From assembly GCF_020520425.1 (NCBI RefSeq), contig NC_079491.1, positions 496,001 through 560,000 on the forward strand: DNA of 64,000 bases. The letters are read 5' to 3'. The DNA is from Spinacia oleracea (taxonomy: Eukaryota; Streptophyta; Magnoliopsida; Caryophyllales; Amaranthaceae). The position numbers and the translations under genes were made by a program. Positions 1 through 64,000 of this stretch are shown one piece after another. Every line of letters starts with the position of its first letter. Position 1 is the stretch's first letter. Under the pieces are notes generated by a model. The model did not search any database. It had not been told where the DNA came from and was given only the letters and a program-made list of their open reading frames with translations.

Positions 1-1420
1 ATTTATTTATTTATTTATTTGGAAATAAACTACAAAAATGAACATTTACTATTTTGGAAATGAACATTAATAATTTATTTGGAATGAACATTTACTATTT
101 TGGAAATGAACATTTATTTATTTATTTGGAAATAAACAATACAGGCGCTTGTAAAAACATAAAAGACCAATGAAATGAACAATTTCATTATGAACATTAA
201 CCATATATTTATTGTGAACAAAATAAATAAACAAGAAAGAACAAATAATTCAACAAAAAAGAACAAACAATATAAAAAAGAACATAAAATTCCAGAAAAA
301 AGAACAACCAATACAACAATTATGAACAACTTTATGATGAATTTTAAAGCCAACATGAAAGAACAAACAATACAACAAGAAAGAACAAATACTGGTACAA
401 AAATGAATATTTACTATTTCGGAAATGAACATTTATTTATTTATTTGGAATGAACATTTACTATTTTGGAAATGAACATTTATTTATTTATTTGGAAATA
501 AACTACAAAAATGAACATTTACTATTTCGGAAATGAACATTTATTTATTTATTTGGAATGAACATTTACTATTAGGGAAATGAACATTTATTTATTTATT
601 TGAAAATAAACAATATAGGCGCTTGTAAAAACATAAAAGACCAATGAAGTGAACAATTTCATTATGAACATTAACCATATATTTATTGTGAACAAACAGA
701 TAAACAAGAAAGAACAAATAATTCAACAAAAAAGAACAAACAATATAAAAAAGAACATAAAATTCCAGAAAAAAGAACAAACAATACAACAATTATGAAC
801 AATTTTATGATGAATTTTAAAGCCAACATGAAAGAACAAACAATACAACAAGAAAGAACAAGCAATAAAGCAGATAATTATTATGAACAAACAAATAAAC
901 AACAAAGAACAAATAATTCAACAAAAAAGAATAAACAATATAAAAAAGAACATAAAATTCCAGAAAAAGAACAAACAATACAACAATTATGAACAATTTT
1001 ATGATGAATTTTAAAGCCAACATGAAAGAACAAACAATACAACAATAAGTTTGATGAATGAATTTAAAAAACAACAAGAAAGAACAAACAGTACAACAAG
1101 AAAGAACAAACAATACAAAAAGAAAGAATAAAAGATTAATGAAGAGTTTAATTATGAACATTAACCATATGATTATTATAAACAAACAAATAAACAAGAA
1201 AGAACAAACAATATAAAAAAGAACATAAAATTCCAGAAGAAAGAACAAAAAATACAACAATTATGAAAATTTGATGATGAATTTTAAAAATAACATGAAA
1301 AAACAAACATTACAACAAGAAAGAACAAACAGTACAATAAGAATGAACAAACAGTACAATAAGAATGAACAAACAGTACAATAAAAAAGAACAAACAATC
1401 GACAAGAATGAACAAACAAT
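1..1420. repeat. AT-rich higher-order tandem repeat
   Basis: Short related units recur: a TTTATTTATTTATTTGGAA block, a GAACATTTACTATTTTGGAA block and many GAACAAACAATACAACAAGA blocks. They form a larger unit. The stretch beginning near 133 (ending ...GGCGCTTGTAAAAACAT) returns near 612, giving a higher-order period of about 480 bases, and decayed partial copies follow to about 1420. One strand is A-rich and reads through as Lys/Asn/Gln-rich open frames, the other as Phe/Leu/Cys-rich frames. These are low-complexity artefacts, not genes. The array runs off the left edge, so its full size is unknown. Confidence 0.85.
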
Positions 1421-1440
1421 ATGAGCGCGTCGTTTTTGGG

Positions 1441-1466
1441 GGGTACAGCCAGAGCTGGCTGTACCC
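1441..1466. repeat. perfect 11-bp inverted repeat (hairpin) at the end of the array
   Basis: GGGTACAGCCA at 1441-1451 and TGGCTGTACCC at 1456-1466 are exact reverse complements around a GAGC loop. GGGTAC then repeats directly after. It lies in a short GC-rich island at the boundary between the AT-rich array and single-copy-looking DNA. It could be one end of an unrecognised transposon, but I found no partner end. Confidence 0.6.
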
Positions 1467-2272
1467 GGGTACAACAGTTAGCGATTAGTATTTTACTACT
1501 CGTAACTTTTTTTTATACCAGTTGTTGGACCGTCCGCGTCCCAAGGTATACAAAACTGTCTTTTAAAAATATTACGTAAAATACAATAACTTACAAATTG
1601 GTATAGTAAATGTTATAGTAAATGCTAGTTTTAATAAAATGCTTGAAATATGCATAGTAAATGTTAGAAATGCGACGGTAAAGTCGAATTTACATATAAT
1701 AAATAATACGATACCCTGAATATTTGATGTAATGCCACTGATAAGAAGGAGTTGATGCACATTAATATGTCAATAGGTGTACGGGTATTTCCTATAAACA
1801 CGAGGTCTTAAAACTAGCTTGAATTGTTTTATATTTTGGCATATCGACACACTTTTTATTTGGTCCTGATTCCTGATTTTTAGTACTCCATATTATAGGT
1901 GGTGTGTATAGGGTACCCCAGCATGGTACCTCGTTTCGGAAAATTAAGAACCGAAACCGAAATCAGTTGCATTAAGTTTCTAATTTTATTACCCTGAACC
2001 GAAACCCTTAACAACAAATTTAAGTTTTAAAACCGCAGGTTCTTAATAATTTCCGTGATTTAGGATACGATGACTTTTTGCTCATTAGGCATTAGGCATT
2101 CCTACCTTGAGTTTGATTTTTCTTTTCTTCCATTACTTACGCACGGCCCATAATCTATTTTACCTTGACTTTGAAATATTTCTCGTTAAAGTATTTAGGC
2201 TTCATTTGGTTTGGTATAAAATATTTGTGTGCAAAATAATATTCCAGGGAAAGCATTATTCAAGGGAAACAC
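1467..2272. other. intergenic, no gene seen
   Basis: AT-rich DNA between the tandem array and the LINE. Only short unconvincing open frames are present and I recognise nothing further. Confidence 0.6.
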
Positions 2273-2281
2273 ACAAGTTTT

Positions 2282-4191
2282 TTTTAATGCAGAAATAGGA
2301 AATATATTACCAACTGAGGATTAAACCTCAAAGTTTAGGGTCATACATAGAAGCCAACAAGGGAAGGGTACCATCACAAAAACCAATATTGGTACCATTC
2401 TCAAATTAAGACCAGGCTTACAAAAGTTAAAATATAAACAAACCAAAAAAAGGATGTTAGTTCCATTGACGTTCTTCTTTATATACTGCAACCCGAGACT
2501 AACCAAGCTAGACAGTCGAAGCTTCCTCAGTAACCATCTCCATCTCGTAGTCATGAACTAAAGAAGTGGGAGGTTGAAAGTGGTATATCTTCATTGATTT
2601 CATCTTTCTCCCAATCTCCGCAAGACCATGAGCAATCTTATTAGCATCTCTCTTCACGTGGAGAATAATAACCACCCAGTTTCTCTGCAAAAGAGAGGTA
2701 ATGTCCGTGATGATCGAAGAGAGATGATGATCTTTGTAGCTGTGAGGATGATTCAGCATGAACTTTAGAGCTTCAGCATCAGTTTCCAACTCCAGGTGGG
2801 TCATCTTCCTTTCCCAAGCGATAAGGAGACCCTCTTTGATAGCAGTGAGCTCAGCAGCAGCAGCACCTATACTGCTGAAATGGGAAGAAAATCCAATTTG
2901 CCATATTCCTTTGCTGCATCTAATGACTCCTCCACCCCCAGCATTGTTAATATCTAACCAAGAACCATCAGTATTGAGTTTGAAGAACTGCTTCTGAGGA
3001 GGTGCCCAAATTCTGACAGCAGTAGAACTATTCCTGATGACTGGGTCTTTAGACTGAACAATATTGTTAGTAAAGTTGAGATCGGCCCAGAATTTATTAT
3101 AAAAAGTTAAGCAGTTTTCCATTTTTTGATTGAAAACTGCATTATTCCTATAGGACCAAATGTGCCATATAGCCATAGTAAACACCATTTGCCATTCAGT
3201 ACACCCACTTAAATTGAAAGAAATCCAATCATGCCAGTTTAAAGAGTAAAAAGACTGTAAATTCAGATCAAAAGAGGAAGAGTGGTATTGAAAAATCATA
3301 GACCAGAACATGGATGAACTATGGCAAGTTCTGAACAGGTGAATATTATCTTCAGTAGAATTACAGCATCGAATACAAATAGGGTCAAAATTAGGAATTT
3401 TGTGAGAAAGAGTTAGGGCAACAGGGAGAATAGAATGACAGACGTTCCACAAAAGCATTTTATACTTGTATGGCACACTAATTTTCCACATTTTTTTCCA
3501 GTTGACATTAATTAAACATTGACTGAGGTCAGAGTTAGAGGAAGAGTGATAAGCAGATTTAATGGTGAAAGAGCCCTTATTATCAAGTCTCCAACTGATA
3601 GAGTCAACACAATCAGTAAGAGTAGGAAGGGGGGTAGCTTTGATAAGATTACAAATACAAGGAGGAAGCAGGTGCTCTACTCTAGACAAATCCCATTGTT
3701 TATTAGAGATGATATGAGAAACTCTTAAGTGAGCTATGGAATCAGGAATAACAATGTTAGGAAGAAGATAAATAGGGCATTCACCCACCCAATGGTGGTA
3801 CCAAAGAGAGGTATCTTTTCCATCCCCAATCCTTATAATAATTCCTTTTTTTAGAATATCTCTTCCTTTGAGGATATCCTTCCAGATAATAGAAGAATTA
3901 GGGTTAGAGAGACAGTCCAAAAAATTAGAACTTTTAAGGTATCTAGAAGTAAGGATTTTAACCCAAAGTTTGTCAGGTTGAGTAAGAATTTTCCACCCTA
4001 ATTTAGCCATAAAGGAAAGGTTCCATCTTTTTAAATCTCTAATACCTAGACCCCCTTTATTAATAGGATCACACACCCTATTCCAGTTGGTTCTAGGCAC
4101 ATATCTAGATCTATCAACTCTGTTCCAGAGGAACCTTTTACATTTACTTTCAAGATCTTGAATCACAGTAACAGGGAGCACATCACAAGAG
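2282..4191 (-). mobile_element. 5'-truncated LINE (non-LTR retrotransposon)
   Basis: A LINE copy lies on the minus strand and keeps only the 3' part of ORF2: the end of the reverse-transcriptase region, a zf-RVT-like segment and an RNase H domain. ACAAGTTTT occurs at 2273-2281, next to a short T run (the element's A tail on the minus strand), and again at 4192-4200 where the coding frame begins abruptly. This is a good candidate 9-bp target-site duplication. About 1.9 kb survives, against 5-7 kb for a full plant LINE, so the copy is 5' truncated, as is usual for target-primed insertion. The 557-codon frame remaining open suggests a fairly recent insertion. Confidence 0.85.
2508..4181 (-). pseudogene. 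LINE ORF2 remnant: reverse-transcriptase tail, zf-RVT, RNase H
   Basis: An open frame of 557 codons with no genuine start codon: the first in-frame codon taken here is GTG, and the frame continues a few codons upstream to the truncation point. The N-terminal part (KRFLW, then KGGLGIRDL and LGWKIL) is typical of the region just after the reverse-transcriptase domain in plant LINEs. The middle carries the zf-RVT pattern (W followed by VPYKYKMLLWNVCHSILPV and spaced cysteines). The C-terminal 150 residues are an RVT_3-type RNase H with visible acidic residues in LNTDGSW, AAAAELTAIKEGL, ETDAEAL and KRDANKIAHGLAE. The polymerase active site is absent, so this copy cannot be autonomous. Confidence 0.85.
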
Positions 4192-4200
4192 ACAAGTTTT

Positions 4201-5125
<925 letters not shown>

Positions 5126-7519
5126 TTCCGGTTCCCAGTTAGTTTTTGTCTATCCAGCTTGAATATCTAGCTTTATGAATCAAAACTTCATCTTAGTCTG
5201 TTGAGGATTCTAGTACTATTTTGGTTTCTGGGAATGTTGGATCCACAATTTTGAATCTTGTTATAAGAGATTAATTGCCCCTTTTGTTTTAATCGTTATT
5301 ATTCATGTTGCTTGTTAATTTTTGCGAGTTTTATTTTTTTGTTGAATGTTAAAATGTCATGTCTTTGTGGTTTAGTTCTTTGCTGAATAATCCAGTTAAT
5401 GCTGGAATCAACACTATTCTGGGGTTTAATTAGCTGATTTCTGGAGCAGATTTATATAATTTCGTGAACTATAAGTTTATGCATCCTTTAGGTACAATTT
5501 AAGGTTTTTGAGCCTTAGAAAGTGATTAAAAGGATTTGGTTAGAGGACAAGGGTTTGATGCTCTTGGAGTCCCATATTATCCTTTCATATTATGGTTAGA
5601 ATGTTGTGGCCTTAGTTAAGTGCAAAAGGCGAACACTTGCTTGAATATATGGAGGAGGCATTTCATTTTCTTTACATGATTTCGAGTAACTTCAATTTGT
5701 TGATGTTAGTTTGTACATACTGGTTCTGTTTTTGAAGCAAACTGGTTTGGAAGAATCGGAACAGTCGTGTAAACTTAATTGTTTTTTCTAACATGTCTAG
5801 AGTGAGTTCCCTGCACAGAACTTTTTTCATTTTCTTTTACTGGTGTATCCCGAGTTATTGTTTGAAGCAATGGGGTATAACCAACTTCTTACCAACACAT
5901 TTAGAGTTTGTGGTTAAATTTTCTATAACTGATTTGAGTTATAGATTTCATTGTCATTTGTTTGTTATAAGCCAAAATGGCTTGGTTGTTTGATGGGCAG
6001 TTGGGCACTATGCAATTTGGTTGTTTGGATGCAATTTGGTTGTTTGGCTGAATCGCTTTCTAGATTGGTTTATGTGTTTGCATTATGCTTTGAAGTTTAG
6101 ATGGCCAATTGGTGTTGTAGGAAGTATATATTCCTGATTTGTTATTGATCTTGCTTTTGCTTATTTGGTATGAGATTTCACACCCCATGGTTCCGAGTTA
6201 CCTCAACCTTGATACTTTTAATGTTTCTTAGACTTCTTTTCTTTCCTTTTGCGTGTGTATCTCTTAAATGTGTGTGATAGTGTGAAGTATAATCAGTGAT
6301 GTAGGGTTTATCCTTTCATTTGCCGTAGCTATGGTTTGCGAAGAAATTCTCTTCAACTTTAAGAGTTGTGCAGTTATTGTTGAATTGGTTCTAGCTAACA
6401 GATGTGGCTGGTCTTGTCTCTTGTGATGTGTTATATGATACGGAGTACTCCGTATTGAGTTGTGTATAAGAAATCAAGCTCTTCATTAACTGGCTGAGTT
6501 GTGCCATTTATTGTGGAGTTGGTTTTAGCCAACAGGTATATAATTTCACTAATAAGTCTTATAGCACACATTTGGTTCTGTGGTTGTATTCTTTCACCAT
6601 GAATCTATAATAGATTTGGATGTTTGGTTGTATTCATTTCTAGGCCGTGTACTCGTATATGTGTTGGCATTATCTATGTTTTGAACAGGATTATTTGCTT
6701 TGCTCAAGCTTATTTATACGGAGTACCAAGTCTATCTTAGAAGTATTTGGTTAAATTTGTAAGGGTACTTGGAGTTTAGCAGAGTTTGAAGCACATCGTC
6801 TTCTCTGTTAGTTATTGGTACTCTAGCTGGATCTAGGAGCCTTTATTTGATCATCTAAGTTCTAAATTAATTTAGTAGAGTTTTAAAACACATCCAAGTT
6901 CAAAATTAGTTTAGTCGAGTCTACACGAGTAGTCATTGGGTAATCTTACTCTAGCTGGATCTAGGAACCTTCAAAATGGAGTCTGAAGTTGTTTTTTCAA
7001 GGATCAAAATGGGATAATGACAACGATCTGCTGTGTGCTCATACTTCCTAAAGTATGTCATTTTCTTTATATAAATAATTTCGTGTTCAAATCATAGTTT
7101 TGTTCAGAGTAAAGATGCTATCAATTTCCTTGCACACACCCAGTTTCGTTTAACGTAAAATTCAGGTGTTGTGATTGCCATTATGAACAAGTAACATAAC
7201 GAAAATTTTAAATCAAGTCGATAAATAGTTAAATACAGTTGACTTAAGACCGACTAGAAACTGGTAAATACAAACTGTAATGCTTCCACACAACTTGTAG
7301 TTAGGTAAGTCGGACGTTTGATGAAATGTTGGCAACATCCGAATTCAGTTATTCTCCTGTTTCATACTGCCTCAGGGCTCAGGCTGCTTTGTGGTGCTGT
7401 GATATCCGTTGATCTGATCTGTAACACAGAACAGCTGTTTATGAAAACTTATAAACTTAATGAGAGTTTTATAACTCGTTTACTAGCAATAAGATTTATA
7501 TTACGCGTAATTAGGCAAG
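5126..7519. other. intergenic: 3' UTR of the ubiquitin gene, then no gene seen
   Basis: The first few hundred bases are the probable 3' untranslated region of the ubiquitin-eS31 gene. The rest is T-rich DNA with no coherent frame. A perfect 18-bp palindrome, ATACGGAGTACTCCGTAT, sits at 6438-6455. Small local duplications occur, for example the two GGTTGTTTGGATGCAATTT-like segments near 6017-6045. Confidence 0.6.
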
Positions 7520-9166
7520 TTAATATGACCTCACAAATGCTCTAGGGAACAGCTTAGAAAAAATCGAGTCTTTTCCTTTCACCAGCATTATGTATACTGC
7601 ATAACAAGGAACATGGACAACAGCCAATGCGAAATACCTGCAGTCATGTATAATCTTTTATCAGGGAATGTCCAAAACAGTAAGTTATTAGAGAAGAGAA
7701 TCTGCTTGATTTACCATAGAGGTGCCCACGGGGTTGAGAGGTCTAGAAAGGGATAAGGCCACCTGCATCAAACTCAAACTCTGCTGTTAAATAAACAACC
7801 TTTGAATTCAGAAAGATGATGATGATGGTGATTATTAAGGAGAAATGAGATTACCATGTGACACCACAGGCATGAATAATCCACTGGAATGTGGTGTATG
7901 CGGTGCTCCAAAGTATAAAGTAGAGAAACCCAAACCATTTAAACGGCTGAAAGATACAGTAAAAACTTCAGCTAATCTATATATATAAGCAGGCATGAAC
8001 ACCAATATTAGGGAGATTTTTTAACTTACAATGGCATTAAGAAGGGAATCAATGACCAGGAAGACTGCATTCAGTGAGTGAATGAATCCTATCAACTGCA
8101 GGAATATATATCAGATGTTGTTAGCAGTCAAAGCGCATTCTAGACTAATCTCTAATTTTCAGAACCATGTAGAAACGCAACATTGCTGATATTGGATTTC
8201 ATGAAACTTATGGGTGTATGTTAGATGTTTGTGTCAAAGTACAGAATGCAAGTTTTTGCAACATTCTACACCTACAATAGCTTAACTGTAATCAAGCACT
8301 GACCAAGGTGAGCTCAAACTGTTTTCCAGCCATTGTTGGCACCAATACACACCAAAATACCAAGTCTGTAAGCACAGAAGCTCCCGCAGAAGTCTGATAC
8401 AAGGATCAAGAACTCAATTAGTTATGTCTAGTAACAAGCACCAAAAGAATGAATCAAGGACACAACTTACCTGGTAAATTATTTGCATAAGTGACCCTAA
8501 GAATCCAACTCGAGTTTCATCATTCTTAACATGATTTTGCAACTTTGTGAGGCTTTCTCCCTTTCCTGAATCCAAAACAGCAGCAGATTCATTGCCTTCT
8601 GAACCGTTTTTCAGAACTTTGTCTTTCTCTACGTTTCCTGTTGGAGATTTCTCTGTAGACATAAAGCATCCTCGGGCAGAAACAATGGTTCCAATCTACA
8701 TGAATGAATAAAGAAGCATAAGAAGAAGAAGAAAGCTGTAAACAGGAAAAGGACAGGATACAGGATATACCGCAAAATAGACCATAACCAGTGAAAATGT
8801 CCACCTGCAGATCACCAGACAGTGAAATCAGAAAAAATTGGAGAAAAGTGAAAATGGAGGAAGAGAGTGAAAGAAGGTTAACTGGGTATAAAAATAGAAA
8901 GCATAAGAGCCATAGGAATGAAGCATCTGGAAGAGAAGGTAAGCCATAGTAAGAAAAGCGAAAGCTCTGTAGAGAAGAAGCCATTTGGGGCTGAGCTTTC
9001 TCCAGCAAGGAACCCATAATACTGAATTCTGGGTATCTTCTTCACCATTAATGGTCTTATTCTTGATCAATTTGATGGCAATTGCAGCTGGGATTACAAT
9101 GATCAACCCACAGACAGGGACTTGCCATTTCATCCAGTAATCAATACCCACCGTTGATTTCTGCAT
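7520..9166 (-). CDS. multipass membrane protein, rolling-stone-like (AT1G10660/AT1G70505 type), copy 1
   Basis: Eight coding exons read on the minus strand: 9166-8883, 8804-8771, 8695-8471, 8393-8304, 8095-8030, 7946-7855, 7762-7715 and 7637-7520, giving 318 residues. All introns are GT-AG. The protein starts MQKSTVGIDYWMKWQVPVCG with a membrane segment, then shows LWVPCW, YAFYFYTQWTFSLVMVYFA, TSAGASVLTDLVFWCVLVP, PFKWFGFLYFILWSTAYT and a last hydrophobic segment before FSKLFPRAFVRSY. Six or so membrane spans are evident. The family is conserved in plants, related to animal rolling-stone proteins, and has no settled biochemical role. A hydrophilic loop of variable sequence (about residues 115-170) is the main difference from the neighbouring paralog. 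Family assignment is from memory of Arabidopsis homologs. Confidence 0.88.
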
Positions 9167-9570
9167 CTTTCAGATCAGTGGATGATTTGGAGTGTCAGAT
9201 GTTTATGGGGTTGTATGTCTGAACATACACACTGGTGTTTGATGCTTATATATAATAATATCGTACAATAGTACAATTACGAGTATACCCTTAGTATCCT
9301 CTATTATTATAGACTAGTCTGTCTATTAAATCTGTTATTGTCTCGTCGGTCGATTCAAATTCCCCTCCTCTTCGGGTTAAACTGTTATAAGACCAAAGAG
9401 AGTGAGCAATGAATAAGTTACTATTTCCGTAACACGTTTCAACAACCACAAATATCTACTACGTATTCTATCAACCTTATTATTCTAATAAAAGTACCGC
9501 CATATAACTTACTTCTACAACAACCATTCAAAGTACCTATTAATAAACCATGTATCAATTTACCAAGTAG
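9167..9570. other. intergenic, upstream region of membrane-protein copy 1
   Basis: Probable promoter and leader of the minus-strand gene. TTATATATAA lies at 9246-9255, about 85 bases upstream of the start codon, and could serve as its TATA box on the minus strand. Nothing else was recognised. Confidence 0.45.
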
Positions 9571-9735
9571 CACACGGTGTAGTTGGTGAAAGTTTCACCT
9601 TATGACTTTGAGGTCATGAATTTGATCCCTATTAGTTGCAGTTCTTCGGGATAGGGCCCTCTTCCTTCTTATTCATTCCTAATAGTTTTGGGTTGGTTGG
9701 TTAGGAGAGGTTCTGATCCAAGCAACTAAAAACAA
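9571..9735 (+). mobile_element. tRNA-derived SINE-like sequence
   Basis: GGTGTAGTTGGTGAAAGT resembles a pol III A box region, and GAGGTCATGAATTTGATCCC about 30 bases later resembles a B box. The stretch continues into a non-tRNA body ending near 9735. I could not find a target-site duplication or a clear A tail, so this is an older or partial copy. Confidence 0.45.
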
Positions 9736-9794
9736 TCGTTCTTTTTACAATGAGATGTTACATACTTGAACATAACAAGGGATTTATGTAACAT

Positions 9795-10505
9795 TTGTTG
9801 TGAGAACAATCTGTAGAGAAAGAGAATAGAAGGGACAATGTTTCCCATTGATATTATTCACAATTTATAGTAAATAAAGAGAGCTATACAAGGATAGTAA
9901 TAGCTAGAATTTAGGAGTAAAAAAACAATGAAGATAATTACAGCAATATTACAGCAATCTCTTAAATTAAGGCAAATATTTGGAAGATATATGCAAGAAT
10001 AAATTGTAAGGATTGACTTGAACCTAAAGGATGCAAGTCCTTATCATTCCCTCTCAAAATAGGCTGCCACAGCGAAAGGCCTATTTTGGTGATCAGTGTA
10101 TGAAATTGATGGCGGGACAATGGCTTCGTAAGAGCATCAGCTAGCTGATCGTTAGTGGAGATATAAGATACTCCAAGGTCTCCACTTTGTACATTCTCAC
10201 GGTCAAAGTAATAATCCAGAGCAAGATGTTTCATCCTTGAATGAAAAACCGTGATTAGCACTGACATAAGTTGCTTTTTTTTTTAATAGGTAAGAAGAAG
10301 GGACCATACTGAACCAACACCTAGCACATGTCTACCAGTCCAGCTACGCAGGTCATCGCTAGAGCCATTCTCAAGCATTTTGCAGCTGATGAGGCTCGAT
10401 AAGGTGAGTTCCCCACCAACTCCACCAACTTATGTTGGTTACATAAGTTGTCCCTGCATTATCACAATAAACAACCGGTGCACCATTGATGTTGTTCCTA
10501 ACCTA
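9795..10505 (-). mobile_element. Ty1/copia LTR retrotransposon fossil, 3' end only
   Basis: A minus-strand fragment with the C-terminal end of a copia polyprotein (RNase H tail, recognisable from FHSRMKHLALDYYF and the ADALTKPL motif), a short purine tract and a probable 3' LTR of about 250 bp at roughly 9795-10047. The 5' part of the element is missing, so this is a broken, truncated fossil. A separate short retroposon has inserted into it (10274-10440). The edges of the fossil are approximate. Confidence 0.8.
10274..10440 (-). mobile_element. short A-tailed retroposon nested in the copia fossil
   Basis: ACATAAGTTG is present at 10264-10273 and again at 10441-10450, a perfect 10-bp target-site duplication. 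It flanks 167 bases that begin on the plus strand with a T run, which is an A tail on the minus strand. I see no convincing pol III boxes. It may be a SINE of an unfamiliar family or the last bases of a 5'-truncated LINE. Confidence 0.75.
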
Positions 10506-11002
10506 GTAACCTCCGCAGGGTTAGGTGAGGAGTGAAAGTTAATGAAGGTAAACAATGATAAATCAATTGATGGTTCACGAGTGGTATTAAACACTACAAA
10601 TTCCAACCAACAAAGATATCAAATACATCAATAACTTTTGGTATGTGCTACCATGATTACCATCAATCAGTGGCATATGTGCATTATATGATATGTTTAA
10701 GGGTCCATGTGACTATAACTCAGTTACCAAACAGCAGTAAATGCTTTACTAAAAATAGTCTTTTCTGGTTATGGTAATATGATATAGGAAAAGCAAAGAG
10801 TTGATTAAGTGTGCGTTCTATTCATTTGATTTTCACTTATTTTTCCTGGTACATTATTTACCGCCAAAAAGCTGATCATAGAGACCAAAGCAAAAATTGC
10901 GAATCCTTAATAATAATGGAGTATTCGAACCCCTTGTACTGATGTACATATTTCTTGAGAATCTTGACATAACCAATCCTTAACAATTAATCACAGTTTT
11001 AA
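10506..11002. other. intergenic, with a MITE-end fragment
   Basis: No gene seen. GTGTGCGTTCTATTCATTTG at about 10809-10828, followed by ATTTTCACTTATTTTTCC, matches the terminal sequence of the MITE family described at 30676-30893. No second end is present, so it is a fragment. Confidence 0.45.
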
Positions 11003-12973
11003 CTAATCTGATCTAATGTAAGAATGTGGAAACAATTTGGAGAAGACCGAATCCTTGAGCTTCACGATTAATGCATAAATTCCATAACAAGCAATGTGAC
11101 ATACAGCTAAAACCAGATACCTGCAAGGTTCAACAATTAATGAATCAGACTTCATCATCTTCCAATCTCCAGCATATACATTATCAAAACAAAGCGTGTA
11201 GTACAAGTTCTAATGCAGTAATTTAGTTGATCTACATTGAGCTATAACTAAGCTAAAGGATTAAGTGGTAATATATATTTTTACCAGACAGGTGATAATG
11301 GTCTTGACAGCTTCAGAAAAGGATATGGCCACCTGTAATCAAGGTTTATAAGCAATATCAGCTGAAAGATGAACAATGTTGAATGAATGATTTAATAATA
11401 ATAAGTAAAACTGGTGATCTGACCAAGTGACACCACAGAGGTGGATTAGCCATTGAAAGATGACATAAGCTGAGCTCCACAGCACGAAATATGAAATCCG
11501 GAACCAAGGAAACGGCTATACAACAACCCAATTTACAGTTACACCATATCAGGCTCGGATTGTTACCATAACAATGAGTTGAGGCTATGCAGAAGTGTGA
11601 AGATTAACTTACAAGGCGATTGATTAAAGTGTCGAGAAGCAAAAAGGCGACATTCACTGTATGGATGCATCCCATCAACTACACATTATGTAAGTATCAT
11701 CAAAACATTAAACATTATAGAGTGTATATATATATATATACCAAGAAAAGTAGGCATGTTTGGTTGAGAAATGATGATCACCAGGGTTAAGCCGAGGCGT
11801 GCATTTGAAATGAAGGGGACAATAATGCACCAAAATATTATATCAGTCAAAATAACAGCACCTGCACTAATCTGCAAAGGGAGAATCCTCAGTTAAATTA
11901 AAGACAAGATCATTTGGAGTCGGCTAACATGAACCATCATAAGAAACTTCCCGTGAAAATTGAGGCAAAATTCAAGTAAAAGTTTATGTTAAAGGGAATG
12001 AACATGCAAAATTGAGAAAGTGAAGGTGAGAGTAATAAAGCACGAACAATTAATATGGAACAAGATGTACAGGCACATAGGTTGGGTTTGCTGTTATAAG
12101 AATGTAAAAGTACAACTAAAAAAAAAAAGTTAAAAACTAACCTGGTAAGAAATTTGCATAAGATTTCCCCAAAATCCGGGCTTGTATTTGTTTCTTAGAA
12201 TCTTGATTGGATTATCTTCAAGATCACCCCTTTCTGTAGACTCTAGTAAAGAATTATGAGAATGATTCTTATTATGTTGTGTATGTAATAACCAGCAGCC
12301 ATGAGCAGATATAACACTGCCAATCTGTAATAAATCAACAACAAATTCTGAATTATTTATCAAGAAATCTACTAATTAACACTTATACATGCATGATTCA
12401 AGTAATCAATGGGGTTCATACCGCGAAATACAGCATAGTTAATGAGTAAGTCCACCTGCAAAGTGCAAATCAAGCATCTGAAACATTGCATCTAAAAATA
12501 AACCGACGAAAGAAGAAAGAAGGTAAGTAATTATGAAATTACTCGGTGTAGTAGATAAAGATGGAAGTTCCCCAGTGACGAATATCCCAAGATAAGAAGA
12601 AAGCGAGGGTGAAAAAGGAGAACAAACGAAAAGCAAGAAGGTAAGCAGGGTGTACGGCAATCCAGCAGCTAGTCCAAAACACAGTAGTAGAATCATCACT
12701 TGGAAAGCCATGAATGTGATGATGATGAATGAATAAAAGGGTTTCATACAACCAATTCTTCTTCCTCTGTTCAATTGCAGCAGTAGCAGCAGCAGAATGA
12801 GGTTGAGATTGTGTCTGGTTCTTCTTCCACAAGACATAGACAGTAGCCACAAGAGATGCAGTGAGTACAATTGCTACTGATACCACGCTGTACCAATACA
12901 CCACTGCCATTGATGATGATGTTTTATCTTTACGAATTACGATCGAGTTCTGAGTTTGATGTTTTATCTCCAT
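11003..12973 (-). CDS. multipass membrane protein, rolling-stone-like, copy 2
   Basis: Eight coding exons on the minus strand: 12973-12543, 12455-12422, 12324-12142, 11871-11782, 11678-11613, 11515-11424, 11332-11285 and 11120-11003, giving 353 residues. Exons 2, 4, 5, 6, 7 and 8 have exactly the same lengths (34, 90, 66, 92, 48 and 118) and phases as in the neighbouring copy, so the two arose by tandem duplication. Conserved stretches include YYTEWTYSLTMLYFA, GFWGNLMQISYQ, SAGAVILTDIIFWC and FSKLFPHSYIRSD. Exon 1 is longer, with an N-terminal extension and an HHHHIHG run. Translation might instead begin at the methionine encoded at 12910-12908 (MAVVYWYS), which aligns better with copy 1. Function unknown. 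Confidence 0.87.
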
Positions 12974-14470
12974 GTATAATCTTTATTTTTATTTGGTTAT
13001 TTAATTAATGAATTTGAATGACAGATACTACAAGTGTTAGCTACTCGTCTGTGTATTTTACCAACGTGTTTGCTTTGTTTTCTTGCCACCTACTCTCTTC
13101 ATGCTACTATCATTACTGACAAGCAACATCCACACAGCTGACACTGCACACCTTCAGCTTTCAGCTTTCAGCTTTCAGCTTACCTTCTTTGTAGGTTGCA
13201 CCCCTACGTCTATTGCTTAAAACTTAAAAGATTGCCCCAATTATGTGGTTGCTATATTATGTTTGGATGTCCCTTTTTATTTGCTTTATATATATATTTT
13301 TGGTACGTTTTCTTACTTGTTCTCTCTCTTTCCTCGTGTACAACAACCTAGCTTATCAACCCATGTTCAAATCTTTATCCAAGGTCTTAATAAAGTGAAA
13401 TTTATATGGGGCAATTTTTAAGGGACAGACGGATCGGAGTAATGTTATTTTGTCTATGGTTTTAAGTTCGTTAAGCATGTTTGATTGGCGCACTTCTTTT
13501 GGACGGTCTACTTAAAACCGTCACACCATAAAAAGTTAGTCTAATTCGGCACTTCTTTTGGACGGTCTACTTAAAACCGTCACACCATAAAAAGTTAGTC
13601 TAATTCGGCACTTCTTTTGGACGGTCTACTTAAAACCGTCACACCATAAAAAGTTAGTCTAATTCGTCCCTTGTCAAATTTTCAAGTGTTATGAGAATAC
13701 GAGGTAAGTAAAGAAGTCGCTCCATTGAACTTTCGCATGCAAGAAGCCAACAAGGTAACTGTCATCAATTGGTGGCTGCATTTCGACTGTTAATATCTTC
13801 ATATGTTACATACTTCTCCATCTTCCCCTTCCTGTCTGTTTGTTGAATAGGTTCAAAAACTAGTTAAATAAAAGAACAATTGTTAAAGACATTGTTGGAA
13901 GCAAAGTGGTAAGGTAGTGTAGTGCGGAATTGATGCAAGCATGTGAATATGAAATACGTGAGTAGTGACCTATTCATTCACCAATATAATGCTCTATATT
14001 AGCTAACAACTAGCCAGGTGCAACGGATTACAATGCAACCCCATGTGCATACTGATTCAATTCGGGGAATATAATTCAGAATTATACAGACAATATTTCA
14101 TACTAATTTTAGAATTATGTTATGATAATTATTCCAAATTTTCTGTTACCAATTACTGAGTTAATGAATACGTTGTACATGTTTTGTTTTCTGGTAGATT
14201 TGTTTAATTATTGAATTGATAAACTCACCTTAATTTAGAGAAATCTCAATCGACATATTACCCATTTAACGTACTGTTAACCTTGATTAGAATAAGAAAT
14301 AAAAGTATTTTTTATGTTTGAAATGAAAGATCAACATAATTTAATATTCTAATACCAAGAACTCATCGATAACGACTCACAAGAGAAGAGAGAAAAGAGG
14401 AGAAGTGAATCTAATGGCGTGGATCAACATATAAATTATTAATAATAAGCACCCTACCCAGCTAATTAAG
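12974..14470. other. intergenic between divergent genes
   Basis: Upstream region of the minus-strand membrane-protein gene and of the plus-strand dehydrogenase. It contains four direct copies of TTTCAGC near 13156-13180 and the 59-bp tandem repeat at 13491-13666. No gene was recognised. Confidence 0.6.
13491..13666. repeat. 59-bp tandem repeat, three copies
   Basis: Three almost identical units of 59 bases start at 13491, 13550 and 13609. Each begins CACTTCTTTTGGACGGTCTA and holds GACGGT and ACCGTC as a 6-bp inverted repeat around CTACTTAAA. Near identity of all three copies implies recent expansion. Confidence 0.92.
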
Positions 14471-14473
14471 TAG

Positions 14474-14486
14474 CTATATATATAAT
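14474..14486 (+). promoter_or_regulatory. TATA box of the short-chain dehydrogenase gene
   Basis: TATATATATAATA about 100 bases before the start codon at 14585, followed by a CT-rich leader. Position and composition suit a plant core promoter; there is no transcript support. Confidence 0.5.
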
Positions 14487-14584
14487 AAGGACTCCTAAAA
14501 TGTATGTCAACCTTCATTGACAAATTAAATCTACAACCCCAGCATTAACAGATCTAATCTCAAGTTCTTCTTCGATCAATCAAA

Positions 14585-15472
14585 ATGTCCAAGCTAAGGT
14601 ATGTCAACTTCATTTTCCTTACTATAATGTAATTACAGTACTAGCTATAATGTACTAACCTGATATTAATATGCATATCCCTTTCCAGATTAGCAGGCAA
14701 GGTTGCTTTGATCACCGGAGCAGCGAGTGGGATAGGCGAGGAAACAGCGAAACTATTCGCAGAAAACGGGGCGTTTGTTGTGGTTGCAGATATCCAAGAT
14801 GAATTAGGCCAACAAGTGGTAGAATCCATAGGCTTAGACAAAGCTAGTTACCATCACTGTGATGTAAGAAACGAGAAGCAAGTTGAAGATACAGTTAACT
14901 ACACCTTACAAAAACATGGCACACTCGACATCCTATTCAGTAACGCAGGTGTTATTGGACCAATATCCACAATCCTTGACATGGATTTGGCTGACTTAGA
15001 CAACACCCTGACCATCAATGTCAGAGGGGTGGCAGCCACCATCAAGCACGTGGGTCGGGCTATGGTAAACCGAAAGATCCACGGGTCAATTATCTGCACA
15101 GCTAGTGTATCAGCCTGCCTTGGCGGTGTGGGCCCAAGCGCGTATACAGCCTCAAAGCATGCCGTGGTGGGGTTGGTACGGGCAGCAAGCAGTGAGCTCG
15201 GTGCACATGGGATACGAGTGAATTGTATATCTCCTTTTGGGGTAGCAACTCCATTGCCTTGTAATGCATATAATTTGGAGGCAAGTCAATTGGAAGAAAG
15301 CTGCACAACAATGGCTAACTTAAAGGGGATTGTGTTGAAGGCAAGACATATTGCTGAGACAGCTCTATTCTTTGCTTCTGATGAATCCGCCTATATCAGC
15401 GGCCATAACTTGGTGGTTGATGGCGGATTCACCGTAAGTAGTCACACTCCTATTACTAGTACTACTAATTGA
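14585..15472 (+). CDS. NAD-dependent short-chain dehydrogenase/reductase (SDR110C type)
   Basis: Two exons: 14585-14598 (only 14 bases) and 14689-15472, joined by a 90-base GT-AG intron, giving 265 residues. The protein shows the cofactor motif TGAASGIG (residues 14-21), an aspartate at 39 in VVVADI that favours NAD over NADP, NAG at 90-92, and the catalytic Ser144, Tyr157 and Lys161 in SAYTASKHAVV. The end, ISGHNLVVDGGF, is typical of the plant family that includes secoisolariciresinol dehydrogenase, momilactone A synthase-like enzymes and ABA2. A very short first exon is usual in this family. The substrate cannot be told from sequence alone; secondary metabolism is likely. A frame-only reading would miss the first exon and start falsely at a TTG codon at 14708. 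Confidence 0.93.
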
Positions 15473-15647
15473 TGTATCTGCCATCTAATAGTTTCTATAT
15501 TTTCTTCAGTAGTTTAATACACTGATCGTCCAATATTCCAATGCTTCTTTTCTTATTGTTTCATAAAGTAAAAGGTAATTGTTGTTATGTGCAATATTTT
15601 TTGAAATGTGGGGTTCCATCAATCCAAAATCAGGCATCGTTATTGAT

Positions 15648-15990
15648 ATAGTATAAAACTAATCTTTGGGCTTCAACTATCAGCTTAAGCTTTTGGTTGA
15701 ATTGGTCATCTGAAATGGTATCGAAGTCAGCGTAACACATGTCACGGGTTCACTCATTCACTCCTTCTTTCAAAGTAGAATATTTAGCGCTTGGTATAAA
15801 GGGCTTTCATGTGAGATTGTCACGGGTTCACTCATTCACTCCTTTCAAAGTAGAATATTTAGCACTTGGTATACAGGGCTTTCATGTGAGATTGTGAAGG
15901 GTCATGATAGAGTATAAAACTAATCTTGGTACTTCAACCTTCAACCATTAGCTTAAGCTTGTGGTTGAGTTGGTCCTCTAACAGTTATAC
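15648..15990 (+). mobile_element. possible LTR-retrotransposon end fragment, duplicated
   Basis: The phrase AGTATAAAACTAATCTT...CTTAAGCTT...GGTTGA occurs twice (about 15656 and 15909). The first is followed by TGGTATC, resembling a primer-binding site for initiator tRNA next to an LTR end. Between them are two direct copies of a 74-78 base unit (15743-15820 and 15821-15893). It is a fossil fragment; the family is not assignable and no coding part was seen. Confidence 0.35.
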
Positions 15991-16425
15991 ATTTAGGTAG
16001 CCGGTAATGTGCAAGGAAATTAAGATCATATTATCCATGGTAATGAAATCTCATCCCAAAACTTGTGTCTTTTTTCGTAAATTTACATTCTCGCCCAATA
16101 ACACCCACGAATGATGATGGATGGTAATGAAAATTTAGGGTAAAAGTAATACAATTTGGGGGTGAACTAGCATTTTGGGAAATGACATTAGTTTTCCTTA
16201 CGAATTAACATACAAATTTCGCCATATAAGTCCTGTATCATACGCCCACTCAATTGGATAATACGATTCATATAACAAACAGTCAAGAACGCATAAATGA
16301 TACGGAGTGATTTAAACTAATAAAAACTGGAACTTTGATTAAACTAGAGTAAAATTGAGATAATTAGAAAAACAATACCACTATAAAGAGGAAAGTAAAC
16401 AGAGTGAAAATTGAGAAGATGATAC

Positions 16426-16587
16426 CTTAAGTCGTAAATCATTTGTCAGCCAGGTTAGATCTTGAAAGTTTATGAGTATTAAATCTTGTGTGAAAGTTAA
16501 ATTAACTCTCCAACAAGAAATAACACACAGAAATATTAAGATCTGGAAGATAACTGAAAAGTCTTCTTCTTGCACAGTTGCAGACAT
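16426..16587 (-). other. exon-like open frame, possible gene relic
   Basis: Fifty-four codons from an ATG at 16587 reach a good donor (CTTAAG|GTATC) on the minus strand. The peptide has a hydrophobic stretch, VIFQILIFLCVISCW, like a signal anchor, and CT-rich leader-like DNA lies upstream. No further exon can be recognised downstream. It could be a gene relic or chance. Confidence 0.15.
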
Positions 16588-17777
16588 CCATCGAATTAGA
16601 TGTAGAAAATGTGGGAAAACAAGATAGAATTGAAGCAGAGAACAGGGAGAAAGAGAGAGGATTTGGAGAAGTCAAGGGAAGGAGCCAAGGAGGAGATAGA
16701 ATTACCTTTTCATTTTGTTTTCCCTTTATTTTTTGGCATAGGTAATGTGTAGTTTTCTTTTACCATCAATTTACCCGGGTGAAAATTTATGTTATGAGTT
16801 GTTATCTTGTTGATGGACACTCTACCAATCTACCATATCAATAAATCAAACTAGCTCTTGATCCCGTTCAAAGAACGAATAATTAATGATTGTTTAACCG
16901 TCATTTAAACTTCTATTTGTTAGGGCTTGTGTTTTTAGTCGGAATATGTGATAATGTGACTTAATAGAGGTGAAATTTGAAATTTGAAATTTGAAAAATA
17001 TATATGTAAAAGTTAAGTTAAACGGTGAATTAATATTGAATGTTAAGGAGGAATTTAAATGGTGAATTGATGTTGTAGGAAGAAGATGAGGTTGAAGAGG
17101 CGTTAGAGTTGTAAATTAACAAACAATAAAAAGAACAACTGGAAAAAAAAAATCATGGAGAAAAGAAGTATATAATCATCTATGGTTTTGTTTTTTAAAT
17201 ACTAGTTATAAATTTGAAAGTTAGGGTTCGTTCATTATTTGGACCATCTTAACTCTATTGCACCCCTAATCATTATTCTTCATTATTTATATGTATTTCT
17301 TAGATGTAATAAGTGATACGGAGTATATTCCATGTCTCAAATACCCTGTATAATCGAAATAGCTTAAAATCGTGACATACATTTCTATTTTTTATTTTTT
17401 TTTGGTGAGAATAGAACAAACAAACCCTTAGTTTAGAGAGAGAAAATGTCAATTTGTTTAATTGTTTCAACTTGTTTTTACTTAATTTGGGAAAAATAAG
17501 TTCAAATAAACTAAGAAAATTCAGTAAAAATATCTTTTTCCCGACAATTTATAAGTTAACAGAGCTTAAATAAACACTAATAATCTAATATGAATTACTT
17601 ATAATAGTAAATGGTAAAAATAAAGGAATACGGGAAGAGGGTGGTAGCAAAATTAGCAAGTTAGCAAGAATAGCAACCACAAGACTACAAGAGATTGTCA
17701 TCTTTCTTTCTGGGTTCAAAGATCCCTCCTTGAAAGAAAGAAGTGGGTCATTTTGACTCATTTCCCCAAATAAAACA

Positions 17778-20700
17778 ATGTCTACAATTGCCATTAGCAC
17801 ACCTTCAAGCTCAATCCCAGGTCCCCGAATTTGTTTGAGTGGCGACGCCCAATTGATGATCTTCAGGGCCACATCATATTCAAATTCAAAATCATATTCA
17901 AAATTGAATTGTAAATTGAGCAGAAAATGTCTGAGATCAAAACCACCGAATCAACTCCTCTTCAAAATCCCAATCAACACTTCCTCAAAGTCCTCTTCAA
18001 AACGCCTTTTCCGGCCTGTCATGGAGTCACAAGATTGCACGTTAGTCACTCTCCCACTCTCCTTTATTAATTATTGCTTTTGATTTTTGATAAATTAAGC
18101 TATAGTTATGTAATTGTTGGTCTAGAAAGTAGAAACTGATTTGTGCGTTATTTATCTAGTATTTCTGATTGATTATGTAAGGAAGTAGTATGATTTAGCT
18201 ATCTTATGCTCAAGATTTGGTTACCCAACCTGTTAATTGCTGTAATTGTGATAAGCAAGTTTGCCTTAATTTATGGTTAATTCTAGCTTGCTTGGTCTTT
18301 CTGTAATGCTATCACTTGCTGCTGCTGGTGCTCATCTACAAATGGATCATTTTCGTTTATCTATTAGATTTTCGATTAGACGTGTGCCGTCTGCTAAATG
18401 ATTACTTACTTGTATAGGGTTCAATTTTGTTTATTGTGGAGTATAAAAGTTCCTCCTTTTGATCCATAACTATGGTAATCTTTGGACTTTTACACTATTC
18501 GTACACTCCCTTTATTGTGAGTATGATCAAATGCAGGGTCAAGATAGGACGGAGAAAGTAGTTAATAAGACATCCTAGTATAGATTCTTTGGTTGCTTCT
18601 CACATGTCCATCTCTAAAAAGAATGAGTATGATAAAATGCAGGGTCAAGATGGAAGTTGATGTGCCTGTTTCTGTAGCATACGATTGTTACTTAGATCGT
18701 GAAGCCATACCTAAGTGGATGCCTTTCATTTCAACAGTTAAGGTACATTCTTCTTCATTTCTTTTCTCTATTGATGTTTTATTAACCTACAGATTCTCTG
18801 GGGTTGGCATTCTTGTAATCAATTATTGAACTGAATTGAGGCTATTCTATTTTGTAATTTGTACAAACAAGATGATGTTTTTTCTTCTATGCATGGTAAT
18901 AAGCTGTTGGCTTCTCCCTTGCTCTTTACTAGACTTCTGCATATGTTAAATTAGAATGTAGTATCAATATTTCATAGTAGTTTGTTCCTCTAGAGCAAGC
19001 GATAAAGGACCTGCTTGTATCCGAGCTAGATGAAAAGCATTATATGAGCTATGAAAAACACGCTTGTTCAAACTGTATTGAACTATTGCCTTTCCTGTTT
19101 GTGGTCTCCACGAAATGATGCCATGCTTTGAGTAATTTGCTTATGCTTTGGGAGTTTGGGGTTATGTAAAACTGTGGTTTTTACTATATTGTGATGTTAG
19201 TGACCTATACTAGTACACTGTAGTAACTTGCCGGATTTACAGTCCTTAAAAGCGCCAAGCTTGTTGGCGAACCTGCAAATCCAATTTATTACGGTTTAGG
19301 GGTGTTTTATTTTGATACAATGACACTGAACAATTTAGCAGATCAAAGATTTTAATGGTAGCCAATAACCATGTACCCCGTATATAGCTAATCCAATGAT
19401 TCTGACATGAGGTCTTGAAGACTAGACCAACGAAATATTGCCATCTCAAGTTCTGATGAATAATTGAATTATCTGTGTATCGCAAATGACTCTGATCCTA
19501 GGACAGGGGCTCTGATGCTCTATGATGGAAAACTTATTTGAAAAATTATACATTATGCAAAATGGTCACAGTAACATTGTGGTAGCATTTATTATCTTAT
19601 TAAAAAACTCTTCTGCTAGATTTCTATGGATGATTTTTCTTTGATCATCAATTTCGCGTTCCTCCTTAACACACTGTTTCCTTTCCCATTGCTTAATAAT
19701 GTGTAAATTTTTTCATAAACCAGGTCTTGGAAGATAAGCCTGATCAATCAAGATGGACGCTAAAATATAAAGCATTTGGCCGTGATATTGAGTTCTCTTG
19801 GCTTGCTCGAAATCTACAGGTACCATCATTATTTGGTTTTTATATTTTTATCATTCTCTGATCACTTGAAAGTTTTCTCTTGGATATGGTTTAATTTTGT
19901 ACTATTTCTGGCGTCACTGCAGCCTATCCCAAACCAGAAAATTCATTGGAGATCTCTAGAAGGTCTTCCAAACAGGTGAGAATTATATGCTGAAGCTGGT
20001 ACTTTCCCTGCTTCGTCTATGTGTAGTTCTTTGGAATTCTTCATTTCACTTTTACCCATGTTTGCGATCCTCAAAAGCAAGCTCTATAATCTTGTTGTAC
20101 ATGAAATTCTGTGGGATTCTAAAGGACCAGAAGTTATATAGTCAATTGACTTAATATCACTGTTGCTTTGCTTCGCCTTTTTTTTTTCCTTCGGAAATAA
20201 ATGGGCACTAAAGCTGTTCTATTCACATTGGCATACTTTCTGCCAATGGTGCTCTAGACTTCTAAATTTTATCCTATAGGCGTATGAATTGGTTGTTGAT
20301 GAAAAAAAGTTCTTCCTTTGCAGTGGTGCTGTTCGATTTTACCCAAGAGGTACTTCATCATGTCTTGTAGAAGTAAGGAGCCTTTCTCCCTGATGTATCC
20401 AGTTTAATTTTGTAATTTCTTCTAAACTTGAATTACTTTTAAATATTTTTTATGATTCATGTGTCTCCAGTCCACTGCCTCCATAGAAAACCCCTAATTA
20501 AAATACGTCTTGAAATGCTTGGGTCCTGTGCTTCATAAATATATGTACATATTAGCTGAATAATACTTAGTGGCTCGTTATCTATTTTTAGTTCTATTAC
20601 TACTCCGTTTGTGTTACAGTGAGGTTGAGTTTACAAAAAGTTGGTGTCCTCATGCTCATTGATTGCATATTTCTGAATTCCTTTGATAAAAGAAGGCATA

Positions 20701-21429
20701 TTATTGCTGACTAATCTATCTGGCTCTCTCCTTTTCTAAATTTTCTTCTCAGCTGACAGTGTCATATGAAGTTCCTCAACTTCTAGCGCCTGTAGCATCG
20801 GTAAGCATCTTTCCTTTCAAATAGGTGTTTCATAATACTCCCTCCGTCCCGGAATACTTGACCTGTTTTCCTTATCGGGCCGTCCCTTAATACTTGACTT
20901 GTTTCTAAAAATGGAAATATTCTAACAATATTATATTATTTCTCATTCCACCCCTATTGACCCACCTAACCCCTACTCCATACAAAAAATAATTAAAAAT
21001 TCAACCCATACTCTCCCCCAACCCCACCACTTAACCCACCTCCCACTAACTACCTTAAAATAATACCCCACTATCAACTACTACCTATTAAATTAAATAA
21101 GTCAATTCAAGTCCCTTAAACTCTGTGCCGGTCAAACCGGGTCGAGTATTCCGGGACGGAGGGAGTATTCTTTAAAAAGAAATCAGATAAAAAAATAAAA
21201 TAAAAGCTATACTGCTGAGGTTCTGAATTCTCGTTACTGTGGGTTTATTTCTTTGAAGCTATAAATTTCTGCCTGTGTCTTTGTGTTTCTGCCTTCAAGA
21301 TTGACATGCAACTCAGCTGATTGTGAATACTTGCAGGCACTTCAACCTTTTCTTCAAAGCCTGCTTCTGCGAGGTTTGGAAAGGTTTTCAAAATATGCGA
21401 AAAGCTGTCAACCAGAGTCAACCAACTAA
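17778..21429 (+). CDS. chloroplast-targeted START/polyketide-cyclase-like protein (AT4G01650/AT1G02475 type)
   Basis: Seven coding exons: 17778-18040, 18643-18742, 19724-19819, 19923-19975, 20324-20372, 20753-20800 and 21337-21429, all GT-AG, giving 233 residues. The first 80 residues are Ser/Lys-rich and acidic-poor, typical of a plastid transit peptide. From about residue 90 the polyketide cyclase/dehydrase fold is recognisable: VKMEVDVPVSVAYDCYLD, IPKWMPFISTVKVLEDKPD, WTLKYKAFGRDIEFSWLARN, QKIHWRSLEGLPNSGAVRFY and LTVSYEVPQLLAPVA. The family binds hydrophobic ligands. Chloroplast location is inferred and no substrate is known to me. Intron 6 carries a Stowaway MITE, and intron 1 contains a near-exact duplicate of the exon 2 acceptor region. 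Confidence 0.9.
20838..21165. mobile_element. Stowaway-like MITE (Tc1/mariner), in an intron
   Basis: A 328-base element with terminal inverted repeats CTCCCTCCGTCCCGGAATAC at the left and its near complement ending CGGGACGGAGGGAG at the right, flanked by TA on both sides (20836-20837 and 21166-21167). It lies in intron 6 of the START-like gene. The interior is C/A-rich and non-coding. Confidence 0.93.
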
Positions 21430-22423
21430 TCCCTGTGTGAGTCACTCAACATTGAATCCATTTGTATAAGCCATCCTTTTGATAAGAATACCTGCTTTCA
21501 CAAATTGTGACTGATCATGCTTAATTCTAACAGGAAGATCATATTTTTAATTCTAACAGGAAGATCATTTTTCAGTCCACAATCACCTGGGTTGTTACTG
21601 GTTGTTGCAGCTTTATTGTAAAGTGGTTCTTCAGGAGCTGCAACCAACAAGAAGCGAAACCTTGGTGTGTAAATGGTTGTGAGTGGCGTCTTCTAATGGA
21701 TGGGATTGTATGTAACCTATTTGTAATTAAGTTGGTAAATTGAACATTGGTCCCAATACCCCTGCATTTTTTGTTCTTATTTACTCTCTTGATCTTGGTA
21801 AATTCAATTGGCCGATGTGTTTTTAAGGCGGTAATTTCAGTAAGTACTTAGTACTCATACTATTAATTTCCTCTTTCTTGGATCTCTCTACAAGATAAAT
21901 ATTTGTGATGTTTGGAAGCAAAACCATAATACCAAAACAATGCCAATGAAGTTTTTTGTTTTTTGATTCAAAATGAAGCTTTATTCGTTGCTCTGCAACA
22001 ATTATGTAATAGAATTCGTGTTAATAATATGTCAGTAGCGTTATGCAACTTAATTAAGTGCACTACTTTGAAGTTTCATCTCCTCAAAACCGAGGAAAAT
22101 CCAACCTGAAAAGGCTGACATCTGATAAACAAATGAGAAAAACATAGAACATTAGATCTGAACACACAAATTTAAGGACTGATTACTGCAAGAATGCGGC
22201 AAATTTTATACACCATCCATCTTCAACCCCCTTCCAATTATATTCACATCAACCTTTCCCACCAACAATAACCCCAAACACAAAATAACAGTTAAATTAA
22301 CTCTACCAATAGAGGAACCCTAACAAAACTGCAAGCCGCTTTTTCTAACAATTCAACTGAAGCAGCCTAAAACAGTAAACCATGTACATCTCCATCAATC
22401 AACCATTAGCAACTTCTAAAGAA
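21430..22423. other. converging 3' ends, no further gene
   Basis: The 3' untranslated regions of the plus-strand START-like gene and the minus-strand PP2C gene meet here. GGAAGATCATTTTTAATTCTAACA-type sequence is locally duplicated near 21535-21565. No other coding signal seen. Confidence 0.55.
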
Positions 22424-25102
22424 TCAGCGACTGTCATTGGTCTCCAGCATGCTCCTCAGAGTAGACAAGGCCTCAGCTGAGAGGCTACATCTGAATCTCC
22501 GAGGCCTGAGCCCTGATTGTTCTCTCAGATGATCAGAAAAGCAAACAACTACAACAGTGAGATTGTCAATGGTGTGTAGCCTCAAGGCTTCTCTGACAAG
22601 CTCCTTGGCACATAGTTCAGGGTCATCGTGCCGCCTTAATCCACGGCGCACAATGCTGACTGCTTGTTGGCTTGACAATACATCCCAGATTCCATCACAT
22701 CCAATTATGAGGAACTCGTCATCTTCGGTCAAGATAATCTGTCTCAGTTCAGGTTCCGCAATGAGGGGTGAGGGTGAACCCTTTGGGAGCTTCATATCCC
22801 AGTCCCCTAGTGCCCTAGTCACTGATAGTACTCCATTAAGATACCCATCATCTATGTAAGCCCCTAATTCTTCAACTCTTTGCTTTTCTGATGGGTATGT
22901 TGGCCTGTGGTCTTGAGACATATCAATGGCTTCTCCTTTCCGGCAAAGAACAGCTCGACAATCACCAGCATTTGCAACCAGCAACAGCCTGAAAGAAAGC
23001 AAGCACAAAGATGATTTGTCAGATTTAGGGAAGATCATAAAGAGTACAGAAAAAGCCAGATGAATAAGACAATAAGCAACCCTCACTTCATTGAAAGTTC
23101 AAGCTGACCTAAACTTACTAGTAAAAAACAGAGGCAACAGCTTCATCAAGTAAAAAAACCAGACTTCATCTAGTAAAAACACAATGGTACTTGTATAAAG
23201 ATGAGCAACACCCAAAGAAATCAGTAACAGAGGAGGTATGAGATGATTTGTCAGATTTAGGAAGATCACAAGACCATAGAAAAAGCTAAATAATCAATCC
23301 CCACTTCATTGAAAATTCAAGCTGACCTAAACTTACTAATAACTGGAAGTATACTTCAAAAACAGAGGCAACAGCTTCAGCAAGTAAAAAAACCAAGACT
23401 TCATCTAGTAAAATTAAAATGGTACTTGTATAAAGATGAGCAACACCCAAGAAATCAGTCACAGAAGAGGTATGAGATGATCGCACACATAAAATGCAAC
23501 AAAAGAAACACACAAAAGCAAGAGTAACACTTAATTTACCTTCCCAATACCAAAGCTGTAAGAGCCGTTGTTCCAGAGGAAGTACTGATGCTGCAATCAT
23601 CAGAGAGGGCTAGATCTGCAAGAAGAAAGGCTTTGCGAAGGCAATCCTCTACTCCTTCAAGAAATAAGTCATTCAATTCAGAGGATTCGGGGAAATTGAC
23701 GTCTTCAAAAAAGAATCTATTCACATTGTTGCGAACATAGGCTGCTGCTTCAGGCCCCCCATGACCATCAAAAACTCCATAAAAAGCACTTGGCTTGGGA
23801 CACGTAAACATTGAACCCAGGTGCAAAGATAAATCATCAATCCTAATATGTTCATCTTCCATGAATTTACGTTGCCCAATATCAGAAAAGCTTCCTGAGC
23901 GAATTTTAGGTACAAATTGCAGCAAGGTAGGGCAAAGAGAATTATCCGATACTGCATCTGGGGTCTTTTTATCCTAATAAAAAGCAAGAAGAATTTATTA
24001 ATATCCATCAAAATAAATAATATAACACACAGACTACTCTTATGTTTGAACTGTGGTATTGGCAGAAAAAAGAGATAATAAAAATCATAGCGATGATTAT
24101 CATCACAAAACTTCCAAATACTCCCCTCCAAAGTTTGGTCACATTGCACAAAAGTTAAGCTAGAACCCGGGTCACATATATTCATCAAATTATCTCTTAA
24201 ACTACATACATTTAGCATTGGTAAACTTAAACTTAAACTTCAAACAAAATTTAAACATCAGATCAAGACTCATCAATTCTTATTTTCTTGTTAGCTTCGA
24301 TTAGTGTTACCAATGAATCACCAACCAATATCAAGCTAGATCATATTTATCACGACATCTCAAATTTCGTTTACCATCTTCCTACACACTCCAAGAACAG
24401 ACTGAACCCTTTCTTAACTTAAGATTCCTATTATTCAACATCCCATTGCGCCGAGGAAACTCACACTGAGAAAACACTCAAAGAAAAGAAAATCCCATGC
24501 ACATCAGAACAGAATTTGAGCTTCATACCCAACAATTCCCAGGTCGTGGTAACGAAGACCTATGAGAATGACTTCTATCTAGCTAGGGTTTCCCTAATTC
24601 GACCCTGAATTCCCGTCTCTCAAGCCGACTAAGAATAAATAACATCAAATTGGGATATAAAGAGCAACTAGATCAATACATACATCAATTTCCAGTAACC
24701 CTAAAAGCTTCAAGAATTCAACCAAATAAAGAGTTGAATCAATAGCAGACAAATTAACCACCCGATTGAGATAAATAGACAATCAAATCATCAAGCATTG
24801 AAATTTCGCTAAAAACCCAAACCTAAGATCCAAAATTTAACAATTAAAACTTGAAAAAGAAAAACCACCAATACGGCAATACACAAGAGATTCAATCAAT
24901 CATAACCCATCAAAACAATCAATTTAGGTTTACTTCCACATCAGAAAGTAAATTACAAATCTTACGATCTAAAAAGAACAAGAGAAATCATAGTTAATTA
25001 ATGAATTAATCCCCAAAAGAAACTTACAAGTTGAGAACAAGAGAGAACGGCATCCAAATTAGGAACGATTTGCGGACAAACGAGTTCAGCTTCAGCACCC
25101 AT
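22424..25102 (-). CDS. protein phosphatase 2C (PPM family), DBP1/PP2C22-like
   Basis: Three coding exons on the minus strand: 25102-25028, 23973-23540 and 22988-22424, giving 357 residues; both introns are GT-AG and the first exceeds 1 kb. The protein is a full PP2C catalytic domain: Glu64-Asp65 in [10 protein letters not shown], the metal-binding [10 protein letters not shown] (89-98), [42 protein letters not shown] and [10 protein letters not shown]. Such enzymes dephosphorylate Ser/Thr with Mn/Mg. The closest plant group I recall is the clade with Arabidopsis DBP1, PP2C22 and PP2C49, which lacks the ABI1-type receptor-binding features; this assignment is moderate. A G-box core (25476-25483) upstream hints at stress or light input. 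Intron 2 contains an internal tandem duplication. Confidence 0.93.
23011..23485. repeat. tandem duplication of about 230 bp inside PP2C intron 2
   Basis: ATGATTTGTCAGATTTAGG at 23011 recurs at 23243, and TTCAAGCTGACCTAAACTTA near 23099 recurs near 23315, followed in both copies by the same GAGGCAACAGCTTCA and GGTACTTGTATAAAGATGAG blocks. The copies differ by several small indels and substitutions, so the duplication is not very recent. The second copy runs to within about 55 bases of the splice donor at 23539. Confidence 0.9.
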
Positions 25103-28100
25103 GTTGTTGAATAACATCAAAGACAATAATTGAAATCCAGAACAAACCCTAAAAATTGAAAACCCTAAATCACGCTTATTTGATATGAATTAAATCAAAA
25201 AGAATCTACAACTGAATGTTTCAATTGATAATATAAATGGATAGTAGTTGGATAGTAGTGATTCGAATAGGAGTAGGAAATCTCAAGGAGTAATAAGTTT
25301 GGATTTGGCTTTGAAATTCGACTCTTTGATTAGAGTTTTAACTTGACAAAATCTGTAAAGTAACAAGAACAAAATAGAATCCGGGAGAAGCTTGTGGTTT
25401 ATTTATATATGGAATCATTATTGCGGTGGGAAATACAATAGAGGCGGCCATAGACATCTGGGTGAACGCGGGTGTACACGTGTCAATATTTAGTGATTCC
25501 CTATTTTAGACTTCCGTAAACCACTTGATCACTATTGCACTGCGTCTTTTTTGACAACCCATAAGGGTAGTTTAGGGATATCATGTGTTTGAAGATGGCG
25601 TAGCTTCTACGTCAAGTTTGCTTAAAAGTCTATAGCTTATACGGGGTTTAAAATTGAGCGCGTTGACCTTACGTATAGTTTGCCTTTTTCTTTTTCTTTT
25701 TCTTTTTCTTTTAGAATAGGGAATTATAGAGGTCAGCTCTTCTCGTCTTTTTCAACTTTATTTTGAGTGGTGGTTATGGTGGTGGGGGATAGATTTTATC
25801 GTCGACTGTGTGGTCATATTGTTCCAATTCATATTTTGCATAGATTTCGATTCTTCACAATTATCACCGTATATCCGATTATATTTTACAAGATGCAAAT
25901 TATGCAATGAAATAATTAGATAAGATACAATGATACAATTAGTACTATTTACGGCACAACTACGTACACTTGTAAGATTCGAATAAAGATACCATTAATA
26001 TTAATTGTACAATTCTTATAGTATAATCAGTGGTATGATACAGCCATACAGTCGGTTGCACATATAAATTACTTTAAGTTTTAGTCACATTATTTATATG
26101 ATCAATACTCTTTCTTTCCCTTTATTGGGATATTACTATATTAGTAATCTTCAATCCAATTAAGTTTCAAGTGTTCAAATTTTGAATGACTCGTGCTAAG
26201 AGAAAAATTCATGAAGTCAACCATCTATAATATTGTTCTTTTTGCCATTTTTGTTGAGATAGGGAATTATAATAGTACTTCATTTACATAGTTATCTTAA
26301 TCAAAGTTGAGAATTTAAAATCACTTTAAAGTCGTAAATAATATGACGTGGATATGTACGTAATGAATTGTAAATTTGCATGATCATCAACACAACACTA
26401 GGTAATAAGTAGTAGATCGATATATAGTATTTTTTTTTAAATGAAAGGAAAGTTAAGTGTATAGTTGTTGAGGTTTGATTTTCATCACCTCTTTATGCTA
26501 TGCATAGAGTATTACAGAGTATTTAGATTTGGATAGCCTAGATAATTAGATATGTCAAAGTTGAGATTTAGCTTAATTAATTTTCACGAATTGATGTCAC
26601 CTAACTTCTTATCCAATGATTGAATAAGATCCAAAATTACATGTTTCGAGCATGAAAAAGACTAGAGTAACAACATTTAATTAGTCAGAGATATCAAATC
26701 TGTCAAACCATTTTCTACAAGAATTGCAGCTATTGTACGCAATTGTATGACAAAAGTTTGGTTTGATCTAGAAAGTTGAAGAACAAAGAAGCTAATTTAA
26801 GTAAGAGTTACTATAAAACGTCACGCAAAAGAATAAACACTAATCAGTAATCACCTTATTATGATCGACAATAATTTTGCTAATTACATAAAAAAAATGA
26901 TGAGAAGGAAGGTGGGACCCAATATAAGATAGTGAATAGGGTGGCAAAAGATGATTGGTCGTGAGGCTAAAGTAAAGTAGGGAAGGGAATCTATATAAGT
27001 TATAGTATGAGTGAATGGAAGTAACATCATCTGATCCAATTAAGTTTGCAACCATGAGTGTGAGTGTGTGAGTGTTGATCTAAAACAAGATAGCATTAAT
27101 GGATGGATGTGGCAACTTCTACTTGCAATTTGAGACACGTTCACCAACTCCATCACATACAAACATTGACAACCTAATTAATTATGTGTGCATTATTGAC
27201 TAGTTTAAATATAAACTCACGTTGCATATAAGGAGAGTCTGACTATATATAAACTAAATTAATAGGTTATATCATAAAATTAATTGGTAAAAGCTAGAAG
27301 TATTGTTCCTTTAGTCTTATAGGTTGGCCATTTACTATTGCGTTTGGGGACAACTAATGATGCATCTAGACATCTAGTAAAGTATTCACTCCTTTCTTAA
27401 AAGTTCTTCCCATTTTCCTTGTGCACACTTGCCAATACACATTTTGTAATAAAATTTTGACATTGTTAAATTATTCGTTAAAACGAATAAAACAAAATCT
27501 CACGTGAATATGTTTTTTACTTTTTTCTAATATAATATATTGAAAAAGATCTAGAAGATTATCTTCCATTGTGATTTGTGAATAATGTCAAGATTTCTAA
27601 CGAGAAGAACAAAAGAAGACTTGGGGAGTAATAACCACCGACATTTCTTTAAATACAAATTTCATAATATAACTAGGTTATAGTCTAAAGAATTTATATA
27701 ATATTCTCTAGACAGTTGCAGAAAAAACTTAGAAAATAAGCTCAAACATATAACCGTGATCTAAAATAACAAATATTCATATATATTGAGTTATTCGAAA
27801 GAGAACTTAACCGATTCGATCAAGTCCTATTCTAACCTTACTGACAATTGTCTACCAACACCATCATCTAAGATTCGCAAATTTCCTGATTCACAACCTA
27901 ATTCAGTGAAGTCTATCTGTATTATCTACTCAAAAAGTTTTTTTTTTCCTTTTTCTTTTTTTTGCCACGAGTGTAATTAAGATTACTGAATAATCTTTTG
28001 GTTTCTGTTAGTTAAATACGAGTACTACCCACTAAAATTATAAAAACTGTGGATTACTGAGTAGCCTAATTCAAACTCACATAAAAAGTGAATCTGACTA

Positions 28101-28312
28101 CGAGAGATGAAGAATTCAACACACCAAATCAGCAATGTTACAAACTTAATTACTAGGGTTCTTATCGCATATAAAATCAATTGTTAATAGAAGTTGAATT
28201 CACATTCTCATTAGTCTAATAAGTTAATCTTTCCCTTATCTTTTTAATGTGAGACAATTAGTCTTAAGTTTTACTCCGTAATTCACACGTGATCTATTCA
28301 CCCAGTACAACT
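25103..28312. other. PP2C leader and promoter, then gene-poor AT-rich DNA
   Basis: The first 300 bases are the 5' leader of the PP2C gene. A CTTTTT microsatellite lies at about 25686-25712. The remainder, to the first SINE, has no recognisable gene; frames such as that at 26840-27055 (-) show no family features. Confidence 0.55.
25400..25483 (-). promoter_or_regulatory. PP2C promoter elements: TATA box and ACACGTGT G-box
   Basis: On the minus strand TATATAAATA (about 25400-25410) is about 300 bases upstream of the start codon. The palindrome ACACGTGT, an ABRE/G-box core, lies at 25476-25483. Several PP2C genes are induced by abscisic acid through such sites, but use of this one is inference. 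Confidence 0.45.
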
Positions 28313-28330
28313 AACAATTCTAAGAATAAT

Positions 28331-28500
28331 CAATTGTCTGTTGGTTCAGTGGTGATTGGGGCTGAACTTGGTAGGGAGGACCCGTGTTCGATCCCCCGCA
28401 ACAACAATTGGGAGGGGACTGGAACCTATCCACCAAAAACTCGCCCCGAATCCAAATTAGCCCTAATGGTGAACCGGGTGCTAACACCAAAAAAAAAAAA
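28331..28500 (+). mobile_element. tRNA-derived SINE with 18-bp target-site duplication
   Basis: The head GTTGGTTCAGTGGTGATTGG resembles a tRNA A box, and GTGTTCGATCCCC about 40 bases later is a good B box. A body of about 100 bases follows and ends in an A run. AACAATTCTAAGAATAAT at 28313-28330 is repeated exactly at 28499-28516. A second member of the same family lies at 29752-29929. Confidence 0.93.
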
Positions 28501-28516
28501 CAATTCTAAGAATAAT

Positions 28517-29734
28517 AATTCACCAAAACCGTCTTAATTATCAATTTCTCATGGTCACTAAACGCAACTATAAGGAAAATGCATCTTTTTTCATTAGTAC
28601 GCGTAAAAAATTTAAAAGGGCAAACAAACATATATTGTTTCTTTTAATTTGTTCCTTAAATTTTGCCATGTTACTATGTAATCATACATAATATTGTGCA
28701 CTTGTTTTACTTTTCTGTCCCTAAATAATGCCCTATTCCTCTACTAGGAATTTTCCTGATTTTTTTTTGTTTGATAATATATTTGACTAGAGTACTATGC
28801 TATGGAGTATTTCTTTAGGGAAATACTATAATAGGAAATTATTTTTTATTAAAATATTTTATGCCAAACTAAACGGAGCCTCAATATAATCCAAGTTTTG
28901 CGTTAGCTTTGGGTCAAACTATACATCCATGATCCAATGATCCTAAGGCTGAACAGCCCATACTTTGTAACTTGTGTCTTGTGAAATGAGTGTTGATCTG
29001 CATATTGTGGGCTACAAAAGCAAACACTAAATGGGCTGTTTTGGACCAACGTTCACAAATCGGTTTGGGTTTCGGAAACAAAGGCAAAAAGTTTTAGTTC
29101 AGCCCTACTAAAAACAATATGCACCCAAAAAGTTTAATTTAGATGTTAAAAAATAATTTGACCCATTTCTCATAAAGTTACAATTTTTCCATTATAAAAG
29201 TTAAATGACTGGGTACCTGGAAGCAGACTTAATACCCATGTTTTACCGTCTCGTTTCTAATTTTAAGGAACTGGTTATAATTTATAACCGCTTCAGATTT
29301 TTGAAAATTTGGCATGATACCTTACGGAGTATTGTTATAAACATACACATGTATACAAAGTAGCAACCAAAAAGACTGAGATTTTTCCATTACGAGAACA
29401 AAGAGTATTGTACACAAACCCTCTGATTTAACCACTAATCAAGAAGACCTTCTTTTTTTAATCATTAATGGAACTGATTTTCTTGTGACTATTACTTTTG
29501 TGGAATATTTCATTTTTATCTAACTGTGTTTATTACTAATACAATAATTTTGTTTGAAACTAGTTTAGTTGTGATTAATAGTTTTTTGTTTTTATTTTTT
29601 AAAGAGTTGTGATTATTAGTTGAATGACTTTGGAAGGTGTAATTAGTAGGAGCCCTAGATATAGGCGGGGAACTTGGACCAGTAATGTGGATAAGATGTG
29701 TCTGAGGATGCATCCAAGGGAACATAACACTCTG
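28517..29734. other. intergenic between two SINEs, with an older SINE fragment
   Basis: No gene seen. ATTGTACACAAACCCTCTGA...TTTAACCACTA near 29408-29440 resembles the tRNA-like head of the minus-strand SINE at 50888-50998, and is probably a decayed copy. Confidence 0.45.
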
Positions 29735-29751
29735 TACAATACGAATTATAT

Positions 29752-29929
29752 TTTTTTTTTGGTGTACCATCCGGTTCACCCTTAGGGCTAATCCGGATTC
29801 GGGGCGAGTTCTGAGTGGATAGGTTCCATTTCCCTCCCAATTGTTGTTGCGGGGGATCGAACACAGGTCCTCCCTACCAAGTTCAGCCTCAATCACCACT
29901 GAACCAACAGTCAATTGGTTACAATACGA
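29752..29929 (-). mobile_element. second copy of the tRNA-derived SINE, inverted
   Basis: On the minus strand it reads GACTGTTGGTTCAGTGGTGA, then TGTTCGATCCCCC, then an A tail, matching the copy at 28331-28500 over its length with scattered differences. TACAATACGAATTATAT occurs at 29735-29751 and again at 29930-29946, an exact 17-bp target-site duplication. Exact flanks suggest a relatively young insertion. Confidence 0.93.
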
Positions 29930-29946
29930 ATTATATAAAACAATTA

Positions 29947-31204
29947 TAATTATATAAAACAATTATAGTAGCAATTCAACATCACTAAAATATACGCAGT
30001 AAATACGAATTAATTTCTTAAATCATCCAATTTTTCTACTTAAAAAGTTTAAAATTTTCTTTCAAGCATCTCCTGGAATTGGTTTGCTAAGCAACAAAAG
30101 TTGTGCCATTATTAGTTTAATGTTAACTTCCCAACTATTTATCATTATTATCATTCAAAAGGTCGGTTTGACCAAGCTGGCTACCTAAACTATATGCTAC
30201 TCCCACCTTGATTTTGTCAAATTAAAAAGTTTTGAACCCTATATACTATTCCTCGATAAATAAAGCAGAATTATTTTGAAAATTTGTTACTAACTCTATA
30301 ACATATACGATTATATAAATGTTCATTACATTATAAAAAACAAATTAATATCTCTATTCATTTTTTTTCAACCGTAACAAACACAATTATAGCAAAGTGG
30401 TAAAATGTCCTATGAATTTAGCAAAAATGGGCACCAATAAAGGAATGACAAACACAATGTGAGTCTATATACAAAAATAGGCAACATAAAAGCGGCAAAA
30501 ACGTGTTACTTGAGTGTGTTTTTTTGAACTTATGCAGGAAAAAAAAGTTTAAATATATTCAGGCAAAATTAGTTCAACAAATATAAGGTTCTTTTAAATA
30601 ATATAATAGTTTTTTATGTCAACCAAACATCAACTTAAGGCACAAAGAAGTTTATAAGGTTAGTTAAGTCCAAGTAAGACTTTGTTCTGTTCACCTTATT
30701 TCCACTTATTTCAGGAAAAATATGTTCAGATAAGTTTAGATATATAAGTTCAGGAAAAATAAGGGTTGACCAAGTACAATATATAACTAAAATAAGTTTT
30801 GATAAGTTTAATAAGTTCAGTTAAGTTTAGATAAGTTCACATAAGACAAGTTCAAAAAAAGTAAGTGAAAATTAGATGATTAGAACGCACCCTAAATTGA
30901 TTTCAGTCAAATCTAAATATTCATTTACCTATATTTTAATTCAACCAAAATAAATTCAGACAAGTTAATTTCATTCAAATTTAGACCATACAATATGGTA
31001 ATGAACTAATGATGGAAAGAATGGCCAATGAATAAAATGCGTGATAAGTAGCAATTCAAAGTTAAGGAAAGAGAAAGGGAAAAGTAATCCAAAATAGGGA
31101 ATTAGTAAAAGCCAAAGGGGCCATTCAAGTTTGAACGGTCAAAAAGTAGAAATTAGTACAATTTACGCATTCATTACTTAAATATTTCAAAGTTTATTGT
31201 TAAT
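29947..31204. other. intergenic, upstream of the GSK3-like gene
   Basis: AT-rich DNA with no coding signal. It contains the MITE at 30676-30893. The final bases are the likely promoter of the kinase gene, without a clear TATA box. Confidence 0.5.
30676..30893. mobile_element. MITE with degenerate terminal inverted repeats
   Basis: The left end (CTTTGTTCTGTTCACCTTAT, then TTCCACTTATTT) and the complement of the right end (GTGCGTTCTAATCATCTAAT, then TTTCACTTACTT) align over about 35 bases. The interior is built of AAGTTTAGATAAGTTCA-like words. Boundaries and superfamily are uncertain because I cannot define the target-site duplication. Confidence 0.6.
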
Positions 31205-32381
31205 ATTATTATTGGTTGAAGAGAGAGAGTGTGTTTCTGTTTCCTGTTTCTCCCTTTGACTGTGACCAAACCCCAAAACACAAGCTTCCTCTTTTCTTCG
31301 TCTTCTTCTTCATCTCCTTCATTACAAAACTGTATAATTAAGCTGCCTCTTCCTTTCACTTTCAACTTTCTCTCTCTTAAACAACAACACCTACACCAAC
31401 CTTCCTCATCTCCTCCATCTTCCTGTCTTTTACTGGTATGTTTGTCTCTGTATTTCTCTGTGTTTTTCTTTAATTCATCTGCTATTTTATTCTGATTTGG
31501 GTTTGTTCCATATTGTACTTTTTGATTGTTGTTTTTCTTCTTCATATCTTGTTTAATTTCATCTCTTTGATTTTATGTCCTATTTCCCTCAAACAAAAGT
31601 AAAAAAGATTCCATCTTTGTAATTAGATTATAAATAGATTACAGTATTTTCTAATTAGGGTTTCGACTTGTTTGATCCACCATTTCTACCGTTGTGAAAC
31701 CATAATTCTCAGCAGATCTTAGAACAACTAAGAAAAGTAAATCAGCTAAAACCCCCTTTTTTGATGAACAAATTTTGATTGGGATCTCTACTGTTCAAGC
31801 TTTGTGAAAGACAATAACAATGCCGGGATTCATTCTAGCTTACCCTTGAGCTCTGTTGCACCACCACCAACCTACTACATGAGCTCCGACAACTCCGTTC
31901 CTAAACAATTAAACTTGGGTTTTCTTCCAATTTAACAATTAAACTTGGGTTTCCATCTTCTCTTTCATAATCGCAAATCTACCTGCAAATCCATTGACCT
32001 CAATAGAGTCAACACCCTGCCCACTATTGTCAAATCTGCAGCTGCGGTTTACTTTGTTTTGGTACATGAGTTCAGTTTTAAACTTGCCTATTGCAATGCC
32101 TTGATCATAAGCTAAATGTGGTGATTTTGGGGTCTGCAAACTCTATTTTTCTATTAGAATTGGTTATTGGTTTTCCATTTTGTGCTAACATTGTTTTCCA
32201 TTTTGTGCTAACATTGTTTTCCAGTTGTATTTCTTGCCAAGATATTGTTATTTCATTCTTTATGTTTGTTTATTAATGTGCAAGGGTCTAACCCTTTGTT
32301 TGGATGCGTTTCTTTGTACAGATTATTTATTCTTGCTGGTGACTTTGAATCCTGCTGGTCATTTTGTGTGGAAACGATATA
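31205..32381 (+). other. 5' UTR of the GSK3-like gene with a leader intron
   Basis: CT-rich leader DNA at about 31205-31435 is followed by a good donor (ACTG|GTATGTTT). A good acceptor lies at 32321 (TTTGTACAG), 60 bases before the start codon. An intron of about 885 bases in the leader is inferred. It holds short tandem duplications, including TTTTCCATTTTGTGCTAACA twice at 32172-32218. A leader intron is common in plant GSK3 genes. Confidence 0.55.
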
Positions 32382-35054
<2,673 letters not shown>

Positions 35055-37309
35055 TGTAGTTGACGGCGATCTTGCTCAAGAGGTGCTTTCATGGAGAAAT
35101 GTTTCAGCTGGTTTGAAGTAGATAGCTATATGCGCATGTTCAAGGGGAAGCTTTGGAGGTTATATTAATTTCAATTAACTTTGTATGTTCTCTGCTAACG
35201 TGCTGTTTACGTTCATAATGGTGTGGTAATATGGGAAGGTTCTGTTTATTGTACCCAGAACCTAATGGGCGATGAACCCTTGTCTGTAGATGTGACTGTA
35301 GGTTGTAACTATGTATCGAATTAAATGATCATTTTATTCTTTTATATGGTTCACTCTGTTATTCGATTCAGAGAGGCACTGCATCACTGTGACTGCTGTG
35401 TTTTTTGTAAAATTTCCTAATTTTTACTCTCTATGATTTTAATAGAAGTATTAGTGTATTACCTTGACGAATTTGCCATTGATTTTGGGAAGTATTTAAA
35501 CGAGGCGACAATCATGAATTATTCATTACTCTTTATCACGTTTAAGTTGTAGTGCAAATGAAGAGTAATCATAGCAAAGGGATCTCAGCCAAAACTCGAA
35601 CGAGTTAGATCTTGTTTAGTTTCAGTGTACAATCACAATCACAATTACAGCTAAACTTCCGATTCTTGTAAGAACTATTCTTCTCTTCTTCAGGGTCTTC
35701 ATTAAGCTAAAGAATTAGCGATAAGGCCGCTGATCAAGGAAGGATTAAGGACTAATCCTGCAATCCCCAATCCTTGTAGTTTTGAAGTTCCTCAAAAGAT
35801 AATTAAAGTTGTTTATCAGGATGAAAATGTTGCAGAAAAAGTTAAAGGTATGGTGCTGAAAATGGCACTTTGATGAGCAAAATCTGTAAAGAAACACCAA
35901 GAATCTGTTTCTGCTTTTGGTTTTGAGGTGAAGGAGAAGTAGGGGATGCCGACCACAGAAGTCAAGGCTCCGAGGGGACCAAAGTATTTGACTTTCTTTA
36001 AGCGCTGCGGTCCTGCAGATCGGTGTGTATCCATATCTGTAATGCTTTCTTTCTAGGGTTACAAAGAAGACACTGTTTTTTTTACCCAAGAACTACTGTT
36101 TGGTCTAGTTTTTCATGTTAGTTTGGCAGTTATCTTGTCATGCTATTCTTTCAACAATGTACTACTTCATTCCAATTTTCGTCAGTTTTGATTTCTTACT
36201 GCATCATGCACATAATCTTTACCTGACACTTCCTCAGAGTAAGAGTGAGTTTATCTCTCAGGCTCAACCCCTAACTTCAGACTCTGTCATATCAGTTTTC
36301 CATTAACTTTTACCCACGTTTTCACTAATCAAACTCACACAAGATTCTCCTTATTTTTACACATTATCCCTAAACTCACCTCAAATTTACCTAAACTCCT
36401 AACAAAAGAAAGTTAAGTAGGATAAAGTGTGATCATGTGCCTTGATTTTATTTGGTTGGAGAAAAAAGTGGAGTCTTGGATTTCCAATCCCGCCTCCCTA
36501 CTTGTTGCAGTCTTTAAACACATTATTCCAAAAGTCTGGATAAAAACTTCACTCAAATCTCACCTTGTGAAAAACAGAAATGGTACACTGTGTGCTGTGG
36601 TTAGTTGAATATAAGAATGTTGTACAGGTTGGTTCAGAAGAATATTCTGTAAGCAGTTGTGTGTAATACACTGAAAGCAATGAAGAATCTCAATCTCAAT
36701 CTCTGTTACAATTAACAAAGGTAAATTAAGAAGGTTCTCAGAAGAAGAGAATTAAAAAAAAAAAACCAGAAATGGGAAATTGTGGGTAATGGTTAAAATA
36801 TTTACTGAAATAGTAAGGAGCTGTAAAACCAGAAATGGGAAATTGTGGACCAGTAACAGTGTACGAAAAAGTCGGGGGTAATGGTAATGGTAATGGGTCG
36901 AACATGGGAAGTTTTTTGCTGCATTTTTCGTTATTCTGCTTTCTCTTCTTCCCCTTTTTTTCTTTTCCATAACCGTCGTCTCTGCAACATCCCACTCACT
37001 TTCAAAAGCAAAGCATGCTTGTTTTTGTTTTTACAAATTTGGTCGGTTTTTCGTGACATTATTATATTCTTCCCCACTAACACAATTACCCAATGTTTAT
37101 GTTATCAAACTATAACTTATTTGTATATATATCATACAACTATATGGACTAACGTAGTACCATATTGGTTGTTGTAGTGTTGTTTCAGCCTTTCAGGTTT
37201 TCTGTATCCTTTTCTTCTTTTACCCAATTACACTCTGCAACTTGCTTTCATCTCTCTTTTTAAGCAGGGCTTTTCCTTGCTAGTTTGTTCTTTTTAACTG
37301 CATTTTTTG
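35055..37309. other. 3' UTR of the kinase gene, then intergenic
   Basis: The kinase 3' UTR runs to about 35350. A small minus-strand frame (35816-36034) is noted separately. AACCAGAAATGGGAAATTGT occurs twice (36764 and 36829), a 65-base-period duplication. The last few hundred bases are the polygalacturonase promoter, with no clear TATA box found. Confidence 0.5.
35816..36034 (-). other. small open frame of 72 codons, unassigned
   Basis: The frame starts MDTHRSAGPQRLKKVKYFG and is basic then Ser/Phe-rich. Its base composition is less AT-rich than its surroundings and it continues LGALTSVVGIPYFSF. I do not recognise a family. It may be a real microprotein, part of a longer unspliced transcript, or chance. 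Confidence 0.2.
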
Positions 37310-39458
37310 ATGGGGAAATTCCATCTGACATTGCTATTTCTTCTTACTCTTTTCACCATAAATGCCTCCCATGCTAGACACCATAAACACACGTATAAAC
37401 GACATAAACATGGACATTATATAACTCCGCCTTCATCGGGGATTTCCCTGCCACCATCTCCACAACCTGATGATCCTGCTGATGCACCTGCATATCTTCC
37501 TAGTGGTGTTTTTGATGTTAGGAGTTATGGTGCAGTTGGCGACGGCATTGTTGATGATACGGCGTCGTTTAAGGCAAGTTGGGATGCAGCTTGTAGTAAT
37601 ACTGATAATTCTGAACCTTCTGTATTACATGCACCTAGTGGCTACACTTTCATGATTCAGTCTACCATCTTCTCAGGCCCTTGTCAAAGTAACATCATTT
37701 TTCAGGTACATTTTTTTCACTGTTTTCCAACTTCAAGGGTAAAACATTTGTATTACTATCTTTACCTAATGGTAGTTTGTATGGACAACAGATTGACGGG
37801 TCAGTTGTGCCACCAGATGGGCCCGAAGAGTGGCCCAAGAACACTAGTAAGCATCAGTGGTTGGTTTTCTACAGAGTTGAGGGGATGTCACTCCAAGGAG
37901 GAGGCAGAATTGATGGAAGGGGAGCAAAATGGTGGGATCTTCCTTGCAAACCCCACAAGGTAATAACTAGACTTGTTCATTGGGTCGGGGTCGGGGTCGG
38001 GTCGGACCTAAGTCAAAAGAGAGTTATTAGTTATTTGGTCCATTTTGTTTGTACAATACTTAAGAACTAATCACTACCTTAAAAACTTAATTGTGTCTAT
38101 ATTTTCGACATTTAGCATATATTACTGGTGCATATACTTTTTGTTTTGTTTTGTTTTCATGCAGGGACCTAATGGAACCACACTGCCTGGTCCTTGTGAT
38201 AGTCCTATTGTAAGCAAGCATCATCCCAAATAAAATAGTAAAAAATTTAACATCTTTGTTAGTTGCAGCTAGCTTAATTACTATTATATTATGTTTATAT
38301 GATGCAGGCACTTAGATTTTTTGAGAGTTCAAACTTGACAGTTAAAGGACTGAGAATCCAGAATAGTCCTCAATTCCACTTCAGATTTGATGTTTGTCAC
38401 ACTGTCCATATTGAGTCAATTCATATAACAGCTCCAGCTTTGAGTCCAAATACTGATGGAATTCACATTGAAAACACCAATAACGTCCAAATATATAACT
38501 CCTTCATTTTCAATGGTTAGTATCTTACCATAACATATAGTTTCCTCCCATTTAATCCATACTTGATAACCGCAGAGTTATCATCATAAACATTATCCCT
38601 GTTTGTAACTTTGTATGTATGTATGCAGGCGATGACTGTGTCTCAATTGGCTCTGGTTGCTACGATGTAGACATTAGAAACATCACTTGCGGACTTGGTC
38701 ATGGAATCAGGTATGCTTGCCTTCAATTCTATTATCTTACGTATGTATTTTACTACTACATCCGTTTCAAAATGATCTTTACACTTTCCGTTTTAGTCTA
38801 TTTCCTAATGTTCTTTACACTTTCCGTCAGTTGTCACCTTTTTACAAACTATTCATTTTTTGTCTTAACATTTGTGTAAATAGTAACCGTAGAGAACATT
38901 ATGAAACGGTTTTAGTGAGAAAATGATGTGAAATTTTGTTCTTAATTTTTTAGTATTGGGAGCCTAGGAAACCATAATTCAAGAGCTTGTGTACACAATG
39001 TAACCGTCCGAGACTCATTGATGAGAGAAACCAGCAACGGTGTTCGGATCAAGACATGGCAAGGAGGATCAGGTGCGGTATCAGGAATTACATTTGATAA
39101 CATAAGAATGGACTCAGTGAGGAACCCAATCATAATTGACCAATTCTATTGCCTTGGAAAAGGCTGCAACAACCAAACCTCAGCAGTCTTAGTAACTGAC
39201 ATTGTGTATTCCGGTCTAAAAGGAACATACGATGTTAGGAGCCCTCCAATGCACTTTGGGTGCAGTGATGCAGTCCCTTGTTCAAACATTACACTGTCAG
39301 ATATTGAGCTTCTTCCTGCTGTTGGGGAAATGATGTTAGATCCTTTCTGCTGGAATGCTTATGGGAGTTTGGATTCAGTCACAATTCCTCCTGTTTCCTG
39401 TTTGGAAGAGGGTGTTCCACCTCAACCTATCCTGGAAAGCGGCATTGATCGTTGTTGA
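37310..39458 (+). CDS. polygalacturonase, glycoside hydrolase family 28 (At1g48100-like)
   Basis: Six coding exons: 37310-37705, 37792-37959, 38165-38209, 38308-38515, 38629-38710 and 38954-39458, giving 467 residues. The ATG at 37310 is chosen; the TTG codon before it is not a start. A hydrophobic signal peptide ([17 protein letters not shown]) precedes a His/Lys/Pro-rich spacer, as in At1g48100. The GH28 motifs are complete: NTDG (251-254), GDDC (273-276), GHG around His297 in CGLGHGISIGSLG, and RIK (331-333) in GVRIKTW. The enzyme should hydrolyse homogalacturonan in the cell wall. Cysteine pairs near the C terminus fit a secreted protein. Intron 2 has a G-quadruplex-like stretch; intron 5 has a decayed Stowaway-like end (CTACATCCGTTTCAAAATGA). 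Confidence 0.95.
37982..38001 (+). other. G-quadruplex motif in polygalacturonase intron 2
   Basis: Four G tracts, GGG-TC-GGGG-TC-GGGG-TC-GGG, meet the common G3+N1-7 rule. They lie 22 bases downstream of the exon 2 donor on the sense strand. The only G-rich block of this kind I noticed in an otherwise AT-rich gene. Confidence 0.7.
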
Positions 39459-41151
39459 TGATGATAGATGAGATTGAATTGTATATACATTTGATATTAG
39501 AAGAATTGGATTTGGTGTGTCTGAGTTTCTATTCAAGGAGAAGCAGGTTTTTAGTCTTCTCTTGTTGTAATAGTAACACAGTTGATTAGTTTTCTGGTAT
39601 GGAATGCCAATTGTAATAGTAATAGTAATAGTAATAGGCTAATGTAGCTTCTCAGTGGTTTTGTACGTTCTGTTTTCTGTGTGTCTTCTCTTGTTCAAGT
39701 TCTCGACCATGTTGGTGACATGAAGCTATTATTAAGCTTAATGACATTGTGTTGATTAATGGCTTAATTACCATTATTATCCTTGCATTTGATGCATCAA
39801 TTAATAATACAAGTATTGCTTTTTCTATCCTAATATTTCAGCCCTTTTCCCAAGTATTGCTGATTTTATTATCATTCAGTATGTTTGTGAAGAAAAAACA
39901 AGGAAATCATCCTCAAAATTTGTTTCATGTTAAGTTGTAAACATTCAAATAATGACCTCGAAAAGATTAAACAAAGATAGATGTGTGGTTGTTGCAATTT
40001 GCAAATGGGAGTGAAATAAGAGCAAAGTGTGGCGCAAAGATCAACGCATAAAAGAGGCCAATCATAAAGCAGTTGGGGCTAGCTCATAGTGTCTGCACAA
40101 TCAGAGTTTCACTTTCTTAATTCAGTCACAAAGCGCATCACATTTCAACCTTAATCAAACTGCAGAATATTCACTTTTAACATTAATATACTCCGTACTA
40201 GGGTAAACAAATACGCAGTACTCAATACTCCGTACTTTGCTCTCTTCACCTGTTCTAGTTTGATTTGATATTTTTAGTTTATGGTCTATTATGGTCTAAT
40301 GTTTTCTAGTCTAACCTAATTTGAATGTTTTTTATAAGTATTTTTTTTCTTTTTCCGGTCTGATCTAGTTAGTTTTTTCTGGTCTGGTCTAGTTAGTTAA
40401 CTAATTAACCCTTTAGGGCATTATAGAAAAGGTAAAATGAGCTTAAAGTATGTGCATGTTGTGGATATAATAATATGGGTGGTAGAATGTAAATCAAGTA
40501 CAAAAAGGACGTACAATTGATGACCTAATTTACATTAGTGAGGATTATTGTATTAGCTAGTTAGGTGAAAGGAGTGGTGATTTGTATTTTAGGTAGAACA
40601 TATATAAGTGCAAGTTGGCAACTTATCATAATGCTATAATTTAAATATAATGTAAAGAAACAAAGAAAACGTAAGAGCTAGTTGATCAAAAGAATTAAAT
40701 GAAGGCATATAATAAAACATGAGCATGAGAATCTTGAAAAGGGGAGGCAGAAACAGAAGTGGAATCCCAACTTTTTGAGAAAGAGTTCATTTCATGCGCA
40801 TAGGAGGAACTCGTATAATAATAATAATAATAATAATCATGTACTAGTATTGGATTGGGGGGCTCTCCTAATTTTCAAGGAATTGAAATTCTAGGTCTTA
40901 GGCTTTACATAAAGCTATTTTCATGTCCGGCCCGGCCCGAGCACGAAGTCGTGGGCCGTGGGTCGGGACGGAGCCTTAATTTTTTGGAAAAAGCACGATA
41001 ATGCACGACACGACAAAGCACGCTAAATTTACCAAAATTAGCCTTAGGCACTTAGATAGAATTTGTTACATCACAACCAAGTGAAATATGTCTACCATTT
41101 CCGTGTTTAAAAACACAAGGAGCATGAGAACTTTGCCCACCAAAAACCAAC
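39459..41151. other. 3' UTR of polygalacturonase, then intergenic
   Basis: Microsatellites: AATAGT near 39613-39640 and ATA near 40815-40838. A GC-rich segment at 40925-40975 (GTCCGGCCCGGCCCGAGCAC and following) resembles repeat sequence common in plants. No gene seen. Confidence 0.5.
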
Positions 41152-41154
41152 TAA

Positions 41155-41479
41155 GAGCATCTTCAATGGTAAGCTAATTTCTAAATTAGATTGTCATGCC
41201 ATATAATATATCAAGCTATTTCTATTTTTAGCTAGTTAGTACCACAATGGTTAGCTACTAGCTTGATATTAATGTAGTCATATTTGTCAATCAATATTTT
41301 AAATATAATTTTTTATTTAATATTATTTCATTGGTCAGTTTTTTTCAAGCAAATTAGCTTGTTTAAGCTAATTTGCTTGGCCAAGCTAATTCATCATTTG
41401 AACTCCAATGGTCAAGCTAGTAGCTTGAAATTTCTAAAAATTGCAAGCTAGTCCCTATCTACAACCATTGAAGATGCTC
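41155..41479. mobile_element. PIF/Harbinger-like MITE
   Basis: A 325-base element. Left end GAGCATCTTCAATGGT and right end ACCATTGAAGATGCTC are perfect 16-bp inverted repeats, flanked by TAA at 41152-41154 and 41480-41482, the 3-bp target-site duplication expected for PIF/Harbinger. The interior is AT-rich with repeated AAGCTAATTTGCTTGG-like words and no coding capacity. Confidence 0.93.
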
Positions 41480-41482
41480 TAA

Positions 41483-43016
41483 GAAGGCCCAAAAAAGTGT
41501 TAATTATATTATATAGATTTAGGTAACCGGATACCCAACGCCCAACGGGCCCGATTCCAAAAAAACGGTTTCCAATTTTGTTACCTGGCACCAGAAGCAC
41601 CCAAACGGGCTACGCACTTTAGTTCCATACTTGAATATGTAGGGCATAACCTCGGATATAATTGTGATGAATTGAAAACTTGATCGATCCACATTCTAGG
41701 TAGCTCCTTGGAATGCGTTCCCATGATAGGATGCCGTTGACTAAGTACTCCGTATACTTCCTATGATAAAAACATCATCTGTATATATAATATATGGTAT
41801 GCCTAGTGCCTAAGTTGAAGTTCACCGGCCTTAATCCTTAATTCCTTATGTAGTCATTTTGTTTGAATGTTCTTTTCAGCTTTAGGCCTTTAGACCCTCC
41901 TTTTAGAGGTCGGCGAGACGGCATGCTGTGATGTATGAGCAAACACATCATAACGTCAAACATGTTTTTATATTTCATTGATATTTTTTGCTATTATGTT
42001 TTTACAAAAACATAACAGATTGCGATTTTGACTTCCTCCTCTATTTATGGGTACATTATCATAAGGATTAAGAAGTGGAGTACGTAGATTATTTGGAGTA
42101 TCATATTACCAAACCCACATAATCCTAACTCGTAACTATCATTAATTATAATTTTATTATACGGAATACATGGAGTACATTATTTAGAGTATCATATTAC
42201 CAACGCAAATAATCCTAACTCCTAAGTTAGATTATATTTTTTGGCGCCCTATACATGCATAAGATAAGATAGATGATGAATTATCCAGAAAAAAGATTGG
42301 GTAATTTGACAGTTTAATTTGTATAATAAGCCAATAATGGATTGAGTCTGTCTAAAACATAATTAGTTAAATCAAAGTGAATGGTGCATATATATCCAAC
42401 ATGACAAAAAGGCGGGGGGGCGGTGAAGGGTTGCTTTTTGTTAATGTCTTCACAGGAAAGTGAAAGTGAAAGTGAAAGTGAAAGTAAAAGGAGAATAATT
42501 AAGGTGAGATTAGGGAATGTCTGACAAAGGAATCGATTGGAGAATGTATTAGAGAATCCACTAACTAAACTTAATTAATTCAATAATTGCATGGTCAGCA
42601 TCAGCATCAGCATCTCCAAACCATACAAACAAAAAAATACTTATAATTTGCATGCATGGTTTGATGGTAAGTTTGTAACCTTAGAAGTTAAAACATGATA
42701 ATTAATTGGTCATTTGAGAAAAGGTATGGGAATTGGGAACCCAACAACCCAACCCATGATCACCGTCCATTATCTCATTATCCCATCCTAGTACCATCTC
42801 TGCAATGCGACTCTCATGCTCCCAATAGCTTCAGTCTCCTCTAAGGCTGACAATTTCATCTCAACTTTGTTTTTTTGGTTCAAATTTTCATCTGAACTTT
42901 ACCAGATCAAGATATATGGATGAAAATCTGAATAAAAGTGGATGTTAAACGGATGATGAATGGATCGGGTGACAAATCGGGCTAGATATATAAGGAGGTC
43001 CATCCGACCTATCTAT
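41483..43016. other. intergenic, no gene seen
   Basis: A GAAAGT hexamer microsatellite at about 42457-42490 and a short CATCAG run near 42597-42615. TACTCCGTA-type motifs occur, for example near 41746. Nothing coding was recognised. Confidence 0.5.
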
Positions 43017-43024
43017 CCACTCAT

Positions 43025-43367
43025 CAGGGCCGGTCCTGACGTTTTGAGGGCCCTAGGCGAAATAAGGGATTTGGGCCCCTTCCAAAATAATACGTCACTG
43101 AAATAATAATAATTTTTTTTTTTTTTTGAAATCCATTATATTTTTGAATTCAAATCAATAAAAACTTACTAGTCGAACCCTAGACTTCTAGTAAATATCA
43201 AAACTTTAGAACATACTTTCTACCAATGAGCCAAGGAAATAACATGTTTATTTAATGCGTTGTTTATTACTAGTACTAAATTACTGGATAGACAATTATT
43301 TTGGGTCCCTTTCCGCCTTGGGCCCTAGGCGGTCGCACCCCTCGCCTACCCCGTAGGGCCGGGCCTG
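43025..43367. mobile_element. hAT-like MITE with 8-bp target-site duplication
   Basis: CCACTCAT occurs exactly at 43017-43024 and 43368-43375. Between them the left end CAGGGCCGGTCCTGACG and the complement of the right end (CAGGCCCGGCCCTACGG) are imperfect inverted repeats of about 17 bases. An 8-bp duplication and CAGGG-type termini fit hAT. GGGCCCTAGGC words near both ends form a subterminal inverted repeat. A related, decayed half copy seems to follow at 43393-43445. Confidence 0.9.
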
Positions 43368-45371
43368 CCACTCATTCAAAATAAATAAAATACAGGTCCG
43401 ACTCTAGGGGTAGGCCGAGAGTGCAATCGCATAGGGCCCAAAAAAAGTTAATATATGGGGATAGTTAATTAAGAAATAAGGAGTAGTTAAATGGCAAGTG
43501 AAGAACTTCTTCATGTTTACTAAATAGATGTTGGTTACCATTATCAATTTTAAACAATCCTCTGTACTTGTTAATTTTGTTTATCTTTTGATCAAAAAAG
43601 AAAAATTAATCTATTACCTAAAACTAAAGAATTAAAAGGGAATTTAGGCCAAATCAAGGCTGAAAATATGGAATGACATTGTAAGAGCAAGGGCCAAAGC
43701 AAGCAAGAATACAAGGCCAAGGCCCAAGGATTCAAGGCTGCCTTGGCATCAAAAGGCCCAAGACCAGCAACTTTGCATATGGCTGTCAAAAACTGACCTG
43801 ATTCTACCAATATGCGACAAAAATGACGTGACAGGTAACCGGCGACCTGTAAAAAATAAAATTATGTAAAATAAATAAATTACACATTCAATTGGTATGA
43901 ACAAAATGACCCCGCACAAAATATTATTCGAGTAGAACTGTACCGATTAGACCCGACCTATTACCAACCCGTTACCCGTTTAACAGCCCTAGCCCCTAGC
44001 CCCTAGCCCCTACTCCTAGTACTGTCATTTTCATGCCAAGAAATACAAAACGTTATTCATATGTGAATGGATAGAGTTTATAAATACTCCGTAAATGAAT
44101 ACATGAATACTTGTACTAGTACTCCGTAAGTACATATTGTGGTTTCGCGGCATACGTCATAGTTTAAGCATCTGATGACATCGTTGGGCATGTTTAATGA
44201 TCTGTCAATGACTGTTGTGTTAGCTGATGAGGTTACCAATAAATGGGATTATAGTTTTAATAATGCTAGTCAAGCTTACAACAAAATTATTTGTGAATTG
44301 CATGCCCAAATTAGCAAAAGGCTATTCAACTGCCCAAATTTCTAATACACACATGAAATTTCTGAATCACCCTTGATCCAAATGTAATTTATTTCCATAA
44401 CTTCACTTAGCTTCTCTTATTTGTCAATGGTTTTGTTGGTGTTAGATACATACCCCGGCCCCTGTGTTTTTTTTTAAGGGTTAAAGTTTGACCTAACATG
44501 TTTGTCAACACATAACTTTGACCATCAACAAATTGTTTATTAAAAAAAAAAAATATATGCAAGCGACCAAGCGTTATATTATGAAATTAACAGTGTGTAA
44601 TGACTAATCTAAAAACAAATTATATAATTGCATTTGCTTTTTATATCAGTAAAACATCAAGTAAAGTTACTCATAAATAGTGCAAATAGTGCAAAAAGTA
44701 CTTCGTAACTCTTTTGCCACATAGCTTAACTACTCGTTTGTGTTAGGAATCTAGGATGTTTTATTTGACACATCCATCAACCAGGTTTTATGGAAAATTG
44801 GAAGACTATATGCATGTACAATACTTAAAATTGCAGCTCAATTGTGAAACGTGAATTATTTTACTTCAAAACAACTCTCTTCGTTACATAATAACTTATA
44901 CGGTTGTCTCTTTTGACCGTTTCAGAATAACCGACACGTTTCTTTATTTGTAATAGATCAAAAACTATAAAAATGTATTCACCTTACCTACCATAATCCA
45001 TTAACTTCTCAGCACTCATATGCCCAATTTCTAAATATACAACAATTCGCTCCTAATTTTATTACTCCTAATAAATTTAGTTTCTAATTATGGGTGTAAT
45101 GTAAGCAACTTTGAATCTTGATCAAGTGTAATGAAAGCAACTTGGCAATTGTGGAGTGAAATTGCAAAATTATATAGTCCAGCGCCATGTGGGCCCAACT
45201 AATGAGACAAGAGACCTAGAATAGTCATACAAAAAATTGAACCAATTACGTAGAAAGAGAAAATAACCAACCACATGCGGGATTAGGCCCGTGAACCGTA
45301 GTAATACCCAGGCCCATCTCACCAAACCTCTGTGGCTCTGCCTCCGTCAAAACTGCTATGATGTAATTGCC

Positions 45372-45379
45372 TGACGTCA
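45372..45379. promoter_or_regulatory. TGACGTCA palindrome, possible TGA-factor site
   Basis: A perfect TGACGTCA about 730 bases upstream of the NIMIN-like start codon, with another CGTCA motif 19 bases away at 45390-45394. TGACG is the core of as-1-type elements bound by TGA bZIP factors, the partners of NPR1. Function here is inferred from the neighbouring gene. Confidence 0.4.
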
Positions 45380-45959
45380 TTACCCATTCGTCAGCAAAAG
45401 ATGCTCCAAAGAATAAATAAACTCATTAAAGGAAGAAAAGTAGGAAACATACATTTCTTTCATACGCGTACCGATTACATATGGAAAATGTGGCAACGAT
45501 ACTTTTTCTTTTGGTAATATCCTAATGAACATTTTTAGAGATACAACAATGACATCAACAACCAGTATCTTAAATTTACGATACTTTTAAATTAAATTTA
45601 AAAGGTTTTTTTTTTTTAATATTGTACGAAGTATTATTCTCTAGTACTTCGTATTATGTAACAGGACAAGAGTGGCTATTTGAGATGGTTAGATAGACAA
45701 TTATTACGATGAATTATGTAATGTTAGTTTTTTATTCGAACTTGAGACATAATATGGCACATAAACGGACAAATCTTTAATCTTAATCACTATGGCAAGA
45801 CCTGGTTAATAGTTTAAAAAGGTTGTAGTTGATGACTTGATCTATCAAACATTCAAACCAACTAGTCTATTACTCTACTATGAGTACAAAACATTATTCA
45901 ATACGAGGAATTCTTTTGGGTTGACCCCTAGAGTCCTATGGAAACAATAATTAAAGTAA

Positions 45960-45968
45960 TATAAAAAG
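45960..45968 (+). promoter_or_regulatory. TATA box of the NIMIN-like gene
   Basis: TATAAAAAG about 140 bases before the start codon at 46107. It has a typical plant sequence, and the spacing leaves a leader of roughly 110 bases. Confidence 0.55.
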
Positions 45969-46106
45969 AGTTACAACTTACAACAATTACTCCTATTTAT
46001 AAAGACCAAAACCATCCCTCAACCAGTCCAACCAACAGCCTCTTCAGCTCTTGCTATTCCCAATAGAAAAAAAACACATTGTTAGGTTGAAATTAAGGCG
46101 AGTTAG

Positions 46107-46491
46107 ATGATGAAATCAGAAATGGAGAAGGGAAGATCACAGTCAAGATCAGATGCAACAGCAGCAGATGGATTTGAGTACGAAGATGAAGAAACGAAGA
46201 TGGATATGTTTTACGAGTTGATTAGAAGATTCAATCAAGCTCGAGATCATCATTTTCATCAACATCGAAGCTCTTTCCTCCAATTCCGCAATCAGTATCA
46301 TCATCAAAATCAAAATCAACCTCAACCGACTACCAATTTAGTGCTGAATCATAATATTAGTGGTAATAATAATAATAACAATGGTGATAAGAAGAAGGAT
46401 TTCAATTCCAAAAAAAATTCAAATAATCAACCTCATGGTAGCTGGATGCCTTCCTTTAAATGGGAGGATTTTAGAGACGTTCATCATCATG

Positions 46492-46522
<31 letters not shown>

Positions 46523-46742
46523 GGGAGCCGTCGTCGGTCAAGATCAAACAGTGGTTGTTTCTGATAAATCTGCAATTAATTATAATTATCCTGATTCCAA
46601 TTGCGGTTTGAAGAAGAGGAAGATTAATGACGTGAATGATGAGGATGAAGATGAGATCACCACCGCTGACGCTGACGCTGATCAATTGAAAAGTCCAAGT
46701 CCTTCATTTCACAGTGGGTTGGACCTCAATCTTGCCCTCTGA
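46107..46742 (+). CDS. NIMIN-like (NIM1/NPR1-interacting) protein with EAR motif
   Basis: A single exon of 211 residues. A short acidic-then-amphipathic segment, EDEETKMDMFYELIRRFNQA, resembles the NPR1-binding box of NIMIN proteins. The C terminus, LDLNLAL, is an EAR-type repression motif (LxLxL), also typical of NIMINs. KKRKIND is a probable nuclear localisation signal. The middle is low complexity: Gln/Asn-rich, a six-Asn run and an almost uninterrupted His tract encoded by CAT repeats. NIMINs tune salicylic-acid defence by binding NPR1 and repressing its targets. Arabidopsis members are shorter (about 110-140 residues), so the homopolymer tracts account for much of the excess. Two adjacent ATGs could start translation; the first is used. 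The family call is moderate. Confidence 0.72.
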
Positions 46743-47112
46743 GATTTAGAATTAATTAATTAAATTAAATTATAATATAAGTAGATCCTTTCCTTAATCT
46801 AAGAGTATGAAATATGATTTGCGTTTTAATCTCCCCCTCTTCTCTAGCTAGCTATCTGCAGATTCGTTTTGCTTGCTATAGAACATTAGCTGTGTAACTC
46901 AAGTTTATTAATAACATCACCCGAAGTTGAAAACCTTGCCCGTTATAAAAGAAGGGTGGATTCCATAGAGGAAGTCTACGTTAAATGAGGTTTGTAATTT
47001 TGTATGGACACAAATGACTCTTATTTGTACCGGTTAATTTGATATTGGTATTGAGACTAGTGTGATATTGTTATATCAATACACTGTTAAAAATTACAAA
47101 TGCAAGTCATTA
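46743..47112. other. 3' UTR of the NIMIN-like gene and short spacer
   Basis: AT-rich 3' sequence ending at the left edge of the nested transposon cluster. No other feature was recognised. Confidence 0.5.
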
Positions 47113-47348
47113 GAACATCAATTGTAAGGGTACCACTTATTTACCCACTCTTAATCTCTCTCTTCATCCACCTCATCACCTCTCTTAATAAGAGTTATCT
47201 ACCAAAAATCCAAGAAATAACTATCTCTTATTTACTCCCTCTTAAACAACTTTTACATGTATTTTCTATTAAAAAAAAACAAAAATATCAAAAGCATGCA
47301 CATTTTCCCCACAACCATCCACCTCACCCCACTCTTATTTTTAAGCTA

Positions 47349-47778
47349 CTCCCTCCATTTCTTTTTGATGTATCCATTTGGAATCTGGTGTGTTTTTTAA
47401 GAAAATTAGAATATTGGTTTGTATGGGTATAAGTGTAATGATTGGGTGTAAAGAGAAATGATTGGGTGTAAGAGATTATAATAAATAAAGGAGTGAGAAA
47501 ATAATAAAGAAATAAGGTAAGAGAGAGGAGTGATAATGATGGGTGATAAAGGAGGTGAGAGAGTGGGTATATGGGGAAGGGAAAAGATTTAAATATTATG
47601 GGTGGGGAAAATTAGGTGGAAATATAGGTAGAATCTTTAGATATTTTGGTAATTAGATAGAAATGTAAGGGTATTTTAGGATAAAATGTATGTCCAAAAA
47701 TAGAATAGATTCTAAATGGATACAACAATATGAAACGCTTAAAATAGAAACGGATACAACAAAAAGAAACGGAGGGAG
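47349..47778. mobile_element. Stowaway-like MITE nested in the outer MITE
   Basis: A 430-base element with left end CTCCCTCCATTTCTTTTTGA and right end AAAAAGAAACGGAGGGAG, inverted repeats of about 27 bases. TA dinucleotides flank it at 47347-47348 and 47779-47780. The interior is A/G-rich with a local GATTGGGTGTAA duplication. Confidence 0.9.
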
Positions 47779-47908
47779 TACCTCTTATTTTTGGAGTTAA
47801 GAGGTAGCTAAGAGTTAACTCTTATTTTTTAAGAGCTACCTCTTATTTAGAGGAAGTCCCAATCAACCTCTAAATAAGAGGTAGCTAAGAGTTAACTCTT
47901 ATTTTTTA

Positions 47909-49799
47909 CGGTTTTTTCATGAAATGCCCCTGAGGTTTGCAATAATGCACCAAATACCCCTGCGCGTTTCAAAATTCATAAAATACCCCTATTTTTTCCA
48001 ACTGTTCATAAAATACACTTGGACTTAACGTCCGTTAGTCCTCCGTTAGTAGGAATTTACGTTTTTACCCTTATGTGACTTAAATCCCATTCATCTGCAT
48101 ACTTTCTATCTCCCACTCAACCCACCCAAACTTTCTCTCTCCTCCCACTGAACCAACACCACTCCTCACCCCGTCACCATCTTCGCCCCTGCTACCGTCG
48201 CCAACCTCGGCCAGGGTTTGACTTTCTCTGTTGCACCGTCGATGGCATCGGTGACCCGGTCAACTCTCTATCTCCTCCATTGGCGTTGTCGACGAGTGAG
48301 ATTTCATCAAGGTGAGAGGCATTGATTAACGGGAGGAGAAGACGGCGGGAGGAGTTGATCCCAGAGCGGAGGAGAGAGAATTACAAAAAATCGGGTTGGC
48401 GGAGGAAGAGGAGCTGCCACCATCGTTGGGCGGAGATGACGGAGGAGGGACAACACCAGAAACGTCTGTTGTTGGCGTGGTCATGGTGGGTGAATTCGGC
48501 GGCGATTTCGGTGGGAGAAATTAGGGTTTTGAGAGCGGTTTGATCTTGTTCGATCTTCTTGTGGTTGTTGTTGGTGGAGGGGGAGGTGATTGACAGATTG
48601 AGCTTGGGTTTCTTGGGGGTATGGGCGCCATTTTCAGGGGAGGGGAGAGAATCGGAAGCCATGGGAGGTGGGAGAAGAGAGAAATATGCTTGAAAGCCGC
48701 TCAATTTTTGTGAGGTACTGTGTGATGATGGAGTAACTACATTTGGGTTGAAAGGTATTGAAATAATGGGAAGAGTTGATAGTTATCTAAATTCTAAAAC
48801 AACAAATTAAGTATCAAGTATGGAACTATCAAGTTTTGAACATTAGAGATCTAAGACTGTGAAGTACGAGATCTGAAGGCAAGGGTTTAGGTGAATAGTC
48901 AGAATTAGCGGGGGTTCCACAAATGGACTGGGAAAGTGTGAAAACAACAATACAGGGCAGGCATTGTTGACTTTGTTTCTAACCCAATTATGCTACCAAG
49001 AACCTTACTTTTATGGCACATTGCATCTCAAATTCCTGAACATCATTATATCATGTCTCTGAACAACACTCTGAAGATCAGTCATCAGTTAAAGCTCTAT
49101 TGTAAAGCTGGTGACATAAACACGATTCAGCTGCAAAGAGATTATCAAATGAAGGTTAAAGGCGGAATATTTAAAGTTATTACTTTGGTTTGCTGTTGGA
49201 ATTGGGACTGCAAAACTAATTTGCGTTCTATTGGTGTAGTTCTTTCTTAAGGGTGGAAATGGCTCAAGCAAGGTAACCAAGAATGTGATGCATTGTAGTA
49301 CAAGAGTGATTGTAAATGTTCATTGCAAGGGTATTATTACCGGCTTACTTTGAATTTTCAAGAGCTTTTATAGACTTTCAAATGTATATGGCAATGGCAA
49401 TATAATCAGAGTTTTTGTAAAGCTACTCTGCAAATTAATCGGCTTTTTATGGAATATAATTCCTATTTATTGCTGGAAATTTGTTACAAACTGCTCTACT
49501 TCATTGCTAGGAAAATTAGAAATTCAAACTAACCGTTGGATTCAAATTCTGCAGTTTTAAAGGAATTTTGGGTATTTGATGCAAAGAACTTTATAAATAG
49601 GTGTATATTATGCAATAAATTTATATGTAGGTGTATTTTATGAATTATAAACATGACTTAACGGAGTACTAACGGAAAGTCATAATAGGGGTATTTGGTT
49701 AACAGTTTGGAAAAAATAGGGGTATTCTATGAATTTTGAAACGCGCAGGGGTATTTGGTGCATTATTGCAAACCTCAGGGGCATTTCATGAAAAAACCG
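47909..49799. mobile_element. non-autonomous Mutator-like element (Pack-MULE type)
   Basis: A 1,891-base element. TATTTTTTA is duplicated exactly at 47900-47908 and 49800-49808, the 9-bp size expected for Mutator-like transposons. The ends are long inverted repeats of about 145 bases; the first 70 or so, starting CGGTTTTTTCATGAAATGCC, are identical at both ends, implying recent activity. There is no transposase. The interior is much richer in G and C than the surroundings on its left side and contains a captured gene fragment (48381-48662, minus strand). Confidence 0.93.
48381..48662 (-). pseudogene. captured 5' fragment of an L-cysteine desulfhydrase gene
   Basis: Read on the minus strand from the ATG at 48662, the frame gives MASDSLPSPENGAHTPKKPK, then ALKTLISPTEIAAEFTHHDH, then CCPSSVISAQRWWQLLFLRQP. 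This matches, in order, the N-terminal region of plant L-cysteine desulfhydrase (AT3G62130 type, PLP-dependent class V), where I recall SEFSHHD, ARINNGSFGCCPSSVI and QRWQLxFLRQPD. The ARINNGSFG block is shortened and altered in this copy, and the frame ends soon after. The rest of the enzyme, including the PLP lysine, is absent, so it is a non-functional piece carried by the transposon. The parent gene should lie elsewhere in the genome. Confidence 0.82.
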
Positions 49800-50506
49800 T
49801 ATTTTTTAAGAGGTAACTCTTAAATTTTCTCTCTCTTTAAGAGGGGGTTAAGAGTGAGTTACAATTGATGCTCTAAATTGGCACTACAAGTTCTGTGTTG
49901 ATACTCAAATTGTTATATTTGGCTAACTTGTGTCCAATTTGATAATAAGTCACTTAACGTTTAAAAACCTCGAATTTTGAATGCCGAGTTAGATTTATTA
50001 TTGTGATTTTAGATTTTTGTGATGACTAGGTAGATATACAACTTAGGATTCCACACATCTTTCATGTTCATTTCTATTACAATTGACAAGTTGTTGAATT
50101 TGATCGTACTAATGGTCTCATTTCTTGGTCCCCATGTCTTATTATATGTTCTTTGCATAAAAGTTTTCCGTAAACAAATAAAGGGGACATGCGATGCACA
50201 TGTAGGTTAGATAGTTCCATGCAATTCATGTATTTTTTATATAAAGTGATTAGAAAAGAAGTTTCTTAATCATAGGGTTATTGATAAAGTGATAACCCTT
50301 GTGTTCTGGTATCAGAATCTTGAAATGTTTTTGGATCTTTCGGATATCAAACGTAGAAATGAGTGTTTGTAAGGTGAAGTCCAATTTCGGTGGAGGGTCC
50401 TGATTTGGAGTCTCCGACGCTTCAATAAGTATCTTGAATATGATATAAAAGATAAAGAGTTCAGGAATCAAGTTCCTCTTTACTTTGTCTCACTGGTCTG
50501 GGATAA

Positions 50507-50690
50507 GGCTCCATAATTTCATAAGTATGCTATGCGTTGGGCCATGACAACAAGAGGTCTCATGGATTTGAGCCTTAGGCTCCATAATTCCATGAGTATG
50601 CTATGCTTTGGGTCATGAACAAACAAGAGGTCTCATGAATTTGAGCCTTAGGCTCCATAATTCCATGAGTGTGCTATTAGAATATTAAGT
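50507..50690. repeat. tandem repeat of about 72 bp, 2.5 copies
   Basis: GGCTCCATAATTYCATRAGT begins at 50507, 50578 and 50651. Each unit goes on to GCTATGCTTTGGGYCATGA, AAGAGGTCTCATG and TTGAGCCTTA. Copies differ at several positions and the last is partial. Confidence 0.88.
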
Positions 50691-50887
50691 TGGGCCAAAT
50701 AAATCCCGGTCAGTTAACTTAAATATTTGGTGTAACTCAAGTTTCTTGTAATGAACCAAAAAAAAAAAACGGAGTAGTTCACAATTGTGTTTTCAAATGA
50801 ATCAGAGCTTAAGAGTCGACCAATATTCAACCAAGGGTTTCGTCAAGTGATTTGTGACCAGATTGGACACAGGTCAAGCAATACAAT

Positions 50888-50998
50888 TTTTTTTAACTCA
50901 TATTGGTCTATATAAATTACAAATGGGGTGGGGAATTCGAACCTGAGACTTATTGTATACAAACACTCAGTTTTAACCACTAGACCATGACATCATTA
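50888..50998 (-). mobile_element. tRNA-derived SINE, second family
   Basis: On the minus strand GATGTCATGGTCTAGTGGTT is an A-box-like head, and GTCTCAGGTTCGAATTCCCC holds a near-perfect B box. An A run (T run at about 50888-50895 on the plus strand) closes it after about 110 bases. It differs from the SINE at 28331-28500. No clear target-site duplication was found. It is not a tRNA gene: no acceptor stem closes. Confidence 0.7.
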
Positions 50999-51214
50999 AT
51001 TGCGAATCACTTATATCATGTGTGCTCTTGAGCCACTCCCAAATTCCAACCATATCGTAATTGATAGAGCTCGACCCTGATCACCACCGACTCCAACAAT
51101 CAGTTCCAAACTTCCAATAATGAAAATGACCCGCTCCGTATTTGTACGCTCAACCCACGTAAAAAAAAGAATTCAACCCGTACCCGTAAGAAAAAAGAAG
51201 AATTTTCTCTCTCC

Positions 51215-52295
51215 TCAAACTCTAACTATGGCAAATCGCCTCCTCGTGCATCCTCCAGTATCATCTTCCTCTTAATACCTAACCACTCTCTCTCGACAAC
51301 GGAAGCAGTCTTGCAGTTGTATCTCTAGTCGCCGGCGCTTCTGCCAAACGCCTCTCCTTCTGCTATTCTCGGTAATGATCTATTTTCTATCGATTTTTCT
51401 GTTCATTTTGTTTGTATTTTGATTGATTAAAAAATGTAATTTTTTGGTGGGTTTCAATTGTTTAATAAAATTCCGTTGATAATTCTACTTGAAGTTCGTA
51501 TTTTGCTTTCTGATATGATTCGAATTTTTGGCCTGCTTGAATCTTTATTTGTTTTGGCAATTACATCCCCCTTTCACTCTCCTTTTTTTCTGGAGGGTTT
51601 TGATAATTAGGGTTCTAAGATTGACGAGTGGGCATCTGAAACTTCATACATTGCTGTTTACTTTAATTTGAGCTCATTGCTTATTGATTTCCCGTTATTT
51701 TGTGAGTGGCGAATTATCAGTAGTCAATTGTCTCTTTCTTTTGGGAACATTGGTCACTTCCTTTGATATGGTAGACTGGTGCCATTTGTTAATCCCAGCT
51801 ACTCTCCCAAACAAAGGATGGACATTTCTGAAATCACTGGCACCTCGTTAAACATAGTAAAACTTCTGATAAATGTAGTTATATTGTGTTTGGATTATTA
51901 TTGTTTAGGTCCATATGAATGCGAAGCTATAGATAAATTATGTTCTTTCATTTCCACTCCAATATTTATTGAAAATTTCCATTGACGGAAGTCCACACTC
52001 TACATGTATTTAATTCGGTGTGCAAATAATATGGGAGCTGGAGTCTTTTAGATTGATTTGTCATTTACATTGATGGTATTTGTAAGCTTTCTTATTGTCT
52101 GAATATGGTAGAAATTAGACACTAGAGGGCTTTAGGGAAATGTTGTGAAGGGAAATCAACTATTTAAGACGGTGAAAAAGGTTTGATTTTTTAGTCAGTT
52201 ATCATAAAAAGGCAGGATCATTTTATTCCTCGATGCAAGTTAATACTTGTCTTATCTTTGTAGGACACCAAATATTGAGAGAGGACTCTTTTCAA
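51215..52295 (+). other. CBP20 5' UTR with a leader intron
   Basis: CT-rich leader sequence ends at a good donor at 51372 (TTCTCG|GTAATG). An acceptor at 52261-52263 (TTTGTAG) precedes the final 32 bases of leader before the ATG. A leader intron of about 890 bases is inferred. Confidence 0.5.
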
Positions 52296-55200
52296 ATGGC
52301 TTCTTTGTTCAAGGTAAGAATCCCCCTCCTTTACTTTAATTTACTGTATCCTGTAATTGTTACCCGTAACATATGGATGATTGATGAATTTGAATGATCT
52401 GCGGACCTTTCGAAAGTTACTTTTTTTAACTCAAGGTCCGGACAACACGAGGTGTTTTTGAATAGGTAAAAGAGGGTAGCATATTCAGCTGCAGATTAGT
52501 ATTTTCATAGCATAATTTTGCTTGGATATAGGAAATTTACAAGATAGAACATACCGAGTCTTGAAAATGTGTTCTGAAAGAACTGCAATGTGTTGTTACC
52601 GGATAAGCAATACACAAATACACTTTCTTGATTATTTCATACTTTGTATTATTTTTTAAAAACGTTTATGGCTTTTGAACTGTTCTATTCACATCATATA
52701 GACTGAAGTAACACAAATATTAGTAAAATAAATGTCTTTTTGGCTTAAAACTTATCATTTATCATGGGAAGTAACTTTTTGATACAAAATATCACTTTAG
52801 CCCTTCACCGTCGCCACCCACTTGGAGAGGGGAGGTTTATGTGGTCAAGTTCGACCATAAAACTCTGGGAGCTTTAATAGTTGAATTTTGACCATTTAAA
52901 ACCTTGATCATGCTACGATTTTTTTTTCTTTTTTCTCCGAGTTATAACAAACTTCTTGTATAACAGAACATACGATGAAACTACGCTCTAACCTCATACT
53001 ACCCCAGCCCCAGTTCCAAGTAAACTTGGTGAATAGACTTCAAAGATAGACAACTAGCCGAGTAGCCGAACGGTATATGATAACGCTCCATCCTCCGGAA
53101 GAATACAAACCCGAAGCCCAACACTATATTTACACTATAGAAAAAAGAATGCTAAATCTAAACTATAAACCAACTGCACAGCAAACCAAGGAAATACACT
53201 AAGAAAAACAAAGAAACTAACTTAATATATACAATAAATGTAATGAACTCAGAAGAATAAAAAAAAAAAAAAGGGCTAAATATTCACCGAGCCTATAAAC
53301 AACTCGATTCTTGATAACTGAGTTTACAATGAAACCACTGCCTGCAAATTTCCACACCAAGAACTCATCTTTTGGCTGGTACGAATTAATCGAAGCCAAG
53401 CAAGGTAAATCCTTCATGAAAATTTTCAAAAAGCAGCAGATCTGAACTAAGTTAGATAACTTGGTATAATCAGTAATTTACACCAAATTAAGAGATGAAG
53501 AGGAGACTAGAAAATTTGGCTGGGTGTGAACAAAAGTTTTTCTGTCCGGCTGAGGACGGAGAAACAGAACGTCCGACTGAGGACATAAAACTCTGACAAT
53601 TCCTTTGACCCATGACAAGATGACCGTGAATCAGAGGTTCTCAACAAAGTGTGTTCGTTACCGGATAAGCAATACACCAGTAATCTTTTCTTGATTATTT
53701 CATACTTCGTATTATTTTTTAAAAATGTTTTTGGCTTTTGAACTTATTTATTCACATCATATAGGATAAAGTAACACAAATATTGGTAGAGTAAATGACT
53801 TTTTGGCTTAAAACTTATCATTTATCATGGGATGTAACTTTTTGATGCAAAATATCACTTTAGCCCTTCACCATCGCCACCCACTTGAGAGGGGAGGTTT
53901 ATGTGGTCAAGTTCGACCATAAAACTCTGTGAGCTTTAATAGTTGAATTTTGACCAGTTAAAGCCTTGATCGTGCTACGAAGTTATGAAAAGGTATGTCT
54001 CACTCTTTTGCTCACTCTCTATTGGTGTTCTTGCGGCGTATTGTGGGTTTTATGCTGGGTTGTACATAGACCATGTGGTTGGATTTTGGGGTTACGAAGG
54101 TGGGTGTTGAAGATGGGAGTGAGAAAAAGTGGTGGGAACTGGGTTCTGGTGTGTGTTGCGGGGTTAAGTGATAATGGTTGGGTCGCATTTTGGGGTTATG
54201 ACGGTGGTCAGAGAAGATAGGACTATAGGAGGGAAATGAAGTTGTGAGCCTCTATGGTAATGGTGGAAGTTTATGGAAGGTTAGGTTGGAATTTGATATC
54301 ATAATTGGTTTTGGTTGTTGGGAGAGTAGGGTAGAAATTGTGGGTGTTTATGGGATTGTTGCCTTCTGGGGCGGTGGATGTTGGCGGCAGGTGAGTGTGG
54401 TGGTAGTCGTATAGGTGTATTTGGGCCCAGGAAGAGAAGAACAGTCAAGTGGAATGAAATAGTAGAGCCAAATCCAAAAATTAAATGGGTGAAATGGAAA
54501 TGACAAACACAGGAACCAAGCTTGCTTTTGAGTTTGAAAAAACACTTGTTGATCTTAAGCTTATTGTGGAATCTTACACAATCGTGTGATATGATCTTTT
54601 GATATTTAGCTTATAACCAGAAACTTTGGTATGACCCTGTTGTTTTAATGATCCCAGCTCAGTTTAATTAGACTTCCCCCAGCTCCAAATGAAATGCTAC
54701 ACTTTTATTCTTCTGAATTTCCCATAATGGACGTCTTGCTTTATGCTTTGCGGACTTGGTGTTCGATACAGTAAGCATGTATTGGTTTATTTGGTTATCG
54801 TGTAATGTTTCCTTGACATTTTTTCATTACCAAATTGCAATATAGGATCTCAACAAGCTCTCAGCTTACCGAGATAGGAGATTTCCTGGATCACAAGAAG
54901 AATTTGAGGATGCATTGAAGAATTCGACAACAGTTTATATTGGAAACATGTCTTTCTATACAACAGAAGAGCAAGTTTACGAGTTATTTTCTCGAGTTGG
55001 AGAGATTAAAAAGATGATTATGGGGTTGGATAAGAACTCAAAAACCCCTTGTGGATTTTGTTTTGTATTGTAAGGACCCCTTCTCTTCATAGTTATTAGC
55101 TCTAAGGTGTATGTGTAGAACTTGCAATATATTACACATGCTTTTCTTTATTACATGCTGTCCAAACTTTTTATCTGGGAAAATTGTGTTATCAAAGCCC

Positions 55201-57897
55201 TTCTTTATTCTGATTTTTACAAACAACGTTTCCACTTTGTTGGCGATATTTTATTTGCTCATAATGTAAACTTGATTGATATTTTTTTCGCGTGTTTAAT
55301 TTTCCTATTCCACTTTAAAGCTCTTCCCTGCCTTGTTTTTCATAATGTGCAAGGAATATCTTTTGAAAATTTACCTGTACTAGTTTCAAGTTCTTCTCCA
55401 CCTGTATTTAGTTTATTATGTTCTCAATGAGAACGACATTTAATTTATGAACTTTTGGGGTGTTGTCTCTGATGTAGCTATCTACTAACTATGCATCAAC
55501 GAACTGACAACTAACATGACTCTTGAAGAATATGTGATTTGGTTCACTCTACAGCTTATTACATCGTCAAATTATTTTTGAACAGATATTACTCCAGAGA
55601 AGACACTGAAGATGCTGTAAAATATATAAGTGGTACGATTCTGGATGATCGCCCTATCCGTGTGGACTTTGATTGGGGTTTCCAAGAGGGCAGGCAATGG
55701 GGACGCGGTCGAAGTGGTGGTCAGGTCTGGGCCATGTTCTGTCTTAGTTTCTCTATTTGGTTTGGTTCTTACCCTTTTGCTTATCCTTATGTTGCGCATT
55801 TTGCAGGTGCGTGATGAATATCGTACTGACTATGATCCTGATATCCTTCTTCTAACAATTTTAAAATCTCTGTTTATATGCTTGGTCTCACAGGATTTTT
55901 CTCTATCCGAGAAGGAGCTTTGATTTGTAATATATGAAGAGCATTTCCCTTGTGAATATGGATTCGTTGCACTTCGTAGTTCATATTCAACCGTTTATCA
56001 AATAAAACATTGTCCATTTTTAAAGGGGAAAGGAAAGAGGGTAGGGAAAACAGAAAGTTTAGTTTCTTTTGGCAATCTCTTCGTTTGCCAAATTGGATTT
56101 TGCCCCAATAACTATAATGGTCTGGCTGTGTTTTTCTTTTGTAGAAATTTGAAGTTAATTTGATTTGTTATTAACTTGGAATTCTAAAATCAACTTTCTG
56201 TTATGTAAATACTTCGTATATGCTTAAATTTAATAGGATTTGGGTTCAGCCGCATATTTCTAGGACAGACTTAGTAATCTACTTAGCACCCTGTTTTAAC
56301 TATATTCTCTGTTACTTTCTGTAAATTTCTACTTCTTGTTGTTGTCAAGCCAATATATGGTTACTGTTTTGACTCTGTTTGGTTCAACTTATGAATTATT
56401 TTATCTGAACTTATCCCAACTTATTTGTTTGAACTTATTTTGTCTTAAATTTTCTTATTTGTGTGTTAAATTGTCCAAAAAAAATTATTTTGTTAGAACT
56501 TGTCTGACTTATTTTTTCTGAACTTTTCTGAATTTATTTTTCTGAAACAAGTCAAAATTAGTTGAAACAAACAAACCCTAAATAGAGGAATATCAGCTTG
56601 TATAGTAGTTGGTCCAAAGAGACTCCATTGCCCTTTTCAGGGTGCCAACGGTGGTGGGGTAAATGAAGCTAGGATTGTTCGGGGTTTGTGGTTTACTCTA
56701 TTGCTGGGAGGTTTTACGAAGTACTGGTTGATTTGAATGCGTTTTCTAACCTTGCTTACTGGTGTACTATTCTAACCTTGCTTACTGGTGTACTATTCTT
56801 GTAAGGGTTATCCCATTGATGAGAGTTGAGTTCCTGTAGTGAATAAATTTGCTCCATTTGGTTATCGATGCTTGAAAAGGAAAAGTTGAATTAGTTTCCT
56901 TAACACATTATACGTAGAGGTGGTTATGGAAAATTGGTCCAAAGAGAACTCGAGGTGCAGAGGACGCTTGTGGATTATGGTGCTGGAGCTCTGGGAAGTT
57001 TTCAGCCTGCTATGCCATCTCACTGTAAGTTCTTATATCCTTTACTGTGATGAATCTTGCCATAGCCTGACAAACCAAAGAAGTCAATATTTAGCAATAC
57101 TCCTTCCGTCTCGTTTTACTTGCCCCATTTTGACCAAAAAACTCTCACAAAAATTGGTCAAAAGGAAAATTGGTCAAAAGGGGCAGCTAAAATGAGACTG
57201 AGGGAGTATTACATTACAATCAAACATGGCTAATTAATTAGTCTTTCAGATTACCCTTGGTTTCTTGATTCCATAAATGTTTACTACTTGTACTTTAGAA
57301 GTATGATTTGGAAAACAACGTATCATGTGCTGAGTTGCCTTATGCATTAGTATGTATTTTCAATTGGTTACTTTAGATTGCTTCCATTACAAATCATGAC
57401 AATCTATATGCAGATGGTAGAAATGAAAGGAACCATGGTCATGGAGGCTCTTATCGTCACGGCAGAGGTAGCCCCTAAGCACCTCATATTTGTCTTTCAC
57501 AATGTACCTTCTATTAATTTATTGAATCAAAAGTTGTGCTTTATCTGTCTTAACTCTTAATGATGTGCTTTTTGGACTGAAAAGACTTCCATCGGAAGAG
57601 ACATCGTGAGGATGATCGTCACCCTGTTGACATGCCAAAGAGAAGTGAGCAGGAACCTCGTAGAAACACTGACCACGAATCTAGACCGGTGAGTATAATG
57701 TTTCTTTTAAACTGCAGCTATTAGTTTACTCAGTTGTTCCTTAAATGGCTTATTTGCCTCTGCTTAGTTTGGTGCTGGCTTGTAATGTAAAACATGTCAC
57801 CCTGATGTCTACTATGGTGCAGGAGAAAAATCCACGTTTCCGTGAAAGTGGGGACTCCGATGATGATGAAGATGGAGACGAGAAGCGTCGTACTTAG
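52296..57897 (+). CDS. CBP20: nuclear cap-binding protein subunit 2 (CBP20)
   Basis: Eight coding exons: 52296-52313, 54846-55069, 55586-55724, 55807-55840, 56914-57024, 57414-57467, 57585-57688 and 57823-57897, giving 252 residues. CBP20 binds the m7G cap and with CBP80 forms the nuclear cap-binding complex, acting in splicing, microRNA processing and export. The protein starts [19 protein letters not shown], with cap-binding tyrosines expected near the N terminus. The RRM has RNP2 VYIGNM (36-41) and RNP1 CGFCFVLY (75-82), then [20 protein letters not shown] and [19 protein letters not shown]. The tail is Arg/Asp/His-rich with basic clusters (HRKRHRED), as in plant CBP20. Intron 4 is a U12-type AT-AC intron; the other introns are GT-AG. 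Introns also hold two MITEs and a duplicated segment. Confidence 0.96.
52595..53980. repeat. direct duplication of 324 bp within CBP20 intron 1
   Basis: Two copies, 52595-52918 and 53657-53980, each begin GTTACCGGATAAGCAATACA and end TGCTACGA. They differ at scattered positions and by compensating small indels. The 738 bases between include a minus-strand open frame (53217-53429) with the phrase [20 protein letters not shown] that I cannot assign. The layout could be an unequal duplication or an unrecognised element with long direct ends. Confidence 0.85.
55841..56913 (+). other. U12-type AT-AC intron of CBP20
   Basis: The intron starts ATATCCTTC and ends ATTATAC. TTCCTTAAC, the exact U12 branch-site consensus, lies at 56896-56904, about ten bases before the end. 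Exon joining restores ...[13 protein letters not shown] in frame, as in CBP20 homologs. From memory, Arabidopsis CBP20 also has a U12 intron that has been used in plant splicing studies. Confidence 0.93.
56371..56580. mobile_element. MITE inside the U12 intron
   Basis: The left end near 56371 (GACTCTGTTTGGTTCAACTTA) and the complement of the right end (TAGGGTTTGTTTGTTTCAAC) align as imperfect inverted repeats. The interior is built of TTGAACTTATTTTGTCTTA-like words. Related in style to the element at 30676-30893. Exact edges and target-site duplication unclear. Confidence 0.6.
57100..57206. mobile_element. short Stowaway-like MITE in CBP20 intron 5
   Basis: A 107-base element beginning CTCCTTCCGTCTCGTTTTAC and ending AAAATGAGACTGAGGGAG, with TA at 57098-57099 and 57207-57208. 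Almost the whole element is two inverted arms containing TTGACC and GGTCAA, so its transcript would fold into a hairpin. Confidence 0.9.
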
Positions 57898-60304
57898 GCA
57901 AACAAGTTATTAGCTGAAAGCATTGTTGTTGATTCTAGCTCAAGAAAGTTTAGATTCCGATTTAGCTGTAACTTTTTGATAGTTAATCTGCTGTTAAATG
58001 TTGTACATCAATTTAGATTTGAAGATCCCAAAAAACTTGTTCATGCAGCCACTGTCTATGAGTTTGCCTGTCATTTCTTTGTCTTACATTTGGAAATCCT
58101 TGCTGCTAATATGGTACCCAGAAAAGGATTCAGGGCCATGAGTTATGGCATTTAGTATGATTATCTTCATTCTAGTTGATATTGTTTTCTTCATTACCAC
58201 CAATTATACAGATTACAGATTGATTTTAGTTATCATTTTTCTGTCTACCTTTTTTTTTTTCTTGAGGAAATTTATAGTGGGCTGTGTTCTGTGTAGATTT
58301 ACGAAACAGTTACTCCATAGTTTGTTGAAGATGAAGAAGGAAGGTGTTTGAAGTTATTTGCAAGTGGAGAAAACTAAGAAAGCAGTCGTCTAACTTGGTT
58401 TCTCTTTAACTATGCATGCACAATAGATACAATGTCATGTTTCTTTTTTCTAAGAAGCAAGTTTTAGGCATCTAAGTTTCTCATCTCTTGCTAATTAAGT
58501 TGCTAATGGCTTAATAAAGTCAACTTGTATGTCAAAATCCCACCTCAGAACCCCAATATACATGACTTGTTTGTAGCAATTCATGACAAATGAAAAATAC
58601 GTTCAACAATTATATTGCCCTCGTATATCACATCAAAGTGAACAACTTGAGTCACTTGACATTACATTAATTGTACTCCGACAAAGAATGCAAAACATAC
58701 ATGTTAGGAGGAATTCAAGTAATTTTACATAAACATAATTTTGGAGTTACACGCACTAAGATAAGATAAAGTACTCCGACAAAGATCGCAAAATGATTAG
58801 ACGAGGACTAAAGAATAAAGGGACCGGGAAAGAAGAGAATATGATAATTCACCAAACCCATCAAATTCACTAGTCGAGGCCATCAAAACCATCAATTCGA
58901 TCGTAGGTCAAATGCTATATGTATAATCCAATGTTCAAAATCATTTCTTGGCTGCAATTGAGAACGTAGGTCCAATTCTCATCACTTGTTAGTTGTTACA
59001 TCTTTACATTTTTACTCCATAACCATTTCTAGCCACTGCTTTTCCACTCACCATAACTGTTCCTTATAGCTGTTTTTGTTTTTCCCCATTATCATTTTGT
59101 CACTTTTCCTAGTTAAAGATCATTCTTTTTTCGATCTCTCTCGTGTTATCAGATTAATGACTTTCCCTTTTGTTGTAGTAAGAATGGGATAGCCATTGAA
59201 CAGATTGAAGTGACTATAAAGGAATGAATATACCCACTACTCCAAGAATGCATGTTGAGGAATGTTTGTTTTACATGATCCGTGTTTATCTTTGTTACTC
59301 CGACTTTTCAAATCTTCACTAGTACCTTTGTCGTATCCTTAAACACTGATCACTAGACTTTGACACATAATATGAGTAACCAAGTCCGAGTAACATGAGA
59401 TGACTAGTAACCTGCATGAATGGCAGCCTACAGGAAACAGGTATTAAGACAGTCTCAGGTTCAGACATGTTTGGTTGCTCTAGAATTTTCAAAGATGACA
59501 CTCTTTAGCATAATTAGCTATAATTAAAACAAGTTGATGATGATTAAGAAAAGAGTCTGACAACCATAAATTTGTAAAGAAGGCTAATGATTCAATTGAT
59601 ATCACTTTGTTAAAAGTCAAAAGACATCATTGTGACAAAATATAAAGCCACAGACAGTGGATAGTGGAGGAATGAATGCAGGCAATGAACACCAAAAAAT
59701 AAAGATGAACAATTTGGTTATCTTCATGTTTTTTCAGGCTGATGTTGGTAGCTCAGAGTCAGACCACATCGTTTTAAAGTTAAAGTTGCTCAAAATTATT
59801 GGTGTCTATCACACATTTGAGGTTTATACTTTGCAGAAACAGTATTAGTCTACATTATGAATATGGTTAACCTGTCATAAGGGTTTTAAACACCTAAATA
59901 ATTTGTGATTTGCTGACTTACAGTTAAGGGTAGTTGACTAAGGTTTTGTACCCTTTGATGCAGATACTTTGAATTGATGCCAAGAAAAGATATATGTATA
60001 TACAATATAAGACCATGAATAGGGTTTAGAGTTCAGTATACATATATATATAAAGCTTTGTTCAACAGAACAAATTCATACTATTATACAAGTCAAGAAC
60101 TATTTCACATTACCAGTATTTGCTGGAGTTAATCTTGTGGAGAAACGCTACAGCTTTATGAAATAAGATTATTAAGTACATTTTGATTAATACTAGCACA
60201 TTCAATAACACTATTACAACAACAAACATACCTCCTAAAACTTAGACAAAAAGAGGTGGATCGAGTTAAAAATAAATAAAAAAGAAACAACTTTAATTAA
60301 GCTG
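57898..60304. other. 3' ends of CBP20 and the boron exporter, and spacer
   Basis: CBP20 3' UTR sequence runs to about 58100. The last few hundred bases before 60304 are the 3' UTR of the minus-strand gene. ATATATATATAAAG lies near 60041. No other gene recognised. Confidence 0.5.
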
Positions 60305-63300
60305 TTACTTTGAAGAAGCAGAGTCTGTAGTGGGAGGTCCAGGACTCTTTCCTAGTTTAGAGGGTCGGATTTCTGCAGTTCTGGGACTGCAAGATGCATT
60401 CCTTAGTTGATTCAGTCTAGGACTGTATGCTGACATATGAGGGCTATGTATCCCTCTTACCTCTCTTGTCGGTGTTGCTGTTGTTGAGCTTGTTATCTTT
60501 GGACTTGATACATGCTTAACCTCACCTCGGCTTCTAGTCACCATTTCATCCAACATCTCACCATCCCCTACAAGTGTAGCTCCTGATGCCAGCTCCATTT
60601 CCTGTTTCAGGCAACAGTTAATAATCAACATCAGAACTAAAAACTTCAGAATATGATTATTGGTTTTAGTTGGAGTGTTTTTGAGTGATTATACCGTTGT
60701 AAGATCAAATTGCAAAGCTGGTGATTCCTCAAACTCCGCGGCATCAAGATCTTGAAGGTGTGCTCCTTTGAAAAACTTAGGAAGAATGTATTGTCTCACA
60801 GGAACTAAAAGCATGATCATAAGAGGGAATAGAACCCCTGCAATTGGGATCCATGTAATTCCAAAGCAGACAAGCAGATACAGTGTTTGGAAAATGGTGA
60901 AAAGGGCAATGGTTTTGAAAGGAACTGTTTCCACAAAGGTTGCATGATAATCTTCAAGAACTCTGCATTTTAAGGACATATAATCAGTGACCAAGAAATA
61001 CTTGAAACAATCTTTAAAATGAAGCAGAAAATAACTTACTTGTATCTTCTACTTGGTGCTGTAAAGAGCAGAAGAATCCTTTCCCAGAACTGGTTTCCTG
61101 GTAAGCTTTCAATTGCCATGAAAGCAAAGTAGCCCCAAAGAACTGAAGTTGGTATCATTTTAAGGATAGGCATAGCTGCAACACAACCACCAACCATAAC
61201 AGATTGAAGCAGGTTACTGACGCGCTGTTCTTTAACCTCAACAGGCAACAAATCATCAATCTCTTTATCAACATCGAACACACTCTCATCTACAGGTGCA
61301 TTGATGTTTCCCATGCTTGCTGCTGCTTGAATAGTTGAATCTTTCAATTCCTTCAGTCCCTGATCAGTAAAAATGAAGTTCACAGCTTGAATAAGTAAGC
61401 TTTTTTTTCTGAATTCTTGAACAAAAACATACATAAATTAAAAACTAGGTGAATGAAGATCGAGCTAAGAATTGAAGTTATACTCGAGCTGAAGGTTCCT
61501 GGTAAATAAGAGGGGTTTGCATCTGTTGGTAAGCTTCTTGCATATTTCCATACAACTGCCCTAAACTTGAATTCATCCCTATGCTTTCCTTTGCTGTTGC
61601 GACTAGTCTGTTACGAAGAAGCTGGTGTTTAAGGGTAGCCAGACTTTTTGTATGCATAGGAGATTGAGGGATCACACCATTTGCTGGAGGAATACCAAGA
61701 AGACCACAAAATAATGTCTGCAAGAAAAAGGAGGAATTGAATTTCACAGCTTATTAGAACTTCAAATACTCTACATTAGAGAACTTAAATTAAGTTATGC
61801 TAAAATGTGCTTATGTAAGTGATTACCATGAACCCCAAAAGAAGCAAATCATAGTGGAATGATGGAGGTCTCCTCAAATTAAATTCTTTCTGCTGAGCAA
61901 GTTGAGAAGCTACACTGTGATCAAAATAGTAGAGCACTGCAATCATAGTTGCTGGTACAAAAGCTCCAAATATGTATAAGATAGGAACATTGAGCATATC
62001 CTGTTACACAAACCACTAATAATTTAATTAGGAACTAACTAAAAGTATGGGAACTCTAATGATGCAAGTTTAAATATATTCTTGCCTTGACAACAGTCCA
62101 ATTATCATACGCGCCAGGGGACCAAGGGTTAGGGCTGAAGAGGCGTCTTGGTATCCCATGTGGAACATTTTTGGATGGAATGTAAGAAGTAGCTGTCCAT
62201 ATTAGAACCATAAGTGGAACTCCATAGTCTGCTATCAAACTTCGGAGCCAACCTGGTAGCCATATGATTGTGCATGTTTCAGTACCACTTTTAAAGCATC
62301 AATATATGACAAACACCACATGGATTTGAACCCAAAAATTGAACACATACATTATAAGCTGAAAATAACATGGCTAAATGCTAATTACCTGATCCATAGC
62401 GCCATGATCTAGCCTTTCTGCTCCTTAATGCAGTCAGTATAAGTCCAAATGAAAGGACCAAAGCAAACATTCCATTTGCAAATCTCCATGAAGGCAGGAA
62501 TTCTGTCAGCTTTGGATTTTCCCGCTTAGGTATATAGAATTCATCCACTAGTCCCTAAACCCATCAAAAAACATTCACCACAAAGTCACAAACTGAACCA
62601 TCACTAAAAAGTGGTACATAAAGTTTTTCCCAAATTATCTCAACTTCTCCAAATCCAACCTCAGTGGAACTAATAAACAATTAATTAATACATAAATATT
62701 AGATTACTTAATTGCATTTCTATATGGGGATTATGGGTCCATTGAACTGGAAGTTTTGGACCACAAAAGTTTTGTTATATAGTATCAATAAAGTGTAGAG
62801 TAGTATCATAGAAAGTGTGCATATATTCAACTTTTCTCACCTTAATAGCTTGCTGCATGAAGAGCATGGCTATTAGAAGGCCAAACAATTCTCCGGCCAA
62901 ACGGGTGAACCGGTTGATAATGGAGCAAGCTCCTAAGATTGCCATAAAGAACAACAGAAGCGATGTCCACACACAAACCCTGATAACATAATTGAGAAGA
63001 AAATGATCATTCAAAACACTTGCTCCTACAAAATGAAGTGTAAAATCGGCGTAAAATCAAATTGCTCACCATCCAGCCCAAGCTAAGAAGAGATTCCGAC
63101 CTAATTCAGGGCGGTCTTTTGCAAACTTAAACATGAATGTGTACATTATTACAGTCGGTTCTGCAACTCCTAGGATCAGAAGTGGTTGACCACCAATGAT
63201 AGAGTGTAAAATGCCACAAATTGCAGTTGATGCTAATGTTTGCACTGCTGTTAGGACTCCGTCTACAAATCAAATCCAAACTTTCTAATTTAGCATACTC

Positions 63301-63659
63301 AGCTTAATTAGTTAGCTATATTTTGACAGCAACAAATTAATCAAAGATTAATACCTGTTTCTCTGTCAAGCTGTTCACCAAAGGAAATGACAGGGATTGC
63401 AGAAGCAAAGAAAATATATGTGGTGGGAGCTAATATCCTGAATCATTTTTTTTAAAAAAAAACAAAAAAAGGTATGAACTTTGATGAGTCAAACACAGAA
63501 TCAGCAGAAAGCAACAGTGAGAAAGAATCCAGAAAAAACAAGTATAAAACAAAACCTGTATCCTGCTTTGATTCCACTGGTCCAGTCCTGTTTGTAACAC
63601 AGCAATCTTCCTTTGAGATCATTTTTAATACCTTGGAATGGTATAAATGTCTCCTCCAT
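60305..63659 (-). CDS. boron exporter, BOR1-like (SLC4-type anion transporter family)
   Basis: Eleven coding exons on the minus strand: 63659-63556, 63437-63355, 63262-63070, 62979-62841, 62554-62389, 62252-62086, 62000-61827, 61717-61484, 61359-61040, 60962-60695 and 60601-60305, giving 714 residues (Arabidopsis BOR1 is 704). The start [19 protein letters not shown] matches BOR1; an in-frame ATG at 63689 would add ten residues and is less likely. Conserved transport-domain stretches include [39 protein letters not shown] and [23 protein letters not shown]1 exports borate toward the xylem. Lys592 aligns with BOR1 Lys590, the ubiquitination site for boron-induced degradation. Tyr398 and Tyr405 are present, but position 373 is His. 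Intron 6 starts with GC. The C-terminal tail ([14 protein letters not shown]) is serine-rich as in BOR1. Confidence 0.96.
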
Positions 63660-64000
63660 TGCTTCAAGATCTAGCCTTTTTCTTTGCAAAGTTTATCACT
63701 TTCAGCATACAATATTTGGATCCACTACTCCAAAATCACAGGAGCAGACTAAAATGCGAATAATTTACATGACTTTCCTAGATTTACTGGTTTCAAATAA
63801 ATCAGCTGGGGTTGAAAGAAATAGACATGAACATAGAACTAACAAACCCCCAAAATAAAAGCTGGATTTTTAATGGTTCTTCATTAATAATGGAGTAGTT
63901 AGAAGCAAGCAAAGTGGCAACGAACAAACAGAAACACCCACAAAAACCTTTTTGAGGAGGAGGAGAGGCTTAAGGTTAACAAGTGAAGGGAAGTAGGAAG
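63660..64000 (-). other. 5' leader and upstream region of the BOR1-like gene
   Basis: Sequence upstream of the start codon on the minus strand, running to the window edge. The true 5' exon or promoter may lie beyond it. No TATA box or convincing leader intron could be fixed. Confidence 0.4.

Follow-up and report, generated by a model that had tools for sequence, protein, structure and literature searches.

A chimeric, multicopy Pack-MULE in spinach carrying pieces of three host genes, one of them a probable L-cysteine desulfhydrase gene

Among the closest described systems are the Pack-MULEs of rice, on which Jiang et al. reportedly published in 2004, and the maize MuDR/Mu system, which combines a MuDR-type transposase with terminal inverted repeats (TIRs). 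The maize combination recurs in the presumed helper of the spinach family described here, which has MuDR-type transposase domains and TIRs. For rice, elements that combine pieces from two or more donors have been reported, as have families present in multiple copies (PMC4858842, PMC8277862). The spinach element shares with the rice elements its non-autonomous Mutator-like (MULE) ends, the size class of its target duplication, and its unlinked, mostly GC-rich host-gene pieces. It differs from them in its host and donor genes, in that one of its three pieces is intronic and not GC-rich, and in that the DNA to the right of its L-cysteine desulfhydrase (LCD) piece varies between lineages. The PM-ZIBP Pack-MULEs of tomato are likewise a dicot family, and the gene fragment that they acquired has a named parent; unlike the spinach family, they have tandem TIRs (PMC3310237).

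A published survey of spinach, which used other methods and another assembly, counted 167 MULE-MuDR elements (PMC6337768). In the open-licence literature searched, the one paper found to mention both Pack-MULEs and spinach concerned sucrose genes, and we found no report of a Pack-MULE carrying a desulfhydrase; we do not claim novelty for the case. The element, a chimeric and multicopy Pack-MULE, illustrates a known process clearly but is not unusual. Its value is as a worked example of a dicot MULE family assembling and rewriting pieces of host genes, for which the parents, junctions that are largely shared and a likely helper can be named.

The element and its three captured pieces

The window, a stretch of 64,000 nucleotides of the spinach genome (C5:496001-560000), contains at positions 47909-49799 a non-autonomous Mutator-like element of 1,891 bp with inverted ends. 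The unstranded 9-mer TATTTTTTA flanks it on either side (47900-47908 and 49800-49808) as a perfect target duplication, which fits the 8-11 bp class of Pack-MULEs. The left TIR (47909-48048, plus strand) was delimited by the inverted pairs I1 (94%) and I2 (72%) and by the terminus, and the right TIR (49659-49799, minus strand) by the inverted pairs and the terminus. Their arms are 94% complementary over 116 nt, including 23 nt of palindromic flank, and 72% complementary over an additional 57 nt, giving the long TIRs characteristic of Pack-MULEs. The 23-nt element terminus occurs twice in the window and was absent from 100 shuffles.

The initial annotation had read the minus-strand frame at 48381-48662 as the N terminus of an LCD-type protein captured by a Pack-MULE. 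The motifs FTHHD, CCPSSVISAQ and LRQPD do follow one another in that order, and translation of the frame confirmed that this interval is exactly an ORF running from ATG to TAA, with 93 codons before the stop, which opens at the native LCD start codon. As a delimitation of the captured DNA, however, the interval was too narrow. According to blastn, protein search and alignment, the LCD 5' piece spans 48281-48688 on the minus strand, comprises about 25 bp of leader and parental codons 1-129, and carries indels and one in-frame TAA; beyond this stop (48381-48383) the same LCD frame continues as ...LINASHLDEISLVDNA. The 93-codon remnant keeps KKPKLN and lacks the enzyme domain. The longest stop-to-stop frame of the element has 133 aa. 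A Pfam search of that frame gave no family, as expected, since the fragment precedes the conserved domain.

The best match of the piece is an intact gene of the kind that had been proposed, and not a member of an unrelated family. The parent lies elsewhere in the same genome, as had also been anticipated, as a complete, uninterrupted ORF of 473 codons (C4:7309813-7311234, minus strand). The likeness is not due to chance. At the DNA level, blastn of the piece against this locus gave 369/420 identities (E 1e-136) and the alignment 365 identical bases out of 402, with 19 gap columns. The protein search of the genome recovered the window place with an E value of 2.0e-50 and 77% identity over parent codons 1-132. 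The parent protein has a class-V aminotransferase domain (Aminotran_5, PF00266, E 1.7e-15), its best solved-structure matches are Egt2 C-S lyases, and its 20 NCBIfam matches were weak, none of them at the cut-off. Its N-terminal HTPKKPKLN resembles, by eye, the HLAKKPKLS of tomato SlLCD1. The domain and the N-terminal motif suggest that the gene is probably a plant LCD of the AT3G62130 type.

The LCD piece named in the initial annotation is indeed there, but two others were missed, together with the fact that the element belongs to a multicopy family. To the left, at 48082-48281 on the plus strand, lies a 5' coding piece of a homoserine kinase (HSK) gene. It matches the donor locus (L062) with 152/180 plus 26/27 identities, agrees with it at 88% of 200 aligned bases, and carries a 34-nt internal deletion and frameshifts. 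The donor has an open frame of 416 residues that scores above the TIGR00191 cut-off. A second TIGR00191 match (C4:23564706) was rejected as donor, being below the cut-off and without a match to the element. To the right, at 48702-48978 on the plus strand, lies DNA taken from intron 1 of a gene of the 4CL-like (AMP-binding) kind; it matches positions 4621-4900 of L057 with 258 of 269 aligned bases identical and 19 gap columns, and in the donor this stretch lies between the exon of the AMP-binding domain and the GYGMTE exon. The GC content is 0.532 for the LCD piece, 0.540 for the HSK piece and 0.365 for the 4CL piece, in a window of 0.355. The element is therefore a chimeric Pack-MULE drawing on three host donors, namely the LCD gene, the HSK gene and an intron of the 4CL-like gene. 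For the remaining internal DNA (48979-49640), a search for a donor gave a match to one locus (L058) over part of its length at 86%; no gene was recognised in the frames listed for L058, and no family terminus was found there.

The 4CL piece is the closest of the three to its donor and is missing from groups B and C of the family (see below), and was thus probably added last. We also considered the order of HSK first and LCD later, as two relatives (L038 and L039) lack the LCD piece. The tree of the left ends led us to drop this inference: both fall, with support 0.94, in a clade that also holds L012, L013, L037 and L059, all of which bear LCD sequence, so that loss or replacement of the LCD piece explains them equally well.

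The copy family and its presumed helper

A search of the genome (894,210,420 bases in 242 contigs) for the terminal 31-mer, allowing three mismatches at most, gave 1264 matches on one strand and 1232 on the other, against 0 and 0 for the reversed control. Among the matches listed, pairs of termini delimit 5,144 bp at C1:70908897, C2:39620333 and C2:67621586, and 5,142 bp at C1:17889948. The first of these (L061) is an element of 5,144 bp with the target duplication TTAAATCAA, whose ends match those of the window element over up to 237 nt in one stretch, at 92.4%. In two of its three open stretches scanned, DBD_Tnp_Mut, MULE and SWIM domains were found in separate stretches, while the Pfam scan of the third gave no match. 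A transposase-bearing relative with the same ends, a feature of Pack-MULE systems, is thus present in the genome, and its domains make L061 the likely helper of the family. Together with the TIRs and the 9-bp duplication, this MuDR-type relative upholds the original Pack-MULE reading.

Facing pairs of termini also occur 12-16 kb apart, at C1:88464225-88479881, C1:105530186-105545781 and C1:100267027-100279356; these might mark elements of very large size, elements nested in one another, or termini that are neighbours by chance.

The protein search with the LCD sequence, in which all 77 candidates were scored, gave 76 matches, namely the gene and 75 others that merge to 55 places. None of these 55 places extends past codon 134; the gene itself was the one full-length example of its LCD type that this search recovered in the genome. 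The DNA searches scored the best 40 candidates, and their counts are lower bounds. We read 39 of the 55 LCD-derived places; the other 16 include C6:131033424 and C3:8482322. Ends and duplications were surveyed at 42 places beside the window, of which 35 had both ends and 7 did not. With the window included, a perfect 9-bp duplication flanks 31 of the 36 elements with both ends; the others have one mismatch (L038, L050) or six (L031, L047, L048). L038 and L060 are counted among the 36, although an LCD match was found in neither. Seven copies (L021, L022, L023 and L041-L044), each at a site with its own duplication, share 99.0-99.7% identity with the window element along its full or almost full length, and L025 is 98.0% identical.

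The copies fall into three main groups. Group A (n=15, window included) has the full LCD piece, which occupies one and the same internal position in every copy; L016 is interrupted, and L045 has an internal deletion. L056 is near this group but rearranged. In group B (n=8; L034, L035, L036, L050, L051, L052, L054 and L055) and group C (n=9; L029-L033, L047, L048, L049 and L053) other DNA replaces the 5' part of the LCD piece, and the remaining copies are outliers. The replacement DNA of group C matches C3:151493064-151493538 at 89%. Within this locus (L064, C3:151491800-151494800) the matching DNA overlaps an open reading frame that has no Pfam family, and a frame with a BSD domain (PF03909, E 4.1e-13) lies about 0.5 kb beyond it; this BSD gene is the probable donor of the group C cargo. 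A stretch at C2:112493621, with an 83% match, may be related to the cargo of group B.

In positions of the fragment, as given by BLAST ends, the right-hand end of the LCD homology lies at 744-747 in group A, 806 in L010, 884-893 in groups B and C, and 972, 989, 1029 or 1096 in other lineages. The left-hand end is mostly at position 1153 (1149 in L010, 1151 in L016 and L028) and is lost in L036 and L056. Since most lineages among the 39 places read end at the same LCD position, a single capture is the simplest explanation, and this common end favours one capture over the second, independent one that we considered.

Two members of the family showed features of their own. L010 (C6:42063500-42068500) is a diverged relative that bears LCD sequence and has neither the 12-nt deletion nor the TAA; the search reported an open frame of 165 aa there; element ends were looked for at this locus and not found. 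L047 and L048 (C5:25417820-25427364) are group C copies about 6 kb apart whose flanking 9-mers are TTATCGATA/TAAATTGAA and TAAATTGAA/TTATCGATA, the reciprocal pattern expected from exchange between two copies.

Very probably, then, a non-autonomous MULE captured pieces of host genes and was spread by transposase supplied in trans, with the LCD piece as a broken passenger. The ancestral element would have acquired part of the HSK gene as well as the LCD 5' end, presumably by gap repair or template switching, and the branch leading to the window copy would subsequently have acquired the 4CL-like intron piece. The MuDR-type transposase of elements with the same ends would act in trans and leave the 9-bp target duplications. 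The LCD piece was already disrupted by the time group A dispersed and would behave as passenger DNA, presumably without a functional product.

State of the desulfhydrase frame and alternative readings

In the window copy the LCD frame is scrambled across codons 23-37 and stops after codon 93. Throughout the 15 copies of group A a stop occupies one shared codon position; it reads TAA in 14 of them and TGA in L041, whose LCD frame is also frameshifted. One TAA interrupts the matched stretch in seven of the eight group B copies (L036 does not have that part) and in all nine of group C; the matched stretches of L010, L012, L013 and L059 have no stop. Judged from these sequences, the frame looks dead.

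Variants within group A comprise 7 synonymous and 18 non-synonymous changes on 78 and 249 sites, respectively (ratio 0.81, p 0.64), and the pooled dN/dS between group A copies is 0.70. From parent to copy, dN/dS ranges from 0.38 to 1.09 over 40 fragments, with 0.43 for the window copy; values below 1 may stem from constraint on the parent branch and from small numbers, and they are no proof of neutrality. Among 14 copies, mean pairwise divergence is greater in the LCD segment (0.0227) than in any of the other five segments compared (0.0060-0.0187), while the LCD share of variable columns (0.069) is below those of the left end (0.075) and the HSK piece (0.080). In PM-ZIBP, by contrast, conservation of the captured fragment is reported to be similar to that of the TIRs or slightly above it (PMC3310237). 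No constraint on the LCD segment was demonstrated, and none was significant within group A.

These data bear on the idea, raised conditionally in the initial annotation for the LCD gene, that the copies act in trans, with small RNAs from the element lowering expression of the LCD (and HSK) gene. Transcripts from the left TIR would be antisense to LCD and those from the right TIR sense. The element has 70 21-mers identical to the parent LCD locus, which fall into six runs of 23-53 nt, and 10 identical to the HSK locus, and the LCD-type gene is present in a single full-length version in the protein search. Promoters in the TIRs, described also for the maize MuDR/Mu system, are reported to drive the internal regions of Pack-MULEs (PMC3310237), and Pack-MULEs are described as possible sources of small RNAs (PMC8277862). 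Such 21-mer identity is, however, expected from any fairly recent capture, and the LCD segment is without significant constraint; we consider this action unlikely. Were small RNAs of the element to act on the LCD gene, transposon load would be linked to H2S signalling. We hold it somewhat less probable still that the 55 LCD-derived places form a small-RNA reservoir set against the single full-length gene and tuning H2S, with a left "head" (TIR, HSK and left part of LCD) kept largely fixed while the right cargo is repeatedly rewritten.

Translation of the 93-codon ORF into a shortened N terminus of LCD, still bearing a motif for nuclear localisation, would draw on the native start codon and the KKPKLN retained in the window copy, and on the requirement of HLAKKPKLS for the nuclear location of tomato SlLCD1 (PMC7736880). 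Against it stand the scrambled codons, the early stop, the frameshift of L041, the lack of a Pfam family in the frame and the lack of significant constraint, all of which make such a product very improbable. A further alternative, in which a MULE inserted by chance next to a local pseudogene of the ordinary sort, would fit the truncated and broken state of the LCD-like stretch. It can practically be dismissed, as 15/15 group A copies hold the piece at the same internal position and 14 of them have both ends at sites with their own target duplications.

Sequences adjoining the element

Three further features surround the spinach Pack-MULE in the window. At 47344-47783, inverted arms of 36 nt, 89% complementary, have CTCCCTCC beside TA at both sides, and the stretch reads like a Stowaway-type MITE. 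By eye, the outer ends TTAGAACATCAATTGTAA and TTACAATTGATGCTCTAA, at about 47110-49876, suggest a further inverted-repeat element with both the MULE and the MITE nested inside it. Finally, a plus-strand frame of 211 aa at 46107-46742 contains an NPR1_interact domain (PF15699, E 1.6e-11) and ends in DLNLAL, an EAR-like motif; the Mutator-like element begins about 1.2 kb downstream of this frame.
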